DNA of 64,000 nucleotides from assembly GCF_022508225.1 (NCBI RefSeq), contig NZ_JAETXJ010000002.1, forward strand, positions 310,001 through 374,000. Reading direction: 5' to 3'. Below, piece after piece: positions 1-64,000 of this stretch. This DNA is from Desulfovibrio sp. UIB00. Lineage in GTDB: Bacteria > Desulfobacterota > Desulfovibrionia > Desulfovibrionales > Desulfovibrionaceae. The notes beneath the pieces are model-generated. The model searched no databases, was not told the DNA's origin, and saw only the letters and a list, made by a program, of their open reading frames with translations. Made by a program: the position numbers and the translations under genes. Numbering within the stretch: the first letter of the stretch is position 1; the number at the start of each line of letters is the position of its first letter.

Positions 1-226
1 GCGCGCAACTGTCTGTACCTGGACAAACGTCCCGCAGCAGGGCACTTGTCAAGGGCAGGTACCCGGTGCAGCCCCCGGTGGGGAGAAGGTGCCAGACTGG
101 CGCATATGCGGCGTTGCAGCTGGAACACAGACGGTCCCGTTGTACCATTCTGCCTGTTGCCAGTTTTTTTCAGTCTGGTGTTGTTTTTGAAAATATCCCC
201 ATTCGCAGAGCAACTACCAGGCAAAA
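1..226. other. left-edge stretch with no recognised gene
   Basis: No reading frame here gives a recognisable protein; the frames that stay open read through a terminator hairpin further on. Bases 54-62 (GGCAGGTAC) can pair with 142-145 (GTAC) plus 150-154 (CTGCC), enclosing about 80 bases, and a run of seven T lies at 164-170. This could be the 3' part of a small structured RNA or the tail of a transcript entering from the left. It does not match the conserved cores of RNase P, tmRNA, SRP RNA or any tRNA that I know. Confidence 0.3.
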
Positions 227-263
227 GCCCCCGGCTGGCAAACCAGACCGGGGGCCTCTTTTT
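227..263 (+). terminator. Rho-independent terminator
   Basis: GCCCCCGG (227-234) pairs perfectly with CCGGGGGC (248-255) across a 13-base loop and is followed by CTCTTTTT. It would end a plus-strand transcript entering from the left edge. The AAAA before the stem makes it usable also for the minus-strand chemoreceptor that stops at 317. Confidence 0.8.
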
Positions 264-316
264 ATCTTGTCCTCAAGGGCAAGACTAATCATCCACAAGT
301 TTTATTGTTCCGGTTT

Positions 317-2410
317 TTAGCCCCGTTTCATAGCCTCAATAAGTTCGCTCAGTCTGCGTGCCTGCTGGGCAAGGTCGGCCACGGCCTTTGTGGCCTGGCC
401 CATTGCCTGCGAAGTCTGGCCGGACATGGCGTTGACCTGCACGATGGACTGGTTGATTTCTTCGCTGGCAGCGGATTGCTCCTCGCTTGCGGTGGCAATT
501 GCGCTTACCTGATCGGCAGTGGCTTCCACATTGCTCACGATATCCCGCAGGGCGGCGCCCGACTGGTTGGCAAATTCGGTGGCCGTATTTACTTCCGCCA
601 GGGCCTTGTCCATTGCGGCCACACTCTGTGAAGCGCTCTGCTGGATGGCAGATATAGCATTGCCCACGTCGTTGGTGGAGGACATGGTTTTTTCCGCCAG
701 TTTGCGCACTTCATCGGCCACCACCGCAAACCCTCGCCCGGCGTCGCCAGCGCGTGCGGCCTCAATGGCGGCATTGAGCGCCAACAGGTTGGTCTGGTCG
801 GCAATATCCGAGATCACGTTCATGATCTGGGTAATGGCCTGGGCATGCTGGTTCAGCTTGGTCATGTCGTCCTTGAGCGCCAGCGAAACTTTTTGCACCT
901 GACCGATGCTCTGCAAGGCGCTTTCCACAATATGTGCGCCGCTTTCCGCATTGGTGCGCGTTTCGGCAGAAACTGCCGAGGCCGAGGAGGCGTTGCGGGC
1001 CACTTCCTGCACGGTCACGTTCATCTGGTTCATGGCCGTTGCGGCCTCGCTGAGGCGCTGGGCCGACTGCGCGGCTATCTGGTCCGACTGCTCAATCTGC
1101 CCGGAAAGCTGGCTTGAGGCCGTGGAGATGATGGCGACCACTTCTTCCAGTTGACCCGCTGCGGTGAGCATGCCTTCGCGTTTGGCATTCTCTGCCCTTT
1201 GGGCCGCTTCTTCAGCACGTGCGGTAGCAAGCCTGGCTTCTTCCGTTGCCTGTTGGGCGTCTCTGGCTTTTTGCTCGCTTTCTTGCAGCAAATTTTTGAT
1301 GTTGCCGACCATGTGTTCCATACCCGATGCCAGCGTGCTGAATTCATCACGGCGTTTTTCTGCGGCAAAGAGCATGGCTTTTTCTGCGGGGGTTGTTTCA
1401 AGGCGGCCTTCCGCAACGGATTCCGCAATGCCGGAAATGCCCCTGAGCAGTCGCGCGATGGCGCGCGCCGCAAAGAAGATGATCAGCCCGACCACAAGAG
1501 CGCTTGCAAAAGTCAACATCATGGAGTTGCCCAGCATTATCCGCGTGGGTGTGTAGATTTCGTCTCTGTCCACTTCCAGGCAAAGAACCCAGCCGACTTC
1601 CGGCATGGCCCGATAAAAGACAGACTTGTTGCTGCCGTCTTCACCCGTAAATCTCACCAGCCCCTCAGGGTTTTTCAATATCTCCGCAACATAAGGTTTT
1701 TTGCTGTCATCCCGCCCAAAGGCCTTGAGGTCGCGGTTCAGCATCATCATGCCCTTGGTGTCATAGGCATAGATGCCGCCCTTGGTGCCGAAATCGATCT
1801 GGCTTGTGGTGGTACGGGCGAGATTTTCGTTGTCAACGCCTGCCCACACGAGGCCTTCGGGCTTGCCATCGCGCATGATGGGCAGGCCAATGATTGTTGC
1901 AACCTTACCCGTGGTTTTGCTGATCACGCCGGTAATGGTTTTTTTGCCTTGCATGGCGCGCTGGTAGTATGAGCGGTCAGTAAAACTCACCCCGACGGAT
2001 TTGCTGGGATGTTTTTCGCCTGCCAGATGATGGGCAATGGCTATGCCGTCCCCTCCGGCAACACCGCAAAATTCAAAGTTGGAATTGAGCGTCACAAAGG
2101 TATTGAGTGCGGCATCCGCATCGTTGAACAGTGTGCGCGTCATGACCTCAGGCATTTTATCGTTGACGGCGTCAAGATATAAAATAACCCGATTGTCGGC
2201 GGCAACCATGGCGAGCGACTCTTCCATCACCTTCAACATGGCGTGCAGGCCGATGCTTTGGCAGCGCAGCAGCGATCTGGCATCGTTGATAATCTGGTCG
2301 CGCAAGTTGCTTTCAGAAATTTTATAGCTCACGCCTGCGACCAGCAACAGCCCTGCAATTGCCGGAGTAAGAATGGACAGGAGCATCTTGCTCAGCAGCC
2401 CCATTTTCAT
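317..2410 (-). CDS. methyl-accepting chemotaxis protein (dCache-HAMP-signalling), copy 1
   Basis: Transmembrane chemoreceptor of 697 residues that would couple an extracytoplasmic stimulus to CheA/CheW. An N-terminal membrane helix (about 8-30) leads into a periplasmic double-Cache-like sensor (about 35-280, with FTDRSYYQ and the [10 protein letters not shown] region), a second helix near 300-325, a HAMP-like linker, a coiled coil and the highly conserved hairpin tip ([20 protein letters not shown]) of the signalling domain. The start is the ATG at 2410 because AGGAGG lies five bases upstream; the frame extends 18 codons further without such a site. No C-terminal NWETF-type CheR tether is present; it ends in MKRG. 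It has a paralogue of identical length at 7891-9984 in opposite orientation. The ligand is unknown. Confidence 0.95.
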
Positions 2411-2611
2411 AAGAACCTCCTCGCCCAAACCAATGCGATAAATGTATGCGCCATGCGCGAACACATGCCCAATGGACTTGGTTTACACTTTTATGAGTAT
2501 AACTATCGACCAGTGGCGACAATAGTATATACCTTTGATTCAAAAATGTTTTTTGACAGGTAATTTTTTATAACGGACTGAGTTTGCATCTTGTTAAAAC
2601 TGCTGAACAAC

Positions 2612-2638
2612 AAAAAAGCGCCGCCAATAAGGCGGCGC
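2612..2638 (-). terminator. Rho-independent terminator of lysS
   Basis: On the minus strand GCGCCGCC, loop TTATT, GGCGGCGC is followed by six T. It lies about 60 bases after the lysS stop. The rest of the gap up to the chemoreceptor start (2411-2611) is AT-rich and presumably holds that gene's promoter; no clear -35/-10 pair was picked. Confidence 0.92.
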
Positions 2639-2698
2639 TTCGTGAAGCGAGCGTCAATACTCTTTACAGACAGTCAAACAAGGTAGTGCCCTATCGTT

Positions 2699-4285
2699 CT
2701 ATACTTCCGGGCGCAGCAAGGGGAAGAGAATAACTTCGCGGATTGAGGCACAGTCGGTGAGCAGCATCACGAGGCGGTCAATGCCCACGCCCTGGCCCGC
2801 AGCCGGAGGCATGCCGTATTCAAGGGCGCGCAGGTAGTCCTGATCCATGCTGTGGGCTTCGTCATCGCCTGCTTCGCGTTCGCGCACTTGATCTTCAAAG
2901 CGCAGGCGTTGATCCACAGGGTCATTGAGTTCCGAAAAGGCGTTGGAAAGCTCGCGTCCGGTGATGAACAGCTCGAAGCGGTCCGTCAGTTCCGGATGCT
3001 CGTCATTGCGGCGCGAAAGCGGCGAAATTTCCGTGGGGTAATGATAGATGAAGTGGGGCTGAATAAGCTTGCCTTCCACATCAAGATCAAAAAGTTTGGC
3101 ATGCAGCTTTTGCAGGCTTTCACTGTCGGCGGCCTTTTCGCCGCGCGAACGGATGTAGGCCTTGACCTTGCCGTAATCATTGTAGAATTCCGGCGAATGG
3201 CCGCCCACCTGAGTGAGCGAATCGTAGAAGCTGAGGCGCGTCCACTTGCCGGGCGTGAGGTCGATCATTTCGCCCTGATAGGGCACCACGGTGGTGCCGC
3301 AGGCAGTCATGGCAAGATGGGCAAAAAGCTGTTCCGTAAAGTCCATGAGGTCTTCAAACGTGGCATAGGCCCAGTAGAATTCGCACATGGTGAATTCCGG
3401 ATTATGGCGTGTGTCGATGCCTTCGTTGCGGAAGTTGCGGTTCAGTTCAAAGACTTTTTCAAATCCGCCCACCAGCAGCCGCTTGAGATAGAGTTCGGGC
3501 GCAATGCGCAAAAACAGGGGCAGATCAAGGGCATTGTGGTGTGTTTTGAAAGGCTTGGCCGCAGCGCCGCCAGCCAGCGGCTGCATCATGGGAGTTTCCA
3601 CTTCCATAAAGCCGTGGTCTTCCATAAAGCGGCGGAATTCGCGCACAATCAGGCTGCGTTTGAAGAAAATTTCTCGCGCGCGCGGCGTGACGATAAGGTC
3701 AACGTAGCGCTGGCGGTAGCGCGTTTCCATGTCTGTGAGGCCGTGATATTTTTCCGGCAGGGGGCGCATGGAGCGCGTGATGAGCTTGATCTTGCGGCAG
3801 GCAATGGTGAGTTCGCCCGTCTTGGTGCGGAACAGGTGGCCGGAAACGCCCACGATGTCGCCCACGTCGAGCTTTTTGACCACAGTGTAGTTTGCTTCAT
3901 CCATGTGTTCGCGCGAGGCGTAACACTGGATGCGGCCACTCTGATCCATAATATGAAAGAAGGCCACCTTGCCGAACGAGCGCAGGGAAACTATGCGGCC
4001 CGCAATGGCAAACACGTCTTCCTGGCTGTCCAGGGAGTCGCCTTCAAGAGCGCCGAATTTGTCCAGCACCCAGGCAACGTCGTGTTCCTTGCGGAAGTCG
4101 TTGGGGAAAAGCGGTACGCCCGCATCCAAAAGGTCGCACGATTTGACAACTCTGTTTTTGACAACTTCGTTGAGGCCTTCGCGCGCGGCGAAACTTTCCA
4201 GCATGGGCATAAAATAGCCCGCATGCTGCGACTTGGTACCCAGCTTGATAGCCGGCTTGCTGTTTTTCTTTTCCCGAGTATCCAC
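2699..4285 (-). CDS. lysS: lysine--tRNA ligase (class II)
   Basis: Cytoplasmic class II aminoacyl-tRNA synthetase charging tRNA-Lys. The OB-fold anticodon-binding domain is N-terminal (VSLRSFGKVAFFHI region). The catalytic core carries motif 1 (GFMEVETPMMQPLAGGA), motif 2 (FRNEGIDTRHNPEFTMCEFY) and motif 3 (GVGIDRLVML). I chose the GTG at 4285 because AGGAG lies seven bases upstream, giving 528 residues, about 25 longer than E. coli LysS. The next in-frame candidates (ATG at 4210 and 4204) have no ribosome-binding site although homology to E. coli begins near them. The basic 25-residue extension (many Lys, Arg) may be a real N-terminal tail. Single-gene transcript with its own terminator. Confidence 0.96.
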   Translation of the reverse strand: MDTREKKNSKPAIKLGTKSQHAGYFMPMLESFAAREGLNEVVKNRVVKSCDLLDAGVPLFPNDFRKEHDVAWVLDKFGALEGDSLDSQEDVFAIAGRIVSLRSFGKVAFFHIMDQSGRIQCYASREHMDEANYTVVKKLDVGDIVGVSGHLFRTKTGELTIACRKIKLITRSMRPLPEKYHGLTDMETRYRQRYVDLIVTPRAREIFFKRSLIVREFRRFMEDHGFMEVETPMMQPLAGGAAAKPFKTHHNALDLPLFLRIAPELYLKRLLVGGFEKVFELNRNFRNEGIDTRHNPEFTMCEFYWAYATFEDLMDFTEQLFAHLAMTACGTTVVPYQGEMIDLTPGKWTRLSFYDSLTQVGGHSPEFYNDYGKVKAYIRSRGEKAADSESLQKLHAKLFDLDVEGKLIQPHFIYHYPTEISPLSRRNDEHPELTDRFELFITGRELSNAFSELNDPVDQRLRFEDQVREREAGDDEAHSMDQDYLRALEYGMPPAAGQGVGIDRLVMLLTDCASIREVILFPLLRPEV

Positions 4286-4544
4286 GTAACGACTCCTGAA
4301 TGGCCCATACCTGAAAGGAGCGTTACGGTATGCCATTCACGCTTGGGCGTCAAGATTGTGAGGAATGTGTCTACAACTTGCTGTAAAATCATGGTTTGTT
4401 GAATGCTCCTGGTGTTGATGCTACTCTGGCGCAACAGGAAACATCAATGCAAGCGGCGGCTTATATCCGCGCCAGTCGGGGCTTTGCGCCCCCTTGAAGT
4501 TTTGACCTGTTTACGTATATAAAGACCTTTTACACGATACAACC

Positions 4545-4572
4545 GCCGTCAGGATCAAGCTGGCGGCTTTTT
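4545..4572 (+). terminator. terminator-like hairpin in the leader of the ACT-domain gene
   Basis: GCCGTCAG (4545-4552) and CTGGCGGC (4560-4567) form an 8-bp stem with one G-U pair and a 7-base loop, followed directly by TTTTT. It ends only 13 bases before the ATG at 4586 and just ahead of its ribosome-binding site (AAGGA). A TATATAAAG element lies about 20 bases upstream. It may end a transcript from upstream or act as an attenuator. Confidence 0.6.
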
Positions 4573-4585
4573 CAAGGAAAGCGTC

Positions 4586-5146
4586 ATGCAAAAATTTACA
4601 GCCTCCTTTCTGGGGCGCGACTGCCCCGGTGTGGTGGCCTCTGTCAGCCGCATTCTCGAAGACAGCGGCTGCAACATCGAAGAAGTGACCCAGACCATCC
4701 TCTCCGGCGAATTTGCGGCTATCTTTGTTGTTGCTGCGCCGGAAAAAAACGCGGAAACCCTGCGCTCCAAGCTGAGCGCCGGGCTGGAATCCGCCAAGGT
4801 TGATCTCTCCGTCCTCGTGCGGCCCGCAATCAAGGGGCAGTGGGGCACAGACCTGCACTGCGAACCCTTTGTGGTCACTGCCGACGGGCCGGACAAGCCC
4901 GGTCTTATCGCCGCCATGAGCCGCGTGTTTGCCCAACATGGTGTGAACATTGAAAGTCTCAAGGCCATTCTGGGCGAGGGCGGCAACAACCATGCGCTTT
5001 TTGTTTTTGAAGTCATGGTGCCTGACAGTGTTGACATGGGCCGCCTGCGCCGTGAGCTTGACTGCGAAGGGCAGAAGCGAGATCTGCGCGTCAGCGCCCA
5101 GCACAGGGATATTTTTGAGGCTGTGCATCGGGTAAATTCTTTTTAG
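4586..5146 (+). CDS. double ACT-domain protein (GcvR-like)
   Basis: 186 residues forming two tandem ACT domains (about 1-85 and 92-175), each opening with the DCPGVV / DKPGLI pattern typical of amino-acid-binding ACT modules. No catalytic or DNA-binding domain is attached, as in E. coli GcvR, which acts by protein contact. The ribosome-binding site AAGGA sits 7 bases before the ATG. It precedes the UPF0210 gene by 178 bases; single-ACT proteins (UPF0237) and UPF0210 proteins are often neighbours in other bacteria, so a regulatory or ligand-sensing role for the partner is likely. The ligand is unknown. The upstream hairpin could control it. Confidence 0.88.
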   Translation: MQKFTASFLGRDCPGVVASVSRILEDSGCNIEEVTQTILSGEFAAIFVVAAPEKNAETLRSKLSAGLESAKVDLSVLVRPAIKGQWGTDLHCEPFVVTADGPDKPGLIAAMSRVFAQHGVNIESLKAILGEGGNNHALFVFEVMVPDSVDMGRLRRELDCEGQKRDLRVSAQHRDIFEAVHRVNSF

Positions 5147-5324
5147 ACCTCACATCGCCGAGGCGCATGCGCCCTCCGGTCTGCGTCTGAAACATGGCGT
5201 GATCCGGTTTCAGAGACGATGCACATTCCCCTGAACGCCCGGTTTTGCGCGTCAGGGCAAAACCGCCTTCCGGGCGGGGCCGCCATAGGGCAGGCCGACA
5301 GCCCGAACATACAGGAAGACCTCC

Positions 5325-6710
5325 ATGCTTTCAGAACGCGAAGTTATAAGCACCCTGAACATGCTCCGCAACGAGCATCTTGACGTGCGCACAGTCACCC
5401 TTGGCGTGAGCCTGTTTGACTGCGTCAGCCATGACCTTGATCTTTTTACCGCCAACGTTAAGGCCAAGTTGCGCCGCTACGCCTCCCAGCTCGTGAGCGT
5501 GTGCAACGAAGTGGGCGACAAATACGGCATCCCCGTGGTGAACAAACGCATCAGCGTGAGCCCCATTGCTGTGGTGGGCGCGCCCTTTGGCCCGGATGGC
5601 ATGGTGCGCGTGTGCAAGGCCCTTGACGAGGCCGCCAAGGAAGCCGGCGTTGATTTTCTGGGCGGTTTCTCTGCTCTGGTGGAAAAGGGCTTTGCCAAGG
5701 GCGACCGCGCCCTGATTGAAGCGCTGCCCCAGGCCCTGGCCGAAACCGACCGCATCTGCTCATCCATCAACGTGGCTTCGTCGCGCAGCGGCATTAATAT
5801 GGATGCTGTGGCCCTTATGGGTCAGCAGATCCTCAAGGTGGCCGAAGCCACCGCCGAGCGCGGCGGCATCGGCTGCGCCAAGCTGGTGGTTTTTGCCAAT
5901 ATTCCGCAGGATGTTCCTTTCATGGCTGGCGCTTACCTTGGCGTGGGCGAGCCTGACGTAGTCATCAACGTGGGCGTTTCCGGCCCCGGCGTGGTCAAAA
6001 AAGCCCTGGATCGCGCCCGCGAAGCCGGACACAACGGCAAGGGCGGCCGCCTTACCCTGCTGGATATGGCCGAAGTCATCAAGCGCACGGCCTACAAGGT
6101 GACACGCGTGGGCGAAATGATCGGTACCGAAGTTGCCACCCGTCTGGGCCTGCCCTTTGGCGTGGCCGACCTTTCCTTGGCTCCTACGCCTGCGGTGGGC
6201 GACTCTGTAGGCGAAATTTTTCAGAGCATGGGCCTTTCGAGCATCGGCGCGCCCGGCACCACTGCCGTGCTGGCCATGCTCAATGATGCGGTGAAAAAGG
6301 GCGGCGCGTTCGCTTCTTCGTCCGTGGGCGGTCTGTCCGGCGCGTTTATCCCTGTGTCTGAAGATTCCAGCATCGAGGCTGCGGCCACCTCCGGTCTGCT
6401 CAGCCTTGAAAAGCTGGAAGCCATGACCAGCGTGTGCTCTGTGGGGCTGGACATGATCGCCATCCCCGGTGATACGGCCGCTTCGACCATTTCCGGCATC
6501 ATTGCCGATGAAATGGCCATTGGCGTTATCAACACCAAGACCACGGCAGTGCGCCTTATTCCCGTGCCCGGCAAGGGAGTTGGCGAAGAAGTGTCTTTTG
6601 GCGGTCTGCTCGGCAAGGCTGCCATTATACCCGTGCCCAAGGGTGACGCCACAGACTTTATCGGCCTTGGTGGTCGAATTCCTGCGCCGATTCACAGCCT
6701 CAAAAACTAG
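5325..6710 (+). CDS. PFL-like UPF0210 (DUF711) family protein
   Basis: 461 residues matching the UPF0210/DUF711 family throughout: N-terminal [14 protein letters not shown], the [15 protein letters not shown] segment, the KRISVSPIA region and the Gly-rich C-terminal half ([12 protein letters not shown]). The family has a pyruvate-formate-lyase-like fold, but its reaction is not established, and no PFL glycyl-radical loop is evident. It is full length and soluble, with an AGGAAG ribosome-binding site. It follows the ACT gene in the same direction and has a strong terminator, so the two probably share a transcript. The 178-base gap carries GC-rich inverted elements but no obvious terminator with a T-run. 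Confidence 0.9.
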
Positions 6711-6754
6711 GCTGGTTAAGCTTTAGCTGTTTTAAAAGCGGGCATAGTTCCTTT

Positions 6755-6790
6755 ACGGCGTGGAATCTTTGAGATTCCGCGCCGTTTTTT
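6755..6790 (+). terminator. Rho-independent terminator after UPF0210 gene
   Basis: ACGGCGTGGAATCT pairs with AGATTCCGCGCCGT around a TTG loop, followed by six T. It ends the ACT-UPF0210 unit. Confidence 0.92.
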
Positions 6791-6894
6791 ATGGTCGATC
6801 GGCGCAATAAAATCATCCAGTGAACTTTTTTATTTGCGCCAATACGATGACTTGCTGTATGTTCAGATGCAGAAACCTTGTCCAGGACGTAATA

Positions 6895-7539
6895 ATGCCT
6901 CAATATTTTATCTACGGCCAAAAAGAAATCGACTTCCTTTCGCGCAAAGACAAACGTCTGGCCGCTGCCATGGAACGCATCGGCCCCATACAGCGGGAGG
7001 TGCGGCCCGACCTGTTTGACGCGCTCATGCATTCCATAGTCGGGCAGCAGATTGCCACCAAGGCGCAGCAGACCGTGTGGGCGCGGCTTGTGCTTGCCCT
7101 TGGCGAGGTGACGCCTGAAACCATTGACGGCGCAGAGACGGCCACGTTGCAGGGAGTGGGGCTATCCTTCCGCAAGGTTGGCTATATGAAGGCAGCCGCG
7201 CGCAAGGTGCTGCTGGGAGAACTGGATGTGGAGGCCCTGAGGCTCATGGACGATGCCAGCCTCTGCGCCACCCTGTGCGCGCTGGACGGGGTTGGCGTGT
7301 GGACAGCCGAAATGCTTATGCTGTTTTCACTCCAGCGGCCTGATGTGCTCAGTTTTGGCGACCTTGCCATCCTGCGGGGCCTGCGCATGCTGCACCGACA
7401 CCGGGAAGTCCGCCGCGACCGCTTTGAAATATATCGTCGCCGCTACAGCCCTTTTGGTTCGGCGGCAAGCCTGTATCTGTGGGCCATAGCGGGCGGGGCT
7501 TTGCCTGATCTCTCTGATCCGGCGGCTTCAACGCGCTGA
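6895..7539 (+). CDS. DNA-3-methyladenine glycosylase (AlkA-type, HhH-GPD)
   Basis: 214-residue base-excision-repair glycosylase of the HhH-GPD superfamily that would remove alkylated bases from DNA. Visible are HSIVGQQIATKAQQTVW near the start, the helix-hairpin-helix LDGVGVWTAEMLML, and the catalytic Asp in SFGDLAI a few residues later. It lacks the N-terminal TBP-like domain of E. coli AlkA, matching the short AlkA subgroup. There are no four terminal Cys, so it is not an Fe-S MutY/Nth enzyme. Start ATG at 6895, preceded by AGGA; the frame opens earlier at 6820, but those residues are Cys/Met-rich and non-homologous. Lone gene between terminators. Confidence 0.9.
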   Translation: MPQYFIYGQKEIDFLSRKDKRLAAAMERIGPIQREVRPDLFDALMHSIVGQQIATKAQQTVWARLVLALGEVTPETIDGAETATLQGVGLSFRKVGYMKAAARKVLLGELDVEALRLMDDASLCATLCALDGVGVWTAEMLMLFSLQRPDVLSFGDLAILRGLRMLHRHREVRRDRFEIYRRRYSPFGSAASLYLWAIAGGALPDLSDPAASTR

Positions 7540-7890
7540 GAACGCCGATCCCTTTTTTCACGCAGTAGGAACTCACCGCAGCCTGGTGTTGCTCCGTCAT
7601 ATTGAGCTTATCACAAATAGTTGTGAATATCTTAAGTCAGATATTTATGACTTCTTCCTCATAATGAGATTGGTAGCTATCAGCGCGAAACGACACCGTA
7701 AAAATTCCTATTACGTTCGTAGTAATTTCTTGTGAAAATAAGTATAATTGATATATTGGAAGTCGCGTTTTGTCCGATAAGCACACAAGAGTAGACCTGT
7801 CATACGGGATTTCAGGGGTAGTTTGATTTTTCACATGGTAATTAGCCTTTCGGTCATTCAGTGCGTAGACGCAACGCAAAAGGGGTAGTG
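7540..7890. other. AT-rich intergenic region upstream of second chemoreceptor
   Basis: About 350 bases. The middle (about 7610-7850) is clearly more AT-rich than the flanks and should hold the promoter of the chemoreceptor at 7891. No sigma-54 motif, operator palindrome or small gene with a ribosome-binding site was found. Confidence 0.5.
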
Positions 7891-9984
7891 ATGAAACTCG
7901 GGTTACTTGCGAAAATGGGAATTTCCATCCTCACTCCGGCAATAGTGGGGCTGATGCTTGTGGCAGGGGTTTGCTACAAGATGTCAGAAGAAATCCTGCG
8001 AGAGCAGATTGCCACAGATATGAGCGCATTACTTGAGTGCCAGAGCATCGGGCTTGACGCTGTGTTCACGGGGATAGAACAGAGCCTGAAAACCATGACC
8101 GAGAACCAGCGCATACAAGATCAAGTGATGGCTTATACAGAAGGCAGGCCGGGAATTTTTGATGGTTCGCTGTTTACCAGGGCAGATCGAGCCCTTGAGT
8201 CCTTCGTGACCAGCAATGACATCGTGTATTACGCGGGAATAATTGCCGTAGACGGCACGGTTCTGGGCCACCGTATAGACAAGCAGCAAGGCCCCAGCAA
8301 GTTTGTTGGCGGTGATTTTTCCGACCGCGAATACTTTCAGAAAAGCAAAAATGGTCAGCCCAGCGTTGTAGGTATCAAAAGCGCAAGCACAGGCGAGTTT
8401 GCCACGGTCATTGCAATGCCGTTGAAGCTGAACAGCCATACCATTGCCGTGTTGGCCGCTGGTATTGATAATAAGATTCTGGCCCAGAACACCACCAATA
8501 AAATAAAGGTGGGGCAAAAGGGGCTAGTGTATGTGTATGATATGAAAGGGAATGTCGTTCTGCACCCGGATAAGGCTGTGCTTGGTCGCAACGACAGCAA
8601 ACTGCCCCATGTGGTCCAACTGCTGGAGCAAAAAAATGGCCGCACCCATTTTGTGAACGACAAGGGTGAAGACAAGGGGCTGTACTACAAAACTCTGCCG
8701 CACGAAGGCTGGATTTTGTGCGTGGAATTTGACCGTGGAGAAATCTTCAAGCCCATCAGCGACCTGCTGACCAACGCAAGCCTGCTGACTCTGGCCTGCG
8801 CGCTGATAGTCGGAACCATGATCTTTTTCTCGGCCCGGGGCATTGTGCGTATGGTGGGCGGTATTTCAGGCGTGGCCGAAGCCGTTGCCGGTGGTCGCCT
8901 TGAAACCAACGACAAGGAACGCGCCCTTTTTGATGCCGCTGAAAAGCGTGGAGACGAATTCAGCACACTTGCGGCGGGCATGCGGCGCATGGTGCAAAGT
9001 ATCAGACACCTTTTGGGCGAAAGTGAACACAAAACCAAGGCTGCGCAGCACGCTACGGAAGAGGCGGAAAAAGCCACAGCCAGAGCCGAAGAAGCTGCAC
9101 GTCAGGCCGAGAGCGCCAAGCGCGAGGGCATGCTGACGGCAGCAGGGCAACTGGAAGAAGTGGTGAGCGTTATTTCTGCCGCTTCCACAGAGCTTTCTGC
9201 ACAGATCGAGCAGTCGGACAGGAGCGCCGTGGAATCTGCCCAGCGTCTGGCCGAGGCAGCCACTGCCATGAATGAAATGAACGCCACCGTGCAGGAAGTG
9301 GCTCGCAATGCGTCCGCAGCCTCGGCTGTGTCTGCGGAAACGCGTGCCAATGCTGAAAGCGGGGCGAATATTGTGGAAAACGCCTTGCAGAGCATCGGTC
9401 AGGTGCACAAGGTTTCGCTGGCGCTCAAGGGCGACATGACCACGCTGAACCAGCATGCCCAGGCAATTACCCAGATCATGAACGTGATTTCGGACATCGC
9501 CGACCAGACCAACCTGCTGGCGCTCAATGCCGCCATTGAAGCCGCACGCGCGGGCGAAGCCGGGCGCGGTTTTGCCGTGGTGGCTGATGAAGTGCGCAAG
9601 CTGGCAGAAAAAACCATGGCCTCCACCAATGACGTGGGCAATGCCATTTCTGCCATTCAGGGCAGCGCAGGGCAGAGCGTTGCCGCCATGGACAAGGCTC
9701 TGGCAGAGGTGGAAAAGGCCGCCGAGCTTGCAAAGCAGTCCGGCGAAGCCTTGCAGGGAATTGTAACCAAGGTCGAGGAATCGGCAGATCAGGTGAGCGC
9801 CATTGCCACGGCCAGCGAGCAGCAGTCCGCCACCAGCGACGAGATCAACCAGTCCATTGTCAGCGTCAACGAAATGTCCAGCCAGACGGCGCAGGCCATG
9901 GGCGAAGCTTCCCGGGCCGTGAGCGAGCTTGCCCGGCAGGCCGAGCGCATGAGTGAACTTATCAGCGAGATGAAGCGCGGCTAG
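7891..9984 (+). CDS. methyl-accepting chemotaxis protein (dCache-HAMP-signalling), copy 2
   Basis: 697 residues, the same length and architecture as the protein at 317-2410: N-terminal helix ([20 protein letters not shown]), periplasmic double-Cache-like sensor (about 35-280), second helix, HAMP linker, coiled coil, then a signalling domain with the conserved tip [20 protein letters not shown]. The two signalling halves are nearly the same residue for residue, while the sensor halves differ much more, so the pair likely senses different but related ligands. The ATG at 7891 is chosen for the AGGGG upstream rather than the GTG at 7861. It ends with MKRG and no CheR tether. Followed by a strong hairpin. 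Confidence 0.95.
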
Positions 9985-10005
9985 TTCTGCACTTCTCTCA
10001 ATGGC

Positions 10006-10040
10006 AAACAGCCCCGGAATATCGCATTCCGGGGCTGTTT
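10006..10040 (+). terminator. bidirectional terminator hairpin
   Basis: AAACAGCCCCGGAAT pairs perfectly with ATTCCGGGGCTGTTT over a 5-base loop. T-rich on the right, and A-rich on the left so it also suits the convergent TSUP gene on the minus strand that stops at 10068. Confidence 0.88.
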
Positions 10041-10067
10041 ACGTTGAACTGCAGGGTCGTTGGTTTA

Positions 10068-10850
10068 TCAGTGCATGCTCGGAGCCAGAAAATACTGCCA
10101 CACGAGGGTCAGCAGCAGGAGGCTGAGCGAAATGGTCAAAAAGCGGCGTACAGCCGCAGGCCCCACGCGAATGGCCAAGCGGCTTCCCATCCAGTTGCCG
10201 AGGCAGCAGGCTGCGGCCATTGGCAGGGCCAGGCTCCACACCACCACGCCGTTGACGATGAAAACAACGGCTCCGGCAAAGTTTGAGGCAAGGTTGAGCA
10301 CCTTGGAGGTGGCGGAGGCTTCCATCAGACCCATGCGCAGAATCCAGTGAAAAGCGAGGATAAGAAAGCTCCCGGTGCCGGGGCCGAAAAATCCGTCATA
10401 GCCGCCAATAAGAAGGCATACAAAGGCTACGGGAATCCAGAAGCGGGGGCCGGAGTGCGGCAGGGGCTTCTGTTTGTGTTCTTTCTTGGGCAGCAGGGTT
10501 GCGCACATGCCTATGGGCAACAAGGCCACCAGCACCTTGCCAAGAACTGCGGCGTCCAGCAGCAGGGCAAGTCGTGACCCGGCCCACGAACCAACCAGTG
10601 AGAAAATAATGCCCGCCAGGGCTACACGCCACAATACCAAGTTGCTGCGGGCAAAGTTGCCAAGCGCAACCGTGGTGCCAAGACAGGCGCTGACCTTGTT
10701 GACGCCCAGGGACTGATGCGGCGGTACGCCGGAAAGCAGCAAGGCGGGCATGGTGATAAGCCCGCCGCCGCCAGCGATGGAGTCAATAAATCCACCGCCG
10801 AATGCTGCGGCTATGCCAACGGCGTATGTAACCAGACTGAAATCCAACAC
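10068..10850 (-). CDS. TSUP family permease (TauE/SafE-like)
   Basis: 260-residue integral membrane protein with about eight hydrophobic helices in two halves. The N-terminal half carries the family signature GGGFIDSIAGGGGLITMPAL and the second half repeats it weakly as GGYDGFFGPGTGSFLILAF. TSUP proteins move sulfite, sulfoacetate or related organosulfur anions; E. coli YfcA is the closest style. Substrate cannot be read from sequence, though sulfur anions suit a sulfate reducer. The GTG at 10850 is preferred because AAGGAG sits 11 bases upstream; a GTG at 10862 overlaps that site. It lies directly after the DUF486 gene, so the two are co-transcribed. Confidence 0.88.
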   Translation of the reverse strand: MLDFSLVTYAVGIAAAFGGGFIDSIAGGGGLITMPALLLSGVPPHQSLGVNKVSACLGTTVALGNFARSNLVLWRVALAGIIFSLVGSWAGSRLALLLDAAVLGKVLVALLPIGMCATLLPKKEHKQKPLPHSGPRFWIPVAFVCLLIGGYDGFFGPGTGSFLILAFHWILRMGLMEASATSKVLNLASNFAGAVVFIVNGVVVWSLALPMAAACCLGNWMGSRLAIRVGPAAVRRFLTISLSLLLLTLVWQYFLAPSMH

Positions 10851-10855
10851 GTTGC

Positions 10856-11203
10856 CTACCACTCCTTAAAGATAATCCACGCTGCCAGTACAATGAGCGC
10901 AAAACCCACAAGGTGGTTCCAGCGCAAGGGCTCGTGCAGCCAGAAAGCGGAAAAGCCCATGAAAACAGTCAGGGAGATGACTTCCTGAATGGTTTTCAGT
11001 TCAGCCGCCGAAAAATAGCCGTAGCCTATCCTGTTGGCGGGCACTTGCAAAACATATTCAAAAAAGGCGATGGCCCAGCTTGTAATGATAACCAGCGGCA
11101 GGGCGGTGCTTCTGTAGCGCAGGTGCCCATACCAGGCAAACGTCATGAACAGATTGGAACAAAACAGCAGGCCCACGGTGCTGACGGGAATTGGTATCTG
11201 CAT
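10856..11203 (-). CDS. DUF486 (DMT superfamily) small membrane protein
   Basis: 115 residues, the usual length of the DUF486 family, with four predicted helices and the characteristic SNLFMTFAWYGHL and ISLTVFMGFSAFWL segments. The family belongs to the drug/metabolite transporter superfamily as small EmrE-like units; the substrate is unknown. The ATG at 11203 gives the family length. The frame stays open to a TTG at 11302, but the added residues (Arg/Phe-rich) are not family-like. No good ribosome-binding site precedes any candidate, so the start is tentative. The stop overlaps the ribosome-binding site of the TSUP gene, indicating translational coupling. Confidence 0.82.
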   Translation of the reverse strand: MQIPIPVSTVGLLFCSNLFMTFAWYGHLRYRSTALPLVIITSWAIAFFEYVLQVPANRIGYGYFSAAELKTIQEVISLTVFMGFSAFWLHEPLRWNHLVGFALIVLAAWIIFKEW

Positions 11204-11419
11204 GGGAAATCCATTGGACGGTCGCAAGAACAAAAGCCTGGCAGGCCGGAAGAAGTTGAACAGGGCGTCAAATCTCATATCTGCTGCAACATGGCGCGTC
11301 AACAGCCTGCAAAGGGCCTCCGGGGCATTGCCGCGCGCCTTGTTTGCCGGGGCAACGCTGAAAGGCTATGGTGCTTGAGCGGCAGATTTTGCGCCGCGCA
11401 AGTAATGGAGGAACACTGT

Positions 11420-12259
11420 ATGACGGCACGCTCTCCGCGCGCTAAGGATGTCGAAAACGCAAGCTTCTTGAATACGGGTATGTCATCCGCTTCTGGTGGG
11501 CCGCACACCCACGCAACAGTGGAGGCTTCTCCCGACAGGGTGACGTGGGCACTGTTCTGGAAAGCGGCCTTGCTTGTGATAGTTATCTGGGCCGCATCAG
11601 CCCTGTGTCTATACTTGTCAGTGGAAGATTTCAGTAAGTCCGGCACCTTTGGTGATTCCTTTGGGGTGCTTAACACACTGTTTTCAGGGCTTGCGTTTGC
11701 GGGCATCATTGTTTCCATAAAAATGCAGAACGATGAAATGCGCGAGCAGCGCAAGGAGCTGCAAAAGCAGAAAAAGGCTGCACAGCTCTATCACCGGGAG
11801 CGCATGTTTCTGCTGCTTATGGACGAATTTAAAAAATCGCGCGAGCACCGTTTCAGCATAGCGGACGTGCGGATGGTGGTGCGTGAATGTTTGAACGATG
11901 TAACCGCCTTAAACGCCCGTAGCGCCGATGCCGGGGCTGCTCTTGTGCGTGAGGTGGAAGGCGTGCTTGCGGGCGTGCATGCGGAAACGCCCCTGTTGCA
12001 GGTTTTTGGCCGCAGAGTGTTTCGGCATGAACGCTGCGAGGTGTTCATCAAGACTTTTCGACAGGCGGCTGAGAGCGCCAGAAAGATCGATCCCGCCAAC
12101 AAGACGGAATACTACGATATTGTTTGCAACAGCATGTCTGATGCGGAGGAGGCCCTGCTGTTCATGTGCGCTGTGGCGCGGGACGGGGCACAGGTTCTCG
12201 GTGATCCGCAGGTTATGAAGCTGCGGGAAAGCTACGACGAAATACGGGCCAAGCTCTGA
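11420..12259 (+). CDS. membrane-anchored putAbiC-like protein
   Basis: 279 residues. After a cytoplasmic N-terminus there are two hydrophobic helices (about 44-66 and 80-100) separated by a short loop containing FGDSFGVLNTLFSGLAFAG, a signature of the putative phage abortive-infection family (Pfam putAbiC). A charged coiled coil follows (EMREQRKELQKQKKAAQ), then a helical cytoplasmic domain with no recognised catalytic motif. The ATG at 11420 has GGAGG eight bases upstream. Function in phage defence is inferred only from the family name; the biochemical activity is unknown. It stands alone, divergent from DUF486, with no toxin, methylase or integrase beside it. Confidence 0.72.
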   Translation: MTARSPRAKDVENASFLNTGMSSASGGPHTHATVEASPDRVTWALFWKAALLVIVIWAASALCLYLSVEDFSKSGTFGDSFGVLNTLFSGLAFAGIIVSIKMQNDEMREQRKELQKQKKAAQLYHRERMFLLLMDEFKKSREHRFSIADVRMVVRECLNDVTALNARSADAGAALVREVEGVLAGVHAETPLLQVFGRRVFRHERCEVFIKTFRQAAESARKIDPANKTEYYDIVCNSMSDAEEALLFMCAVARDGAQVLGDPQVMKLRESYDEIRAKL

Positions 12260-12319
12260 ACAGCGGCAACGCCCGCTGCACATATAGCCACTCGCGGGCG
12301 GAATGAGCCGCCCAAACAC

Positions 12320-12349
12320 AAAAACCCCTGACGTACATCAGGGGTTTTT
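12320..12349 (+). terminator. Rho-independent terminator
   Basis: AAAAACCCCTGA, loop of 6, TCAGGGGTTTTT. Ends the putAbiC-like gene. Confidence 0.92.
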
Positions 12350-12425
12350 CCGGCGCTCCGTGCCGCCGTGCCCGATCCGGAGAACGGATCAATAGCGGCA
12401 GCGGCGCGTGGCTTCCCTCAGGGAA

Positions 12426-12467
12426 TGATTTTCCGGCCCCCGACACCCGCCAGGGGCCGGAAAATCA
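12426..12467. terminator. 15-bp perfect inverted repeat, probable minus-strand terminator
   Basis: TGATTTTCCGGCCCC (12426-12440) and GGGGCCGGAAAATCA (12453-12467) are perfect complements around 12 bases. It lies 29 bases past the stop of the minus-strand TPR gene. The stem ends in an A/T tract rather than a long U-run, so termination is likely but not certain. Confidence 0.6.
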
Positions 12468-12495
12468 TGTGGGGAGGGGAGTATGTACAGGCTGG

Positions 12496-13059
12496 CTAGG
12501 CAGCCATGGTGTCGAAAAGTTCCTTGGCATTGATGTTGGTGGGGTTGGCGCCCAACACCGCTTCAAGGTGTTGCCGGGCTTCTTCGGCGCGGCCAAGGTA
12601 GATCATGCAGCCAGCCAGAGTGACGCGAACGGCCTCGGCTTCCACGCCGGAGCGCAAGGTGTCTTCCAGGTAGGGCAGCGCGTTTTCAACGCAGCCAAGC
12701 TGATAAGATTCGCGCACCAGGCAGTTGAGGGCCACAATGTTTTCCCTGGATTTCTTCAGGGCTGCTGCAAAGTAGTCAAAGGCCTGCTGGTGGTCGCCCT
12801 TTTCCATGTACACAAGGCCAATGCCGCACAGGGCCTTGTCGGTTTCTTCCACAGAAGCGGCCTTCTGGTACAGAACCAGAGCCTTGTCCAGGTCAGAGCG
12901 CTGCACGGCCACGGTGGCCAGTCCCAGGAAGGGGGCCGCGCTCTGGGAGTTGCTGCCTGCGGCCTTGCGGTAGTATTCCTCGGCCTTGTCAAAGTCACCC
13001 ATGAAAAGGTAGCACTCGCCCAATTCCTTATTGATTTCGTAATCCAGTTGATTGCTCAT
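12496..13059 (-). CDS. TPR-repeat protein under sigma-54 control
   Basis: 187 residues built almost wholly of tetratricopeptide-like helical hairpins (ECYLFMGDFDKAEEYYRKAA, FLGLATVAVQRSDLDKALVL, and later LGRAEEARQHLEAVLG), without signal peptide, membrane helix or enzymatic motif. TPR arrays bind protein partners. The ATG at 13059 has GGGGAGG upstream; the frame opens 17 codons earlier without support. A sigma-54 promoter at 13128-13143 lies about 60 bases upstream, so expression is activator-dependent. Partner unknown; in Desulfovibrio, sigma-54 genes are often for motility, surface structures, nitrogen or stress, which gives only a loose hint. Confidence 0.85.
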   Translation of the reverse strand: MSNQLDYEINKELGECYLFMGDFDKAEEYYRKAAGSNSQSAAPFLGLATVAVQRSDLDKALVLYQKAASVEETDKALCGIGLVYMEKGDHQQAFDYFAAALKKSRENIVALNCLVRESYQLGCVENALPYLEDTLRSGVEAEAVRVTLAGCMIYLGRAEEARQHLEAVLGANPTNINAKELFDTMAA

Positions 13060-13127
13060 GGTATCCTCCCCAACTGAGGCTGGTTTGTGGTCGGGCGCTT
13101 TATGCGCCACTGACTTGCTTTTTTATA

Positions 13128-13143
13128 TGCACTGAACGTGCCA
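13128..13143 (-). promoter_or_regulatory. sigma-54 (-24/-12) promoter for the TPR gene
   Basis: Read on the minus strand the site is TGGCACGTTCAGTGCA, matching TGGCACGNNNNTTGCA except one base, with the invariant GG and GC exactly ten bases apart. The predicted start of transcription is near 13117, leaving a leader of about 58 bases before the ATG at 13059. Confidence 0.75.
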
Positions 13144-13324
13144 ATGGTAAAAGAGTGCAATAAATACAGTGTGGTGATTTGCCTTTTGAGCAAAATATGC
13201 GCCAGGGTGGCGGCTTTGCAGCCCTTAAAGCGCCAAAGCCTTGGCGCTCGGGGGCGCTGCGCAGGCAGGATTTTCCTGGTTGGGCAATTCTTGCCGCTGT
13301 GTCTTGCGGGCAGCCAAGGGGAAA

Positions 13325-13358
13325 CAAAAGAAGGCCGAACCATAAACGGTTCGGCCTT
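13325..13358 (-). terminator. Rho-independent terminator of hisC-cmk
   Basis: On the minus strand AAGGCCGAACC, loop of 6, GGTTCGGCCTT followed by CTTTTG. It lies about 40 bases after the cmk stop. Confidence 0.9.
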
Positions 13359-13394
13359 TAAGGGTGCGAATTGGTGTGCGGATTACTGTGGGCG

Positions 13395-14090
13395 TCAGGC
13401 GGAGCGAAGGCTCTGAGTACCGCCATGTACGTTGATGTGGTGCAGGATGACGCCAAGCACCCCCTCAATGTCAAGATGGGACGTGTCCACAATCAGCGAA
13501 TCCTGGGCGGGGCGCAGAGGTGCCACGGTGCGGTTGCGGTCTAGGGCGTCACGCTGGCGGATCTGTTCGGTCAGGGTGGCGAGATCCGCCTTTTGCCCGC
13601 TGGATTCAAGGTCGTGCAGACGGCGCATGGCGCGTACCTCGGGCGCTGCATCCAGAAAGAACTTGAAGCGCGCATCGGGAAAAACCACTGTTCCCATGTC
13701 GCGCCCTTCGGCCACCAGCGGGTACTGCTCGCCAATGGCGCGCTGGGTGGCGCGCAGAATTTCGCGCACCACGGGCACGGTTGCTATGCGGGCCGCCAGC
13801 ATGCCCACGGCCTCGGTGCGTACCTCGCCCCGAACGGCAACGCCGTTGCAAAACAGGGTGGACTGCTGCCCAAGACCCGAAAGGGTGAACGTCCACTCCG
13901 CGCAGCGGGTGCGCAGTTCTTCTTCCGGCAATGTTTCCGCCCCGGCACCCAGCTTGAGCGCCATGCAGCGGAACATGGCCCCGGTATCAAGGTAGGAAAG
14001 GCCAAGCCCTTCGGCCACACGCCGGGCCAGCGTGGTTTTGCCCACGCCTGCCGGGCCGTCAAGCGTCACCACAGGAAGCCGCGCACTCAT
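13395..14090 (-). CDS. cmk: cytidylate kinase
   Basis: 231-residue NMP kinase phosphorylating CMP and dCMP to the diphosphates in pyrimidine salvage and DNA precursor supply. The P-loop is at 12-20 (GPAGVGKTT), followed by the family marker LSYLDTGAMFR and, later, the GRDMGTVVFPDARFKFFLDA segment with the NMP-binding and lid arginines. Length agrees with bacterial Cmk. Its ATG overlaps the 3' end of hisC by four bases (the ATGA type), so it is translated together with hisC in a two-gene operon that has a terminator at 13325-13358. Confidence 0.96.
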   Translation of the reverse strand: MSARLPVVTLDGPAGVGKTTLARRVAEGLGLSYLDTGAMFRCMALKLGAGAETLPEEELRTRCAEWTFTLSGLGQQSTLFCNGVAVRGEVRTEAVGMLAARIATVPVVREILRATQRAIGEQYPLVAEGRDMGTVVFPDARFKFFLDAAPEVRAMRRLHDLESSGQKADLATLTEQIRQRDALDRNRTVAPLRPAQDSLIVDTSHLDIEGVLGVILHHINVHGGTQSLRSA

Positions 14091-15220
14091 GCCTTTTCCC
14101 CTTTATGGGCAATAATATCTGCCATGGCGGAAAGGAAGGCGAGGTTTTCCTGCTGGTTGCCAATGCTGACACGCAACAGATCCGGCAAACCGTAGCTCTT
14201 GAGCGGGCGGATGATGATGCCGCGCGCGAGCAGGGTCTCAAAGCATTCGGCAGCATTGGGCGCGCCCTCGGGCATGCCGAACATCAAAAAGTTCGCTTCG
14301 CTCGGCCACACCTTGCAACCCAGAGCGGTCAGGCCCGTAAACAGCTCCTTGCGGCCTCTGCGCACGGCATCCTGGGTGGCGTTGTAAAAGGTGTCATCAG
14401 CCAGAGCCGCCAGAGCCGCTTCTTCTGCCAGAATGTTGACAGAGAAGGGCAGGCGCGCGCGCCAGACAAAGTCCGCCAGATGGTCAGGCAAAATGCCGTA
14501 GCCCACGCGCATACCCGCAAGCCCGAAGCTTTTGGAAAACGTGCGCATAAAGGCCGTGTTGCTTGGCATGATGCCGCTCGCCAGCATGGATGCGGCTTTT
14601 TCATCTTCGGCAAAGTCCACGTAGGCTTCGTCCACCACCAGCAGACAGTCGGGGGCCTTCTGCGCCAGATCGCGCGCAAGGGCCTCCACGGCAGCGCGCG
14701 GGGGGCAAAAGCCCGAGGGATTGTCGGGCGTGGTCACAAAAACAATGCGCGTGTTGGCGTCCACCAGTTCAAGCAGGGCGGCAAAGTTGAAGGAAAAATC
14801 TTCCTCAAGGGGTTGCCGTCGGATCTCTACGCCGCAAATACGCCCCTGAATGGGGTAAATGCTGAAACAGGGGTTGAAACACACAATGTTGTGTGCGCCG
14901 GGGATCGCCAGAATGCGGATAAGCAGGTCAATGATTTCGTCCGAACCGTTGCCAACAACCACGCGGTGTTCGTCAACGCCGTGGCGCTGGCCCAGCGCCT
15001 TTGCCAGTCGCGGATTGCCGCCCTGCGGATACCGAAAGGCCCCGGCCGCGTGGCGTTCCACAGCCTCTCGGGCCAGAGGGGGCATGCCCAGCGGGTTTTC
15101 GTTGCTGGCCATCTTGATAACCTGGGGCAGGTTGTACTTATCCTGGATTTCGGCAATGGAAAGGCCGGGAACATAGGCCTTGAGGGCCATAATTTCCTGG
15201 CGCACACTGATCTCGGACAT
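14087..15220 (-). CDS. hisC: histidinol-phosphate aminotransferase
   Basis: 377-residue PLP-dependent class I/II aminotransferase of histidine synthesis, converting imidazole-acetol phosphate and glutamate to histidinol phosphate and 2-oxoglutarate. Visible motifs are SNENPLG near 38, VVVGNGSDEIIDLL, the FVTTPDNPSG segment and the PLP Lys near 230 in TFSKSFGLAGMRVGYG. The ATG at 15220 has GGAG six bases upstream. No other his genes are here, so the pathway is dispersed. Some HisC-like enzymes act on aromatic or cobalamin precursors, but the motif set fits HisC. It overlaps cmk by four bases. Confidence 0.94.
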   Translation of the reverse strand: MSEISVRQEIMALKAYVPGLSIAEIQDKYNLPQVIKMASNENPLGMPPLAREAVERHAAGAFRYPQGGNPRLAKALGQRHGVDEHRVVVGNGSDEIIDLLIRILAIPGAHNIVCFNPCFSIYPIQGRICGVEIRRQPLEEDFSFNFAALLELVDANTRIVFVTTPDNPSGFCPPRAAVEALARDLAQKAPDCLLVVDEAYVDFAEDEKAASMLASGIMPSNTAFMRTFSKSFGLAGMRVGYGILPDHLADFVWRARLPFSVNILAEEAALAALADDTFYNATQDAVRRGRKELFTGLTALGCKVWPSEANFLMFGMPEGAPNAAECFETLLARGIIIRPLKSYGLPDLLRVSIGNQQENLAFLSAMADIIAHKGEKA

Positions 15221-15305
15221 GGTTACTCCACCGGTATCGCCCGCAGGGGCGAAGATTCATGGCTGCGCATGGGGCGCAAGGCGTTTTGCGGCGTTTGTCA
15301 GTATG

Positions 15306-15350
15306 TTTCAGCCAGCAAACCATCGCAATGCGACAGCTTGCTGGCTGAAA
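15306..15350. repeat. 13-bp perfect inverted repeat between usp and hisC
   Basis: TTTCAGCCAGCAA (15306-15318) and TTGCTGGCTGAAA (15338-15350) are perfect complements around 19 bases. It lies about 80 bases after the universal-stress gene's stop on the minus strand and about 85 before hisC. The T-run precedes rather than follows the stem in the direction of transcription, so it is either an atypical terminator or an operator. Confidence 0.55.
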
Positions 15351-15428
15351 AAAATGGAAAGCGTGTCTTTCTTTATGGCTCTCGTGCTGGCGCTACTGCG
15401 TGCATGCAGGAAGGGCCAGATATGCCTG

Positions 15429-15881
15429 TTATTCGCCTGCTTCCGTGGGGCGCACGGTCAGCACGGGCATGTCGGCGTTCTTGACTACCTTTTCCGCCAC
15501 AGAGCCGAAAAGAATGCGGTCAATGCCCTTGCGGCCATGGGTGCCCATAACGATAAGGTCGGCCTTTTCTTCACGGGCGCGGTTGAGGATTTCTTCGGCG
15601 GCATAGCCGATGAGCACCTGCCCCTTGGCTTCAACACCCACGAAATTTTCGGCCACAAACGATTCCATGGACTTTTCAGCGCCGGTCACGATTTCGCCGA
15701 CAAAATTTTCAATGGTGTTGGGCGGTACATGAAAGCCCACATACTGGCTCAGCGAGGGGGCGGTGTATACAACGAGCACGCTCGCATTGAGCCCCTTGGC
15801 AAGAAGCACCGCGTATTCGGCAACTTCCTTGCTGTGTTCGGAAAGGTCTACCGCGCAAAGAATCTTCTTGATATTCTTCAT
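15429..15881 (-). CDS. universal stress protein (UspA family)
   Basis: 150-residue cytoplasmic Usp with the Rossmann-like fold. It begins MKNIKKILCAVDLSEHS and ends with the ATP-binding signature GTHGRKGIDRILFGS then VAEKV, the G-2X-G-9X-G(S/T) pattern of nucleotide-binding Usps. The ATG at 15881 has CAGGAG upstream; the frame extends 36 codons further without a site. It forms a single-gene unit. Role: probable stress-responsive ATP-binding regulator; the specific stress is not visible. Confidence 0.93.
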   Translation of the reverse strand: MKNIKKILCAVDLSEHSKEVAEYAVLLAKGLNASVLVVYTAPSLSQYVGFHVPPNTIENFVGEIVTGAEKSMESFVAENFVGVEAKGQVLIGYAAEEILNRAREEKADLIVMGTHGRKGIDRILFGSVAEKVVKNADMPVLTVRPTEAGE

Positions 15882-16124
15882 GGCAAACTCCTGTTCCCCC
15901 AGGTAGGCAGATTGATTAACGGGCTGGCTGAATATGGCCGACCAAGAGGGGGTTGGTTTGGGATCGCAGCCTTTATCCTTTGCCTTCATCTGTAATAAAT
16001 GGTAGTTTTTTTCGGCACAATAGACAAGACATTTCGCCTAACGCCGCCAAGGGGCAGGGAAATTTTTTCCCCGTAGCTTCTGTCAGCCTGTGAAAAATCA
16101 GCCTGTTATGGAAGTGAACCTTTG

Positions 16125-16140
16125 TGGCAGGATTTTTGCA
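16125..16140 (+). promoter_or_regulatory. sigma-54 (-24/-12) promoter
   Basis: TGGCAGGATTTTTGCA has GG and GC ten bases apart and differs from the consensus at one base of the -24 box. Predicted transcription start near 16151, 29 bases before the ATG at 16180, with the GGAGG ribosome-binding site in between. The spacing fits a genuine promoter of the unknown gene downstream. Confidence 0.75.
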
Positions 16141-16179
16141 TTTTTTCTGCAACGGCAGTACGCCAACCCTGGAGGCGAC

Positions 16180-16692
16180 ATGAAAGTTACCAACGATCAA
16201 CTTGAGGCGCTGTTACGCCAGCAGAGCCAGACCCCGGGCACAACCCGAGCGCAGACAACGCAGGGTGGCTTTGAGGCGGCATTGAGCGAACAGATGGGCC
16301 TTGAAAATGCCGTTGCATCTTCTGCGTTTCCCACAGCGGCTGCGGGGCAGGCTTCGCAGGCATCCATGATCAGTCAGATGCTGCTTGGCTCCACCCAGTC
16401 AGAATCGGTAGATGTGGACGAAGACGTTATCCAGAGCGCCTTTTCGCAGGCTTCCGGCACGCTGGACATGTGGGATTCGTACGTTAACGCCCTGGGCTCT
16501 TCGGGCCAGAATGGTTCCTTGCGCGAAGCCTATTCCCTGTTGCAGGGGATAGACGGGCAGGTTTCCGCCCTCAAGAACAGCACGGCCTCTGTACGCGGCC
16601 AAAATGCTGGGCTTGATTCTCTGGTTAACGAGCTTGACGTGATGACAACGACAGAAAAAATCAAGTTCAACAGGGGCGACTATACCGCATAG
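16180..16692 (+). CDS. hypothetical Gln/Ser-rich protein with sigma-54 promoter
   Basis: 170 residues, no membrane helix or signal peptide, rich in Gln, Ser, Ala and Thr, with a disordered-looking first half and a helical second half ending in TTTEKIKFNRGDYTA. I do not recognise the family. The ATG at 16180 follows GGAGG by four bases. The sigma-54 promoter and lack of a signal peptide would fit a flagellar or other type III-exported component or an accessory factor, because sigma-54 drives such genes in many proteobacteria; this is inference only. Flanked by a strong terminator. Confidence 0.8.
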   Translation: MKVTNDQLEALLRQQSQTPGTTRAQTTQGGFEAALSEQMGLENAVASSAFPTAAAGQASQASMISQMLLGSTQSESVDVDEDVIQSAFSQASGTLDMWDSYVNALGSSGQNGSLREAYSLLQGIDGQVSALKNSTASVRGQNAGLDSLVNELDVMTTTEKIKFNRGDYTA

Positions 16693-16704
16693 TTGTCCGG
16701 ACAG

Positions 16705-16742
16705 AAAAACCGCCGTGAAATCAGGGTTTCACGGCGGTTTTT
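16705..16742 (+). terminator. Rho-independent terminator
   Basis: AAAAACCGCCGTGAAA, loop of 6, TTTCACGGCGGTTTTT. Begins 12 bases after the preceding stop codon. Confidence 0.93.
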
Positions 16743-16828
16743 GCTTGTGATCAGCCGTCTGCTCCCAGGAGCGGGCGGTTTTTTTGCGCATGGCGGTCAG
16801 TGTGGCATATGCTGCTGTGTAAATGCTC

Positions 16829-16860
16829 AAGCCTCCGGAATCATGCGGTTCCGGAGGCTT
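16829..16860 (-). terminator. hairpin ending the ZraP-like operon
   Basis: AAGCCTCCGGAA (16829-16840) and TTCCGGAGGCTT (16849-16860) form a 12-bp perfect stem with an 8-base loop, 55 bases past the ZraP-like stop on the minus strand. The U-run is short. Confidence 0.65.
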
Positions 16861-16914
16861 GCTTTATGGAGGCGCGTTGCCCTTAAACGGGCTGCGCGTT
16901 GTGCTGCTGCGAGG

Positions 16915-17517
16915 TTACTTGTTGCCGGTAGCGCCGGACTGCACGGCGTTGTCTGTGGCGCCAGTCGCGCCCATGCCAGCCATGCCGGGGCAGTTGCCGG
17001 GGTTCATCATGCCGTTACCCATCATGCCATGCCCCATGCCGTGCCCGCCCATGCGGTGTCCCATGCCCCGGCCCATGCCGTGGCCAGCCATGAAGGGAAT
17101 GCCCTTGTCAGACATCTGCTTGAGCATTTCGGCCTTGGCGCTGTAAAGCTTAGCGTCGATTTCGCGCAGATCCTTCTGGGCGGCCTTGACGCGGGCGTCG
17201 TCGGGCTTGGCGCCAGCGGCGGCAAGGTTGTTCAGTTCAGCCATCTTGGAAAAATGCTGTTGCATGGTGGGCTGTGTTTTTTCAACAAAGCTCTGGTGAA
17301 TCTGCTGCATGGTTTCCATCTGCTCGCTGGACAATCCCATGCCAGGGCCCATGCCGTAACCCATGCCGGGGCCCATACCCATGCCCATGCCTGTACCGGG
17401 GCCCATGCCTGCGGGGCCGTGTCCGTCGCCGTTCCGGGCGGAGGCAATGCCCGAAAGGCCGAGGAAGATGGCAAGGGTAAGGGCCGCGCCGCTGGTAACG
17501 ATCTTGGAGGTCTTCAT
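16915..17517 (-). CDS. ZraP-like periplasmic metal-binding protein
   Basis: 200 residues with a Sec signal peptide (about 1-27, cut near SASA-RNG). The mature protein opens with a Gly/Met-rich stretch (about 36-62), continues with the LTXXQ-like helical hairpin core of the ZraP/CpxP superfamily (LSSEQMETMQQIHQSFVE, then the Lys/Gln-rich second helix) and ends in a His/Met/Gly-rich tail (about 148-176). E. coli ZraP is a zinc-binding periplasmic chaperone that dampens ZraSR; length and layout agree, though the tail is longer and Met-heavy, suggesting soft metals such as copper as well. It is the last gene of the operon controlled from 18122-18136 and faces the ZraSR-like pair. Confidence 0.88.
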   Translation of the reverse strand: MKTSKIVTSGAALTLAIFLGLSGIASARNGDGHGPAGMGPGTGMGMGMGPGMGYGMGPGMGLSSEQMETMQQIHQSFVEKTQPTMQQHFSKMAELNNLAAAGAKPDDARVKAAQKDLREIDAKLYSAKAEMLKQMSDKGIPFMAGHGMGRGMGHRMGGHGMGHGMMGNGMMNPGNCPGMAGMGATGATDNAVQSGATGNK

Positions 17518-17590
17518 TGTAATATTTCCTTTTGGTTTGATGGTATTTGCGCGTTGGTTGGGAGGTTATTTGCGCAGGCTGACGGAAAGC

Positions 17591-17764
17591 TTATCGCCCG
17601 TAGCCATGCCCGTGGCCGTGGGGGCCGTGCGAGCCGGATTGACCGTTGCCGCACCAGGGGGAGCTGATCTGGGTATCCGCCGTATTGGCGGCAGAGGCGT
17701 TTACGGCAAAGGCCAGCACCAGGGCCAGGGAGGCGAAAATCAGGGTAAGCTTGAGAGATTTCAT
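17591..17764 (-). CDS. small secreted His/Gly-rich peptide
   Basis: 57 residues: a clear signal peptide (MKSLKLTLIFASLALVLAFA, cleavage after about 25) and a mature part of about 32 residues ending in GSHGPHGHGHGYGR, with one Cys in SSPWCGNG. AAGGAG lies seven bases before the ATG at 17764. I know no named family. It sits between the SHOCT gene and the ZraP-like gene with short gaps, so it belongs to the same metal-stress operon. The His-rich tail suggests binding of zinc, nickel or copper in the periplasm. Too short for most gene finders. Confidence 0.8.
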   Translation of the reverse strand: MKSLKLTLIFASLALVLAFAVNASAANTADTQISSPWCGNGQSGSHGPHGHGHGYGR

Positions 17765-17805
17765 GAATATTCTCCTTTATATCGGCCTGCTGAATGCAGA
17801 GCCGT

Positions 17806-18030
17806 TTAGATGGATTTTTTCAGTTTTTCGTATTCCTCAAGAGTGATTTCTCCAGAGGCCAACCGCCTTTTAAGAATCGCCATGGAATCTGTATAATCCA
17901 TGTTTCTTCTCTGCGACGGGAATATTCTGCTGATAAAAGCGACCGCAAGGGAAATAATCAGTATCATGAATATGAGGTGCGTCATGCCATTTCCCCATCC
18001 CATTACGCTTCCTATATCGCAGCCATACAT
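17806..18030 (-). CDS. small membrane protein with SHOCT domain
   Basis: 74 residues: one hydrophobic helix (about 14-34, MTHLIFMILIISLAVAFIS) and a C-terminal SHOCT motif (AILKRRLASGEITLEEYEKL), a short oligomerisation module typical of small membrane proteins next to metal-resistance genes. The ATG at 18030 follows GAGG by eight bases; the open frame extends 22 codons upstream without a site. First gene of the operon started by the sigma-54 promoter at 18122-18136, followed by the His-rich peptide and the ZraP-like gene. Role unknown; likely an accessory of the envelope response. Confidence 0.83.
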   Translation of the reverse strand: MYGCDIGSVMGWGNGMTHLIFMILIISLAVAFISRIFPSQRRNMDYTDSMAILKRRLASGEITLEEYEKLKKSI

Positions 18031-18121
18031 ATCCGTATCCTCAATGTGACGTTGCGCCGTCAGTTTGTTATTTGTCTTCTGATTGGTGCTGCGCATTTCT
18101 GCGCCGTTTGATGCTGTATAG

Positions 18122-18136
18122 GCAAAGGCCGTGCCA
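18122..18136 (-). promoter_or_regulatory. sigma-54 (-24/-12) promoter of the metal-stress operon
   Basis: On the minus strand TGGCACGGCCTTTGC matches the consensus TGGCACGNNNNTTGC at every specified base. The predicted start is near 18110, about 80 bases before the SHOCT ATG. The divergent regulator at 20395-21756 is a sigma-54 activator with GAFTGA, so the promoter and activator types agree. Confidence 0.9.
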
Positions 18137-18226
18137 AGATGAGTAAAGCACTGTAACTATATAAATTTATTGTATTAACTTGAATTGATAAATCCCCAGC
18201 GTTCTCTGTCTGGATTGATGTTGCCC

Positions 18227-18294
18227 ATTTTTTACTCAGTTTTCTGGTCAGCTATCCAATTTTTACCGGGGGGCTTGCGGGGTGAGTAAAAAAT
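18227..18294. promoter_or_regulatory. probable upstream activator sites (12-bp inverted pair)
   Basis: ATTTTTTACTCA (18227-18238) and TGAGTAAAAAAT (18283-18294) are exact reverse complements 44 bases apart. A shorter copy, TGAGTAAA, lies at 18140-18147 beside the -24 box. Placed about 100-170 bases upstream of the sigma-54 promoter, they have the position and symmetry expected for an NtrC-type enhancer, and they also lie just upstream of the kinase start, allowing autoregulation. Confidence 0.65.
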
Positions 18295-18330
18295 ACATAC
18301 TAATGATGCTGCGCCGTTGAGGAAACACTC

Positions 18331-20322
18331 ATGATCCGTTTTCGCCCATCTCTCTCCCAGCGCTTGTCGCGCATGGGCCTTTCACCCTGGATGCTGCTTG
18401 GGGCAGCCCTTATTCTCGGCCTGACACTGGTGGGGCTTTCCGTGCGCAGCAACCAGCGCGAGCGGGCCTTTATGGTGCACAACCTTACGGACAGGGCCGA
18501 GGCGCTCATCTGGGCGCTTGAAGCCGGAACCCGTACGGGCCTGCGCCTCAGCCCCGGCACAGTGCTTGGCCTGCGCCCGCTGCTCAGCGAAACGGCCCGC
18601 CAACCCGGCATTCTCTATATGGCTGTTACCGATGTGAGCGGGGCCATACTTGCCCAGAGCGGCGACAGCTCGCCGATTCCCGGCGTGCCGGATGACGCCG
18701 CTCCGGAATTTTCTCCCACTCCCATGATGGTGCAGCCTCAGGATATCCCCCCCCTTGCAGATGTTTCAGACCGGCCCATGTGGCGGGTGCGCAATGTGGA
18801 TGGAAAAGAAGTTTTTGAGGTTTTTCGGGTATTTGCGCCCCTGAGTCGTTCACATGGGCAACAGCACATGGGTGGGCAACAGCATATGGGCGGCGGGCAC
18901 GGCTCCCACGGCATGGGCATGATGGGCCGCATGCTGGGGCGTTCCCCTGATATTGACGGGCCTGACCCCAATGATGTGTTTGACAATCCGCCGCCACCCC
19001 CTCCCGCACGAGGAGGGTTTGGTGGCCGTCCCGGTCCTGAGGCCCCCCGGCAGGTGGTGGGCGTGGCTCTGGTGGGCTTTGACGCGCGCCCCTTTGAGGA
19101 TGCTCTGGCGCAGGACGCGCGCAACAACCTGCTCTCTGCCGCGCTTGCGGCCGCATTGGGGTTGGCTGGTTTTGTGTCCCTGTTCTGGATGCATAACAAC
19201 CGTCGCTGGCGGCGTATTGTGCGCGATCAGCAAGTCATGGCCGCAGAAGTTGTGGCAAACCTCCCCCTTGGCCTTGTGATCAGTGATCCCAACGGGCGTA
19301 TTGCCATGATCAACGACACGGCTCTGTCCATGTTCGGCAAGCAGCGCGCAGAAATATTTCCTTCTGGCACGGAGGATTCTCAGGGTGGTGCAGACAAGCC
19401 CGGCAGGGCTGCGCGGGCACGGCGGCTGCGCAGTCTGCCCGGTCTGGAGTGGGAAGCCCTGGTGGGTAAACTGGTTAAGGGATCGCGCATTTTGGAGCAG
19501 GAAACAACGCTCGCCGTGCCGGGAATCAAGCCGTTGACCATCAGCCTTGGCGGCGCGGCCATGCGCAACGAGGACGGCGCTTTTTTGGGCAACGTGTTTG
19601 TGTTGCGCGACATTACGGAAATGAAGCGCCTTCAGGCTGACGCCCAGCGCAATGACCGGCTGGCGGCCCTTGGGCATCTGGCGGCGGGTGTGGCCCACGA
19701 AATCCGCAATCCCCTGAGCACCATCAAGGGCGTGGCCCTGTATATCGCCAAGCGTATGCCCATGGGTGGACGCGAGGAAGAAGCCGCCCAACGCATGATT
19801 GACGAAGTGGAACGGCTGGACCGCGTGGTTTCCGAGTTGCTGGAGTTTGCGCGTCCCGGTTCGTTTGAAACCGTGCAGGCTGATCTTGGCGAGGTCATCG
19901 GGCGGGCGCTGCGGCTTGCCGAGGCAGACCTCAAGGCCAAGAACATTACCGTGGTTTTTGAAATGGAACCGGGCTTCCCGCTGGTGCGCATCAGCACGGA
20001 GCGGCTCACTCAGGCTCTGCTGAATCTTTTTCTCAACGCGGTTCAGGCCATGGATCACGGCGGCACCCTGCGCGTGAGTACGCGCGCGCTGCCCGATGGC
20101 ATGTTCAGCATCACCGTGGCCGACACGGGGCCGGGCATTCCGGCAGAGATTCAGGCTTCCATTTTTACGCCCTATTTTACCACAAAATCGTCGGGAACCG
20201 GCCTTGGGCTTGCCATTGTCTATCAGATTGCCGAGGGGCACGGCGGGCGCGTCAGCGTTGGCAACGCGCCGGGGCATGGGGCGGAATTTACGCTCACACT
20301 GCCTGTAAACGGCAAGGGTTAG
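18331..20322 (+). CDS. ZraS-like sensor histidine kinase
   Basis: 663-residue membrane kinase. Helix 1 (about 19-39) and helix 2 (about 267-287) frame a large periplasmic sensor of about 225 residues. That loop contains a Met/His/Gly-rich insert (about 175-205) with a tandem GQQHMG repeat, followed by a Pro/Gly-rich stretch; both are absent from the short E. coli ZraS sensor. The cytoplasmic part has a PAS domain (about 300-430), a HisKA domain with phospho-His 456 in AAGVAHEIRNPLSTIKG, and the ATPase boxes NAVQAM, DTGPGIP and SGTGLGLAIV. It precedes the response regulator by 72 bases. The insert resembles the effector proteins encoded divergently, suggesting direct metal sensing. Confidence 0.92.
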   Translation: MIRFRPSLSQRLSRMGLSPWMLLGAALILGLTLVGLSVRSNQRERAFMVHNLTDRAEALIWALEAGTRTGLRLSPGTVLGLRPLLSETARQPGILYMAVTDVSGAILAQSGDSSPIPGVPDDAAPEFSPTPMMVQPQDIPPLADVSDRPMWRVRNVDGKEVFEVFRVFAPLSRSHGQQHMGGQQHMGGGHGSHGMGMMGRMLGRSPDIDGPDPNDVFDNPPPPPPARGGFGGRPGPEAPRQVVGVALVGFDARPFEDALAQDARNNLLSAALAAALGLAGFVSLFWMHNNRRWRRIVRDQQVMAAEVVANLPLGLVISDPNGRIAMINDTALSMFGKQRAEIFPSGTEDSQGGADKPGRAARARRLRSLPGLEWEALVGKLVKGSRILEQETTLAVPGIKPLTISLGGAAMRNEDGAFLGNVFVLRDITEMKRLQADAQRNDRLAALGHLAAGVAHEIRNPLSTIKGVALYIAKRMPMGGREEEAAQRMIDEVERLDRVVSELLEFARPGSFETVQADLGEVIGRALRLAEADLKAKNITVVFEMEPGFPLVRISTERLTQALLNLFLNAVQAMDHGGTLRVSTRALPDGMFSITVADTGPGIPAEIQASIFTPYFTTKSSGTGLGLAIVYQIAEGHGGRVSVGNAPGHGAEFTLTLPVNGKG

Positions 20323-20394
20323 GCCGTTCCACACCGTTGCGTTCTGCCCGTGGTACAGACGAAACCGTATACTGACCAGTTCAAGGATAGTTTT

Positions 20395-21756
20395 ATGACT
20401 GCAAATCCCGCCATACAGCTGCTGGTGGTGGATGACGACCTCAATCACCGCGAAATGCTGCGCGCCCTGCTTGAAGAGTGGGGCTACGCGCCCACCGGGG
20501 CCTCCAGCGGCGAGGAAGCCCTGGAATTGTGCCGTGAGCGCCCTTTTGACCTCATTCTCATGGACGTGCGCATGGGGGGCATGAGCGGCATAGAAGCCAC
20601 TCGAGCCGTCAAGGCATACAATCCCGCCATTCCCATTTTGATCATGACGGCCTACTCGGACGTCTCCAGCGCCGTGGAAGCGCTTAAGGCCGGGGCTTAC
20701 GACTATCTCACCAAACCCCTGGCCTTTGACGCTCTCAAGCTTGCCCTTGAGCGTGCGCTGGATCATGCCAGCCTCCGGCATGAGGTGCGGACTCTGCGCC
20801 ACGAACTGGCAGCAGGTCTGGACGCCCGCAACGTCATAGGGCAAAGCCAGGCCATGCGGCAGGTGCTGGACCTTGTTTCGGCCATTGCGCCCTCGGAGGC
20901 TACAGTGCTTGTGACTGGCGAATCCGGCACCGGCAAGGAAGTTGTGGCCAAGCTTATCCACGCCAACAGCAATCGCCGCTCTGGCCCTTATGTGGCCGTG
21001 AACTGCGCGGCCCTGACGGAAACCTTGCTTGAATCAGAGCTTTTCGGCCACGAAAAAGGCGCGTTCACCGGGGCGGAAAAACGCCGCGAGGGGCGGTTTC
21101 AGGCAGCGGACAAAGGCACGATCTTTCTGGACGAGATTGGCGAAATTCCGCTTTCCATGCAGGTAAAGCTGTTGCGCGTCATTCAGGAACGCGAGTTGCA
21201 GCGCGTGGGCGGCGATCAGACCGTGCGGGTGGATGTGCGCATTCTGGCGGCCACCAACAAGGACCTGGCGCGCGAGGTGGAAGAAGGGCGCTTTCGTCAG
21301 GATCTGTATTACCGGCTTAACGTGGTGGCCTTGCAGTTGCCGCCTTTGCGCGAGCGCGGTGAGGATATTCCTCTGCTTGCCATGCATTTTATGAAACTTT
21401 TTGCCGAGCGCAATGGCAAGACCGTCAAGGGATTTACGCCTGGGGCCATGGATCGCCTGCTGAAGCACAACTGGCCCGGCAATGTGCGCGAGCTGGAAAA
21501 TGCCGTGGAGCGGGCTGTGGTGCTGCTGGTGGGCGAGTATATCAGTGAGCGCGAGCTGCCGCCCACCATTGGCGGGCAGGAGGCGGAGGTTTCGGCGGCG
21601 TCGCGGCTGGATTTTGCCAATATGACGCTTGAGGAGATTGAGCGCATGGCGGTTATGGATACCTTGGCGCAGGTTGGCGGCAACAAGAGCGAGGCTGCGC
21701 GGCGTTTGGGGATTAATCGCAAGACGTTGCTGTCAAAGCTTGGGGACGGAAAGTAG
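20395..21756 (+). CDS. ZraR-like sigma-54-dependent response regulator
   Basis: 453 residues: receiver domain (1-120) with phospho-acceptor Asp 57 (LILMDVRMGG) and the Lys of YLTKP; AAA+ domain (about 145-370) with Walker A GESGTGKE, the sigma-54 contact loop GAFTGA, Walker B GTIFLDEIGE and the arginine-finger region; C-terminal Fis-type HTH (SEAARRLGINRKTLLSKL). It activates sigma-54 RNA polymerase from upstream sites, most likely the repeats at 18227-18294. The ATG at 20395 has AAGGA eight bases upstream; a GTG at 20350 lacks a site. Second gene of the two-component operon; no terminator was seen after it. Confidence 0.95.
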   Translation: MTANPAIQLLVVDDDLNHREMLRALLEEWGYAPTGASSGEEALELCRERPFDLILMDVRMGGMSGIEATRAVKAYNPAIPILIMTAYSDVSSAVEALKAGAYDYLTKPLAFDALKLALERALDHASLRHEVRTLRHELAAGLDARNVIGQSQAMRQVLDLVSAIAPSEATVLVTGESGTGKEVVAKLIHANSNRRSGPYVAVNCAALTETLLESELFGHEKGAFTGAEKRREGRFQAADKGTIFLDEIGEIPLSMQVKLLRVIQERELQRVGGDQTVRVDVRILAATNKDLAREVEEGRFRQDLYYRLNVVALQLPPLRERGEDIPLLAMHFMKLFAERNGKTVKGFTPGAMDRLLKHNWPGNVRELENAVERAVVLLVGEYISERELPPTIGGQEAEVSAASRLDFANMTLEEIERMAVMDTLAQVGGNKSEAARRLGINRKTLLSKLGDGK

Positions 21757-22565
21757 CGCCGCAACGGTGACGAGTTGGGCGGCGGGGTGAGCCTGTCGAG
21801 CGCATTTACGCAAACCCGACTTTTGCACCCTGAATGCGTCAGCGCCGGGATTTTGATGCTCACGTACTTGAGTACGCTGCGCTCAAAATCCCGGCGCTTC
21901 CTTTTCAGTCCGCAAAAAGCGTATTTTGCAAATTCACTCAACACCAGCCATCGCCTGCGCTTTGCTCCGGCGAGTATAAGGAAGGCGACTTCACGACCAG
22001 CTTTTGATGGTGAGCAGATTTTTTTGACTCGTAATTTATCCGTCTGGTCATGGCTGAATGGTAATTGGCAACGCCGTTTGTGAAGTGAACCTGTTGGCCA
22101 TATTGGTGTTGCGATTTGGTTTTCTTCAAGTCCGTGATGTCAAATGTTTCGAAGAAGCTGAAAGGGTATAAAGGCATCCCCTGAGCCAGCAATAATATCA
22201 ATGGTAGTTAACTGAAACATATTATTGATCGAAGCGGAAGCGTACTCTGGCATTTACGCGGCGCGGAGGGAGATCACCTGAGCGAGCGAAGCGAGTGAGG
22301 GAAGCTCCCGCAGCAAAGACGCGTCGCCCTCGCCACGCAAAGGTATTTGAAAACTTTAGGGGGTGTTCCGGGGGGAGTGCAGAGGGGGCCAAGGAGGGGC
22401 GCAGCCCCTAACAGGCCCCCTTTGCCCCACGCCGGGGAGGCGAAATCGCACGCCGCGCAGGCGTCCCAAACTCAGCCGGAGGGCGGAATCCTGTGCCCGA
22501 AGGGCAGTAAAAAGAATTATCTCCGTACAGTCCCGCCTTGCCGCGCGCCGCACAGGCATAAACGC
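21757..22565. other. long gene-free region with two large hairpins
   Basis: About 800 bases with no supported gene. 21842-21856 and 21883-21897 (GCGCCGGGATTTTGA and its complement) form a perfect 15-bp stem whose loop contains GTACTTGAGTAC. 22383-22421 holds nested stems AGGGGGCC/GGCCCCCT and GGGGC/GCCCC. Short frames on both strands lack ribosome-binding sites and family-like sequence. Base composition changes several times, as in an assembly of intergenic repeats or remnants. Confidence 0.6.
21842..21897. repeat. 56-base imperfect palindrome
   Basis: 15-bp perfect outer arms (GCGCCGGGATTTTGA with its complement) and an inner GTAC-TTGA-GTAC hairpin. It lies about 85 bases after the response regulator and has no T-run, so it resembles a dispersed extragenic palindrome more than a terminator. 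No second copy was noticed in this window. Confidence 0.65.
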
Positions 22566-22601
22566 AAAAGTCCCCGGTCACGCTTCACCGTAACCGGGGA
22601 C
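22566..22601 (-). terminator. Rho-independent terminator of the DUF4198 gene
   Basis: On the minus strand GTCCCCGGT, 14-base loop, ACCGGGGAC, then TTTTGCG. Located 18 bases past the stop. Confidence 0.8.
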
Positions 22602-22618
22602 TCTCAATTTTCAGCAAG

Positions 22619-23755
22619 CTAACGCTTCCGCGTCTCGCTGGAAAGACTGTCCACATACAACCAGAACAGCGTCCCCAGTTGCAGAGGCTTGGGCTGTCCG
22701 TCAGGCCCCTTGAGGGGATCGCCGGGAATGCTTGCCATACAGCACCACCAACCGGGCTGGTTTAATACAAAGGAGAATTCCCCCTTGTTGTTGGTGCGGG
22801 CAGCGATATCCTCATGCCATGAAGTCGGCACGGGGCGTTTTTCGGTATTTATGCGCGCCATGCGTACAGAAGCGGCGGCAAGGGGTTTGCCGTCCATGAG
22901 CACCACGCCGGAAAACATGGCAGGCGCAGTAAGGCCAAAAGGCCGGGAAAGCGGTACGATTTCAAAACGCTGGCCCACGGGCAGGTTCCAGCCGCGCTCA
23001 ACGCCATACACAGGCAGTGTTGTTTTGACGTAATGCTGTAAGAAGCGTCCGTGCGCAGCATCCCACCAGGGACGACCCTCAATGATGAACTGGTAGAGTC
23101 CTGGTTTGGCCAGGGCGACGTTGGCCCCCCATGCTTTCTGGTTCAGGTAGCGGATTTCTTCCATGTCGCCCAGCAGATCGCGCCGTTCGGGCTGCGCCAC
23201 GCCGTCTTTTATCGGTGTGGTGCTGTCGTAGCGCAGCACCGCAAACATTTGCGGCATGTCCATGACCAACCCTTCGTACTGGAAGGGGCGCATCATGGTG
23301 ATAAGCACGTCTACTTCTTCATCTATCTGCGGCTCAGCGGGCGCTTGTGCAGGGGCAGCGGCCTGCTCCTGCTTGGCCGGGGAGTCTGCCGGGGCGGCCT
23401 CGCCATTGGGCGCTGGTTTGGCTTCGGAAGCCGACTTGCCTTCGGCAGTGGGCGTAGCGGGGGCCTGTTCCGGCTGCTTGCCGGCGGCATCAGCGGGTTG
23501 TTCTGCCTTGCCGGATGCCGTTTTGGCGTCCTGCTGGCGTTTTTCGTCTTTTTTATCCTCGCGCTTGGCGGGGGCGTCCTGCTTTGGTCGGGGGGCAGGT
23601 GCTTCAATACTGGGCTGGCTGGGCACCAGCAGCGTCACCTGGGCCTGCGCGGATGGCGCAAAAAAAAGGAAGGACAAAACAGCCCAACACGCGGCGACAA
23701 CTGCACTTTTATATTCAAATAACCCCAGATGACAGGAACGGTGTGCGCTGGGCAT
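22619..23755 (-). CDS. periplasmic DUF4198 protein with long low-complexity linker
   Basis: 378 residues. A signal sequence ends near residue 38 (FFAPSAQA-QV). Residues about 50-145 are an Ala/Pro/Lys/Glu/Gln-rich linker with almost no hydrophobic residues. The folded C-terminal half (about 148-378) resembles DUF4198, with RPFQYEGL, GLYQFIIEGRPWWDAAHGRFLQ split over two strands, and SFVLNQPGWWCCMAS. DUF4198 proteins occur next to nickel or cobalt uptake and other envelope metal systems, which is the best hint to function, though no transporter is adjacent. CAGGAG precedes the ATG. It is a monocistronic unit. Confidence 0.78.
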   Translation of the reverse strand: MPSAHRSCHLGLFEYKSAVVAACWAVLSFLFFAPSAQAQVTLLVPSQPSIEAPAPRPKQDAPAKREDKKDEKRQQDAKTASGKAEQPADAAGKQPEQAPATPTAEGKSASEAKPAPNGEAAPADSPAKQEQAAAPAQAPAEPQIDEEVDVLITMMRPFQYEGLVMDMPQMFAVLRYDSTTPIKDGVAQPERRDLLGDMEEIRYLNQKAWGANVALAKPGLYQFIIEGRPWWDAAHGRFLQHYVKTTLPVYGVERGWNLPVGQRFEIVPLSRPFGLTAPAMFSGVVLMDGKPLAAASVRMARINTEKRPVPTSWHEDIAARTNNKGEFSFVLNQPGWWCCMASIPGDPLKGPDGQPKPLQLGTLFWLYVDSLSSETRKR

Positions 23756-23888
23756 GAAATCTCCTGTGCGCCCAAGCCTGCGAAATGCAGAGGGATCGGC
23801 TCTGTTTCCGCACGTAGAGGGCGGGCGCTAGTGTATGTGACCTGTGTATAGCCCAAGAGCATGGGCTTGTCATGTGCTGTGTACACAC

Positions 23889-24722
23889 TTATCCCGAATA
23901 GCTTGGCATCTCCGAAATTTCGGAGGCAGTGTTGAGCGGCGTTCTGGCCGCAAAGACTGCATCCACCCGCGCAGCTCCACCTGCGAGCAGGGCGCTGGCC
24001 GCTGCGTTCATGGTGCTGCCAGTGGTCATAACGTCATCCACAATCCACACATGCAGCCCCTTGACTTCGGAGGAGGCGGCAAAGCTGTGGCACACATTGC
24101 TGCGCCGGTCTTTTGCCCCCAGGTGCGCCTGCTCCTGACCGGGCACAGGGCGGGAAAGCAGCCTTGACGACACAGGCAGGCCTGACAGGCCCTGGAGTGC
24201 CCGCGCCAGTTCGTGGGCCTGATTGTACCCCCGGCGGCGCAGATGGGCGGGATGTTGTGGTACTGCCACAATGACATCCGGCCGGGGCAGGCAGTTCACG
24301 GATTCAAGCAGAAAATTTCCCAGCAGGGGGGCAAGGTACAGATGCCCGTCAAATTTGAGTCGCAGCAGGGTGTGCCGCAGGGCCCCCTGATAGATGCCGT
24401 AGAAAGCCGCGCCGCTCCACGGCGGAGGATTTTGAAGGCATGCGCCGCAGATGCTGTTGCCAGCCTGCGGATCAGAAGGAGGAATTCCGCAACGCGGGCA
24501 TCTGGGCCCGGCGTAAGGGGCGAGCAGGTCGCTGCATTGAGGGCAAAGGAGGGATTCCGGCGCTGGCGCGGCACTGGGATGGGCCGCAAACGCAGGGGAA
24601 AAGGGACGCAGACAGTGCAAACAGCGGTCTTGGTTCAGCCCCAGTGCGTTTTGCATGCGGTCCAGGACAGAACCCAGCCAGCCGCGACGTGCAGGTGCGT
24701 GCGGCTGATGGTTATGCGTCAT
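23889..24722 (-). CDS. ComF-family phosphoribosyltransferase-like protein
   Basis: 277 residues. The N-terminal region carries two zinc-ribbon CxxC pairs (CLHC, CPQC) and further CPRC and CGAC pairs. The C-terminal half is a PRTase fold with the PRPP-binding loop VWIVDDVMTTGSTM and the RRRGYNQAHELA segment typical of ComF/GntX. Gram-positive ComF aids DNA uptake; the role in proteobacteria is unsettled. The start is uncertain: ATG at 24722 lies 30 bases after the upstream stop; an ATG at 24773 overlaps the upstream gene; neither has a good ribosome-binding site, suggesting coupling. Third gene of the MBL-flavoprotein-ComF operon. Confidence 0.85.
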   Translation of the reverse strand: MTHNHQPHAPARRGWLGSVLDRMQNALGLNQDRCLHCLRPFSPAFAAHPSAAPAPESLLCPQCSDLLAPYAGPRCPRCGIPPSDPQAGNSICGACLQNPPPWSGAAFYGIYQGALRHTLLRLKFDGHLYLAPLLGNFLLESVNCLPRPDVIVAVPQHPAHLRRRGYNQAHELARALQGLSGLPVSSRLLSRPVPGQEQAHLGAKDRRSNVCHSFAASSEVKGLHVWIVDDVMTTGSTMNAAASALLAGGAARVDAVFAARTPLNTASEISEMPSYSG

Positions 24723-24753
24723 GGGGTGAGGAACGGGGTACAAAAGGCGCGGT

Positions 24754-25440
24754 CTATGGTTTGTCCGCAGCATCGGGCAGGGGCGGGGTCAGCTCGTAGC
24801 TGGCATTTTCTGTGGCGAGCCTGTGGCCCCAGTCGTGCCCCCAGGCATGCAGGGCGGCCATTACTGCGGGGCGTTCGTGCAGATCCTTGATTGATTCAAG
24901 TCCGCGAAGCAGTCGGGTTTCCCGAACGGCGGCCCCAAGGGGGGACAGAAAGTATTTGAGGGAAAGCAGAGAACCTGAAAACAGCAGATTGCCGCGCCGC
25001 CGCCCTGCGGTCATGGCTACAAGCACGGGCTTTGCGCGGGAAAGCGGCAGGGGAACGCGGTCTTCGCCGCCCTGCAGCATCCAGAACCGCTGGGTTCTGT
25101 CGATAAGCGCCTTGAAGTGCGCGGGAAGAAAATAGAAGTAAATGGGAGAAGAAATCATGACCAGATGTGCTTCGTTGATCATCTGGAAAACTTCCTCAGC
25201 CTGATCCATCTGGGCGCAGGCATCATTCTGGCCGGGCAGGGGGCGGTTGGCCAGTACGCATTTGTGCGGCGGCCTGGAGCAGCCGCCGCAGCCTGTACAG
25301 GGCGAAAATGAGTAATCGCGCAAGGCTACAGTGCGCGTTTCAATTCCGGCTTCGGCCATACCCTTTGTAAAAAGGGTCGCCACCGAATCAGAAACGCCTC
25401 CCACATGAGGACTGCACTGGAGCACAAGCACGTTGTTCAT
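24754..25440 (-). CDS. NADPH-dependent FMN reductase / iron-sulfur flavoprotein family
   Basis: 228 residues of flavodoxin-like fold. The phosphate-binding loop is at the start (LQCSPHVGGVSDSVA), and a Cys cluster CTGCGGC followed by HKC fits the iron-sulfur flavoprotein subgroup common in anaerobes. The FMN-contact segment SSPIYFYFLPAHFKALIDRT is present. It would carry electrons between a reductant and an unknown acceptor in the cytoplasm. Its ATG overlaps the stop of the MBL gene by four bases, and its own 3' end overlaps or abuts the ComF gene, so the three are translated together. Confidence 0.87.
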   Translation of the reverse strand: MNNVLVLQCSPHVGGVSDSVATLFTKGMAEAGIETRTVALRDYSFSPCTGCGGCSRPPHKCVLANRPLPGQNDACAQMDQAEEVFQMINEAHLVMISSPIYFYFLPAHFKALIDRTQRFWMLQGGEDRVPLPLSRAKPVLVAMTAGRRRGNLLFSGSLLSLKYFLSPLGAAVRETRLLRGLESIKDLHERPAVMAALHAWGHDWGHRLATENASYELTPPLPDAADKP

Positions 25441-26063
25441 AGCTGAAATTCACCGCAAAAAGGGTTGCTCTTTTTTTCATCGCCAATGGTGGTGGAGGGC
25501 CCGTGCCCAGGGTACACAACGGTGTCTTCCGGCAGTTTAAAAAGCACTTCCGTCACCGAGCGGAGCAGGCCGTTGTGGTCGCCGCCTGGAAAGTCCGTGC
25601 GGCCAATGGAGCGGTAAAAGAGCGCGTCGCCCGTAAAAACAAGCTGTTCAGTAGGGAAAAACAGCGAAACGCCGCCCGGGGTGTGCCCAGGGGTGGCAAA
25701 CACTTCGCATTCCATACTGCCGAATGAGGTCTTGCCTAGAGCTATGGGCTGAGACTGATACGGCGTCACAGTGGGAAAGCCCCACAGACCGCCCTGCGCC
25801 GATTCCGTCCCCTCCAGACAGTCATCATCGGCGCTGATGTAAACAGGTGCTCCTGTGGCCTTCTGCAAATCCGCCACTCCGTAAACGTGGTCAAAGTGCC
25901 GATGGGTGATGCAGATGGCAGCCAGTTTCAGACCGTGCGTAGCAAGATACTCCAGCATGGGTTCCGGATCGCCGCCCACGTCCACCGCAACTGCCTGAGT
26001 GCCGCTGTGGATAAGGTAGCTGTTGGTCTGCAAAGGGCCGAGGGGAAACGTGGCAACTGGCAT
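25437..26063 (-). CDS. MBL-fold metallo-hydrolase (glyoxalase II-like)
   Basis: 208 residues with the full metallo-beta-lactamase metal site: THRHFDH, the GHTPGG His, the Asp of FTGDALF, and the final His in YPGHGPST. The short length without the C-terminal glutathione-binding domain suggests a general thioester or YcbL-type hydrolase rather than true glyoxalase II. AAAGGAA precedes the ATG by six bases. First gene of the three-gene minus-strand operon; its four-base overlap with the flavoprotein gene suggests linked functions, perhaps in detoxification. Confidence 0.9.
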   Translation of the reverse strand: MPVATFPLGPLQTNSYLIHSGTQAVAVDVGGDPEPMLEYLATHGLKLAAICITHRHFDHVYGVADLQKATGAPVYISADDDCLEGTESAQGGLWGFPTVTPYQSQPIALGKTSFGSMECEVFATPGHTPGGVSLFFPTEQLVFTGDALFYRSIGRTDFPGGDHNGLLRSVTEVLFKLPEDTVVYPGHGPSTTIGDEKKSNPFCGEFQL

Positions 26064-26398
26064 AAAAGTTCCTTTGGCTTGTCGATATCAGGCGCGCAAT
26101 GTTTTGCTGCGCGCTAAATTACCGACTTTGGATACACTATCTTGGATGGTGTTCGCAGGCAAGCGCCTGGCACGATAACAAGGCGGTAGCGGAAAAATTT
26201 TGCCCGCTACGTCTTTCAATTCCTTTAAAATTAGCCGCACAATGGGGCAAAATCAAGTTGCAGGCATGGCTTGGGTTCGGTGGGCAGCTTCGGATATGGA
26301 ACCGGAATGGCAAGGGCTTTCGTTGCTGCGCAGGCAGACGGGACCCCCAGTCTTGAAATTTTCTAGACAAGCGGCCTTTGCCACACTACAATTTAAAG
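26064..26398. other. divergent intergenic region
   Basis: 335 bases between the MBL operon and the GGDEF-TPR gene, presumably holding both promoters. No hairpin with a T-run, no sigma-54 site with correct GG-N10-GC spacing, and no credible small gene was seen. Confidence 0.5.
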
Positions 26399-28948
26399 AT
26401 GCAAAAAAACTGCCCGCAGCTCGAACTCGCGCGTGAAGACCTCATGGAAATGGAAGGCCTGTTGTGTGAACAATTGTCTTCATTCCTGTCCTTTTCAGGG
26501 CACGCCCTGTATTTTCCCACCAGCCGAGCGCCCGAAGATCCGCAGCTGCTGTCGCGGGAGCGGAGGTTGTTGTTGCCCTTGCGGCGCGACGACCATCTGC
26601 TTGGCGTTGCCATGCTCCACGGCGTCAAGGCGCGCGAGGCCCGGCCACTTTTGCCATTTCTGCCTGCCATAACGGCCCTGTGCCTGGAAAATCTTGCCAG
26701 AGCCAAGGCCATGCGCACGGATTCCGTTACCGGGCTTGCCACAGAAGAGGCCCTGTTTGCGCATATGGAAAATGCCGCAGAGCGTTTGCGGGCCTACCTG
26801 GAAGAGCCGGGCGCGGAAGAAAGCGGCCCAGCACCTCTGCACTGGCTGTGCATGGGGATTGTGCTGCTGCGCCTTGCCAACGGGGATTCTGTAGTGCGGC
26901 GCGGCGGGCATGCTTTTGCAGAAAAATATCTCAAGGCTCTGGCAGACGCCTGCCGCGAGGCCCTGCCATCGGATGTTCTGGCAGCGCGCGTGGGCCGCTG
27001 GGAGATTGCCTTGCTCTTTCCCGCCAGCGGGAGAGGAGCCTGTCACAAGCTGGCCCGCGCAGCCCTGACCCGCATGGAAGCGGTACGCATGCCCTATCCG
27101 CTGCTGAAAAAGCCCGTGCGCCCGCGTCTGTGCGCCGGGCATGCTCTGTACCCGCAAGATATGCGTGGTACAGAAATGCACCTTGAAATGCACGATCAGG
27201 CCCGCCTGTGCATGGACCGCGCCCGCCTTGCCGCTGATGTGGCCGGGCAGGAGGCCGACGGCGCGCAGGCTGTGGAAAGTCGCATCATGCCCTTTGCGCG
27301 CATACTGCAAGAAGGCGGTATGGTGCTGGAATCACTGCCGCTGGGCCGTGTGCGGCTGAGCCTTGGGCGTCAGGCCAAGGCCCGCGAGGGCATGCGCTTT
27401 GCCCTGTGGGGACAGGCGGAAAGCGGTTCGCCCCATTACAAGGGCGAACTGGTGGTGCTGCATACTCGGGATACGGATTCCGTTGCCGAGGCCCTGCATC
27501 TGGTTGACGTTACCTGCCGCCCCGAGGTGGGGGACAGGCTCACCTTGCTGGGTGAAACGCCCGTTCTGAGCCCGGATCTGGACGAACAGGACTTTTCCGG
27601 CGCGCGCCCTGCCATTCCGGATGCGGCGGTGGCGGCACAGGAGCTGAACCAGAGGGCAGAATCCGCCGAAGATGGCAAACATGCCGCTGCTGCATGTGGT
27701 GCTTCCGCGTCTGCCGTACCGCCGCCAGCAGAATGTTCTGGCGGTTTGTGCGGTCACGGTGATTTTTTGAACCGTTTTGCCGTGGAGGCGGAGCGGCGCA
27801 ACCGCTTTACGCTTTGCCTGCTGCGTCTGGAACCGGGCAATTCTGATGTGGGCGATGCCGCACACTCGGATGCCGTTCCGCTGGACGGCATGCACGATGC
27901 TGCAAATCGGCAGGGTATTATTGAAACCTCCCTCAGCCTGTGGCGCGATGCCCTTGGCAAAGCGCAGACCCTGCCGCAGCCGATGGCTGGACGCTACGGC
28001 AGCAACAGCCTGATATTTTTCCATCCGGATGTGGAAGCACAAGCCCTTGTGCCACTGTACGAGGGCGTGTGCGGCAAACTGAACAGCCGTGACATTTCGG
28101 CTTCTGTGGGCCTTGCGGGCTATCCCTTCCTTCAGTTCCGCAGAGGAGAAATGCCCGACTGCGCCCTGAAAGCTCTGGAGTACGCCCTGCTGCTGCCAGA
28201 CCCCAAGGTGGGGGTGTGCAATTCGCTTGCGCTCAATATCAGCGCAGACAGGCGTTACAGTCTCGGCGATGTTTTTGGCGCAGTGGAAGAATACAAGCTT
28301 GCGTTGCTGGCTGACGAGGCCAATGCCATGGCCTGGAATTCCCTTGGCGTGTGCATGGCGGCCCTTGGGCGGCAGCATGAAGCTCTGCGGCATTTTATGG
28401 AAGCCCTGCGGCACGGGCCGGATAAGGCCCTTGCCGAACAGATTTACTACAATCTGGGCACGGTCTGCCAGGGGCTTGGAGAAAAGCGCGCCGCCGCCAG
28501 ATATTATCGGCAGTGCGTCAAGGTTTCGCCAGAGCACCAGTTTGCTCACATCCGTCTTGGGCAACTGTGCGAACAGGGCGGCAGAAGGGCAGAGGCCCGG
28601 CGTTTTTACGAAATAGCCGCCGCCCTCGAGGATGCGCGCCCCGGCGCGCCCAGCCTTGCCCGCAGGCACCTTGCGCGTGTGGCTGTGCGCCAGCGCAAGG
28701 GCGGCGAGGCCCGCGAACTGCTGCACGAGGCGCTGGTGCGCAATCCGCAGGATGCGGCCTCCATGCTGCTGCTGGCGAATATCTATCTGGACAGCAATGA
28801 AGACCCGGCCATGGCGGAACTGCTGGCCCGCAAAAGCGCCGGCCTGCACGACAAGCCCGAAGCATGGGAAACTCTTGCCCGAGCCCTGCGCAAACTTGGG
28901 CGGGAAGAAGAAGCCCGCGTGGCCGAAGCCAAGGCCGTGCTTTCCTAG
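26399..28948 (+). CDS. protein with two degenerate GGDEF-like domains and C-terminal TPR
   Basis: 849 residues, soluble. The first domain opens like a GGDEF domain (TDSVTGLATEEALFAHME, near 110), but its signature reads GRWEI at 199-203. A beta-rich middle region follows (about 300-390), then a second GGDEF-like domain whose signature position reads GSNSL at 534-538. Both lack the residues needed for c-di-GMP synthesis, so neither should be an active diguanylate cyclase. The last 250 residues are TPR repeats (MAWNSLGVCMAALGRQHEAL and others). It may be a GTP or c-di-GMP sensing scaffold. The start is tentative: the ATG at 26399 has no strong ribosome-binding site. Single-gene unit. Confidence 0.8.
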   Translation: MQKNCPQLELAREDLMEMEGLLCEQLSSFLSFSGHALYFPTSRAPEDPQLLSRERRLLLPLRRDDHLLGVAMLHGVKAREARPLLPFLPAITALCLENLARAKAMRTDSVTGLATEEALFAHMENAAERLRAYLEEPGAEESGPAPLHWLCMGIVLLRLANGDSVVRRGGHAFAEKYLKALADACREALPSDVLAARVGRWEIALLFPASGRGACHKLARAALTRMEAVRMPYPLLKKPVRPRLCAGHALYPQDMRGTEMHLEMHDQARLCMDRARLAADVAGQEADGAQAVESRIMPFARILQEGGMVLESLPLGRVRLSLGRQAKAREGMRFALWGQAESGSPHYKGELVVLHTRDTDSVAEALHLVDVTCRPEVGDRLTLLGETPVLSPDLDEQDFSGARPAIPDAAVAAQELNQRAESAEDGKHAAAACGASASAVPPPAECSGGLCGHGDFLNRFAVEAERRNRFTLCLLRLEPGNSDVGDAAHSDAVPLDGMHDAANRQGIIETSLSLWRDALGKAQTLPQPMAGRYGSNSLIFFHPDVEAQALVPLYEGVCGKLNSRDISASVGLAGYPFLQFRRGEMPDCALKALEYALLLPDPKVGVCNSLALNISADRRYSLGDVFGAVEEYKLALLADEANAMAWNSLGVCMAALGRQHEALRHFMEALRHGPDKALAEQIYYNLGTVCQGLGEKRAAARYYRQCVKVSPEHQFAHIRLGQLCEQGGRRAEARRFYEIAAALEDARPGAPSLARRHLARVAVRQRKGGEARELLHEALVRNPQDAASMLLLANIYLDSNEDPAMAELLARKSAGLHDKPEAWETLARALRKLGREEEARVAEAKAVLS

Positions 28949-29078
28949 CTTTGCAGAGGCGGGTTGCAGCGGGATGTGCTGCGGGGAGCCAGCACTCTAT
29001 ATTTTTTGTTTCAGATAGTTGCATGCAGTCTTCTGGCGGGTCGCGCCTGTCCGCCAGAGCCTGTTTCATAGATTATTG

Positions 29079-29102
29079 AACCGCCCCCGTGGGCGGTTTT
29101 TT
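29079..29102 (+). terminator. Rho-independent terminator
   Basis: AACCGCCC, loop CCGT, GGGCGGTT followed by TTTT. Ends the GGDEF-TPR gene. Confidence 0.9.
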
Positions 29103-29132
29103 CATGCCCGAAGCCCAGTGCCCCAAGCGCAA

Positions 29133-29162
29133 GCAAGGCCCCCTGTCGCCAGAGGGCCTTGC
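29133..29162 (-). terminator. hairpin after the SNF2 helicase gene
   Basis: GCAAGGCC (29133-29140) pairs with GGCCTTGC (29155-29162), extended by CCCT/AGAGG partial pairing. It lies just beyond the helicase stop on the minus strand; the U-run is weak. Confidence 0.6.
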
Positions 29163-29190
29163 TGTTGTGTCATTTGGGCAAAGCTTGAAG

Positions 29191-32100
29191 CTACACGTCA
29201 AAGAGCATTTCCAGATCTTCACGCGTGAGCGACTTCCAGGTGTCCTGACCGGGAATGATGGCTTCCGCCACGCCGCGCTTGGCTTCCTGCAATTTGAGAA
29301 TCTTCTCTTCCACCGTGTTCTGGCAGATGAGCTTGTAGGAGAAGACCTGACGGGTCTGACCGATACGGTGGGTACGGTCTGTGGCCTGACTTTCCACTGC
29401 GGGGTTCCACCACGGGTCGTAGTGGATAACGTAGTCGGCGGAGGTCAGGTTGAGGCCCGTGCCGCCAGCCTTGAGCGAGATCAGGAAGATCGGAATCTCA
29501 GGCGTGTTGTTGAACTTGTCTACCTGATCGAAACGGTCTTTGCTCGCGCCGTCGAGGTAGCAGAAGGGAATCTGCGAAAATTCCAGCCACTGCTTGATGA
29601 TCTGGAGCATCTGCACAAACTGCGAGAAGACGAGCACCTTGTGGCCGCCTTCCACAATTTCCATGACCATGTCCTTGAAGGCGTCGAACTTGCCCGAAGG
29701 CAGGTTGTTGGAGAAGCCGGGCATGTCGAGCTTGAGCAGGCGCGGGTGGCAGCAGATCTGGCGCAGCTTGAGCAATGCATCGAGAATGGACATCTGGCTC
29801 TTTGCAAGGCCTTTTTGGTCCACGTCGGCCAGCACCTGGGCGCGCAGCTTGCGGGCCAAGGCTGCGTACAATTCGGCCTGCGCTTCTTCCAGCGCGCAAC
29901 AGGTGACGCTTTCCACCTTGGGCGGCAGATCCTTGGCCACTTCGGCCTTGGTACGGCGCAGAATGAAGGGGCGTACTCGGGTGCGCAGATAGTCCAGCGT
30001 TTCAGCGTCGCCGTCCTTGATGGGCTTGACGATGCCCCGCTGGAAGGCGTGCTGCGAACCCAGAAAGCCCGGCATGAGGAACTCGAACAGCGACCACAGC
30101 TCGAAAAGGTTGTTTTCGATGGGCGTGCCCGAGAGGCACAGGCGCATGCGGGCGTTGATACGGCGCACGGCGCGGGCTGTGATGGTGTTGGGGTTCTTGA
30201 TGTTCTGGGCTTCGTCAAGAATAACGGTGTTGAACTCGTATTTTTCCATCTCCTCCAGATCGCGCCGGAGCAGCGCGTAGGTGGTGATGATGAGATCCGA
30301 GCTGGAAATATGCTTGAACATGCCCTCGCGACGGGTGCCATAGATGGTCAGCCGTTTGAGGCCGGGAACGAATTTTTCCGCTTCGCGCTCCCAGTTGGGC
30401 AGCACCGAGGTGGGCACTACAATAAGGTTTGGCCCGTCATGGTGCACGTCAATCATGTGCTGGATAAAGGCCAGGGTCTGCACGGTTTTACCAAGGCCCA
30501 TTTCGTCGGCAAGAATGCCGCCAAACCCGTATTCCGAAAGGAAGTTGAGGTACGAAAGCCCCTGCACCTGATAGCTGCGCAGGTTGGCGTTGAGCGCCTT
30601 GGGCGGCGTGATGGGCCGCACCTCGCGGAACGAGCGGATTTTTTCGCGCAGGTTGTTCCAGAAGGAGTCCGTGGCTGCACCGGGCAGGTCTTCCAGCAGG
30701 CTGTCGAGCACAGGGGCTTCAAACTGCTTGAATTTCTGCTGCGGGGGCTTTGAAGGGTCGAGCCCCAGAGCCGTGAGCTTGTGGGAGAGCTTTTCAAGCC
30801 ACGCTTCGGGCAGGCTGGTATAGGAGCCGTCTTTCAACTGCACATAGCGCTTGCCTCGGGTCCAGGCCTTCCAGATTTTTTCCAGGGGCAGGCTCTGGCC
30901 TTCGTATTCCACGTTGATGTCCAGCGAGAACCATTTTTCCTTTTCGTTGCTGACCACCTGCGCCGTGATGTTGGAAGAAGCCGTGCGCACCTTGTAGCGC
31001 GAGAGGGCCTTTTCGCCGTAGACGCGGTAGTTTTCAATCAGCTTGGGGTACGAGTCGAGCAGGAAGGCAATGGCTTCTTCCGGCTCAAGGAACCACAGTT
31101 TGCTTGAGCGGGCCTGAAAGTCCATACCGCTCAGTTCATTCATCAACTGGGCTTCTTCGTCCTGATGGCGGCGCACCAGATAGGTTTGCCCTTCATAGGT
31201 GTAGCTGCCGGTCTGGAAGTCGGGGTTGGGCCCGTTGAGCGTAAATTCGCCGTGGCGCGTTTCATAGACGTTATCGATTTCCAGCGTCAGCAGGCTGCCT
31301 TCTTCGTCGAGGAAAAGCTTGGGATTATAGGTGGCAGGCTGGAATACCGGCTCCATGAGCTTGAGGAACTGCTGCGGTTCGTAGAGTTCCGAGGCTGGCA
31401 GGCGCGTCCACACGCGGTCAAGAAATTCGGAAATTTCTTCATGCGGCACGACCGGGCGTTCGTAAATAAGGTTGCGCACCAGCGAAGGATAGAGGCCCGT
31501 CTGCACCGGATAGAAATTGTGCTGGTAGCAGACCCACAGGGGCATTTGCCCGTGAAAGGTGATGGGCGCGTCTTCCGGCGCGGTGCTTTCGGTCGGGTTG
31601 CGGTCGCTGGGATTGCTGCGCCCCGCGCGGATGGGCAGCGGGGGGCGGCCCTCGCGCTTGAGCAGCACTTCAAAGCGAAAGCCCGAATCGTCCAAAATGG
31701 GCTTGAGCTTGAGCGCAAAAGGCGTGCTCTCGATGCGGCAGGGTTTATCCGTGTCTTTCCACAGCAGATAATATTCTTTGCGTACAGACCAGAAAAACCA
31801 CGAGGTCAGCCCCTGCGGGATTTCAACCCGGTGCCCGTAATAGTCGAGGTGCTGGCCGATCTGGCGGGCCACATGCGGCAACTGGGGCGAAAATTCGCAC
31901 CAGTCGGGGTTCTGGATGATTTGATCCAGAGTTACCTCGTTGTGCACGCTGGAGAGACCGGATTTGTTCTGCCGCCCACGGAAAAAGGAAACCAGCAAAC
32001 GTCCCTGTTCCGGTTCAAAGCGGAATATGAGATAGTGGCGGCCTGGTTCCGGCTCCATGTCGGTAGAAAAAAAGTTGCGGAAGCTCTGCTTCCAGTCGGT

Positions 32101-32454
32101 GCTGGGAGGCGGGGTTTCTTCCGGGTCGCCCTGTTCCTTGCGCAGTTCTTCCACAAGGCGCAAAGCAAGTGCTGCCACATGGCGGCAGATGCCTGAGAAT
32201 GCATCAGAGCAGTTGCACTGGTGGCGGGTGCTGCGGTCCGTAATGGTGAGGCTCAGGCTCGGCGTGAAGACCTGCAGGTCTTCGCCCTGGATGACGCCTT
32301 GGACGTCCCAGGTCTCGCCCTCCTGGATATTTATTTTTTGCACCTCACCTTCGGACAGGATATAGTAGGCGGCGTCGCGGATGTATTCCGGCACACTATC
32401 GTGCAGGAAAGTCTGGCACATTTCGCGAACGACGCTCTGTTCAGATCGACTCAT
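29191..32454 (-). CDS. SNF2-family DEAD/DEAH helicase with SWIM zinc finger
   Basis: 1087 residues. A SWIM zinc finger is at 80-92 (C80-x-C82-x7-C90-x-H92). A long middle region precedes the SNF2 ATPase core (about 620-1080), which has Walker A DEMGLGKT, motif II DEAQ (ILDEAQNIKN), motif III SGTPIENN and motif VI RTHRIGQTRQV. SNF2 enzymes move along duplex DNA to remodel bound proteins; HepA/RapA recycles RNA polymerase, whereas this SWIM-SNF2 form is a separate bacterial subgroup without a defined role. GGGGA precedes the ATG. It stands alone; no methylase or nuclease is adjacent, so a restriction or DISARM-type system is not indicated. Confidence 0.92.
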   Translation of the reverse strand: MSRSEQSVVREMCQTFLHDSVPEYIRDAAYYILSEGEVQKINIQEGETWDVQGVIQGEDLQVFTPSLSLTITDRSTRHQCNCSDAFSGICRHVAALALRLVEELRKEQGDPEETPPPSTDWKQSFRNFFSTDMEPEPGRHYLIFRFEPEQGRLLVSFFRGRQNKSGLSSVHNEVTLDQIIQNPDWCEFSPQLPHVARQIGQHLDYYGHRVEIPQGLTSWFFWSVRKEYYLLWKDTDKPCRIESTPFALKLKPILDDSGFRFEVLLKREGRPPLPIRAGRSNPSDRNPTESTAPEDAPITFHGQMPLWVCYQHNFYPVQTGLYPSLVRNLIYERPVVPHEEISEFLDRVWTRLPASELYEPQQFLKLMEPVFQPATYNPKLFLDEEGSLLTLEIDNVYETRHGEFTLNGPNPDFQTGSYTYEGQTYLVRRHQDEEAQLMNELSGMDFQARSSKLWFLEPEEAIAFLLDSYPKLIENYRVYGEKALSRYKVRTASSNITAQVVSNEKEKWFSLDINVEYEGQSLPLEKIWKAWTRGKRYVQLKDGSYTSLPEAWLEKLSHKLTALGLDPSKPPQQKFKQFEAPVLDSLLEDLPGAATDSFWNNLREKIRSFREVRPITPPKALNANLRSYQVQGLSYLNFLSEYGFGGILADEMGLGKTVQTLAFIQHMIDVHHDGPNLIVVPTSVLPNWEREAEKFVPGLKRLTIYGTRREGMFKHISSSDLIITTYALLRRDLEEMEKYEFNTVILDEAQNIKNPNTITARAVRRINARMRLCLSGTPIENNLFELWSLFEFLMPGFLGSQHAFQRGIVKPIKDGDAETLDYLRTRVRPFILRRTKAEVAKDLPPKVESVTCCALEEAQAELYAALARKLRAQVLADVDQKGLAKSQMSILDALLKLRQICCHPRLLKLDMPGFSNNLPSGKFDAFKDMVMEIVEGGHKVLVFSQFVQMLQIIKQWLEFSQIPFCYLDGASKDRFDQVDKFNNTPEIPIFLISLKAGGTGLNLTSADYVIHYDPWWNPAVESQATDRTHRIGQTRQVFSYKLICQNTVEEKILKLQEAKRGVAEAIIPGQDTWKSLTREDLEMLFDV

Positions 32455-32573
32455 GGGGTCCCCAAAAATACTCCGTTGAAATTTCTGGAAAATTCCAGAA
32501 ACGGAGCGATGTTATGACGTTTGCGATAAATAGCACAGGTTGGGGGGCGAAAGCAATATGAAGTGTGACTTTT

Positions 32574-34322
32574 ATGAAAAAAATAAATTTTGAGCGCGCA
32601 ATCAATATGTTGGAATCAATAATGGCCCAACGGGCCACCCGATTTTATGGGAAAAAGTGGATCTGTTGGGTCACAATTTCATGTGCTTTGCTGTGCATTT
32701 GTGCATCATCGGCTTTTTGCGCCAATTCTGCGGGTGATCTGCCGGAAGAAACCGGCCTTGCCCCCTCGGGTGCGGCAGGCAGCCCGGCTGGCCCCCCGGC
32801 TTCGGGCGGCAGCATATTTTTTGGCACCATTGGCGAGGCTTCAAATCTTATTCCCTACCTCACATCAGACTCCGCCTCGCATGAGGTGGCAGACCTCATC
32901 TACACGGCCCCGCTACGTTATAACAAGGATTTGCAGCCCGAGCCATGGGCAGCGGAATCTTGGAGCATGGAAGATGGCGGCAAGCGCATGCGTTTTACCC
33001 TGCGCAAGGGCATATTGTGGGAAGACGGGCAGGAGCTGACCGCCGAAGATGTGGCCTTTACCTGCAAGCTGGCGGCAGACCCTGCCACCGGCAGCCCTTA
33101 TGCCGAGGATTTTTTGCGCATCAAGGAGCTGCGGGTCATTGACCGCTATACGTTTGAAGTGCGCTATGACCAGTTTTTTGCGCGGGCGGTATCCACCTGG
33201 ATGAACCCCATTTTGCCCAAACATATTCTGGAAGGGCAGAACATCCGCTCCACGCCTTTTGCGCGCAAGCCCATGGGGGCCGGGCCGTATCGGCTCAAGT
33301 CATGGGAGCCGGGAAGCCGCATTGTGCTGGAGGCATCGCCCACCTATTTTGCGGGCAAGCCGCGCATTGACGAAGTGGTGTACAGGATCATTCCCGACAA
33401 CGCCACCATGTTTATGGAAACCCGGGCGGGCAGGCTGGACGTGATGGATCTTTCGCCCCTGCAATATCTGCGACAGACCTCCGGCCCGGAATGGCAGAGC
33501 AGATTCCATAAATTCCGCTACATCGCCTCGGTGTATATTTTCCTCGGCTTTAATCTGGAGCATCCGTTTTTCAAGGATGTGCGGGTGCGGCGAGCCATTT
33601 CCATGGCAATCGACCGCGAGGGCATCATCAAGGGAGTCTTGCTGGGGCAGGGGGTTCCGGCTTTTGGGCCGTTCAAACCCGGCTCGTGGCCCTATCATCC
33701 CGGCCTTAAGCCCATGCCCAGAAACATTGCCGCAGCGCGCGCCCTGCTGGCCGAGGCGGGCTTTGCCGACCATAACGGCGATGGCCTGCTCGACCGCGAT
33801 GGCCAGCCGCTGGCCTTTACCATCCTGACCAATCAGGGCAACGAGCAGCGCATTCTTGCGGCTACCGTCATGCAGTCGCAACTGCGCGAGGTGGGTATTG
33901 ACGTGCACATCCGTACCGTGGAGTGGGCGGCCTTTATCCGCGAATTTGTCAACAAGGGGCGGTTTGACGCCGTGCTGCTGGGCTGGACAATTCCTCAGGA
34001 TCCTGACCTGTTTTCTGTATGGCATTCATCCCAGACCTTTGAGGGCGGGCTGAATTTTACCCATTACCGCAATCCCGAGGTGGACAAGCTGCTTGAAGAT
34101 GCGCAATCCACGCCCGATCAGAAAAAGCGCGCAGAACTGTATTATCGCATTCAGGAAATATTCGATGCGGAGCAGCCCTACTGCTTTTTGTTTGTGCCCT
34201 ATGCCCTGCCTGTGGTGCAGCGGCGGTTTCAGGGCATAGAACCCGCGCTGGCGGGCATAATGTATAATTTTGAAAAATGGTGGATTCCCAAAGCCTTGCA
34301 GCATACACAGATGCAGCCCTAA
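32574..34322 (+). CDS. ABC transporter substrate-binding protein, family 5 (peptide type)
   Basis: About 582 residues of the SBP_bac_5 family, binding peptides, nickel chelates or similar solutes outside the membrane. The N-terminus has a basic region and a hydrophobic segment (ICWVTISCALLCICASSAFC-A), then a Pro/Gly/Ala linker. Family landmarks are EASNLIPYLTSDSASHEVAD, AESWSMEDGGKRMRFTLRKG and the FNLEHPFFKDVRVRRAISMA region. No permease or ATPase genes are adjacent, so its partner is elsewhere. Start uncertain: the ATG at 32574 has a weak site; the ATG at 32622 would give a more typical signal peptide. Confidence 0.9.
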   Translation: MKKINFERAINMLESIMAQRATRFYGKKWICWVTISCALLCICASSAFCANSAGDLPEETGLAPSGAAGSPAGPPASGGSIFFGTIGEASNLIPYLTSDSASHEVADLIYTAPLRYNKDLQPEPWAAESWSMEDGGKRMRFTLRKGILWEDGQELTAEDVAFTCKLAADPATGSPYAEDFLRIKELRVIDRYTFEVRYDQFFARAVSTWMNPILPKHILEGQNIRSTPFARKPMGAGPYRLKSWEPGSRIVLEASPTYFAGKPRIDEVVYRIIPDNATMFMETRAGRLDVMDLSPLQYLRQTSGPEWQSRFHKFRYIASVYIFLGFNLEHPFFKDVRVRRAISMAIDREGIIKGVLLGQGVPAFGPFKPGSWPYHPGLKPMPRNIAAARALLAEAGFADHNGDGLLDRDGQPLAFTILTNQGNEQRILAATVMQSQLREVGIDVHIRTVEWAAFIREFVNKGRFDAVLLGWTIPQDPDLFSVWHSSQTFEGGLNFTHYRNPEVDKLLEDAQSTPDQKKRAELYYRIQEIFDAEQPYCFLFVPYALPVVQRRFQGIEPALAGIMYNFEKWWIPKALQHTQMQP

Positions 34323-34556
34323 GCGCTCGCATCGGGCACAGGGCAGCTTTTTTGCCCTTGCCTGCTGGCTTGCAGGCGCATACTCAGACCACGCGGATTT
34401 GAACAGGCCCTGGCTGGTTGTCCAGCCGGGGCCGCTCTGTTTGTGGGCTTTGGCCTGCAATTCGGCTGCCCTCGGCGTTGACAAGGCCGCTTTAGTCGGA
34501 ACATAGTTCCAGAACTGGTTGAAGATATTTTTTTACGCTGTGGGTGGACGTTACGC

Positions 34557-36722
34557 ATGATTCGTATTCAGGAAATTCTCGATAAGGTTTCGGCTGGCAA
34601 CCCGAACGCGGATCTGGAGCTGATCCAGAAGGCGTATGTGTTTGCCGCCACCGCTCATGCGGGGCAAACCCGCCTTTCAGGCGAGCCGTACCTTTCCCAC
34701 CCTCTGGCGGTTGCCAGCATTCTGGCGGGCATGGGTTTTGACGAACCCACCATTGCCGCCGGCCTGCTGCACGACACTGTTGAAGACACCAAGGCCACCA
34801 TCGAAGAGCTGGACGAAAATTTTGGCGAAGAAGTGGCCGATATCGTCGACGGTGTTACCAAGATCAGCCAGATCACCTTTGAGAACAAGGAAGAAGCCCA
34901 GGCGGAGAATATCCGCAAGATGATCCTGGCCATGAGCCACGACATGCGGGTTCTCATGGTCAAGCTGGCCGACCGCCTGCACAATATGCGCACGTTGGAC
35001 TTTCAGAAAAGTCACAAACAGAAGCGCATTGCCCAGGAAACCATGGATATCTACGCGCCCCTGGCCAACCGCCTGGGTTTGTACGTGATGAAGCGCGACC
35101 TGGAAGACCTGAGCTTCAAATACATGCGCCCAGACATTTACAATCAGATCGATCACTGGCTGGACAACCATCAGGTTGTGGAAAAGCAGATCATCGGCAA
35201 GGTTGTGGGCCTGATTCAGGATCTGCTGGAGTCAAACGGCATCAGCGGGCAGGTTTACGGGCGCATCAAGCACAAGCACAGCATCTATAAAAAGATGCAG
35301 GCCCAGTCCATGACTCTGGACGAAATGCACGACATCATGGCCTTTCGCGTGCTGGTGCAGGATATCAAGGACTGTTACGCCACGCTGGGGCTTGTGCATT
35401 CCCAGTGGCGGCCTGTGCACGGACGCTTTAAAGACTATATTTCCATGCCCAAGACCAACGGCTACCAGAGCCTGCACACCACGGTCATCGGGCCGGAAGG
35501 CGAGCGTATTGAAATCCAGATACGCACCGAGGAAATGCACAGGCAGGCCGAACACGGCGTTGCCGCCCACTGGCTGTACAAGGAAAAAGGCCGCGTCAAC
35601 AGTAAAGACCTTGAGCAGTTCGCCTGGCTGCGCGAAATTTTTGAGCGCCAGAGTGAAGAAACAGATTCCCGCGAGTTCATGCATTCGCTGAAAATGGATC
35701 TGTTCAAGGACGAGGTCTACATCTACACCCCGGCGGGCGATGTCAAGGAACTGCCCGAAGGCGCTACGCCCCTGGACTTTGCCTTTGTGATCCACACCAA
35801 GGTGGGGCAGCATTGCAGCGGCGCAAAAATCAATGGCCGCCTCATGCCCCTTGGCACGGAGCTGAAAAACGGCGACGTGGTGGAAATCCTCACCGACCCG
35901 GCGCGCAATCCCAACCGCGACTGGCTCAAGATTGTCAAAACCGCCAAGGCGCGCAGCCGTATTCAGCACTATCTGCGCACGGAAGAACGCACCCACGCCG
36001 TGACCCTTGGTCGCGAACTGCTGGAAAAAGAAGGCCGCAAGGTCAGCCTGAACGTGGGCAAGGCCACCAAGGACGGCCACCTGGCCATTGTGGCTCAGGA
36101 AATGAATTTTGAAAGCGTGGATGATCTGGTTGCCGCCGTGGGCTATGCCCACACCACGCCGCGCAAGGTGCTCAACAAACTGTATGCGGTGCTGCACCCC
36201 GAGGCCGCCACTGCTGCGGAACCCGCCACTCCCACCGTAAAGGAAAGCAAGGAAGCCGCCTCCCGCAAGGGCGAGGGCGTGGGCATTTCCGGCGTGGACG
36301 GCGTGCTCATGCGCTTTGCCAAGTGCTGCAACCCTGTGCCGGGCGATCCCATTATCGGCTACATCAGCCGTGGCCTTGGCATCAGCGTTCACCGTGCCGA
36401 CTGCCCCAACGTTGCCAATATGGAGCCGGAGCGTCTTATTTCCGTGCATTGGGACGGCATGGAAGAAAAGCCCTACGCAGCAGGCATATTCATTATCGCC
36501 AAGAACGAGCAGGGCGTTCTGGCCAAGGTTGCCGAGGTCATGGCGCGCAACGGCGTCAACATTATTGGACTGAACATGGACAATCAGGTGGATGGACGTG
36601 CCAAGCTGCGTATTACCGTAGAGGTGCGCGACGCCACACAGCTCTACCAGCTTATTGAGGCTATCCGCGTATTGCCGCCTATTTTTGAAGTGGTGCGCGA
36701 TACTGAGGCTGACGCCACGTAA
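34557..36722 (+). CDS. bifunctional (p)ppGpp synthetase/hydrolase
   Basis: 721-residue RelA/SpoT homologue. In order: HD hydrolase domain (about 20-190) with intact HDTVED, so degradation is likely active; synthetase domain (about 230-360) with YGRIKHKHSIYKKM and DYISMPKTNGYQSLHT; TGS domain (about 385-450, VYIYTPAGDVKELPEGATPLDF); the conserved-Cys segment FAKCCNPVPGD; and an ACT domain at the end. It makes and removes the stringent-response alarmone in the cytoplasm. As the only such gene seen here, it is probably the single Rel-type enzyme, as is usual in deltaproteobacteria. The ribosome-binding site is weak (GGTGGA). Own terminator. Confidence 0.96.
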   Translation: MIRIQEILDKVSAGNPNADLELIQKAYVFAATAHAGQTRLSGEPYLSHPLAVASILAGMGFDEPTIAAGLLHDTVEDTKATIEELDENFGEEVADIVDGVTKISQITFENKEEAQAENIRKMILAMSHDMRVLMVKLADRLHNMRTLDFQKSHKQKRIAQETMDIYAPLANRLGLYVMKRDLEDLSFKYMRPDIYNQIDHWLDNHQVVEKQIIGKVVGLIQDLLESNGISGQVYGRIKHKHSIYKKMQAQSMTLDEMHDIMAFRVLVQDIKDCYATLGLVHSQWRPVHGRFKDYISMPKTNGYQSLHTTVIGPEGERIEIQIRTEEMHRQAEHGVAAHWLYKEKGRVNSKDLEQFAWLREIFERQSEETDSREFMHSLKMDLFKDEVYIYTPAGDVKELPEGATPLDFAFVIHTKVGQHCSGAKINGRLMPLGTELKNGDVVEILTDPARNPNRDWLKIVKTAKARSRIQHYLRTEERTHAVTLGRELLEKEGRKVSLNVGKATKDGHLAIVAQEMNFESVDDLVAAVGYAHTTPRKVLNKLYAVLHPEAATAAEPATPTVKESKEAASRKGEGVGISGVDGVLMRFAKCCNPVPGDPIIGYISRGLGISVHRADCPNVANMEPERLISVHWDGMEEKPYAAGIFIIAKNEQGVLAKVAEVMARNGVNIIGLNMDNQVDGRAKLRITVEVRDATQLYQLIEAIRVLPPIFEVVRDTEADAT

Positions 36723-36746
36723 TCCGCAAGTAAACGCGCTGTAAAT

Positions 36747-36783
36747 AGCCGACTGCTTCTCGCGAGGCAGTCGGCTTTTGTTT
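36747..36783 (+). terminator. Rho-independent terminator of the rel gene
   Basis: AGCCGACTGC, loop of 10, GCAGTCGGCT followed by TTTGTTT. Confidence 0.9.
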
Positions 36784-37245
36784 GCGGCTGGTTGTTAGGG
36801 GGTGGTATTTTGCGGACATTGATTGTATATACGAACAGTGTCAATATGCGTAATTATCTAGTTATGATGCAAATGTTTGATATGTGTAAAGGTATTTGTG
36901 ATAATTTGTACAAATAGGAAATTAGTACATAGTATGCATGCAGCATGCAAAAAATATTGTTTATATATTATGTATGTGGAGTCTTATTTAGTTCATTTTG
37001 TATTTATTGCTGGAGATATGGAAATAAAGAATCTTCTTTTTTTGAAAGACAACGTTTAATTATAGTTTGTATTATTGTTTTTATAATTAAATAAAAATAT
37101 ATTACTAGCCAGCTATAAAATAAATAAATTCCGGAGCTTCAAAAAATGCCCTAAATAAATTTGCATATTGTACGTTTAATGAAATATAGTCTATGCGCAT
37201 CCAGAATATGTAACCTCTTCATATAAGCATGGGTAGGATACAACT
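36784..37245. other. strongly AT-rich intergenic region
   Basis: About 460 bases whose composition is far more AT-rich than anything nearby (notably 36820-37230). A 60-codon open frame at 36877-37059 lacks a ribosome-binding site and looks like chance. It presumably carries the promoter of the chemoreceptor at 37246; binding of AT-preferring nucleoid proteins is plausible. Confidence 0.55.
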
Positions 37246-39015
37246 ATGCAAAAAATTACGACAATGCAGAAAATGGCAGGCCTGAGCCTGCTCCTGTGCC
37301 TGTTTACAGTGCTTATTGGCATGTTTGGCGTCAGCCGCCTGAGCAGTCTAGCCACAGACGTTGAAGAATTGAGTTCTATGCACATGAAGGGGCTGAATCT
37401 GCTCAGAATGACCAACATTGAAGTTTTGCGGATCATCCGGGAAGAGAAAAATCTTATTATCAGCACTACCGAAGAGGGTAACCGCACAGCGTTGAATAAT
37501 CTGCAAAAAGAATATGCGGTGTTGGATAAATATCACAATGAATTGCCGCGCTATTTTATGACCGAAACAGCGCGCAAGTTGCTTGCCGAGCTGAATGGTC
37601 TGCTCAGTGAATGGCTTACAGTACATAAAAAGGTTATTGAACTGGGCAGCACTACCGATCCGGCCATGAATGAAAAGGCGCAGGAACTTTCGTCCACCAC
37701 CGGGCGTGAGCTGGCGCGAAGGCTGGCTGATCTTTTGCAAGATATTGGTGAAAAAAAGATAGAGTTTGCACAGGAAGTGAGCGCCCAAAGCAAACAGGAC
37801 TACGAACACGCACGGATGATAACCATTATTGGTGTGCTGCTGTCTGTTCTGGTTGGCCTTGGCGTGGGGTATTTGCTTTCGCGCAACATGCTGCGCCAAC
37901 TTGGCGACGAACCTGCATCGCTTTCTGAACTTGCCCTGAAGATTGCAGGCGGGGATCTGGAGGCGAAGTTTAATCCTGCGCGGCCTGAGATTGGCGTTTT
38001 TGGCGCCATGAAGCAGATGGTGGCCACCCTCAAAGGCAAAATTGCAGAGGCGGATCAAAAGAGCCAGCAGGCCAGGGAAGAATCCGAGCGCGCCCAAAAA
38101 GCCACGGCTGAAGCGGAAGAGGCACGCAGACAGGCCGAGCGCGCCAAGGCCGAGGGCATGCTCCAGGCTGCCCACCAGCTTGAAGGCGTGGTAGAAATTG
38201 TAACCTCCGCATCGGAGGAGCTTTCCGCCCAGGTTGAGCAGTCGAGCCGTGGCGCGGATGAACAGTCTGCGCGTGTGCGCGAAACCGCAACTGCCATGGA
38301 AGAAATGAACGCCACTGTGCTGGAAGTTGCCAGAAACGCGCAGCAGGCTGCGGACGTTTCCAACAATGCCAGAAAACAGGCCATTGAAGGCTCGCAGATA
38401 GTCAATGAGGCAGTAAAGGGCATAAACACCGTGCACACGCAGTCGCTGGCCCTCAAGCAGGATATGGATGCCCTTGGTAAACAGGCCGAGAGCATCGGGC
38501 AGGTAATGGGCGTTATTGCCGACATTGCCGACCAGACCAACCTGCTTGCGCTTAACGCCGCCATTGAGGCTGCGCGCGCGGGCGATGCTGGCCGTGGTTT
38601 TGCCGTGGTCGCGGACGAAGTGCGCAAGCTGGCGGAAAAAACCATGACCGCGACGCAGGAAGTGGGCCGGGCCATCAAGGAAATTCAGGAAGGCACAAAG
38701 AAAAACATTCAGAATGTTGAGCACGCTGGCGAATCCATTGAAGCCGCCACAAAACTTTCCGTGCAGTCGGGCGAATCGTTGAAAAATATCCTCGAGTATG
38801 TGCAGCTTGTTAACGATCAGGTGCAATCCATTGCCACCGCCAGCGAGCAGCAGTCTGCCGCCAGCGAAGAAATCAACCGCTCTGTGGAACAGGTGGCTAC
38901 AATTTCTTCTGAAACCGCTCAGGCCATGGAGCAGGCTTCCAGTGCAGTAGCCGATCTGGCGCAGCAGTCGCAAACGCTTCAGCATCTGATTGGCGAGATG
39001 AAACGTCAGGGCTAG
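37246..39015 (+). CDS. methyl-accepting chemotaxis protein with four-helix-bundle sensor
   Basis: 589 residues. N-terminal helix (about 10-30), a periplasmic all-helical sensor of the 4HB_MCP type (about 35-185, with [18 protein letters not shown]), second helix (about 190-212), HAMP (about 215-265), and a signalling domain with tip [20 protein letters not shown]. The Cache sensor of the other two receptors is replaced, so it detects a different class of signal, but the signalling half is closely related. GTAGGA lies eight bases before the ATG. No CheR tether pentapeptide at the end. Monocistronic, with terminator. Confidence 0.94.
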
Positions 39016-39051
39016 GCGCAACCCCATAAATCCAGACCAGTAAAAGGCCGT

Positions 39052-39070
39052 CCACTTGGGCGGCCTTTTT
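39052..39070 (+). terminator. Rho-independent terminator
   Basis: AAAAGGCCGTCC, loop ACTT, GGGCGGCCTTTTT with one G-U pair. The loop-proximal arms are short but the T-run is clear. Confidence 0.85.
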
Positions 39071-39142
39071 GTCGTCCTTGCTCTAAGCACCGCTGGTTAT
39101 GGCTGGTTTGCTCTGCCACAGCAGGCCATGTGAAGTTTGTAG

Positions 39143-39176
39143 TTGACAATGTTATGATTATAACTAAAAAAGTTAT
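39143..39176 (+). promoter_or_regulatory. putative operator/promoter of the chr operon
   Basis: TTGACA (39143-39148) is followed by GTTAT (39151), ATAAC (39160) and GTTAT (39172), a set of alternating 5-bp inverted elements immediately before the chrB start. The arrangement suggests a repressor-binding site; ChrB-type regulators control their own operons in Ochrobactrum. The -10 element is not clear. Confidence 0.5.
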
Positions 39177-40118
39177 ATGAATAACAAAAAATGGCTCTTC
39201 TTTTCATTTTCCGTTCCGGCAAAGCTGCAAGGCTTTCGTGTAAAAATATGGCGAAAAATCAACCTATTGGGCGCAGTTCAGATAAAAAACTCCATCTATG
39301 TACTTCCCGCAACTGATCATCATCAGGAGCAGCTTACATGGATGAGCAAAGAAACTGACGAGCAGGGAGGGGAGTTTCTGGTTATCGTGCACGGCAAACT
39401 GCTGCATTTTTCAGACGCACAGATTGCAGCGGCCTTCACTCAGGCGCGCGATGCCGATTATCTAGCGATAGGTGAGGAAATCCGGAACGTTGTCCCAGCT
39501 GTGGGTTCACCTGACGCGCCAGCCATGCTCCGAAAACTTGAAAAAAGACTTGAGGCCATACAGTCCATCGATTTTTTCCCCAGTGGCAAAGGGGCGAGTT
39601 TGCAAAAAATGCTGGAGGAAGCACACAGCAGCCTTGATGCCCCCCGGCTTGTGCTTCCTGCCGTTGATGCCCATCGCTACCAGCAAAAAACATGGGTGAC
39701 ACGCGCCAATCCCTATGTGGATCGCCTTGCGTCATTCTGGCTGATAAAGCGATTTATTGATCCGACCCCGCGCATTGTGTTTTTGCAAGAATCAGAGGCA
39801 GTGCCCGCTGGGCCAGACGTTGTTTCATTTGATATGGCCCATGCCGATTTTACGCACGTGGGCGGGCTTATCACCTTTGAGGTGCTTGTTGATGCCTTTG
39901 GTTTGACTGCACAGGTTCCACAAAGGATGCGCGAGGTCATAAAGGCAATTGACCTTGAAGAACTGGATGCTGCCCCGGTTGAAACCCCTGGCATCAAACG
40001 GATGCTCGACGGGCTGGTTGCAGCCAATAATGATGACCATGTTCGCACAGGGCAGGCTCTTGCTTTTTTTGACACCCTGCTTGCCTCATACACCTCAACC
40101 GCACCCACAGGAGCGTGA
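39177..40118 (+). CDS. chrB: chromate resistance protein ChrB
   Basis: 313 residues with both ChrB regions: the N-terminal part (WLFFSFSVPAKLQGFRVKIW, LGAVQIKNSIYVLP) and the C-terminal part (TRANPYVDRLASFWLIKRFI, then FDMAHADFTHVGGLITFEVL). ChrB is a chromate-responsive regulator of the chr operon in Ochrobactrum and related bacteria. The N-terminal homology starts at the first residues, so the ATG at 39177 is right even though no ribosome-binding site precedes it; this could be a leaderless message. First gene of the chrB-DUF2148-MFS-chrA-rhodanese cluster; its TGA lies one base before the next ATG. Confidence 0.9.
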   Translation: MNNKKWLFFSFSVPAKLQGFRVKIWRKINLLGAVQIKNSIYVLPATDHHQEQLTWMSKETDEQGGEFLVIVHGKLLHFSDAQIAAAFTQARDADYLAIGEEIRNVVPAVGSPDAPAMLRKLEKRLEAIQSIDFFPSGKGASLQKMLEEAHSSLDAPRLVLPAVDAHRYQQKTWVTRANPYVDRLASFWLIKRFIDPTPRIVFLQESEAVPAGPDVVSFDMAHADFTHVGGLITFEVLVDAFGLTAQVPQRMREVIKAIDLEELDAAPVETPGIKRMLDGLVAANNDDHVRTGQALAFFDTLLASYTSTAPTGA

Positions 40119-40119
40119 G

Positions 40120-40671
40120 ATGAAAGACACAGCAATCCATGTTGCTCAGCTTATGGCTGCCTCTGCCCGCACTGCCCCCAAGGCTGGGGGCAAGGATTTT
40201 TTGGAAATTGGCGTTATTCATATGGACGAAGATCTGCAAAAAATCGCCCAGACCATGAAGGCCTACGCCCCCAAAAGCACCAACGAGTCCTTTTGGCTGC
40301 GCGATGCCGCCAATATAGAAAAATGTCAGGCCCTGATGCTGGTGGGTCTGAAAAGTTGCGCGTGCGGTGGGTATGACTGCGGTGCTTGCGGCTACCCCAC
40401 CTGCGCGGACTTTGTGAAAAAACGGCAGCTTGACGAAAAGGAGATGGGTTACTCTGGCCCCTTCTGTGCCCTGCGCATGATGGATGTGGGCGCGGCCCTT
40501 GTGGCTGCCGCCAAAACTGCCAGCCTGCTTAATCTGGACAACCGCATCCAGCAGCGCGTGGGCGCGGCGGCAAAGCATCTGGGGCTTATCGATGCCGAAG
40601 TCGTCATGGGTATCCCCGTGGGATTTTACGGCAAATCCATTTTCTTCGACCGTTCTGCGCCAAAACACTAG
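40120..40671 (+). CDS. DUF2148 ferredoxin-domain protein
   Basis: 183 residues. The core is a Cys-rich motif near 83-100 (CACGGYDCGACGYPTC) that matches the DUF2148 ferredoxin-like domain and probably binds a 4Fe-4S cluster; another Cys lies at GPFCALRM. No membrane helix. Family function is unknown, but it occurs in anaerobes. GGAG of the chrB end serves as its ribosome-binding site, and the start follows the chrB stop by one base, so the two are translationally linked. In a chromate operon it could provide electrons for chromate reduction or repair; that is inference. Confidence 0.85.
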   Translation: MKDTAIHVAQLMAASARTAPKAGGKDFLEIGVIHMDEDLQKIAQTMKAYAPKSTNESFWLRDAANIEKCQALMLVGLKSCACGGYDCGACGYPTCADFVKKRQLDEKEMGYSGPFCALRMMDVGAALVAAAKTASLLNLDNRIQQRVGAAAKHLGLIDAEVVMGIPVGFYGKSIFFDRSAPKH

Positions 40672-40717
40672 GCGATATTTCGGGTGGTGTTCATGACGCC
40701 ACTCAATAGAGGCATGT

Positions 40718-41905
40718 ATGCGAGATTTCAGCAACCTGTGCACTGTAGGTTTTCTTGCCCGCTTCTCTTATGCCCTGGCCAGAAACCCGGTGCTGCCGCT
40801 CTTCGCTCTCTTTTTGGGGGCAGGGCCGGAGGCTGTGGGGCTGGCTGTCGGCATTTCCACAGTTACAGGTATTCTGTTCAAGTTGCCCGCTGGCGCGCTT
40901 TCTGACGTGGTGGGCAGAAGGCGCACCATGCTGGCGGGGCTTGTGGTATTCGGCCTGATGCCCTTTGCCTATTTTTTTATCGATTCGTACCGGGCGCTGA
41001 TTGTTGTTCGCTTTCTGCATGGCTTGGCAACCGCAATTTATGGGCCTGTGGCTATGGCCGTGGTGGCCGAGGTTGCTGGTCCACGCCGGGGCGAGCTGCT
41101 CTCGTGGTTTTCATCAGTGGGCATAATCGGCACCTTGCTGGGCGCGCCCATTGGCGGGTTAGTGCTTGATGTGAACACCAGTGGCGGGCCGGTGTTGTGG
41201 CAGTTTCGCATGGTTTTTGCCCTCAGTGCTGTTTCGGGTATGGCGGCTTTGCTGCTGGGCCTTAAAACTCTTGGGGGAGATGCGCCGCCTGAAACGGAGC
41301 ATGCATCAGGATCAGGCTTGCAGCGCTTTCGTCAGGGGATTGCCGAGGTGCTCTCTGACAGACGGCTGGTTACGGCCTCTGCCGTAGAGGGCGTGCAAAA
41401 TATGGGCATGGGCGCGCTGGAGGCCTTTTTGCCCATATATGCGGTAACGGTGGTGGGCTTGTCAGAATTTCAGGCCGGGCTGCTGTGGGGAGTGCAGATA
41501 ATTGTAACCATGCTCAGCAAGCCCCTGCTGGGGAAAATGTCAGACTCGCGCGGCAGGCGCGGCTTGATAGTGGCTGGTTTGATTCTGTGCGGCGGCGCGC
41601 TTGGCGCGATTCCCTTTTTGCATGCATTTTTGCCTTTGCTGGCGACTTGTCTTGTATTTGGCATGGGCGAGGCGCTCGTTACTTCTTCTTCCGCAGCTCT
41701 GGTGGCAGACATGTGCCGCGACCGCCGTTTTGGCTCGGCCATGGGAGCGTTTGGAACAATCTTTGATGTCGGGCACGCGTCCGGCCCCATCTGTGCAGGC
41801 CTGCTCATTGGCTGGGGAGGGTATCAGGTCAGTTTTCCCCTGCTGGCGGTTTTTATCTTTCTGTCGATCCCTGTCTTTTTACACAATGTGCCATCGCACG
41901 ATTGA
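40718..41905 (+). CDS. MFS transporter
   Basis: 395 residues with about 12 hydrophobic helices. Helix 2-3 loop carries the MFS signature GALSDVVGRRRTM, repeated in weaker form between helices 8 and 9 (GKMSDSRGRRGLI). Multidrug or solute efflux style; the substrate cannot be inferred. AGAGG lies five bases before the ATG. It sits inside the chr cluster (46 bases after DUF2148, 108 before chrA) and may export a chromate-linked or other oxyanion. Confidence 0.9.
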   Translation: MRDFSNLCTVGFLARFSYALARNPVLPLFALFLGAGPEAVGLAVGISTVTGILFKLPAGALSDVVGRRRTMLAGLVVFGLMPFAYFFIDSYRALIVVRFLHGLATAIYGPVAMAVVAEVAGPRRGELLSWFSSVGIIGTLLGAPIGGLVLDVNTSGGPVLWQFRMVFALSAVSGMAALLLGLKTLGGDAPPETEHASGSGLQRFRQGIAEVLSDRRLVTASAVEGVQNMGMGALEAFLPIYAVTVVGLSEFQAGLLWGVQIIVTMLSKPLLGKMSDSRGRRGLIVAGLILCGGALGAIPFLHAFLPLLATCLVFGMGEALVTSSSAALVADMCRDRRFGSAMGAFGTIFDVGHASGPICAGLLIGWGGYQVSFPLLAVFIFLSIPVFLHNVPSHD

Positions 41906-42013
41906 TCTGCAAGAGTGCAAATAGTATGGTATTTTGAAGTCTTTATATGTTCGTTTATGCTGAACTGGCAGGACCTATAAAAATGTAACTATCTTGCGAG
42001 CAAGGAAAATTCC

Positions 42014-43303
42014 ATGAATGAAAGCAACGCAACTCCTCAAGTTACTTTGCGGGAAGCATTCCTTTACTGGTTCAAGCTCGGCTTCATCAATTTTGGCGGG
42101 CCTGCCGGGCAGATCGCCATGATGCATAAAAATCTGGTGGATGGCAGGGCCTGGATCAGCGAAAAGGTTTTTCTGCGGGCGCTCAATTTCTGCATGCTCT
42201 TACCGGGGCCGGAAGCGCATCAACTGGCTGTGTACATAGGTTGGCGGCTCAACGGCTACTGGGGCGGAACCATTGCCGGGCTGTGCTTTTTGTTCCCCTC
42301 GGTTATTCTGATGCTCTTTCTTTCATGGCTGGCAGCCGCCAAGGGGCAGGTTCCCCTTGTGGCCGGGATTTTTCACGGCATCGCCGCCGCCGTTGTGGCC
42401 ATTGTGATTGAAGCGCTTATCCGGCTTTCAAAAAAATCACTTAAGCACCCCGCACTGTATGCATTTGCTGGCGGCTCGTTTGTACTGGGACAGTTCCTTG
42501 GCGTGTCCTTTCCTGCGATTGTTTTGTTGGCTGGTGTGGCGGGTGTCATTCTTGGCAAATTTCGTCCAGACATTTTTTGCCAGAAAAAGCCGGGAACAAA
42601 TGAATGCCTGACTGACGCGCCGGAATCTCTCACCAATCTGCCGCCTTTGTCCCATCTCTTCAAGGTTGTGGGGATATTCGCCGCTATCTGGATGGCTGTG
42701 ATTCTGCCCGTTTTCGCATGGCGGGGCATGGACGACATACTTTCCCAGATATCTATTTTTTTCAGCAAAGCCCCCTTTGTGACCTTTGGCGGCGCATATG
42801 CCGTTCTTGCCTATATAGTAGAGCACGCGGTCAATCTGGGTTGGCTGACGGAAAAGGAAATGCTGCTGGGCCTCGGCCTTGCGGAAACGACCCCCGGCCC
42901 GCTGATCATGGTGACGCAGTTTGTGGGCTTCATCACCGCCTGGAACCAGCCCGGCGGCCTGACGCCCATGACAGCGGCCATTCTGGGCGGCCTGCTCACC
43001 ACCTTCACCACATTTTTGCCGAGCTTCATGTTCATATTTGCTGGCGCGCCCTACATTGAGGCAATTACGGCCAACAAAAAACTCAATGCCGCGCTTACGG
43101 GCATATCTGGCGCGGTGGTGGGCGTGGTGCTCAAGATCGGCGTGTTCTTTGCCTGGAACACATTTTTCCCGGTTACGGGATTTGATGTGTTTGCCGTGAC
43201 CGTTGCGCTGTTGTCGCTGGTGGCCTTGGTGCGTTTTAAGCTCTCCATGCACGCGCTGGTGGGGTTGAGCGGGCTTGCCGGGCTGGTCTGGCAGATGCTC
43301 TGA
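42014..43303 (+). CDS. chrA: chromate transporter ChrA (long-chain CHR family)
   Basis: 429 residues, two homologous CHR halves as in long-chain efflux proteins. The first half has FKLGFINFGGPAGQIAMMHK and the motif PGPEAHQLAVYIGW. The second has FVTFGGAYAVLAYIVEHAV and AETTPGPLIMVTQFVGF. ChrA exports chromate across the inner membrane using the proton motive force. AAGGA lies eight bases before the ATG. It is followed 108 bases later by the rhodanese gene, and the pair with ChrB upstream makes chromate export the firm assignment. Confidence 0.94.
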   Translation: MNESNATPQVTLREAFLYWFKLGFINFGGPAGQIAMMHKNLVDGRAWISEKVFLRALNFCMLLPGPEAHQLAVYIGWRLNGYWGGTIAGLCFLFPSVILMLFLSWLAAAKGQVPLVAGIFHGIAAAVVAIVIEALIRLSKKSLKHPALYAFAGGSFVLGQFLGVSFPAIVLLAGVAGVILGKFRPDIFCQKKPGTNECLTDAPESLTNLPPLSHLFKVVGIFAAIWMAVILPVFAWRGMDDILSQISIFFSKAPFVTFGGAYAVLAYIVEHAVNLGWLTEKEMLLGLGLAETTPGPLIMVTQFVGFITAWNQPGGLTPMTAAILGGLLTTFTTFLPSFMFIFAGAPYIEAITANKKLNAALTGISGAVVGVVLKIGVFFAWNTFFPVTGFDVFAVTVALLSLVALVRFKLSMHALVGLSGLAGLVWQML

Positions 43304-43411
43304 TACCTTCGCCTGCGGGGCGGTTCTTCATTGCCTGATGTGCAGTCAAGCGATGCCGTCCTGCCCGCACAGGATTTTTATCCTTAACGTCAAATACGTC
43401 TGGGGGAAGGT

Positions 43412-43717
43412 ATGAACGCAACCATCACGCCGCAAGAACTTCAGGCTATACTGGCCGCCAATACCGCAACGGTTTGCGATGTGCGCAGGCGGGCTGACTA
43501 TGAGGCTGACCCTCGCACAGTCCCAGGCGCCGTATGGCACGACCCGGAGCAGGTTGACCTGTGGGCGGCGCAGTTGCCCAAGGACAAGCCAGTAGCCATC
43601 TATTGCGTGCGGGGCGGCTCTGTAAGCAAGTCTGTCCAGGCTGCTTTGGGGCAGAAAGGTTTTGACGTGCAGTATGTGGAGGGCGGGCTGGCCGCCTGGG
43701 ATGAAGCCCATAAGTAG
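43412..43717 (+). CDS. single-domain rhodanese (ChrE-like)
   Basis: 101 residues forming one rhodanese domain, beginning ITPQELQAILA and with the catalytic Cys in IYCVRGGSVSKSVQ. Cytoplasmic, no signal peptide. It would transfer sulfane sulfur to a thiol acceptor. Rhodaneses of this size are found in chr operons as ChrE and are thought to deal with glutathione-chromium complexes; in a sulfide-producing anaerobe, a sulfur-carrier role is equally possible. GGGGGAAGG lies almost directly before the ATG. Last gene of the cluster. Confidence 0.88.
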   Translation: MNATITPQELQAILAANTATVCDVRRRADYEADPRTVPGAVWHDPEQVDLWAAQLPKDKPVAIYCVRGGSVSKSVQAALGQKGFDVQYVEGGLAAWDEAHK

Positions 43718-43787
43718 CTGAGCGCCGCGCAAGAGTCCCCGCGTGGCAAATTTGGCCTGCGCGGCATAGTGCTGCTGCAAAGGAAAC

Positions 43788-43813
43788 GCCGCTTCCCGGT
43801 GAAGGGAAGCGGC
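43788..43813. terminator. hairpin between convergent rhodanese and porin genes
   Basis: GCCGCTTCCC, loop of 6, GGGAAGCGGC. It lies between two convergent stops and can serve either strand; neither side has a long T-run. Confidence 0.65.
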
Positions 43814-43862
43814 GAAGCCTGCGCGCCGGGAAGGGAACGGCGCTTACAAAAGGCAGAGAGGC

Positions 43863-45491
43863 TTAGAAGCTGTACTGGAAGACAACCTGGGCTTTCCAGG
43901 CGTCCTGTTTGTCAAAGCTGCCGTTGCCCGCGCCGTTGTTGTAACCGGCCTTTTTCCATGTGTCCTTGTCGATCATGTTGGCAACGTAGCCGAGTTCCAG
44001 ATTCACACTCAGGTTTTCGTAGGCCTGCCACGTGTTGACGAGGTTGAATTCCAGCAGGCCGTCATTGGTGGTCAGATAGGGGCCGTCGCCGCCGTAGCCA
44101 GCCTGCCAGGAGGAGGCATCCTTCATGTACTTGACCATGGAGGTGGCGTTGGTGCCGCCCCAGTAGGCCAGACGGAAGGTGTGGGAGACGTTTTCAATAA
44201 AGCTCATGTCTTTCAGCTGCGCGCCGATGCCCCAGGTGCCGGCATAGCTCATGCTCCAGTCGCAACCATTGGCAACCGGGCTCCACGAAAGGTTGCCGTC
44301 GCCGACAAAGGAGGTGAAGTTGCCCGCGCCAGCAATGGAAGGCATGCGCTCGGAGCCGTTTTTCACGTTGCCGTCGTCGCCGCTTGCGTACCAGCCAAAG
44401 ATGCCGGGAACGCCCCAGTCCAGCTTGTATTCAATAAGGGCTTTTGCCAGCCAGCCCTGACGCTCGGTGCTTGCACGCACGCTGTCCACGCCGCGCTTGA
44501 GCACATCGTAGCGGCCCATGGCTTCGGAGTAGCCGTAGTTGATGTCAAATTCGATGTTCAGGGGATCGAACATGGTGATGGCCACCGGCAGACCCGCCCA
44601 GAACAGAGAGCCGTATTGCTTGCTGGTGGAGGAGTTGGTGAGCGGCGTTATGTTGTCGTTGGCGTAGTTGAAGCCGGGGTTGGTGCCGGGAATGGTGAGA
44701 CCCAACTTGCCATCGCTGGTTTCCCACGGAGACCCGTTGTTGGGATCTTCCAGGCCGCGCAGGGAGTTTTTGCCGCGCATGCCGTACATGGCCCAAGGGG
44801 TGACTTCAACACCGTCAAAGCTCAGGGGCATGGAGAGCATGAACAGATCAAGGTTGTCGAGGTAGTTGGTCTTTTCCGTACTGGACTTGTTGTTGTCCAC
44901 ATCAATATAGCTGTTGCTGAAGTTGTCGTTGACCGGGCGCGCCCACATAAAGGTGAGGCCCACATTTTCGTTGAACTTGTAATTGGCGGTCAGGGCTGCA
45001 ACGTCGCAGTCCATAATGGCGGAACCACCAGCCACGTTGGGCATTGCGGCAGCCTGAAGGCCCATGCGCACGCGGGCGTCAGTCTGCGGAATCAGCCAGT
45101 CGATGTAGGCGTTTTTAACCTTGACCTGGTTGTTCCCGTCAGCGCCAAGAGCTGCACCATCGTCCGATTTGCCCCACTGCTGGTCGCCGATTTCAAAGTA
45201 CACCGTGCCGGACAAAGCCTCGGAGGCCACGGCGTCCAACTGGAGGCGGATACGCTGGGAAGCGCCAAACTGGTCATCAGTGTTGGTTTTGGACTTGGCT
45301 CCGTCTTTGTCTCTGGTGTTCTTGGTGAGAACGCCTTCGCCCACGCCAAAACCAACCAGCCATTCGCCCTTGGCCTTGAAGTCAATGGCCTTGGCCCCCC
45401 CGGCCACGCCCATCAGCATGCCTGCTGCAAGCAGTGTGACCATGCACACCTTTTTAAAGCGGTTCAGACCATTCCTTTCTCGTGAACTCAT
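43863..45491 (-). CDS. Desulfovibrio-type outer membrane homotrimeric porin
   Basis: 542 residues with a signal peptide (cut near GGAKA-IDFKAKG, residue 35) and a beta-barrel pattern of alternating hydrophobic strands and Gly/Asn/Asp-rich loops, ending in the aromatic VFQYSF needed for BAM assembly. It fits the abundant homotrimeric porin family of Desulfovibrio; it would admit small solutes across the outer membrane. The ATG at 45491 follows GAGGAGAAAGGA; the open frame extends 121 codons upstream but is Ser/Arg-rich nonsense. Single-gene unit. Confidence 0.92.
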   Translation of the reverse strand: MSSRERNGLNRFKKVCMVTLLAAGMLMGVAGGAKAIDFKAKGEWLVGFGVGEGVLTKNTRDKDGAKSKTNTDDQFGASQRIRLQLDAVASEALSGTVYFEIGDQQWGKSDDGAALGADGNNQVKVKNAYIDWLIPQTDARVRMGLQAAAMPNVAGGSAIMDCDVAALTANYKFNENVGLTFMWARPVNDNFSNSYIDVDNNKSSTEKTNYLDNLDLFMLSMPLSFDGVEVTPWAMYGMRGKNSLRGLEDPNNGSPWETSDGKLGLTIPGTNPGFNYANDNITPLTNSSTSKQYGSLFWAGLPVAITMFDPLNIEFDINYGYSEAMGRYDVLKRGVDSVRASTERQGWLAKALIEYKLDWGVPGIFGWYASGDDGNVKNGSERMPSIAGAGNFTSFVGDGNLSWSPVANGCDWSMSYAGTWGIGAQLKDMSFIENVSHTFRLAYWGGTNATSMVKYMKDASSWQAGYGGDGPYLTTNDGLLEFNLVNTWQAYENLSVNLELGYVANMIDKDTWKKAGYNNGAGNGSFDKQDAWKAQVVFQYSF

Positions 45492-45660
45492 TCCTTTCTC
45501 CTCGTAAAGGGTTTGCGCAACGGCCGCAGACGCCACAGGCTCTTGCAACGCGCGCGTTATTTTTTCAGAAGTCATCCCTGCCGGGCTGGCGCTTGGCGTA
45601 AAGCCTCCGGGTGATCTCCTTGGCCTAATACGCCCCCATCTGCCGCAAGCGAGGTGGCGA

Positions 45661-46053
45661 TCAGTTTTCCGCGTGGTGGTTCTTGTGGTGGCCGCACTTG
45701 CAGTTGGCGCAGTTGCCCTTGCAGACGTGCTTTTTCTTTTGCTCGATGAGAACGCGATTGCCGCTAACGGCCATGTCAAAGCCGCTCTTTCCCTTGAATA
45801 CGATACGTTCTGTGCTGAGGCCGCCCAGCAGAAGCGAGGTCTTGAGGGCGTCAACAGCGGAAGGGTGAGGGTTGGCTACGTGCCGTACGTCAATGAAAAT
45901 GCGTTTGCAGTTTGCCTGATTGCACTGAAGAAGCTCAATAAGTGCAGTGGCCTGAGGAGGATCGAAGCGGGAAGAAACGGATATGTGGAGGTTGTCGTGG
46001 CTGAAACGGTGGCTTAAACCCGTATGATCGGTAAACACCGGCTGCTGATCCAT
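45661..46053 (-). CDS. small STAS-like protein with Cys/His-rich tail
   Basis: 130 residues. The first 100 look like a small alpha/beta domain of STAS (anti-sigma antagonist) type (DPPQATALIELLQCNQ, RIFIDVRHVANPHPSAVDAL, TERIVFKGKSGFDMAVSGN), but I am not sure of the family. The last 25 residues form a metal-binding tail with four Cys and four or more His (CKGNCANCKC then HHKNHH). The ATG at 46053 follows GGAGA. It sits upstream of the porin on the same strand, 170 bases apart. A metal-sensing or metal-storage role is inferred. Confidence 0.75.
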   Translation of the reverse strand: MDQQPVFTDHTGLSHRFSHDNLHISVSSRFDPPQATALIELLQCNQANCKRIFIDVRHVANPHPSAVDALKTSLLLGGLSTERIVFKGKSGFDMAVSGNRVLIEQKKKHVCKGNCANCKCGHHKNHHAEN

Positions 46054-46286
46054 ATTTTTATCTCCGCTTTGCTGAATGTGCATGGCGGTACACTGTCACA
46101 GGCAGGGTAATGTGTCAATAAAAATGAAATTACTTTTCAAATTCAAAATATATCATATTGATTTTATTATCAAAAAATGTACAAAAAATTGTATTTTATG
46201 CTAACATACCGATTGCAAAAGAAAGATTGCTAATTGATTTCAGGGTTGCAAATGAGGGCGGTGTGGAGAGTACAGATGGTTTTGCC

Positions 46287-46324
46287 AATAAAGAGGGGCG
46301 GATGCTCACAAGGAACACCCGCCC
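46287..46324 (-). terminator. Rho-independent terminator of the yhaO-yhaN pair
   Basis: On the minus strand GGGCGGGTG, 11-base loop, CATCCGCCC followed by CTCTTTATT. Confidence 0.85.
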
Positions 46325-46351
46325 GCTGTGCAGAAGGAGGATTTGTTAGCG

Positions 46352-49300
46352 CTATGCGGCCTTGATGCTGCCGTCTTGCACATGGAACAGCGCGGCCTGG
46401 GGTTCTGCCTTGCGCAGCAGTTCCGCCATGTGCGGCTGGCAGGTATAGTAAAGCAACTGATGGGCCTTGCCTTGGCTGCCGCCGGTCAGCTCCACAAAGG
46501 CGCGCGCGGTGCGCTCGGCCCTTTGCGGGTCAAAGTTGACCAGCACTTCGTCCATGATCACAGGCAGGGGGGCCGCATGCAGGGCATGATTTTTGATGTA
46601 GGCCAGCCGCAGGGCCAGATAGGCCTGCTCGCGCGCGCCACGGCTCAGATTTTCCGGCGCTATGGGTTCGCCCTGCGCGGGCAGGATGGCGAGGCTGGCG
46701 TCTTCCAGCGAGGCGTTGATGCCCCGCCAGCGCTGGCCAGTGATGCGGGTGAAGATGCTTGAAGCAAGGCGGATGACCTCTGGCTGGCGCTCCAGCTCAA
46801 AGGTGCGCTTGGCTGTTTCAAGTATGCTGCGGGCAAGGGCCACGCGGCTCCAGGCAAAGGCCATGCGCTCCATGTCTTCCACAAGGGCCGCCTCCTGCTG
46901 CAAAAGCTGCGAAAGCTCATCAGTGCGCGAAAGTGCGTCCACCTTGCTGCGCAGTTCCGCCACGCGCTTGACCAGATTTTCTTCCTGCTCCTGAATGCCT
47001 GTCAGTTCTTCGCTGATGGTTGCGCTGCGGCGCTCCTGACTTTCCTGATCCTCATGCTCGAAGGAATCGAGAAAGTCCTTAAGGGGTGTTTTGTCCGCAG
47101 CCAGCCGCAGGGCGTCTTCCAGATCCTGACGGCGCAGGGTGAGTGCGCGCAGTTCTTCGTGCAGTGCGGCCTGACGCAAAAACTCTTCCGCATCATGCGC
47201 GCCCGCCATGGCAAGCAGGGAGCGTTCCGCGCTCCGGGCGCTTTCGAGGGCGGCCTCCGCAGCGCGGGCCTCATCCTCCATTTCCGTCACTTCATTATCA
47301 AGGTTGCGGCGGCGGCTCTGCGCCTGCGACATGGCTTCCGCCGCCTCCAGCGCCGCATCAAGGCTGAGCAGCCAGTCTGGGCGGTTGTCCGCATCCTGCT
47401 GCGGTGGCAGGCCAAGCTCTGCGAGCAGGGCTTGCAGCGGGTCACGCAGCGCAGCCAGTTCTGCGCGGCCCTGATTGAGCTGCGATTGGGCACGTTGTAC
47501 CGAAGCCTCGGCAGCGAGGCAGTTTTCCATGTATTTCAGGGCTTCCCGCACGGTTTCCGGGTCAAGGTCGGTGCCGAGGCCAAGATCATGCAGGCAGGCT
47601 GTCCATTGCGAGCGCGCTTCGTTGAGCCGCTCCTGCGCCTGACGCTGTTCCGCGCTGGCTTCCGCCTGACGGGTGCGGGCGCGGTTGAGTTCGCTCTGCG
47701 AATTTTGCAGCGCGGCCTCGGCCTTGATGCGCAGTTCGCGGGCGGCGTCGGCCTCGCGGCAGGATTCAAGCACTTGCCGCACAGCCTCCGCCAGTGAATC
47801 TGAATCCGCATTGGCGGGCAGGCGTTCAGCCACAGCAGGCACAAGGCGCATGCGGGCTTCTGTCTGGCGCAGGTCGTCATCCAGGGTTTGCAGCTCCGCA
47901 TCGGCGGCAGCAACGCCGCCAAAGGCGAGCCGTGCTGATTCCGCCCTGGCAAAAAAAGCAGCCGCACCCTCGGGCGAGGGCACATTGGCCACGTGCAGGG
48001 CCAGCATGAATTCGTGCCAGCGGCGGCGGGTCTGCTGCACAATGCCTTCTACCTCGGAGCGCACAGCCTGCCGTTTGCTCACTTCCGTGCGGGCAAGGTC
48101 CATGGCGTGCTTCAGCTCGTCCATGTCCTTGCGGGCGCGCTCTTCTTCAAAGCACTGCTCACGTTCGTGCTCAAGCAGCACCTCCCTTGCTTCAAGCGTC
48201 ACCAGATCCATGCTTTGCACGCCAGCCGCCGCGCAAAGCTGGCTGGCCTGCTCGTCCAGCTCCGCTACATGGGCCGCGCACGAATCGCGTCTGCCCTGAA
48301 GTTGCAGATGCTCCATCTGGCGGCGTTTTGCCTCTGCGCCAGTGTGTGGTACGCCGCCAGCCATAAAGCCAACGCCGCAGAGCAGCAGCAGATAGCCAGA
48401 CCACAGGCTTACCGGCAGCTCAATGTCGGCCGTGAGGGCAACGCTTGTAATGCCCATGCGCCAGTAAGCCAGCAGCATGCCCGCGCCGCCAAGAAAGAAA
48501 GCAAGGCCCAGAACCAGCAGGGGCAGGTTTTTTACTCGTGTGACGGGCGGTTCATTGCCGATGCGGGCGCTGAGTTCTTCCAGCCGCTCACGCTCCGTGC
48601 CCAAGGTGGCGGAAAGGGCGCGCAGCTTGCGCAGGGCCAGGGTTTGCCCGTCAAGATCCTCGCGGGTGGGGCCGTTTATGTGGCGCTGTTCTTCGCGCAG
48701 GGCTTCCACGCGGCCCTTGACGGCAGCAACCTGCTCTTCCGCCTGGCGCACTTCCTGCGCTGCATCGTCCGCCTGACGCATTTTGTCCTGCACGTCAGCG
48801 GCCAGAGCGAGGGCTTCTTCCTGTCGCGAAAGGAGCGAATCAAGCAGGGCTTCTGCCTGTGCGCCGTCACTTGCGCCGTTGACCATCAGCCGCAGCGGGT
48901 TGAAAGCTCTGGAAAATGTTGTTTTTGCCTCGTTCACCGCGCGTTGGCGCAGAGGCCGCTGGCGGCGGGCTTCTTCCTGCCGGGCGAGGGCCTGACGCAA
49001 ATTGTCGCGGGCATCGTCATCCAGCGCTGCGGGCGGCGCGGGCAGCAGATCAAGGGCGGCAGTGTTGGAGGCCACCTCGCGTTCTGCGCTTTCCACTTCG
49101 CGGTTGCTCTGGGTGAGGCTGTCCACGGCGGCCTGATGGGCCGAGGCTGCGGCGCGCATTTCCCGCCCTTGGCGTTCAATGTCCTCGCGGGCAAAGAGGG
49201 AACGGTCTGTGGCCCGGATGCGGTCGCACGACCAATCCGGCCCAAGGCGCGAGAGTTCGCGGCTGAGGTCTTCCTGCGCGCGCAGCAGGGCTTCCTCCTG

Positions 49301-50329
49301 CGCGGGCAGGGCGCTCAAGGCCTGCCGGAAGCCGCTTTTGCGCTCGGCCATGCGGCGCAGGGCGGGCAGGGCCTCCAGCAGGGGATAGTTGATTTCAAGT
49401 TCGTCCCGCCGCTGGCGCAGCCGGGTGAGCTTTTCCATCTGCGCGGCCCATTGCCGCTCGCAGCCCTCGCGGGCCTCCTGCGCGCGGGCAAGGCGTTCCC
49501 TGCCGTTTTCGGGAAAGGTAGCGCTTATGGGGTCAAGCCGTTCAAGGCGTGCGCCCGCCATGCGCCATTCGTTCCACTGCAACCACACGCCAAGGCGGCG
49601 TTCAAGGATGCGGCGTTCTTCTTCGAGCTGGAGTTTACGGTGGCGCAGGTTTGCCAGATCATCGCGTTTTGCGGCAAGGTCCATTGCCATGCTGTCGTAC
49701 CCGGCGCATTCCTGCTCCAATTCAATCTTTCGTTGCCGCAGTTCGGCAAGCTGGCGCAGGGCAGCGTTGAGGGCGGGTTTGCTACCGCCGCTCTTGAAAA
49801 TTTCATCGGCCTGTTTGTCCAGCAGTTTGAGGGCCTCGCCGGGCGAACGCAGCCCCGGCCCGAAGCTTGCGCCGTACAGGGCGTTACGCACGCCTTCGTC
49901 AGTGAGGCTGTTGAGGTCTTCAAGCTCTGTGAGGCTGAAGCCGAACACGTTGCGGTACACATCGCGGCTCACGCCGGAGAGCATCTGGCGCAGCATGTCC
50001 GGTTCCAGCGGTTTGCCCTCAGGGTCGGTGAGGGTAAGCACTCCGCCGTTGCTGCCGGGCCGCCGGGTAAGGCGCAGAATGCCGCGTTCGTCCGAGCGCA
50101 GTTCCATGCTGCCGCCGGGCTGCCCGCCGCGCAGGGGGCCGGGAATACGCTTGTATTCCTTGTTGCGCGGGTCGGGATAGCCGATGAGCATGGTGCGCAG
50201 AAATTCCAGGCAGGTGGACTTGCCCGCTTCGTTTTCACCCAGAAAAATGGAAAGCCCCGGCGAAAGGTTTTCAACACTCACGTCAGAAAAGATACCGAAG
50301 CCGTCCATGTGGAAGGACTGGATATACAT
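46352..50329 (-). CDS. YhaN-like SMC/Rad50-type ATPase with membrane segments
   Basis: 1325 residues. ABC-type head split between the ends: Walker A GENEAGKST at 31-39, and near the C-terminus the signature LSRGAREQ and Walker B PVIMDEVLVNFD. Between lie long Glu/Arg/Ala-rich coiled coils, interrupted at about 600-660 by two hydrophobic helices (LLVLGLAFFLGGAGMLLAYW and LWSGYLLLLCGVGFMAGG), as in YhaN rather than soluble SbcC or Rad50. It probably acts with the nuclease encoded just upstream on DNA ends or stalled forks, anchored at the membrane. The ATG shares one base with the nuclease stop (TGATG). Confidence 0.9.
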   Translation of the reverse strand: MYIQSFHMDGFGIFSDVSVENLSPGLSIFLGENEAGKSTCLEFLRTMLIGYPDPRNKEYKRIPGPLRGGQPGGSMELRSDERGILRLTRRPGSNGGVLTLTDPEGKPLEPDMLRQMLSGVSRDVYRNVFGFSLTELEDLNSLTDEGVRNALYGASFGPGLRSPGEALKLLDKQADEIFKSGGSKPALNAALRQLAELRQRKIELEQECAGYDSMAMDLAAKRDDLANLRHRKLQLEEERRILERRLGVWLQWNEWRMAGARLERLDPISATFPENGRERLARAQEAREGCERQWAAQMEKLTRLRQRRDELEINYPLLEALPALRRMAERKSGFRQALSALPAQEEALLRAQEDLSRELSRLGPDWSCDRIRATDRSLFAREDIERQGREMRAAASAHQAAVDSLTQSNREVESAEREVASNTAALDLLPAPPAALDDDARDNLRQALARQEEARRQRPLRQRAVNEAKTTFSRAFNPLRLMVNGASDGAQAEALLDSLLSRQEEALALAADVQDKMRQADDAAQEVRQAEEQVAAVKGRVEALREEQRHINGPTREDLDGQTLALRKLRALSATLGTERERLEELSARIGNEPPVTRVKNLPLLVLGLAFFLGGAGMLLAYWRMGITSVALTADIELPVSLWSGYLLLLCGVGFMAGGVPHTGAEAKRRQMEHLQLQGRRDSCAAHVAELDEQASQLCAAAGVQSMDLVTLEAREVLLEHEREQCFEEERARKDMDELKHAMDLARTEVSKRQAVRSEVEGIVQQTRRRWHEFMLALHVANVPSPEGAAAFFARAESARLAFGGVAAADAELQTLDDDLRQTEARMRLVPAVAERLPANADSDSLAEAVRQVLESCREADAARELRIKAEAALQNSQSELNRARTRQAEASAEQRQAQERLNEARSQWTACLHDLGLGTDLDPETVREALKYMENCLAAEASVQRAQSQLNQGRAELAALRDPLQALLAELGLPPQQDADNRPDWLLSLDAALEAAEAMSQAQSRRRNLDNEVTEMEDEARAAEAALESARSAERSLLAMAGAHDAEEFLRQAALHEELRALTLRRQDLEDALRLAADKTPLKDFLDSFEHEDQESQERRSATISEELTGIQEQEENLVKRVAELRSKVDALSRTDELSQLLQQEAALVEDMERMAFAWSRVALARSILETAKRTFELERQPEVIRLASSIFTRITGQRWRGINASLEDASLAILPAQGEPIAPENLSRGAREQAYLALRLAYIKNHALHAAPLPVIMDEVLVNFDPQRAERTARAFVELTGGSQGKAHQLLYYTCQPHMAELLRKAEPQAALFHVQDGSIKAA

Positions 50330-51612
50330 CAGCGTGCCTCCAGAAGATCCGTGCACAGGCGTTCGGCCTCTTCCAGAAGGGCTCGCATACGCGCATCGTC
50401 GGGTTGGGTGAGAATATGGCGGAGCTGCCCGTGATCATAGACCTGTTTCAGCGCCGGGGTTGCCACATCGTGCAGGGCATCGCTGCTTTGCGCCATGCGC
50501 TCGGCCAGCCGCAGGGTTTCGCCAAGCAGGTCTTCCCGTTGCAGGTACTGGGCACGGTCAATGGCGGGGCTTGTTTCGGCCACCATGTCCTTGATCCACA
50601 CGCTGGGGGTGCCTGTTTGCAGGTGCGCCAGCCGTTCAGCAAGGTCTTCCTGATTGGGAGCATCGCGCAGGGCGGCGTCAAGCGGGGTGCGCCCGTGCAA
50701 AACCACACGGGCCATCAGGGCTTCGCAGCCGGGGTCTGTGGCTTCGGCGGCCTGCTCCAGCGCCCGGGTCATTCTGTTTTCCACCTCGTTGAGGTGGACC
50801 ACATCGTCAAGTTCAACCTGTACTCTGGCCCACTGCACGGGGCCCAGACGCACAAAATCTTCTTTGCACGCGTAGCCGCCGCCCGGTTGAGGGTTTGCCG
50901 TCACCCGCAGGCAGCCGCGCGGCCCCGGCTCATTGACGTGCAGGCCCTGAGCGTTGCCGCTGTATGCGATAAAAGGGGTGGCGCAAAGTGTGGCCCGCTC
51001 GTGCACATGGCCCAGCGCCCATGCGTCAAGCCCTGTATTCTTGAGGTCGTCCAGCGAGCAGGGAGCGTAGCGGTCGGCCTTGCTTTGGCCTTCGACCGTG
51101 CAGTGCAGAACGCCAAGCTGAAAGCAGTCATGGTGCTGGTCGCGCCGGAACAGGCGGGCCAGGTTGCGGCCTTCCTTGATCTTGGCGTGGCTGATGCCGT
51201 GCACCACGGCCACGACCTTGCCGTCTTTTTCAACCGTGTGGCTCTCGGCATCCGGCCCGAAAACAGTGACGTTGTCAGGCCACTGCACAGCCGCCAGCCT
51301 TGAGGAAAGGGGATCGTGGTTGCCGTGCGCCAGAAAAACGCGCACTCCGGCATCACGCAGGCGGCGGCAGCCGTCGCACAGCTTGAGCTGGGCTTTAACG
51401 CTGTGGTTTTCCTCATTATACACATCGCCAGCCAGTATGAGAAAATCCGGCTTGTCTGATTCGCAAAGCCGAAAGAGGCGGTCCATGGCCTTGAAGGTGG
51501 CCTCTTGCAGCAGACGCGCCAGATGCCCACCCTGTGCCGCCGTGCGGGAAAGCCCCTGAAACGGCGTGTCCAGATGCAGATCGGCGGCGTGAATATAGCG
51601 GATGCCGTCCAT
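50329..51612 (-). CDS. YhaO/SbcD-like DNA exonuclease (metallophosphoesterase)
   Basis: 427 residues with the Mre11-type phosphoesterase set: HAADLHLD at the start, LAGDVYNEE, AHGNHDP, VLHCTVEG and GHVHE. The C-terminal 170 residues are helical and likely contact the ATPase partner. It resembles YhaO in sequence style, the partner of YhaN. GAGG lies eight bases before the ATG. Together with the ATPase gene it forms a two-gene operon with terminator at 46287-46324. Role: double-strand-break or fork processing; a defensive role is not excluded. Confidence 0.92.
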   Translation of the reverse strand: MDGIRYIHAADLHLDTPFQGLSRTAAQGGHLARLLQEATFKAMDRLFRLCESDKPDFLILAGDVYNEENHSVKAQLKLCDGCRRLRDAGVRVFLAHGNHDPLSSRLAAVQWPDNVTVFGPDAESHTVEKDGKVVAVVHGISHAKIKEGRNLARLFRRDQHHDCFQLGVLHCTVEGQSKADRYAPCSLDDLKNTGLDAWALGHVHERATLCATPFIAYSGNAQGLHVNEPGPRGCLRVTANPQPGGGYACKEDFVRLGPVQWARVQVELDDVVHLNEVENRMTRALEQAAEATDPGCEALMARVVLHGRTPLDAALRDAPNQEDLAERLAHLQTGTPSVWIKDMVAETSPAIDRAQYLQREDLLGETLRLAERMAQSSDALHDVATPALKQVYDHGQLRHILTQPDDARMRALLEEAERLCTDLLEAR

Positions 51613-51804
51613 GTAAAAGCCTCGTTTGTGGATTTGTAGGAAAATATTGCTGAAATCTAGACTTTTTCAAAATAAATGACAAGCGCAACGGCCAATTACG
51701 CCATTGCTTCAGGTGTGACGGCGCAGTTACAACAGTGCGCCAGGAATATTATGCTGCAAGTACAGGTGGATGGAAAAACAGCGAGAAACAGGGGCGGAAG
51801 GGCA

Positions 51805-51841
51805 GAAAAAAGCCAGACCGCCGATATACCGGGGTCTGGCT
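51805..51841 (-). terminator. Rho-independent terminator of the glycosyltransferase gene
   Basis: On the minus strand AGCCAGACC, 13-base loop, GGTCTGGCT followed by five further T. Begins about 35 bases after the stop. Confidence 0.88.
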
Positions 51842-51874
51842 CTGGAGTTGCGTTGAAAAAACGGCTTGCCGTTT

Positions 51875-52957
51875 TTATTCTTGCACTGCGGGATTGCCGT
51901 GCACAGGTAGGGAGCCGTTGCGGATAAAGTGGTCCACAAGGCCGAAAACCGCTTCATTGCCGCAGAAGTTTCCTGCGGCGATGGCCGCCTTGTAGGCAGG
52001 CAGGTTGGCTTCAAAGCGTTGCAGCAGCTCCGGTTCCAGCGTGTGCATGTCGGCCTGCATGCCGTAGTTCAGGCGTTCAATATAGAGCGCGTTGAAGCGT
52101 TGTTCCACCATGGCCTTGAGGGGCAGGGTGAGTATGGGCTTGCCCAGGTGCAGGGCCTCGCCCATGAGGGTATGCCCGCCGCCCTGGATAACGTAGGAGC
52201 AGCCTTCCAGCAGCCGCAGAAAGCCCTCTTCGCTCTTGCGCATGAAGATAACGTTGTCCTCCTGCCCTTCGGTGCGGTCATAGCCGAAGACATAGCAGGT
52301 CTTGCGCGTGGCGGCGCGTAGAAAGTCCACCAGTTTGCGGTGGGTGGAATTGCTCTGGTACACGAGCACATGGCCGTCATCGCGCGGGTTGAGCGCAAGC
52401 ACGCTGTCGCGCAGGATGGGCGGGGCCACACGCGCCTTGTACTGCGGCAGCACTGGCGGCGAGTAGAAGGATATAATGAGGTTTTCCGCCGTGGGGCGGA
52501 AGAGATAGCGCGGGGTGAGGCCCTGCACAAAGGTATCCCACCACATATTGGGCGGCAGGTTGTGCTGGCAGCAGGTGATGATGTGCTGATGGTCGAGGGT
52601 CAGACATGGCAGCCCGGCCTTTTCGGCGGCGCGCGGCACGAAGTATTCCAGATCGGTCATGCAGACATCGGGCCGGAATTCATCAATGAGGCGCGACACC
52701 TGATCAATATAACGCTGCCTGTGCCACAGGAGGGGCAGCGCCCGGCTGATGGTGGCGGCCATGTCCACCTTGTAGTCCTTGAACACCGTGCCCAGATTGG
52801 GCAGTCGGCGCACGGGAAATTCCGGCTCAAGAATTTTTGGGGCGTCGTCTTCCGCCACAAAAAGAAATTCGTGCCGTGAAAGGCGGCGGGCTATGGTCAG
52901 GCCGCGCATGGCGTGCCCGTGGCCTGTGCCGTGAATGCCGTAAAGTACGCGCGCCAT
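51875..52957 (-). CDS. GT-B glycosyltransferase (MJ1255/MurG-like)
   Basis: 360 residues with a GT-B fold: N-terminal Gly-rich loop (GIHGTGHGHAMRGL) as in MurG and UDP-glycosyltransferases, and the C-terminal nucleotide-sugar site QGGGHTLMGEALHLGKPILT followed by QRFNALYIERLNYG. No signal peptide or membrane helix. This resembles the MJ1255/VC2487 group, whose acceptor is not defined. AAGGAG lies five bases before the ATG. It is divergent from the GT2 gene at 53136, and the two may act on the same surface polymer or lipid. Confidence 0.87.
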   Translation of the reverse strand: MARVLYGIHGTGHGHAMRGLTIARRLSRHEFLFVAEDDAPKILEPEFPVRRLPNLGTVFKDYKVDMAATISRALPLLWHRQRYIDQVSRLIDEFRPDVCMTDLEYFVPRAAEKAGLPCLTLDHQHIITCCQHNLPPNMWWDTFVQGLTPRYLFRPTAENLIISFYSPPVLPQYKARVAPPILRDSVLALNPRDDGHVLVYQSNSTHRKLVDFLRAATRKTCYVFGYDRTEGQEDNVIFMRKSEEGFLRLLEGCSYVIQGGGHTLMGEALHLGKPILTLPLKAMVEQRFNALYIERLNYGMQADMHTLEPELLQRFEANLPAYKAAIAAGNFCGNEAVFGLVDHFIRNGSLPVHGNPAVQE

Positions 52958-53135
52958 GGTTCTCCTTTATGCCTGCCGCAGAATAGGCGGCGGGTTTGCG
53001 GCGGCAAGCCTACCAATGCAGGGCCGGAGCGTCAATTGCTCGTCTTGACGCACAGGGGCCTGTTATCTACCATCACGCAGTACTTGCTGTTTGTCACATC
53101 TGATTGCGGGGCGCAGCAGCGCCAGCGGAGCATAC

Positions 53136-54158
53136 ATGCACGAGCCCAGCACAGGGGCGAGCCCGCAGGGGCCGCTCTGCAACGTGACCATCCCGGTTTT
53201 TAACAGGCCTGCGGCCACGGAACGCGCCATCCGCGCCCTGGCAGCCACCTCGCGCGAGGTGCCGTTTCATATAACGGTGGTGGACAACGGCAGCGAGCCG
53301 GAGCTTGTAAAAAAACTGCTGGCCTTGCGGGCCGAGGGCCTGATCGACCATCTTTTTTTGTTGCCGCGCAATATGGGCGTGGCCTGCGCAGCCAATGTGG
53401 GCTGGCAGCTTGTGTCCGCGCCGCTGTACATGAAGCTGGATAACGACACAGCCATTGTTCGCAAGCACTGGCTGCGCGATCTGCTGGCCCTGTGGAGCCA
53501 TGGACAGCCGCTCTCCAATCTTGGCGGCGCGTTCAACCGTGAAATGCTGCGAAAAACTCTCGGCAGCGTGCAAACCCCGCACGGCGAGCTTGGGTTGTGC
53601 GTGGGCAACCTGCCCGGTCAGGCCGTGCTTGTGCCGCAGGCTGTTTCTGAAAAGCTGGGTTTCTGGAATGAGGAATATGGCCTCTACGGCGGCGAAGACG
53701 GTGATTACGGCCTGCGCATGCAGGTGGCGGGTCTGCCGCAGTACTACTACCTCGGCCCCGAGTATTTTGAAAATATCAGGGAAGATGATGACGCGCGCGA
53801 AACCTATGCCGCGCGCGGCATAGACAAACGCAGACTGCACCGCGAGCTGGTCGTCAGGGATAACCTGTGCATGGGCAAGCTGTTCATGAATAAAATTCTC
53901 TACCTTTCCGGCCTGCGTTCTCTTGCGCCACTACAACGCTATGCTGTAGACGATGTGGACGGGCAGGGCCGGGTGCGGCTGACAGAGCGTAAGGAATACA
54001 AGGATTTTCAGCGCGATCTTGCGCAGGTAGCCGCAGGGCTGAACGCCCGTTTTCGGGATTATGTCATGTCTTACAAGCTGGATGCGCCTACGGCGGACGC
54101 CATGCGGCAGGTGCTTGAAAAACACGCGCAGGCAACAAAAATTGATAAGGGGCTGTGA
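53136..54158 (+). CDS. family 2 glycosyltransferase (GT-A)
   Basis: 340 residues. GT-A nucleotide-sugar domain: NVTIPVFNRP, VVDNGSEPELVKKLL, the metal-binding KLDNDTAIV (DxD), and the catalytic GGEDGDYGLRM. No membrane helix. It would add one sugar in a cell-surface polysaccharide or glycoprotein pathway; donor and acceptor cannot be told. The ATG at 53136 follows GGAG by six bases; a TTG at 53091 in frame has no site. The stop overlaps the next gene by one base. Confidence 0.88.
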   Translation: MHEPSTGASPQGPLCNVTIPVFNRPAATERAIRALAATSREVPFHITVVDNGSEPELVKKLLALRAEGLIDHLFLLPRNMGVACAANVGWQLVSAPLYMKLDNDTAIVRKHWLRDLLALWSHGQPLSNLGGAFNREMLRKTLGSVQTPHGELGLCVGNLPGQAVLVPQAVSEKLGFWNEEYGLYGGEDGDYGLRMQVAGLPQYYYLGPEYFENIREDDDARETYAARGIDKRRLHRELVVRDNLCMGKLFMNKILYLSGLRSLAPLQRYAVDDVDGQGRVRLTERKEYKDFQRDLAQVAAGLNARFRDYVMSYKLDAPTADAMRQVLEKHAQATKIDKGL

Positions 54159-54736
54159 TGAACGCACGTAAAGTCAGAGAAGACCTGGGCCGCGCCAAGG
54201 CCTGTTGCGCGCGCCGCGATACGGAACGGGCGCTCTTTCTAACCATTTCGGCCCTCAAGGAACTGGGGGGCCAGAGCGCCCCGCTTGATCTGCGGGGCGA
54301 TTTTCGGGCCGCAGTAGCGGATCTGGCTGTTGATCCGGAGCTGAAAGCCGCTGGCGCGCCAGCCTTTGCCTATACTCCTGGAGGGGAAAGAGATCTGCTC
54401 CAGCTTCTTTCGCAGCTTTACCGCTCCCTGAAGGGGCAGGAAAAGGAAGAGGAATATCAGGCTGCCTTGCAGCGCAAGCTGAATCTTGACCACGGCTTCA
54501 GCGACGGCAAAAAGTTTCTGGCAGAGGGTAAGCCGTCAGAGGCTGATGCATGTTTTGCCGAGGCCCTCAAACACTACAAGGACGAAAAGGCCATCTTTGG
54601 CATGATGGCCCGGGCCATGATGGATGCGGGCGAATATGTACGCGCCATCGGGCATGCGCGGGCTGGCCTCAAGGAACTGCCGGACGATGCGGAACTGACG
54701 CGCATTGTGGAGGAGTGTACCCGCCTGCGTCAGTAA
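54158..54736 (+). CDS. TPR-like helical protein
   Basis: 192 residues, all-helical, with two or three TPR-like hairpins near the end (GKPSEADACFAEALKHYKDE, then AGEYVRAIGHARAGLKELPD) and a Cys/Arg-rich N-terminus. No membrane helix. Its ATG overlaps the glycosyltransferase stop, so the two are coupled. Partner and role unknown; similar to the TPR cofactor genes beside Desulfovibrio glycosyltransferases, which is inference. Confidence 0.82.
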   Translation: MNARKVREDLGRAKACCARRDTERALFLTISALKELGGQSAPLDLRGDFRAAVADLAVDPELKAAGAPAFAYTPGGERDLLQLLSQLYRSLKGQEKEEEYQAALQRKLNLDHGFSDGKKFLAEGKPSEADACFAEALKHYKDEKAIFGMMARAMMDAGEYVRAIGHARAGLKELPDDAELTRIVEECTRLRQ

Positions 54737-54808
54737 GGCTTTCGGCGTATTTTTTGCATCGTTCTGACGAAAACTTGGCGGCGGCAAAAGCTGCCGCAGG
54801 GAGTCGTC

Positions 54809-55066
54809 ATGAACGGTCACAATCGTGTAAGGTCATTTCCCTATATGGCATTGAGCGCGGCGCTCTTTGGTTGCGCACTGTTCTTTGCCGTTACCCTTTG
54901 GCGCGGCGAAAGCATGGGAGAAAGCGGCCAGTTTGCCTATACTCCAGGCTTTGATGTGCGGGCGGATGTGGTCAATTCTGTGCGGGTTGTGCCGCTGGCG
55001 GGAGCCGCCCTGCGTAGTCCCAGCGTGAGCGCGGATAAATCTGCGGCTGTTTCCCTGGCCTATTAG
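54809..55066 (+). CDS. small single-pass membrane protein
   Basis: 85 residues: one hydrophobic helix (about 13-31, MALSAALFGCALFFAVTLW), then a polar stretch with an acidic/Val-rich segment. It could be a bitopic protein or a secreted peptide with uncleaved signal. AGGGAG lies six bases before the ATG, the best local evidence that it is a gene. No family recognised. Third in the GT2-TPR-small protein set. Confidence 0.7.
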   Translation: MNGHNRVRSFPYMALSAALFGCALFFAVTLWRGESMGESGQFAYTPGFDVRADVVNSVRVVPLAGAALRSPSVSADKSAAVSLAY

Positions 55067-55546
55067 GCTGTTTTTATTTTGAAAAGTTGGATTGCCTCGC
55101 ACCAGTAGCGGGCGGCCCATTTTTTGTGTATAGTTAATCGCCTTTTTTGATCTTGTCCTTTCAGCAGTATTTCTGCTGAAGGGCTGACGTATCGCGCGTA
55201 GTCTAAAAAGGAGATGCAGAAGTGTGTTTCTTGCTTGTTGCACCCCGCCGTATCTGAAGATCGCTAATCGGGAACGGTTCTTCCCTTTGTTTTAAATTAC
55301 AATTAGCTGTAATTTTTACAATATTGCTTGTAAAACATAGTAGTTTGCCATGTTATATTGACTTTGTTTCAGAATGTGCCTACATTGTACAAGCTGCCCG
55401 ATTAGAATGGATGGAAAGCCTTATTGTTCTCATCACTGTAGTGACATGTTTAACTTCCTTATTTCTCCATAATATTAGTGAGTTACTGACCGATACTTTT
55501 TGTTCGGCAATAACATCACGCATTCTTTAAAGGACATGTTTGCGTT
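55067..55546. other. intergenic region upstream of hflK
   Basis: 480 bases, AT-rich in the right half. It contains a hairpin CCTTTCAGCAG / CTGCTGAAGGG at 55157-55183 (one G-U pair, no T-run) and the palindrome described at 55294-55315. An open frame at 55324-55530 has no ribosome-binding site and looks spurious. The promoter of the hflK operon is expected near 55300-55500. Confidence 0.55.
55294..55315. promoter_or_regulatory. perfect 8-bp-arm palindrome, probable operator
   Basis: AAATTACA (55294-55301) and TGTAATTT (55308-55315) are exact complements with a 6-base centre. Arm length and spacing suit a dimeric HTH repressor, and the hflKC operon that follows includes a CI-like regulator that could bind it. 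Confidence 0.45.
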
Positions 55547-56707
55547 ATGAATTGGGACTGGGACAAACTTCAGGAAAAAAGACAGAAGCAGGGTTCTAAC
55601 CCTCCGCCCCGACCTCCTCAGGATATGGATTCTGACGATATGGGGCAGGAAGAAGAAACCCCTCGTGCCAGGCGCACTCCTTTTAATAACGGCCGTGGCC
55701 CCGGTGGCGAAAATCCTTTTTCCAAAATAGCCCGCATGCGCTTTCCCAACGGAAGGGCGGCTGGCCTTGTGGGTTTTGCCATTGTGGTTCTGTGGCTTCT
55801 TTCGGGTATTTATATTGTTAATCCCGATGAACAGGGCGTTGTTCTGCGTTTTGGCAAGTATGACCGTACCGAAGGACCCGGCCCGCACTACGCGTGGCCT
55901 GTTCCTATTGAATCCGTATACAAACCGCAGGTAACGCAGGTTTTGCGCAGCGAGGTGGGCTTCCGCTCCGTTGGGCAGGCGGCCACGTTCCAGCAGGGGC
56001 AGTTGCGCACTATTCCGGAGGAAGCCTCCATGCTCACGGGCGATGAAAACATCGTCAACGTGCAGTTCAGCGTGCAGTACAAGATCAGCGACCCCGTGGA
56101 CTACCTTTTTAACGTAACAGCGCCCGCAGCGCTGGTGCGCAATGCCGCAGAGGCGGCCATGCGCGAGGTCATCGGCAACAGCCAGATCGACTCTGCCATT
56201 ACAGATGGCAAGCTGAAAATTCAGAGCGAAGCCACCCAGCTGCTGCAAACCGTGCTTGACCGCTACGGCGCGGGTATACAGGTGCTGGCCGTGCAGTTGC
56301 AGGATGTGCATCCCCCGCACGAGGTCATTGATGCCTTCAAGGATGTGGCAAGCGCCCGTGAAGACAAGAGCCGCATTATCAACGAGGCCGAGGCCTACCG
56401 CAACGAACTGCTGCCCAAGGCCCGGGGTCAGGCTGCCGCCATGGGCAACGAGGCCGCTGCCTACAGTGCAACGCGCATGCGCAACGCCGAGGGCGACGCC
56501 TCCCGTTTTGACGCCCTGCGCATCGAGCACGACAAGGCCCCCAAGGTCACGGAACAGCGCCTTTATTATGAAGCTGTAGAAGACATCCTTTCCAACGCGA
56601 ACGAAAAGGTGCTTATGGACAATCCGGCTGCTGGCCGCGCGCTGCCCTATCTCACCTTGCCTGGTCTCGGCGCTCCTGCTTCGCCCAAGACGCTGGAGAA
56701 GAAATAA
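55547..56707 (+). CDS. hflK: HflK (SPFH membrane protease regulator)
   Basis: 386 residues. A Pro/Asp/Arg-rich cytoplasmic N-terminus (1-68), one membrane helix (about 71-92, LVGFAIVVLWLLSGIYIV), then the SPFH/band-7 domain (NPDEQGVVLRFGKYDR, GDENIVNVQFSVQYKI) and a coiled-coil tail (EDKSRIINEAEAYRNEL). HflK with HflC forms a ring around FtsH and limits its proteolysis. Shares its stop with the hflC start. First gene of an operon that also includes a CI-like regulator. Confidence 0.94.
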   Translation: MNWDWDKLQEKRQKQGSNPPPRPPQDMDSDDMGQEEETPRARRTPFNNGRGPGGENPFSKIARMRFPNGRAAGLVGFAIVVLWLLSGIYIVNPDEQGVVLRFGKYDRTEGPGPHYAWPVPIESVYKPQVTQVLRSEVGFRSVGQAATFQQGQLRTIPEEASMLTGDENIVNVQFSVQYKISDPVDYLFNVTAPAALVRNAAEAAMREVIGNSQIDSAITDGKLKIQSEATQLLQTVLDRYGAGIQVLAVQLQDVHPPHEVIDAFKDVASAREDKSRIINEAEAYRNELLPKARGQAAAMGNEAAAYSATRMRNAEGDASRFDALRIEHDKAPKVTEQRLYYEAVEDILSNANEKVLMDNPAAGRALPYLTLPGLGAPASPKTLEKK

Positions 56708-57555
56708 TGAGTAAAAATCCTCTGGTGCTGATTCTTGTTGCTCTGGTACTGCTTATCGTTGTTACCCAGGGATTCTTTACTGTTCACCAGACCCAGAAGG
56801 CTCTGGTTTTGCAGCTGGGCGAACCGCTTTCGCGCGTGTACGGGCCTGGTCTGCATTTTAAAATTCCTTTCATCCAGAACGTGGTCTATTTCGATGCCCG
56901 TGTTCTGGACTATGAAGCGCGCTCCCGAGAGGCCTTTACCGTAGATAAAAAGGCCATTGTTCTTGATAACTATGCGCGCTGGAAGATTATTGATCCCCTG
57001 CAGTTTTATCGCACAATGCGTTCCATTCCCGGAGCGCAGGCGCGGCTGGACGACGTTGTCTATTCACAACTGCGGGCACTCGTGGGTGCGTATACCCTTA
57101 CAGAGGTCGTGTCCTCCCACAGGGCGGCCATCATGAAGGAAGTGACCAACAAGGTTTCCGACCTCATGCATGGCTACGGAGTCGAGGTGCTGGATGTACG
57201 CATCAAGCGTACAGACCTGCCACCTGAAAACCAGCGTGCGATTTTTGGGCGCATGCGGGCCGAACGTGAACGGCAGGCAAAGCAGTACCGTTCGGAAGGT
57301 GAAGAGGAGTCGACGCGTATTCGTTCCGATGCCGACCGCCAGCGCGCGGTTATTCTGGCAGAGGCGGCGCGCGCCGCGCAGGTTGAACGAGGAATGGGCG
57401 ATGCCAAGGCTGCGGCAGTTTACGCCCAGGCCTATAACAAGGCCCCTCAGTTCTATGCGTACCAACGCTGGCTTGACGCCATGCGTAAATCACTAAAAGA
57501 GAACAGCAAGCTGGTGCTTTCCAACGAAACGCCACTGCTCAATCAGCAACATTGA
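56707..57555 (+). CDS. hflC: HflC (SPFH membrane protease regulator)
   Basis: 282 residues: membrane helix (about 5-25), then SPFH domain (TVHQTQKALVLQLGEPLSRV, FTVDKKAIVLDNYARWKI) and the helical RTDLPPENQRAIFGRMRAER segment typical of HflC. Acts with HflK on FtsH at the periplasmic face. ATG overlaps the hflK stop by one base; GGAGAAG lies five bases upstream. The next gene begins 33 bases downstream on the same strand. Confidence 0.94.
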   Translation: MSKNPLVLILVALVLLIVVTQGFFTVHQTQKALVLQLGEPLSRVYGPGLHFKIPFIQNVVYFDARVLDYEARSREAFTVDKKAIVLDNYARWKIIDPLQFYRTMRSIPGAQARLDDVVYSQLRALVGAYTLTEVVSSHRAAIMKEVTNKVSDLMHGYGVEVLDVRIKRTDLPPENQRAIFGRMRAERERQAKQYRSEGEEESTRIRSDADRQRAVILAEAARAAQVERGMGDAKAAAVYAQAYNKAPQFYAYQRWLDAMRKSLKENSKLVLSNETPLLNQQH

Positions 57556-57588
57556 TGCGTGGTTTTCCACGCCAGGAGTCAAAGAGTT

Positions 57589-58281
57589 ATGCCCGGTTTT
57601 GCAGAGATATATGAACGCATCAAGTTGGCCACCAACAGCCGTACACAGGTTGAGCTGGCCGAGGTTCTGGACATCCGTCAGTCCAGTATTTCCGATGCGA
57701 AACGGCGCAATTCCGTGCCTGGTGACTGGTTCATGAAGCTTTTCGAGAAGTTTGGGCTGAACCCTGACTGGCTCAAGCAGGGTGTAGGCCCCATGTACTT
57801 GCGCACCGAGCAGGGCTACGTGCCTGAAGACGCACCGGCCTCACTTGCCGAAACAGCTGCCCACTATGGCGATGCCATGGCCCGTGGTGGCATCCATTCC
57901 GTGTACGACGCCAAGTGCGTCTACAATGATGATGCCCCCCGTCCTGCCCTGGCTCTGGCGGGCAAGATATCGCTGCCGCTTTCACTCACACGTGACGGCC
58001 TTCAGGTGCTGCGGGTGCGCGGCGCCAACATGGCCCCCCTTATCTCGGAAGGGGCGCATGTGGGTGTGGATACAATGGATACGGATGTGGTGTCTGGCCG
58101 CATCTATGCCATTTTTGCTCCCAATGAGGGCGTAGTGCTGCGCAGGGTGTTTTTGAACAGCACCCAGGATGGCTACGTGCTGCGCTCCGAGGCTGCAAGC
58201 TTCCCCGAAACCCAGTTGGCTGCGGGCCTGCTTGCCAAGCGCATGCTTGGCCGCGTGGCGTGGGTGTTGCAGGAAGTGTAG
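57589..58281 (+). CDS. CI-like regulator with inactivated S24 (LexA-type) domain
   Basis: 230 residues. N-terminal phage-CI-type HTH (TQVELAEVLDIRQSSISDAK at about 19-38, then DWFMKLFEKFGLNPDWLKQG). The C-terminal half is an S24/LexA-fold dimerisation domain, but where LexA and CI have the Ser-Met nucleophile motif this protein reads RGANMAPL (Asn 147), and the general-base Lys position is Arg (VVLRRVF, Arg 185). It is therefore unlikely to self-cleave, so SOS cleavage control should be absent. Sited 33 bases after hflC; AGGAG precedes the ATG at 57589. It probably senses a ligand or partner instead. Confidence 0.85.
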   Translation: MPGFAEIYERIKLATNSRTQVELAEVLDIRQSSISDAKRRNSVPGDWFMKLFEKFGLNPDWLKQGVGPMYLRTEQGYVPEDAPASLAETAAHYGDAMARGGIHSVYDAKCVYNDDAPRPALALAGKISLPLSLTRDGLQVLRVRGANMAPLISEGAHVGVDTMDTDVVSGRIYAIFAPNEGVVLRRVFLNSTQDGYVLRSEAASFPETQLAAGLLAKRMLGRVAWVLQEV

Positions 58282-58285
58282 AAAA

Positions 58286-59692
58286 ATGATGCTGCAACCG
58301 GCTTTTGCCGTTCATTCGTTTTGCCGAAGAGCCTGGTCGGTATGTGGTCTTGCGGGCTGTCTGCTGCTGTGCGCCTGTAGCGGCGCACAGACAGCGGCCT
58401 CACGCGGTGGGGACGGTATTACATCGTATGATTTGCCGTCCTCTCCTGCTGCAAGCCAGCCTTCCTACAGCACGGCTGGGGCACCTCCTGCCGCTTCGCC
58501 AAACACGGGGCAGGGCTATGCGACCCCCAATTATTCCGGCGGTTATTCCGGCGGGTATGCGGGGGGGAGCAGCGGTGCGGGCACTACGGCGGCTCCAAGC
58601 TATGGCGAGCCGCAAAGTCAGGCTCCTGGCTATGCCGCGCCATCTCCAACATATGCGCCCACGCCTGCGCCAACATATACCCCGTCATACCAGCAAAGCC
58701 AGCCGCAACCAGCGGCAGGCTCCGCTGCCATTGCTCCGGCATGGCGGCCCTTGGCTGATCGGCTTGCGGCTGACGGGCTTTCTGGTCCACGGGTGAACGC
58801 CCTGCTGGCTACGCTCAGCGCCACGCCCACGCAGTCGCCCATGGGCAGGAAAATGCGCGAGCTGTATAACCGTAAATTTTTCCCCAAGCCGCCTTCCACC
58901 GCGCCTGTGGCCCCGTATTACAAGGGCGTGCTGACCGATGCCAACGTGCAGTTGTGCCGCCAGTTTGTGGCGCAGAACAAGCGGGCGTTTGATCAGGCCG
59001 AGGCCCGTTTTGGCGTACCTTCATCCATAGCGGTATCCCTGCTGTTTGTGGAAACCCGCCTTGGCAAGGTGCTGGCTGACGTGCCGGAAAATGCCTTTTA
59101 CACGCTTGCAAGCATGTCGGTAACGCGTCAGCCCTCTGATATTCCTGACTGGCTGCCGCGCATGCCCGGCTATCAGGAGCATCTCGACTGGTTTGCTGAA
59201 ATCATGCCCAAACGGGCAGATTGGGCCTACAAGGAAGTAAAGGCCCTGGTGGAGCACATGTTGCGCGACAATATTGATCCGCACCACCTGCCAAGCTCCA
59301 TTTACGGGGCTGTGGGCCTTTGCCAGTTCATGCCTTCCAATATTGCCACGTATGGCGCGGACGGCGACGGCGATGGCAAGGTTGACCTGTTCACCATCCC
59401 CGATGCTGTGGCAAGTCTTTCCAATTATCTCGCCAAACATGGCTGGAAGCCCGGCCTGCCACGCACTCGGCAGCATCAGCTGCTCATGGCCTACAACCAT
59501 GCCGCCATCTACGCCAACACCATCATGGCCTTGTCAGACATGATCAACGGCGCGCCTTCGCCCGAGGCCTCGGCCAAGGCAGCCCCGGCCACTGCGGGCA
59601 AGCCTGCATCGGCAAAAGCTGGCAAGGCCGCTCCGGCCAAGGCTGCCAAACCTGTGAGCAAGGCTCCAAAACCGGTTAAGCCCGCAAACTGA
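58286..59692 (+). CDS. MltB-family lytic transglycosylase lipoprotein
   Basis: 468 residues. Lipoprotein signal: basic N-terminus, hydrophobic core and lipobox LCAC. The mature chain begins with a long Ser/Gly/Pro/Tyr/Gln-rich linker (about 30-150), followed by the SLT_2 catalytic domain with Glu in SLLFVETRLGKVL, SIYGAVGLCQFMPSNIATYG and LMAYNHAAIYANTIM. It would cut glycan strands to 1,6-anhydro ends in the periplasm. The last 45 residues are an Ala/Lys/Pro repeat tail of histone H1 type. AGGAAG lies nine bases before the ATG at 58286. It follows the CI-like regulator by only four bases. Confidence 0.9.
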   Translation: MMLQPAFAVHSFCRRAWSVCGLAGCLLLCACSGAQTAASRGGDGITSYDLPSSPAASQPSYSTAGAPPAASPNTGQGYATPNYSGGYSGGYAGGSSGAGTTAAPSYGEPQSQAPGYAAPSPTYAPTPAPTYTPSYQQSQPQPAAGSAAIAPAWRPLADRLAADGLSGPRVNALLATLSATPTQSPMGRKMRELYNRKFFPKPPSTAPVAPYYKGVLTDANVQLCRQFVAQNKRAFDQAEARFGVPSSIAVSLLFVETRLGKVLADVPENAFYTLASMSVTRQPSDIPDWLPRMPGYQEHLDWFAEIMPKRADWAYKEVKALVEHMLRDNIDPHHLPSSIYGAVGLCQFMPSNIATYGADGDGDGKVDLFTIPDAVASLSNYLAKHGWKPGLPRTRQHQLLMAYNHAAIYANTIMALSDMINGAPSPEASAKAAPATAGKPASAKAGKAAPAKAAKPVSKAPKPVKPAN

Positions 59693-59723
59693 CGGTTTTA
59701 ACTTATCCATGTACCACCACCAT

Positions 59724-59753
59724 CCCGCTGCCCTTTGGGCAGTGGGATTTTTT
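59724..59753 (+). terminator. Rho-independent terminator of the hflKC-mltB run
   Basis: CCCGCTGCCC, loop TTT, GGGCAGTGGG with one G-U pair, then ATTTTTT. Confidence 0.88.
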
Positions 59754-59901
59754 GCGAGCAAAGTCTGCCCACACAGGCATTAATGATCGGCAGTCGCTCT
59801 GTTCGGGAAAGTCATGGCGGAATCCGGGCTGCATCTGCCGCTGACTGAATGCCAAGCAGGGGAATCTTGCCATCCCTTTATTGCGGTGGCATACTTTGAG
59901 G

Positions 59902-60564
59902 ATGAACACCAATTCCGGCGCGCAGTCTTCTCTGAAAGAAAGCAACCGGCCTCTGGCCGACCTGCCTCCCTTGCCATCGCTTTGCAGCGCGGGCGCTCAG
60001 CGGCCCGTACCCAGTGAAGCAGCATGTCTGGCCCTATGGGACAAATACGGCATGCTGCCGAACATTCGGCGGCATTCCTTGCTTGTGGCGCACGTGGCAG
60101 CCGCGCTGGCCCAGCGGGCGGCAGACAGGGGCTTTGCCGTGCACGTTCCAGAGGTTCGCGCTGGTGGCCTTTTGCACGACATAGCCAAGACCTACTGCGT
60201 CAAACACGGCGGCAGCCATGCGCAGGTAGGCGCGGCCTGGACTGTGGCTGAAACGGGCAATTATGCCATTGCACAGGGCGTGATGATGCATGTGTGGTGG
60301 CCGTGGGCCTTGCCGCAGGGGCCGGGAATCTGTTCACTGCCTTTTTTTGTGATCTATGCCGACAAGCGCATCAGGCACGATGCCTGCGTTACGCTTGAAG
60401 AACGCTACGAAGACCTGCTTGAGCGCTATGGCCGTACCGAGGCTGCGCGCGAAGGCATTGGCGTTGCCTACAGACAGGGAAAAAATATTGAAAGCGCCCT
60501 TGAGGCGCAGTTGGGATGGGCCTTACATGAAAATTCTTTTGATTGCGGGCGGGTGGTCCACTGA
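59902..60564 (+). CDS. HD-domain phosphohydrolase
   Basis: 220 residues. HD superfamily with H...HD...D: RRHSLLVAHVAAALAQRA, the metal pair in GGLLHDIAKTYC, and the D of YADKRIRHD. Such proteins hydrolyse nucleotides or phosphoesters; substrate unknown. The first 40 residues look disordered. The start at 59902 is tentative because GAGG directly abuts the ATG. It overlaps ddl by 38 bases in another frame, so the two genes must be translated from one message. Confidence 0.85.
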   Translation: MNTNSGAQSSLKESNRPLADLPPLPSLCSAGAQRPVPSEAACLALWDKYGMLPNIRRHSLLVAHVAAALAQRAADRGFAVHVPEVRAGGLLHDIAKTYCVKHGGSHAQVGAAWTVAETGNYAIAQGVMMHVWWPWALPQGPGICSLPFFVIYADKRIRHDACVTLEERYEDLLERYGRTEAAREGIGVAYRQGKNIESALEAQLGWALHENSFDCGRVVH

Positions 60565-61441
60565 GCGTGAAGTTTCGCTCAACGGGGCGCGCGCCATGCA
60601 GGAGGCGCTTGCGCAACGCGGCCATTCGGTAACGTTTTTTGATCTGCTTTCGGGCTTCGACTGCCTGCTTGAGACAGCAGCCGCACACGATTTTGCCCTC
60701 ATCAACCTGCACGGCGCACCCGGCGAAGACGGCCTTGTGCAGGCCATGCTTGAGCGGGTGGGCTGTCCATACCAGGGTTCCGGCCCTGCGGGGTCTTTCC
60801 TGGCGCTTAACAAAAGCGCCGCCAAGCAGATATTTCGGCAGGCGGGCCTGCCCACGGCAGAGTGGGAATTTTTGCCTTGCGCCCCCGAGGCTGGCTGGCA
60901 GCCACGCTTGCCCTATCCGCTCTTTGTTAAAAGCAATACGGGCGGGTCATCGTTGCGCATGGGGCGCGCCAGCAACCGGGCCGAGCTTGACGCCGTGCTG
61001 GCATCCATTTTTGCCGCTGGCGACGAGGTCATCATGGAACCAGTGCTCGCAGGGCGCGAAGTAACCTGCGGCATTCTGGGCGAGGATGCCCTGCCGCCCA
61101 TTCTTATTGAGCCTGTGGCTGGCGACTTTTTTGACTATGAAAGCAAGTACGCCAAGGACGGAGCGCGCGAGATATGCCCCGCGCCCATCAGCGAAGCGCT
61201 GACCTCCCGCGTGCAGGAGCTTGCCCTTGCGGCGCACAAGGCCCTTGGCCTGAGCGGCTACAGCCGGGCTGATTTTATTCTTGGCCCGGACGACAGCCTG
61301 ACCATTCTTGAGGTAAACACCCTGCCGGGCATGACGGCCACCAGCCTTGTGCCGCGCGAGGCACGCACGGTTGGGCTGGACTTTGGGCAGTTGCTTGAAA
61401 AACTCATTGAGCTGGGCATGGCCGACCAGCGTCACAACTGA
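60527..61441 (+). CDS. ddl: D-alanine--D-alanine ligase
   Basis: 304 residues, ATP-grasp enzyme making D-Ala-D-Ala for peptidoglycan. Visible are MKILLIAGGWSTEREVSLNG, the INLHGAPGEDGLVQAML region, the Lys/Gly-rich SNTGGSSLRMGRAS loop, EPVLAGREVTCGIL, and the C-terminal metal-binding ILEVNTLPGMT. Length agrees with E. coli DdlB. The ATG at 60527 is preceded by a weak site and lies inside the HD gene. In many bacteria ddl is in the mur cluster; here it sits with an HD hydrolase instead. Confidence 0.94.
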   Translation: MKILLIAGGWSTEREVSLNGARAMQEALAQRGHSVTFFDLLSGFDCLLETAAAHDFALINLHGAPGEDGLVQAMLERVGCPYQGSGPAGSFLALNKSAAKQIFRQAGLPTAEWEFLPCAPEAGWQPRLPYPLFVKSNTGGSSLRMGRASNRAELDAVLASIFAAGDEVIMEPVLAGREVTCGILGEDALPPILIEPVAGDFFDYESKYAKDGAREICPAPISEALTSRVQELALAAHKALGLSGYSRADFILGPDDSLTILEVNTLPGMTATSLVPREARTVGLDFGQLLEKLIELGMADQRHN

Positions 61442-61590
61442 TTTTTACCGGGGCCGTCTGACTGTCGGGCGGCCCCGTCCTTGCTCCGCGTAGCGGCCTT
61501 TAGCTGCGGCGCGGTATCCTTTCGGTTTATTCTCCCCCCCGTTTCGCGCTGCCTGCCTGTTTCGGGACAAGCTCTGAACTGGTGATCCCA

Positions 61591-62505
61591 ATGCTCAGTA
61601 AATCAGCCGCAGGTCACATGGCGGCACTGTTCTGCATTATCGTGTGGGGCACTACATTTATTTCCACAAAGGTTCTACTGCGGGCGTTTACGCCGGTGGA
61701 GATTCTTTTTTTCCGTTTTTTGTTGGGCTATGCGGCCTTGTGGCTTGCCTGCCCGCGCATGCTGCGCATGACGGACAAGCGGCAGGAAGTGCTGTTCGCC
61801 CTTGCTGGGCTGTGCGGCGTGACACTGTATTTTCTGCTTGAAAATATCGCTCTAACATACACATTTGCCTCAAATGTGGGCGTGATTGTTGCCATATCGC
61901 CTTTTTTTGCGGGTTTGCTGGCCTTCTGGCTGCTGCGGGCCGAGCGTCCCGGGCTGAACTTCTTTTTGGGCTTTGTGGCCGCCATGCTGGGCATTGGCCT
62001 CATCAGCTTTAGCGGCAGCACGCAACTACGCCTCAATCCTCTTGGGGATGTGCTTGCCGTGCTGGCCGGACTTTCATGGGCCGGGTATTCCATTCTGACG
62101 CGCAAGCTTATGGCCTTTGGCTATAACAGTCTGATGGTCACAAGGCGCTGTTTTTTTTACGGACTGCTGTTTATGCTGCCTTGTCTGCCGTTCATGGAAT
62201 TCCATCTGGGGATGGAGCGACTGGAAAACCCGGTCAACAGCATAAATCTGCTGTTCCTGGGGCTGGGGGCCTCCGCCCTGTGCTTTGTGGCCTGGACGTT
62301 TGCCATACAGCGGCTTGGGGCAGTCAAAAGCTGCGTCTATATCTATCTTGTTCCTGTTGTCACGGTAATTACTGCTGTGCTGGTACTGCATGAGCAGATT
62401 ACCTGGATGGCAGCGCTTGGAACAGCCCTGACGCTGCTTGGATTGGGCATTTCTGAAATGCGCAATTTCAGCCTGATGAAAAAGGCGGAACGTCTGAGCA
62501 AGTGA
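61591..62505 (+). CDS. EamA-type (DMT) transporter
   Basis: 304 residues with ten hydrophobic helices in two EamA repeats: the first has FCIIVWGTTFISTKVLLRAF and PVEILFFRFLLGYAALWL, the second begins GDVLAVLAGLSWAGYSILTR and ends TAVLVLHEQITWMAALGTALTLLG. Exporters of amino acids, nucleosides or metabolites; substrate unknown. The ATG at 61591 is the most plausible start; a GTG nine bases upstream in frame is possible. Followed by a good terminator. Confidence 0.9.
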   Translation: MLSKSAAGHMAALFCIIVWGTTFISTKVLLRAFTPVEILFFRFLLGYAALWLACPRMLRMTDKRQEVLFALAGLCGVTLYFLLENIALTYTFASNVGVIVAISPFFAGLLAFWLLRAERPGLNFFLGFVAAMLGIGLISFSGSTQLRLNPLGDVLAVLAGLSWAGYSILTRKLMAFGYNSLMVTRRCFFYGLLFMLPCLPFMEFHLGMERLENPVNSINLLFLGLGASALCFVAWTFAIQRLGAVKSCVYIYLVPVVTVITAVLVLHEQITWMAALGTALTLLGLGISEMRNFSLMKKAERLSK

Positions 62506-62558
62506 AAGGAGCGCGTTGGGCCGCCTTTTGACGTGCAGGCTTGGTAACATTTATGCGT

Positions 62559-62588
62559 GGGGATACGGTAGCCGTATTCCCATTTTTT
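62559..62588 (+). terminator. Rho-independent terminator of the EamA gene
   Basis: GGGGATACGG, loop TAG, CCGTATTCCC with one G-U pair, then ATTTTTTG. Confidence 0.92.
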
Positions 62589-62944
62589 GTTGCAACATGC
62601 GCCAGATGACGCATGCAACTTGCTGGAGAATTGTAGACGCTATATGTATTTTACCCAAAAGTTGCGGAATTAAAGCTGGTCAAACGTAAATATCTGGCCT
62701 GGGTAAAGCCAGACCGTTAGAGTGCCGATATCGCAGTAGATTAAAACGGGAGTTGCGGAATGACAAAAAGTCGCATATCACAACAGCCCGGCCTATTCTC
62801 CTAGCAGCGATATGCATTGCTATGGTGGTGAGATGCTGCTCATAATAGCTGGGGCATGTCTTGCGGTGGCATGTGCGCGGAATGTTGCGTCATATAGCAA
62901 ATTTTCTTCAACTCACTAAATATTTTAAGAAAACTAGAGTGCAT
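62589..62944. other. leader region of the alanine symporter gene
   Basis: About 355 bases, no protein gene supported. GTTGCGGAAT occurs twice in direct repeat (62661-62670 and 62752-62761, 91 bases apart). A frame of 14 codons starts at 62760 with GGGAG eight bases before it, a possible leader peptide. A glycine riboswitch core was not recognised. Confidence 0.5.
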
Positions 62945-64000
62945 ATGGAAAGTCTTATTGGCGTGCTGCAACAAATTCAGGAAATTGTCTGGGGTCCCCC
63001 AACCATGATCCTTCTCCTGATCACCGGGCTTTATTATACTCTCCGGTTGGGATTTCTTCAGTTTATTCATCTCCCCAAAGCTATTCGTTATATTTTTGAA
63101 AAAGAGGAAGGCAGTGTGGGCGATGTTTCCGCATTTGCTTCCCTCTGCACGGCATTGGCCGCAACGATTGGGACAGGCAGTATTGTTGGCGTGGCAACCG
63201 CCCTGCGTGTGGGCGGGCCGGGCGCGCTCTTCTGGATGTGGGTTTCGGCTGTTCTTGGCATGGCCACAAAGTACGCTGAAGGCGTGCTGGCCATCAAATA
63301 CCGTTCCATAGATGAGAAGGGCGAAGTGGCTGGCGGCCCCATGTACTATATTGAGCAGGGCATGGGCATTAAGTGGAAATGGCTTGCCAAGCTGTTTGCG
63401 TTTTTTGGCGCGGTCACAGCCCTGATGGGCTGTGGCACCTTCCCGCAGGTCAATGCAATTACAGAATCCGTCAGTAATGCCTTTAATGTGCCGATCCCGC
63501 TGGTGGGCGCAGTTGTGACCGTTGCCACGGCCGCTGTTGTCATTGGCGGCATCAAGTCCATTTCCAGCGTGGCTGAATTTATTGTGCCGCTGATGGCGGC
63601 CTTTTATGTTGCTGCTTCGGCCTATGTGCTGTTCAACCAGTCGGCGGCGCTTCCCGGTGCTTTCGCCCTGGTCGTGAAGTCTGCTTTTGAGCCTTCTGCC
63701 GTGGCTGGCGGCGCTACCGGCGCTGTCATCGTTTCTGTAATGACAGCCATGCGTACCGGCATTGCCCGAGGTGTGTACACAAACGAAGCAGGGCTTGGCA
63801 GCGCCCCCATTGTGGTGGCCGCAGCCAAGTCTGATTCCGGCGTGCGGCAAGGCCTGATTGCCATGACTGGCGTTTTCTTCACGACTATTGTCATCTGTAC
63901 CATGACGGGGCTGGTTATTATCACCTCTGGTTTGCTGGAAAGCTCAACGTTTGACGGCGGTATCCTTTCCAACGCCGCATTCAATGCTGGCATGTCTGGC
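62945..64000 (+). CDS. sodium:alanine/glycine symporter (AGCS), partial
   Basis: 352 residues are in the window and the gene continues past the right edge; AGCS proteins usually total 440-480. The N-terminal helices include IVWGPPTMILLLITGLYYTL, LCTALAATIGTGSIVGVATA (the family's sodium-binding loop), GGPGALFWMWVSAVLGMATK and the conserved segment MRTGIARGVYTNEAGLGSAP. It would import alanine or glycine with Na+. The ATG at 62945 is used; the ribosome-binding site is weak. It is preceded by a long leader with direct repeats. Confidence 0.93.
   Translation, partial: MESLIGVLQQIQEIVWGPPTMILLLITGLYYTLRLGFLQFIHLPKAIRYIFEKEEGSVGDVSAFASLCTALAATIGTGSIVGVATALRVGGPGALFWMWVSAVLGMATKYAEGVLAIKYRSIDEKGEVAGGPMYYIEQGMGIKWKWLAKLFAFFGAVTALMGCGTFPQVNAITESVSNAFNVPIPLVGAVVTVATAAVVIGGIKSISSVAEFIVPLMAAFYVAASAYVLFNQSAALPGAFALVVKSAFEPSAVAGGATGAVIVSVMTAMRTGIARGVYTNEAGLGSAPIVVAAAKSDSGVRQGLIAMTGVFFTTIVICTMTGLVIITSGLLESSTFDGGILSNAAFNAGMSG

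Follow-up and report, generated by a model that had tools for sequence, protein, structure and literature searches.

The frame of 57 codons that lies between two genes of a metal-stress operon in Desulfovibrio raises two questions: does it encode a protein, and what could such a protein do beside the chaperone ZraP? The window, by which we mean the whole 64-kb stretch of DNA that was analysed, belongs to a Desulfovibrio-type genome of 3.46 Mb (G000). When genome contigs were searched for close relatives with back-translated patterns, one MAG only, of D. desulfuricans, came up.

The gene and its operon

The gene is on the minus strand (17591..17764; ATG at 17764, stop at 17591) and encodes MKSLKLTLIFASLALVLAFAVNASAANTADTQISSPWCGNGQSGSHGPHGHGHGYGR, a small secreted peptide of 57 aa. 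An AAGGAG Shine-Dalgarno sequence is present at 17772..17777 (minus strand), 7 nt ahead of the ATG, as an earlier sequence-only reading of this DNA had claimed. Residues 1 to about 25 (MKSLKLTLIFASLALVLAFAVNASA) make up the signal region and ANTADTQISSPWCGNGQSGSHGPHGHGHGYGR the mature part, with the predicted cut site read by eye. The approximately 32 mature residues include 8 Gly, 4 His, 1 Cys and 1 Trp, which agrees with the single Cys and the repeated His-Gly pattern of that reading; the mature peptide is Gly-rich more than it is His-rich. Export is predicted from the signal-peptide-like N-terminal helix. The structure model of the peptide consists of this helix and a coil, and beyond residue 30 the pLDDT is about 50, so that the mature part is predicted to be disordered, as the ZraP tails are.

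The frame was said to lie between two genes of a metal operon, and this proved correct. On one side is the first gene of the operon (17806..18030, minus strand), which encodes a SHOCT-domain protein of 74 aa with one predicted membrane helix (MYGCDIGSVMGWG...; Pfam SHOCT E 9.9e-8, alignment A2). On the other is the gene for ZraP, the periplasmic zinc-resistance-associated chaperone, whose disordered tails are rich in Gly and Met (16915..17517, minus strand; Pfam Metal_resist). This ZraP matches the ZraP model under the model's cut-off; by sequence it matches Salmonella ZraP (3LAY) with E 1.3e-12, and the top six hits of a search with its predicted fold are 3LAY chains (best E 2.2e-3, TM 0.93 by target length). 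On the plus strand, domain models match a ZraS-like sensor kinase (18331..20322) and a ZraR-like sigma-54 activator (20350..21756). The kinase carries a Gly/His/Met-rich extracytoplasmic insert (SHGQQHMGGQQHMGGGHGSHGMGMMG; 18849-18933, plus strand), which resembles the peptide and the tails of ZraP in character.

A sigma-54 promoter with the -24/-12 core TTGGCACG-N4-TTGC is located at 18122..18137 (minus strand) and recurs in all 13 species in which we find the peptide. Candidate ZraR enhancer boxes lie in the divergent intergenic region at 18229..18292, with no strand assigned (18229-18238, TTTTTACTCA; 18260-18267; 18283-18292, TGAGTAAAAA), about 100 nt upstream of the sigma-54 core, and the same or similar boxes occur with equal spacing in the 13 species. 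In D. vulgaris, the regulator DVU3381 has been assigned DVU3384 as a target besides its own operon, under envelope stress response (PMC4641369), and the motif of this regulator has been validated by EMSA (PMC3333781). An Rfam search gave no match.

Confident orthologs of the peptide were found in 13 Desulfovibrio genomes by profile searches over the family and the class. The gene order is the same in 13 of 13, namely upstream boxes, sigma-54 promoter, SHOCT membrane protein, peptide and ZraP, with zraSR divergent; the peptide gene thus has a ZraP-type placement in every species, and we infer that it is controlled in the same way. A purine-rich site precedes the start in each of them. For the whole peptide dN/dS is 0.24 in clade A (7 sequences) and 0.35 in clade B (6 sequences), with 0.22 and 0.32, respectively, when the mature part is taken by itself; the changes in clade A fall mostly at third codon positions. 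Read in its two alternative frames, this DNA gives 0.69-2.1 against 0.24-0.35 in the peptide frame; purifying selection acts in the peptide frame only. The sequence-only reading had made its case depend on conservation of the frame in relatives and on a translation signal, and both are there in all 13 species.

Within the 64 kb, the peptide frame is the sole one on either strand to pass a strict small-frame filter (ATG, strong Shine-Dalgarno sequence, 38-125 aa, signal-like N-terminus). Windows shuffled at third order yield about 1.5 such signal-like frames per 64 kb, which is what an open frame arising by chance would draw on, yet none with a Gly+His fraction of at least 0.34 was seen in 100 shuffles. 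Given the 13 species, the dN/dS values and the conserved start and ribosome site, we rule out a chance frame at the level of sequence and see practically no probability left for it. The 57-codon frame is, on this evidence from genomes, confirmed as a real, conserved protein-coding gene.

In clade B (L029 1687-1938, L031, L033, L034, L036, L038) the gap between the peptide gene and zraP is about 250 nt long and contains a nearly invariant block of approximately 80-90 nt (A6 columns 72-162), in one copy per genome and absent from the clade of the window. Hairpins are predicted in the block; it shows no covariation and no Rfam match. It could be a regulatory RNA element lying between peptide gene and zraP.

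Same-slot peptides and their relation to ZraP

What the sequence-only reading missed is that this slot holds a larger set of peptides, of which the present one is a single member; some of them clearly derive from the 5′ part of zraP. Four other genera of Desulfovibrionaceae have gaps between the SHOCT gene and zraP that hold one to three small secreted Gly-rich peptides. Gaps were located with SHOCT and ZraP profiles, and at least one small secreted peptide was present in 27 of the 34 inspected (the second G108 copy counted), a figure that is not a family-wide frequency because loci were chosen by best profile score. As a control on the loose gap finder, antisense frames were counted; these occurred in 14 of 33 gaps, with 20 antisense against 38 sense frames. 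Since this control is above zero, the raw number of peptides is not used as proof, and the case is carried by position, ribosome sites, repeated end motifs and conservation.

Many of the peptides from other genera end in Cys-(0-2 residues)-Trp. Three peptides in G181 end in ...GYGCGCGWGW, ...YGCGCGGWGW and ...YGWGCGGWGW, those of G284 in ...SYGYPCW and ...WGWGCGWW, and those of G160 in ...YGYGCSWW and ...GGWGCGWY. The G180 peptide reads ...SSSWHGGGGWHGGGHGGGCCGW, also given as ...TTTSSSWHGGGGWHGGGHGGGCCGW, and that of G085/G080 reads ...GYHGGHGGHGGCNW, also given as ...GTGAGYHGGHGGHGGCNW. Lipoprotein versions exist in G026/G104 and some others. These same-slot peptides are rich in Gly, Tyr, Trp and Cys with few or no His, so that His is not constant across the wider set, and the position of the single Cys is His in other copies. 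G108 has a second, strongly diverged unit consisting of SHOCT gene, peptide (...AQPWHGGHGSHGGCGW), zraP and divergent zraSR. Its peptide (L042) is one of two weaker profile matches, and real; the other, L039, is the N-terminal copy of a ZraP-like gene. Two further weak matches, L040 and L041, were discarded as orthologs, as their frames contain stops.

At two loci, identity with ZraP indicates how such peptides can arise. One peptide at L111 (G181) is 97% identical to the first 30 residues of the adjacent ZraP, and that at L039 (G257) is 78% identical to ZraP over 32 residues; in G186, moreover, the ZraP profile matches two small peptides. In three genera, g36, g34 and g51, and also in the second operon of G108, ZraP itself ends in ...CW (genes at L111, L112, L113, L114 and L118, and L044 5811-6347), and the peptides of these operons end in C-x(0-2)-W. 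As signal peptide and Cys-Trp ends are shared, such peptides look like a ZraP signal region joined directly to a tail of the ZraP type, the chaperone core having dropped out. Judged from these two loci, the wider set is shown to have arisen at least partly through partial duplication of zraP. The window peptide does not align with its own ZraP, and for it a duplication origin is therefore an analogy only.

The peptide resembles ZraP in being encoded in the same operon behind a sigma-54/ZraR-type promoter, in its predicted Sec export and in its Gly-rich disordered tail with potential metal ligands, and some peptides of the set have a ZraP signal peptide or a Cys-Trp end. It differs in that the helical-hairpin chaperone core (Metal_resist, a CpxP/Spy-like hairpin with an LTxEQ-type motif) is wholly missing from it, and it has no Pfam match. 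Likewise, the SHOCT small membrane proteins are its operon partners and have an N-terminus that also contains Cys, Trp and Gly, and those outside the family carry Gly/Tyr/Cys segments themselves, but the peptide has neither a SHOCT domain nor a retained membrane anchor. A likeness to the NCBIfam WGxxGxxG family (NF041742) is weak (E 0.02); we rejected membership, as the match covers the signal peptide only and reaches 15 of 35 bits, far under the cut-off.

The peptides that were tested match nothing in Pfam or NCBIfam. This bears out the proposal of a new small family, at least for a real, exported-looking peptide within Desulfovibrio, the only genus in which the A1 alignment model gives confident matches. 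Its hallmark, a short, apparently Sec-exported Gly-rich peptide between the SHOCT gene and zraP, is seen in the 13 species and in the 27 of 34 gaps. Low-complexity tails are no proof of homology between peptides from different genera, and the wider class is an undescribed, possibly polyphyletic one.

The arrangement has its borders. The order SHOCT gene, peptide and zraP occurred at none of 20 SHOCT loci outside the family, and ZraP-then-SHOCT operons of genera g45 and g49 have no peptide. At L109, L115 and L116 a small lipoprotein (e.g. MRALLVIGILGVALLAVACSPHRGGYHGGQRGGYCGYW...) is encoded ahead of the SHOCT gene, with no peptide after it. In a few cases within the same genus (L124, L126-L128), solo zraP genes with sigma-54 promoters are found without SHOCT gene and peptide; the N-terminus of these ZraP proteins has a Cys-containing PGYGCGG-type stretch that is absent where a peptide exists.

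What the peptide could do beside ZraP

We suggest that ZraR and sigma-54 would switch on one operon for SHOCT membrane protein, peptide and ZraP, as the sites and the D. vulgaris ortholog imply. The peptide would be exported by Sec and lose its signal peptide; what would remain in the periplasm is an unfolded, Gly-based tail of some 32 residues that bears Cys, Trp and His at intervals. There it could act like a ZraP tail that has been set free, as a short chain that binds soft metals and supplements ZraP in envelope or metal stress; it may soak up metal, or load or occupy the sites used by the ZraP tails. E. coli ZraP reportedly has a higher affinity for Cu(II) than for Zn(II) (cited in PMC8836040). 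The insert in ZraS means that three parts of the system (peptide, ZraP and ZraS) carry similar low-complexity, ligand-type segments. We give a probability of roughly 0.45 to the reading of the peptide as an accessory tail that binds metal alongside ZraP. Metal binding and buffering by it, including the periplasmic metal buffer of the sequence-only reading, are a guess from composition; that reading as a whole is partly supported, namely in its small exported peptide of a new family.

The buffer idea is weakened most by the turnover of the ligands and by the response of zraP to copper. The Cys of the otherwise conserved WCGNG is Arg (WRGNG) in L038 (G123), the ortholog L037 (G097) has one His, and in other genera the peptides often abound in Tyr and Trp and nearly lack His. 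In D. alaskensis G20, Cu(II) strongly down-regulates zraP (PMC8836040), a misfit with a copper-induced buffer.

The main rival to a free metal-binding tail is a real exported peptide with a regulatory or structural task, one that would dock on ZraP or on the Gly/His/Met-rich loop of ZraS to adjust signalling or the assembly of the chaperone, without buffering metal in bulk. This partner role would suit the strict linkage to the SHOCT gene, zraP and divergent zraSR, the similar stretch in ZraS and the Cys-Trp ends common to peptide and ZraP, and also the WxG motif, in which Trp and Gly are kept where Cys is lost (WRGNG in G123; WHGG in the second G108 operon and in G180). The His and Cys of the peptide are, however, what metal ligands need, and we consider a role directed at ZraP or ZraS rather unlikely, if worth keeping in mind.

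The predicted disorder, the aromatic Gly-rich tails in other genera and production always together with ZraP could also fit a decoy or folding client, that is, a sticky unfolded peptide that titrates or reports the chaperone capacity of ZraP. At particular W, C/H and G positions, purifying selection goes beyond what a generic sticky client would need, which makes this improbable. A short, secreted and fast-evolving peptide might likewise be an antibacterial or cell-to-cell one whose location in the operon is incidental, but with no immunity or export genes nearby and with linkage to ZraP in several genera this is most unlikely.

Bufferins and oxazolins are Sec-exported Cys peptides that are modified by MNIO enzymes and linked to copper, and bufferin precursors carry Sec signal peptides (PMC12452194). 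A modified metal-chelating peptide of this kind would likewise be small, Sec-exported and Cys-containing with a link to metal stress, as the window peptide appears to be. The modifying enzyme is absent from operon and genome, however: no MNIO gene (DUF692/PF05114) was found in any of 15 genomes, whereas the same search was positive in two control genomes, which rules out a bufferin or RiPP identity. In place of a conserved modified Cys the peptide has one Cys, lost in one species (Arg in G123), and it matches neither DUF2282 nor any other Pfam model. We regard the chance of a bufferin-like peptide as negligible.

Meaning for the Zra system

The ZraP/ZraSR system is already known, while the peptide component is new; our literature search found nothing that joins ZraP with SHOCT proteins or with a small His-rich periplasmic peptide in the Zra operon. 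Neither the sensing nor the handling of metal by ZraP and ZraSR is settled, and the targets to which the system has been traced in Desulfovibrio are no more than a few "hypothetical" genes. The fast-changing tails amount to a natural experiment on the key residues, in which W and G are kept and C is exchanged for H or R, and the Cys to Arg change in the complete genome of G123 is a natural test of the importance of Cys. We tentatively raise, as a doubtful possibility, that across the Desulfovibrionaceae the chaperone operon repeatedly releases its own tails as separate genes, that is, as exported Gly/Cys/Trp/His peptides with no core, whose end motif recurs in ZraP and which would serve the chaperone system as free metal-binding or docking tails. 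If the peptides do belong to the Zra system, the accepted picture of three genes (ZraP, ZraS and ZraR) would miss parts that have been hidden by short-gene cut-offs.

Follow-up and report, generated by a model that had tools for sequence, protein, structure and literature searches.

In the window, by which we mean the whole 64,000-nucleotide stretch of Desulfovibrio sp. UIB00 DNA analyzed here, a gene for a CI-like regulator lies between hflC and a gene for a lytic transglycosylase lipoprotein, and both catalytic residues of its S24 domain appear to be replaced. The question raised by this locus is whether such a regulator can still inactivate itself by cleavage and, if not, what its S24 domain does and why the gene is kept beside hflKC. 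The reading that we favor, with a probability of about 0.68, is that of a chromosomal, long-kept regulator of the Cro/CI-LexA type, blind to SOS, with an S24 domain that is structural and not a peptidase, and made as a product of hflK-hflC-CI-mltB. It is based on the residues, the fold, the missing cleavage dipeptide, conservation, repeated loss, purifying selection and synteny. The features are collected in Table 1.

Table 1. Features of the regulator locus, in window positions
Feature	Position	Strand	Basis
Two adjacent TTACA..TGTAA-type inverted repeats	55297..55312 and 55316..55333	.	candidate operator of the first-pass annotation
hflK promoter candidate TTGACT-N17-TACATT	55358..55386	+	relatives share CTTGACC-N15-CCTATTT
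hflK	55547..56707	+	TIGR01933, 281.9 bits
hflC	56707..57555	+	TIGR01932, 221.5 bits
CI-like regulator, 230 aa, dyad-less S24 domain	57589..58281	+	ORF translation, Pfam, alignments
HTH domain, aa 1-72	57589..57804	+	PF07022; column entropy; dN/dS
S24/LexA-like domain, aa 129-214	57973..58230	+	PF00717; model; Foldseek; VIA
Codon AAC, Asn147 at catalytic Ser position	58027..58029	+	sequence, alignments
Codon CGC, Arg185 at catalytic Lys position	58141..58143	+	sequence, alignments
MltB-type lytic transglycosylase lipoprotein	58286..59692 (start inferred)	+	SLT_2, 170 bits; lipobox by eye

Translation and alignment confirmed the replacement of Ser by Asn147 and of Lys by Arg185 that the first-pass annotation had reported. 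Aligned with dyad-bearing S24 proteins, the two residues occupy the columns of Ser and Lys with no shift; the segment GANMAP pairs without gaps with the SM motif of S24 proteins, and Met148 directly follows Asn147. The HTH and the S24/LexA fold, which had been described as intact, are both present. Phage_CI_repr (PF07022) matches aa 8-70 with 37.4 bits against a Pfam cut-off of 22, and Peptidase_S24 (PF00717) matches aa 129-214 with 28.7 bits against 23.3. A fold predicted from the single sequence had a pLDDT of 36 and was not used. The model built from 17 orthologues reaches a pLDDT of about 84-93 in the C-terminal domain (aa 100-230), with lower values in the HTH, where confidence is low. 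LexA, 186 CI and lambda CI are among its Foldseek neighbors, and the best structural match found by VIA was LexA (3k2z, Z 15.9, rmsd 2.4 over 122 residues). A search of PDB sequences with the family profile gave 2FJR as the sole match (E 0.038, aa 6-73).

Conservation was followed first within the genus. Searching 79 genus genomes and the fetched stretches yielded 37 full-length copies, each of them between hflC and the MltB-type gene; repeat fetches of a place already counted were left out of the residue count, as were the frameshifted L043, L047 and L002. All 37 of these orthologues carry a replaced pair in the multiple alignment, N/R in 33 and A/R in four. Since every full-length hflC-adjacent genus orthologue compared has N/R or A/R, the double replacement is more than chance. 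Two extra diverged copies away from hflKC were seen in one genome (L041 and L042 in G007), with Ala-Ala for Ser-Met and Arg for Lys.

The regulator is widespread in the family: with a threshold of E 1e-20, matches occur in 220 of 288 Desulfovibrionaceae genomes and in 42 of 44 genera. A class sample of 149 genomes, most of them Desulfovibrionaceae, gave a single genome outside the family among the matches listed, and that one matched weakly. Of 125 confirmed loci, 80 were retained in a scan of genome contigs. A usable match was present at 183 loci, and these gave 122 distinct proteins for alignment once duplicates, sequences with internal stops or X, and best CI matches below about 180 residues in length had been dropped; the set includes a few copies not seen beside hflC (e.g. 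L041, L042, L048, L180 and L181). Their residue pairs are N/R (37), G/R (25), S/R (15), A/R (13), S/K (13), G/K (12), A/K (6) and N/K (1), so that Ser, Lys or both are missing in 109 of 122. The first-pass annotation had asked whether homologues might carry an intact Ser and Lys at shifted positions; the 13 relatives that keep both have them at the same, unshifted columns. Position 147 is always S, N, G or A, and position 185 always K or R (122/122). A small character at 147 and a basic one at 185 are kept, although catalysis is not. Three more divergent proteins at the same hflC-adjacent place (L227-L229) have A, G or C in the Ser column and R in the Lys column. In genus g39, two CI-like gene copies stand side by side (e.g. 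G261:C1:99814-101426).

On a tree of these proteins, made by a quick method and with several long branches, the minimum number of changes is 26 in the Ser column and 7 in the Lys column, and the passage between intact and broken dyad takes at least 8 changes, 6 of them forced by starred branches; these counts do not tell gain from loss. The DNA-reading helix (aa 29-40) is nearly invariant, with a mean column entropy of 0.14 bits over the 122 proteins. In this chromosomal lineage, present in nearly all sampled genera, the helix is near fixed, and S, N, G and A replace one another freely at the position of the catalytic Ser. The natural series S/K, S/R, G/K, G/R, N/R and A/R offers a way to ask what a non-cutting S24 domain is for.

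Self-cleavage also depends on the site to be cut. We looked for an Ala/Cys-Gly dipeptide within 28-46 residues before Ser, where it is expected about 35 residues upstream. Ser, Lys and this site are all retained in 23/23 genus paralogues of the same architecture, many of which are orthologues of one another and do not count as 23 independent cases, and in 6/6 phage repressors taken from the 34 matching phage records. All three are missing from the window protein. On its own the dipeptide test is loose, because many dyad-broken members carry [AC]G in the stretch (17/25 G/R and 14/15 S/R); the dipeptide is missing from it in 12/13 S/K family members. With the dyad replaced in the whole genus set and the dipeptide absent from the window copy, the earlier expectation that autocleavage should be lost is strongly supported at the sequence level. 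Locked in its uncleaved form, without RecA-stimulated self-cleavage, the regulator would be blind to RecA and thus to SOS. Its S24 domain would then have a structural role, forming dimers and possibly binding a partner, with no peptidase activity.

According to PMC7101444, LexA-like regulators are defined by a conserved site of cleavage and a Ser-Lys dyad that is highly conserved. The regulator departs from this norm, to which 186 CI is already a known exception (PMC12984324). With LexA, lambda CI and UmuD it shares the S24 domain and, UmuD excepted, the HTH, but it differs from them in having neither the Ser-Lys dyad nor the Ala/Cys-Gly site. The closest precedent is 186 CI itself (PDB 2FJR and 2FKD), with the same HTH class and a LexA-like fold (VIA Z 11.7-12.1). 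The window protein has both traits of that type, an HTH above the curated cut-off and a LexA-fold C-terminal domain without the canonical dyad. According to PMC12984324, 186 CI also lacks the canonical dyad and has Arg at the position of the catalytic base, in contact with an oxygen of the Omega-loop main chain; the K-to-R change therefore has a possible structural reason. The two differ in that 186 CI is a phage gene, whereas ours is chromosomal. In addition, 186 CI has its nucleophile segment deleted and its Omega loop shortened (PMC12984324), whereas the window protein retains the SM-motif segment, altered by point replacements. SipA of Streptococcus pyogenes (PDB 4N31, VIA Z 9.1) belongs to the same superfamily and has kept the fold while losing the catalytic residues (PMC12984324), but is a signal-peptidase homologue in pilus assembly and does not bind DNA. 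A literature search, with most subscription journals outside its reach, found no paper on the regulator gene.

The regulator had been placed in an operon with hflK, hflC and an MltB lipoprotein. Both hflK and hflC score above their NCBIfam equivalog cut-offs, and the order hflK-hflC-CI-mltB is conserved in the genus. The name MltB had to be softened: the gene downstream of CI scores 111 against an equivalog cut-off of 281.4, and MltB-type is therefore the safer name. Its start is likely near 58286, and not at the mechanical ORF start at 58169, judging by eye from a signal peptide and lipobox. The CI start codon lies 33 nt past the hflC stop codon, and a search of this gap on the + strand for terminator-like and promoter-like sites listed none. 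Upstream of hflK, the equivalent of the promoter candidate is strongly conserved in CI-bearing and in some CI-less relatives among the Desulfovibrionaceae; a strict form of the motif shared by relatives, CTTGACC-N15-CCTATTT, occurs in 61 of 95 hflK upstream regions, against a shuffled mean of 0.18. This motif fits sigma-70 as TTGACC-N17-TATTTT, and fits the sigma-32 consensus partly, given for Desulfovibrio as CTTGAAA-N11/16-CCCCAT in PMC545781. Sigma-32 control of hflK is left unclaimed, because the matches in three genomes numbered 3, 3 and 2, against 2, 3 and 3 in the reversed control.

For dimer formation, the DNA target, co-transcription, the physiological role and the way of relief, we infer a scheme as follows. 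In the window's genus, CI would be expressed third in the unit hflK-hflC-CI-mltB, driven by the conserved hflK promoter. The uncleaved regulator would most likely feed back on this unit and/or on other envelope or proteostasis genes, and its relief may come from autoregulation only, from trans-proteolysis, or from an antirepressor or ligand.

The locus connects a CI-type repressor to hflKC, whose genes were first known from the control of lysogeny. CI stands beside hflKC in many genera, but the link is not tight. At least 14 listed genomes of genus g24 carry CI, and no hflC match (E 1e-30) was found in any of these; two g24 loci have CI without an hflKC match in the 10 kb fetched. Counted from listings in the window's genus, where some assemblies are incomplete, 72 genomes bear hflC, with CI in 39 and no CI match in 33. 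At 14 CI-less loci, which were picked from hflC matches and so have hflC by choice, the MltB-type gene comes after hflC in nine, and TolQ/TolR-like genes, named by eye, in five (L214, L215, L218, L221 and L223). The arrangement of CI with hflKC is thus old and often kept, but not obligatory: g24 has CI without hflC and 33 of the 72 have hflC without CI, so neither needs the other. The persistence of the regulator without hflKC in g24 weakens a role limited to hflKC. The proposal of envelope-linked rather than SOS-linked control gains from the conserved gene order and from the lack of a + strand terminator before CI, and loses from the separability of CI and hflC; it is plausible but weaker.

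FtsH turns over lambda CII, and HflKC modulates that turnover. The regulator might likewise be degraded in trans by FtsH with HflKC, by Lon or by ClpXP, with envelope or heat stress relieving repression, and the operon would then encode both a regulator and a modulator of its protease. The neighbors hflK and hflC and their conserved synteny agree with this, as does IrvR of Streptococcus mutans, a LexA-like chromosomal regulator outside the RecA paradigm that carries a ClpXP degron (PMC7101444). IrvR differs, however, in keeping its catalytic residues and in needing autocleavage (PMC7101444), and the g24 genomes carry CI with no hflC match, so that we give relief by trans-proteolysis an outside chance.

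Phage 186 CI is switched off by the Tum antirepressor. By analogy, the S24 domain may be kept as a surface where a small antirepressor or a ligand docks and causes the release of DNA without any cleavage, in the manner of 186 Tum or of smORF inducers. The small residue at 147 and the basic one at 185 throughout the family would suit a kept pocket, as would the main-chain contact of the 186 CI Arg (PMC12984324), and a small phage protein inactivates a cI without autoproteolysis (PMC10432266). The chance of such docking is slim. A bolder version, in which the self-cleavage switch was discarded repeatedly across the family and the dead pocket became a sensor of membrane proteostasis through the HflKC-FtsH modulators of the same operon, is a long shot.

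Our preferred reading, a maintained chromosomal regulator, was compared with decay. Among 15 genus members the HTH has a median pairwise dN/dS of 0.019, compared with 0.208 in the linker and 0.161 in the S24 domain, from pairs restricted to dS 0.1-2 (81, 72 and 94 of 105, respectively); the values are rough because dS is near saturation. The S24 domain is under purifying selection and the recognition helix nearly invariant, which argues for a maintained regulator and not a decaying one. It is not essential, being missing in about half of the hflC-bearing genus genomes and frameshifted in a near-identical relative. In that relative, 99% identical (genome G001, L043:4664-5352), a one-base frameshift interrupts the CI copy within a run of C; it may be real, phase-variable or a sequencing error. 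Among phage records, 34 of 50,697 match the regulator, all below 60% identity and at about 25-29% in the 20 listed, and one IMG/VR match has 23%; with phage relatives so remote, the gene now belongs to bacteria, wherever it came from. As for prophage traits, its neighbors are hflK, hflC and the MltB-type gene, and not phage genes. A domesticated prophage repressor that lost cleavage as nothing depended on CI, and is drifting to loss, would agree with the CI-type HTH, with distant phage repressors such as that of Desulfovibrio phage ProddE (26%), with the clean absence of CI between hflC and the MltB-type gene in 9/14 CI-less loci and with the G001 frameshift, but purifying selection on both domains, the matches in 220/288 genomes and 42/44 genera and the same place beside hflKC in many genera make it unlikely.

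The target of the regulator was sought upstream of hflK and of CI. The first-pass annotation had proposed an operator at 55290-55320, and this did not hold: the exact repeat is found at the homologous place in one (L071) of 71 listed hflK upstream regions, which include some duplicates of one genome. The exact form TTACA-N4..10-TGTAA is retained in L071 only; L043 and L049 have a degraded version of it. All three of these relatives, whose CI is more than 95% identical, have lost the second repeat (55316-55333). The repeats at 55297-55333, not being conserved, are probably outside the system. Just upstream of them, at 55270-55285, lies a terminator-like hairpin (GGGAACGGTTCTTCCC) with a T-rich stretch after it, which probably ends the preceding transcript. 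Searches for enriched gapped palindromes upstream of CI (53 representatives, a set confounded by hflC coding sequence) and of hflK (38) gave nothing convincing, and no operator was found by homologous-repeat, palindrome-enrichment or motif searches.

In most of 13 aligned loci, several of them Pseudodesulfovibrio-titled, GGGA-N5-TCCC repeats precede CI. They were not seen in the aligned Humidesulfovibrio-type loci, which have an almost identical recognition helix, and are not enriched genome-wide in five genomes (16, 12, 18, 12 and 13 occurrences against 28, 23, 14, 19 and 10 in the reversed control). Local autoregulation through these repeats is possible. They are often tandem and lie near a TTGACA-like box of the regulator gene (L118, L122, L126, L127, L129, L130, L133 and L145).
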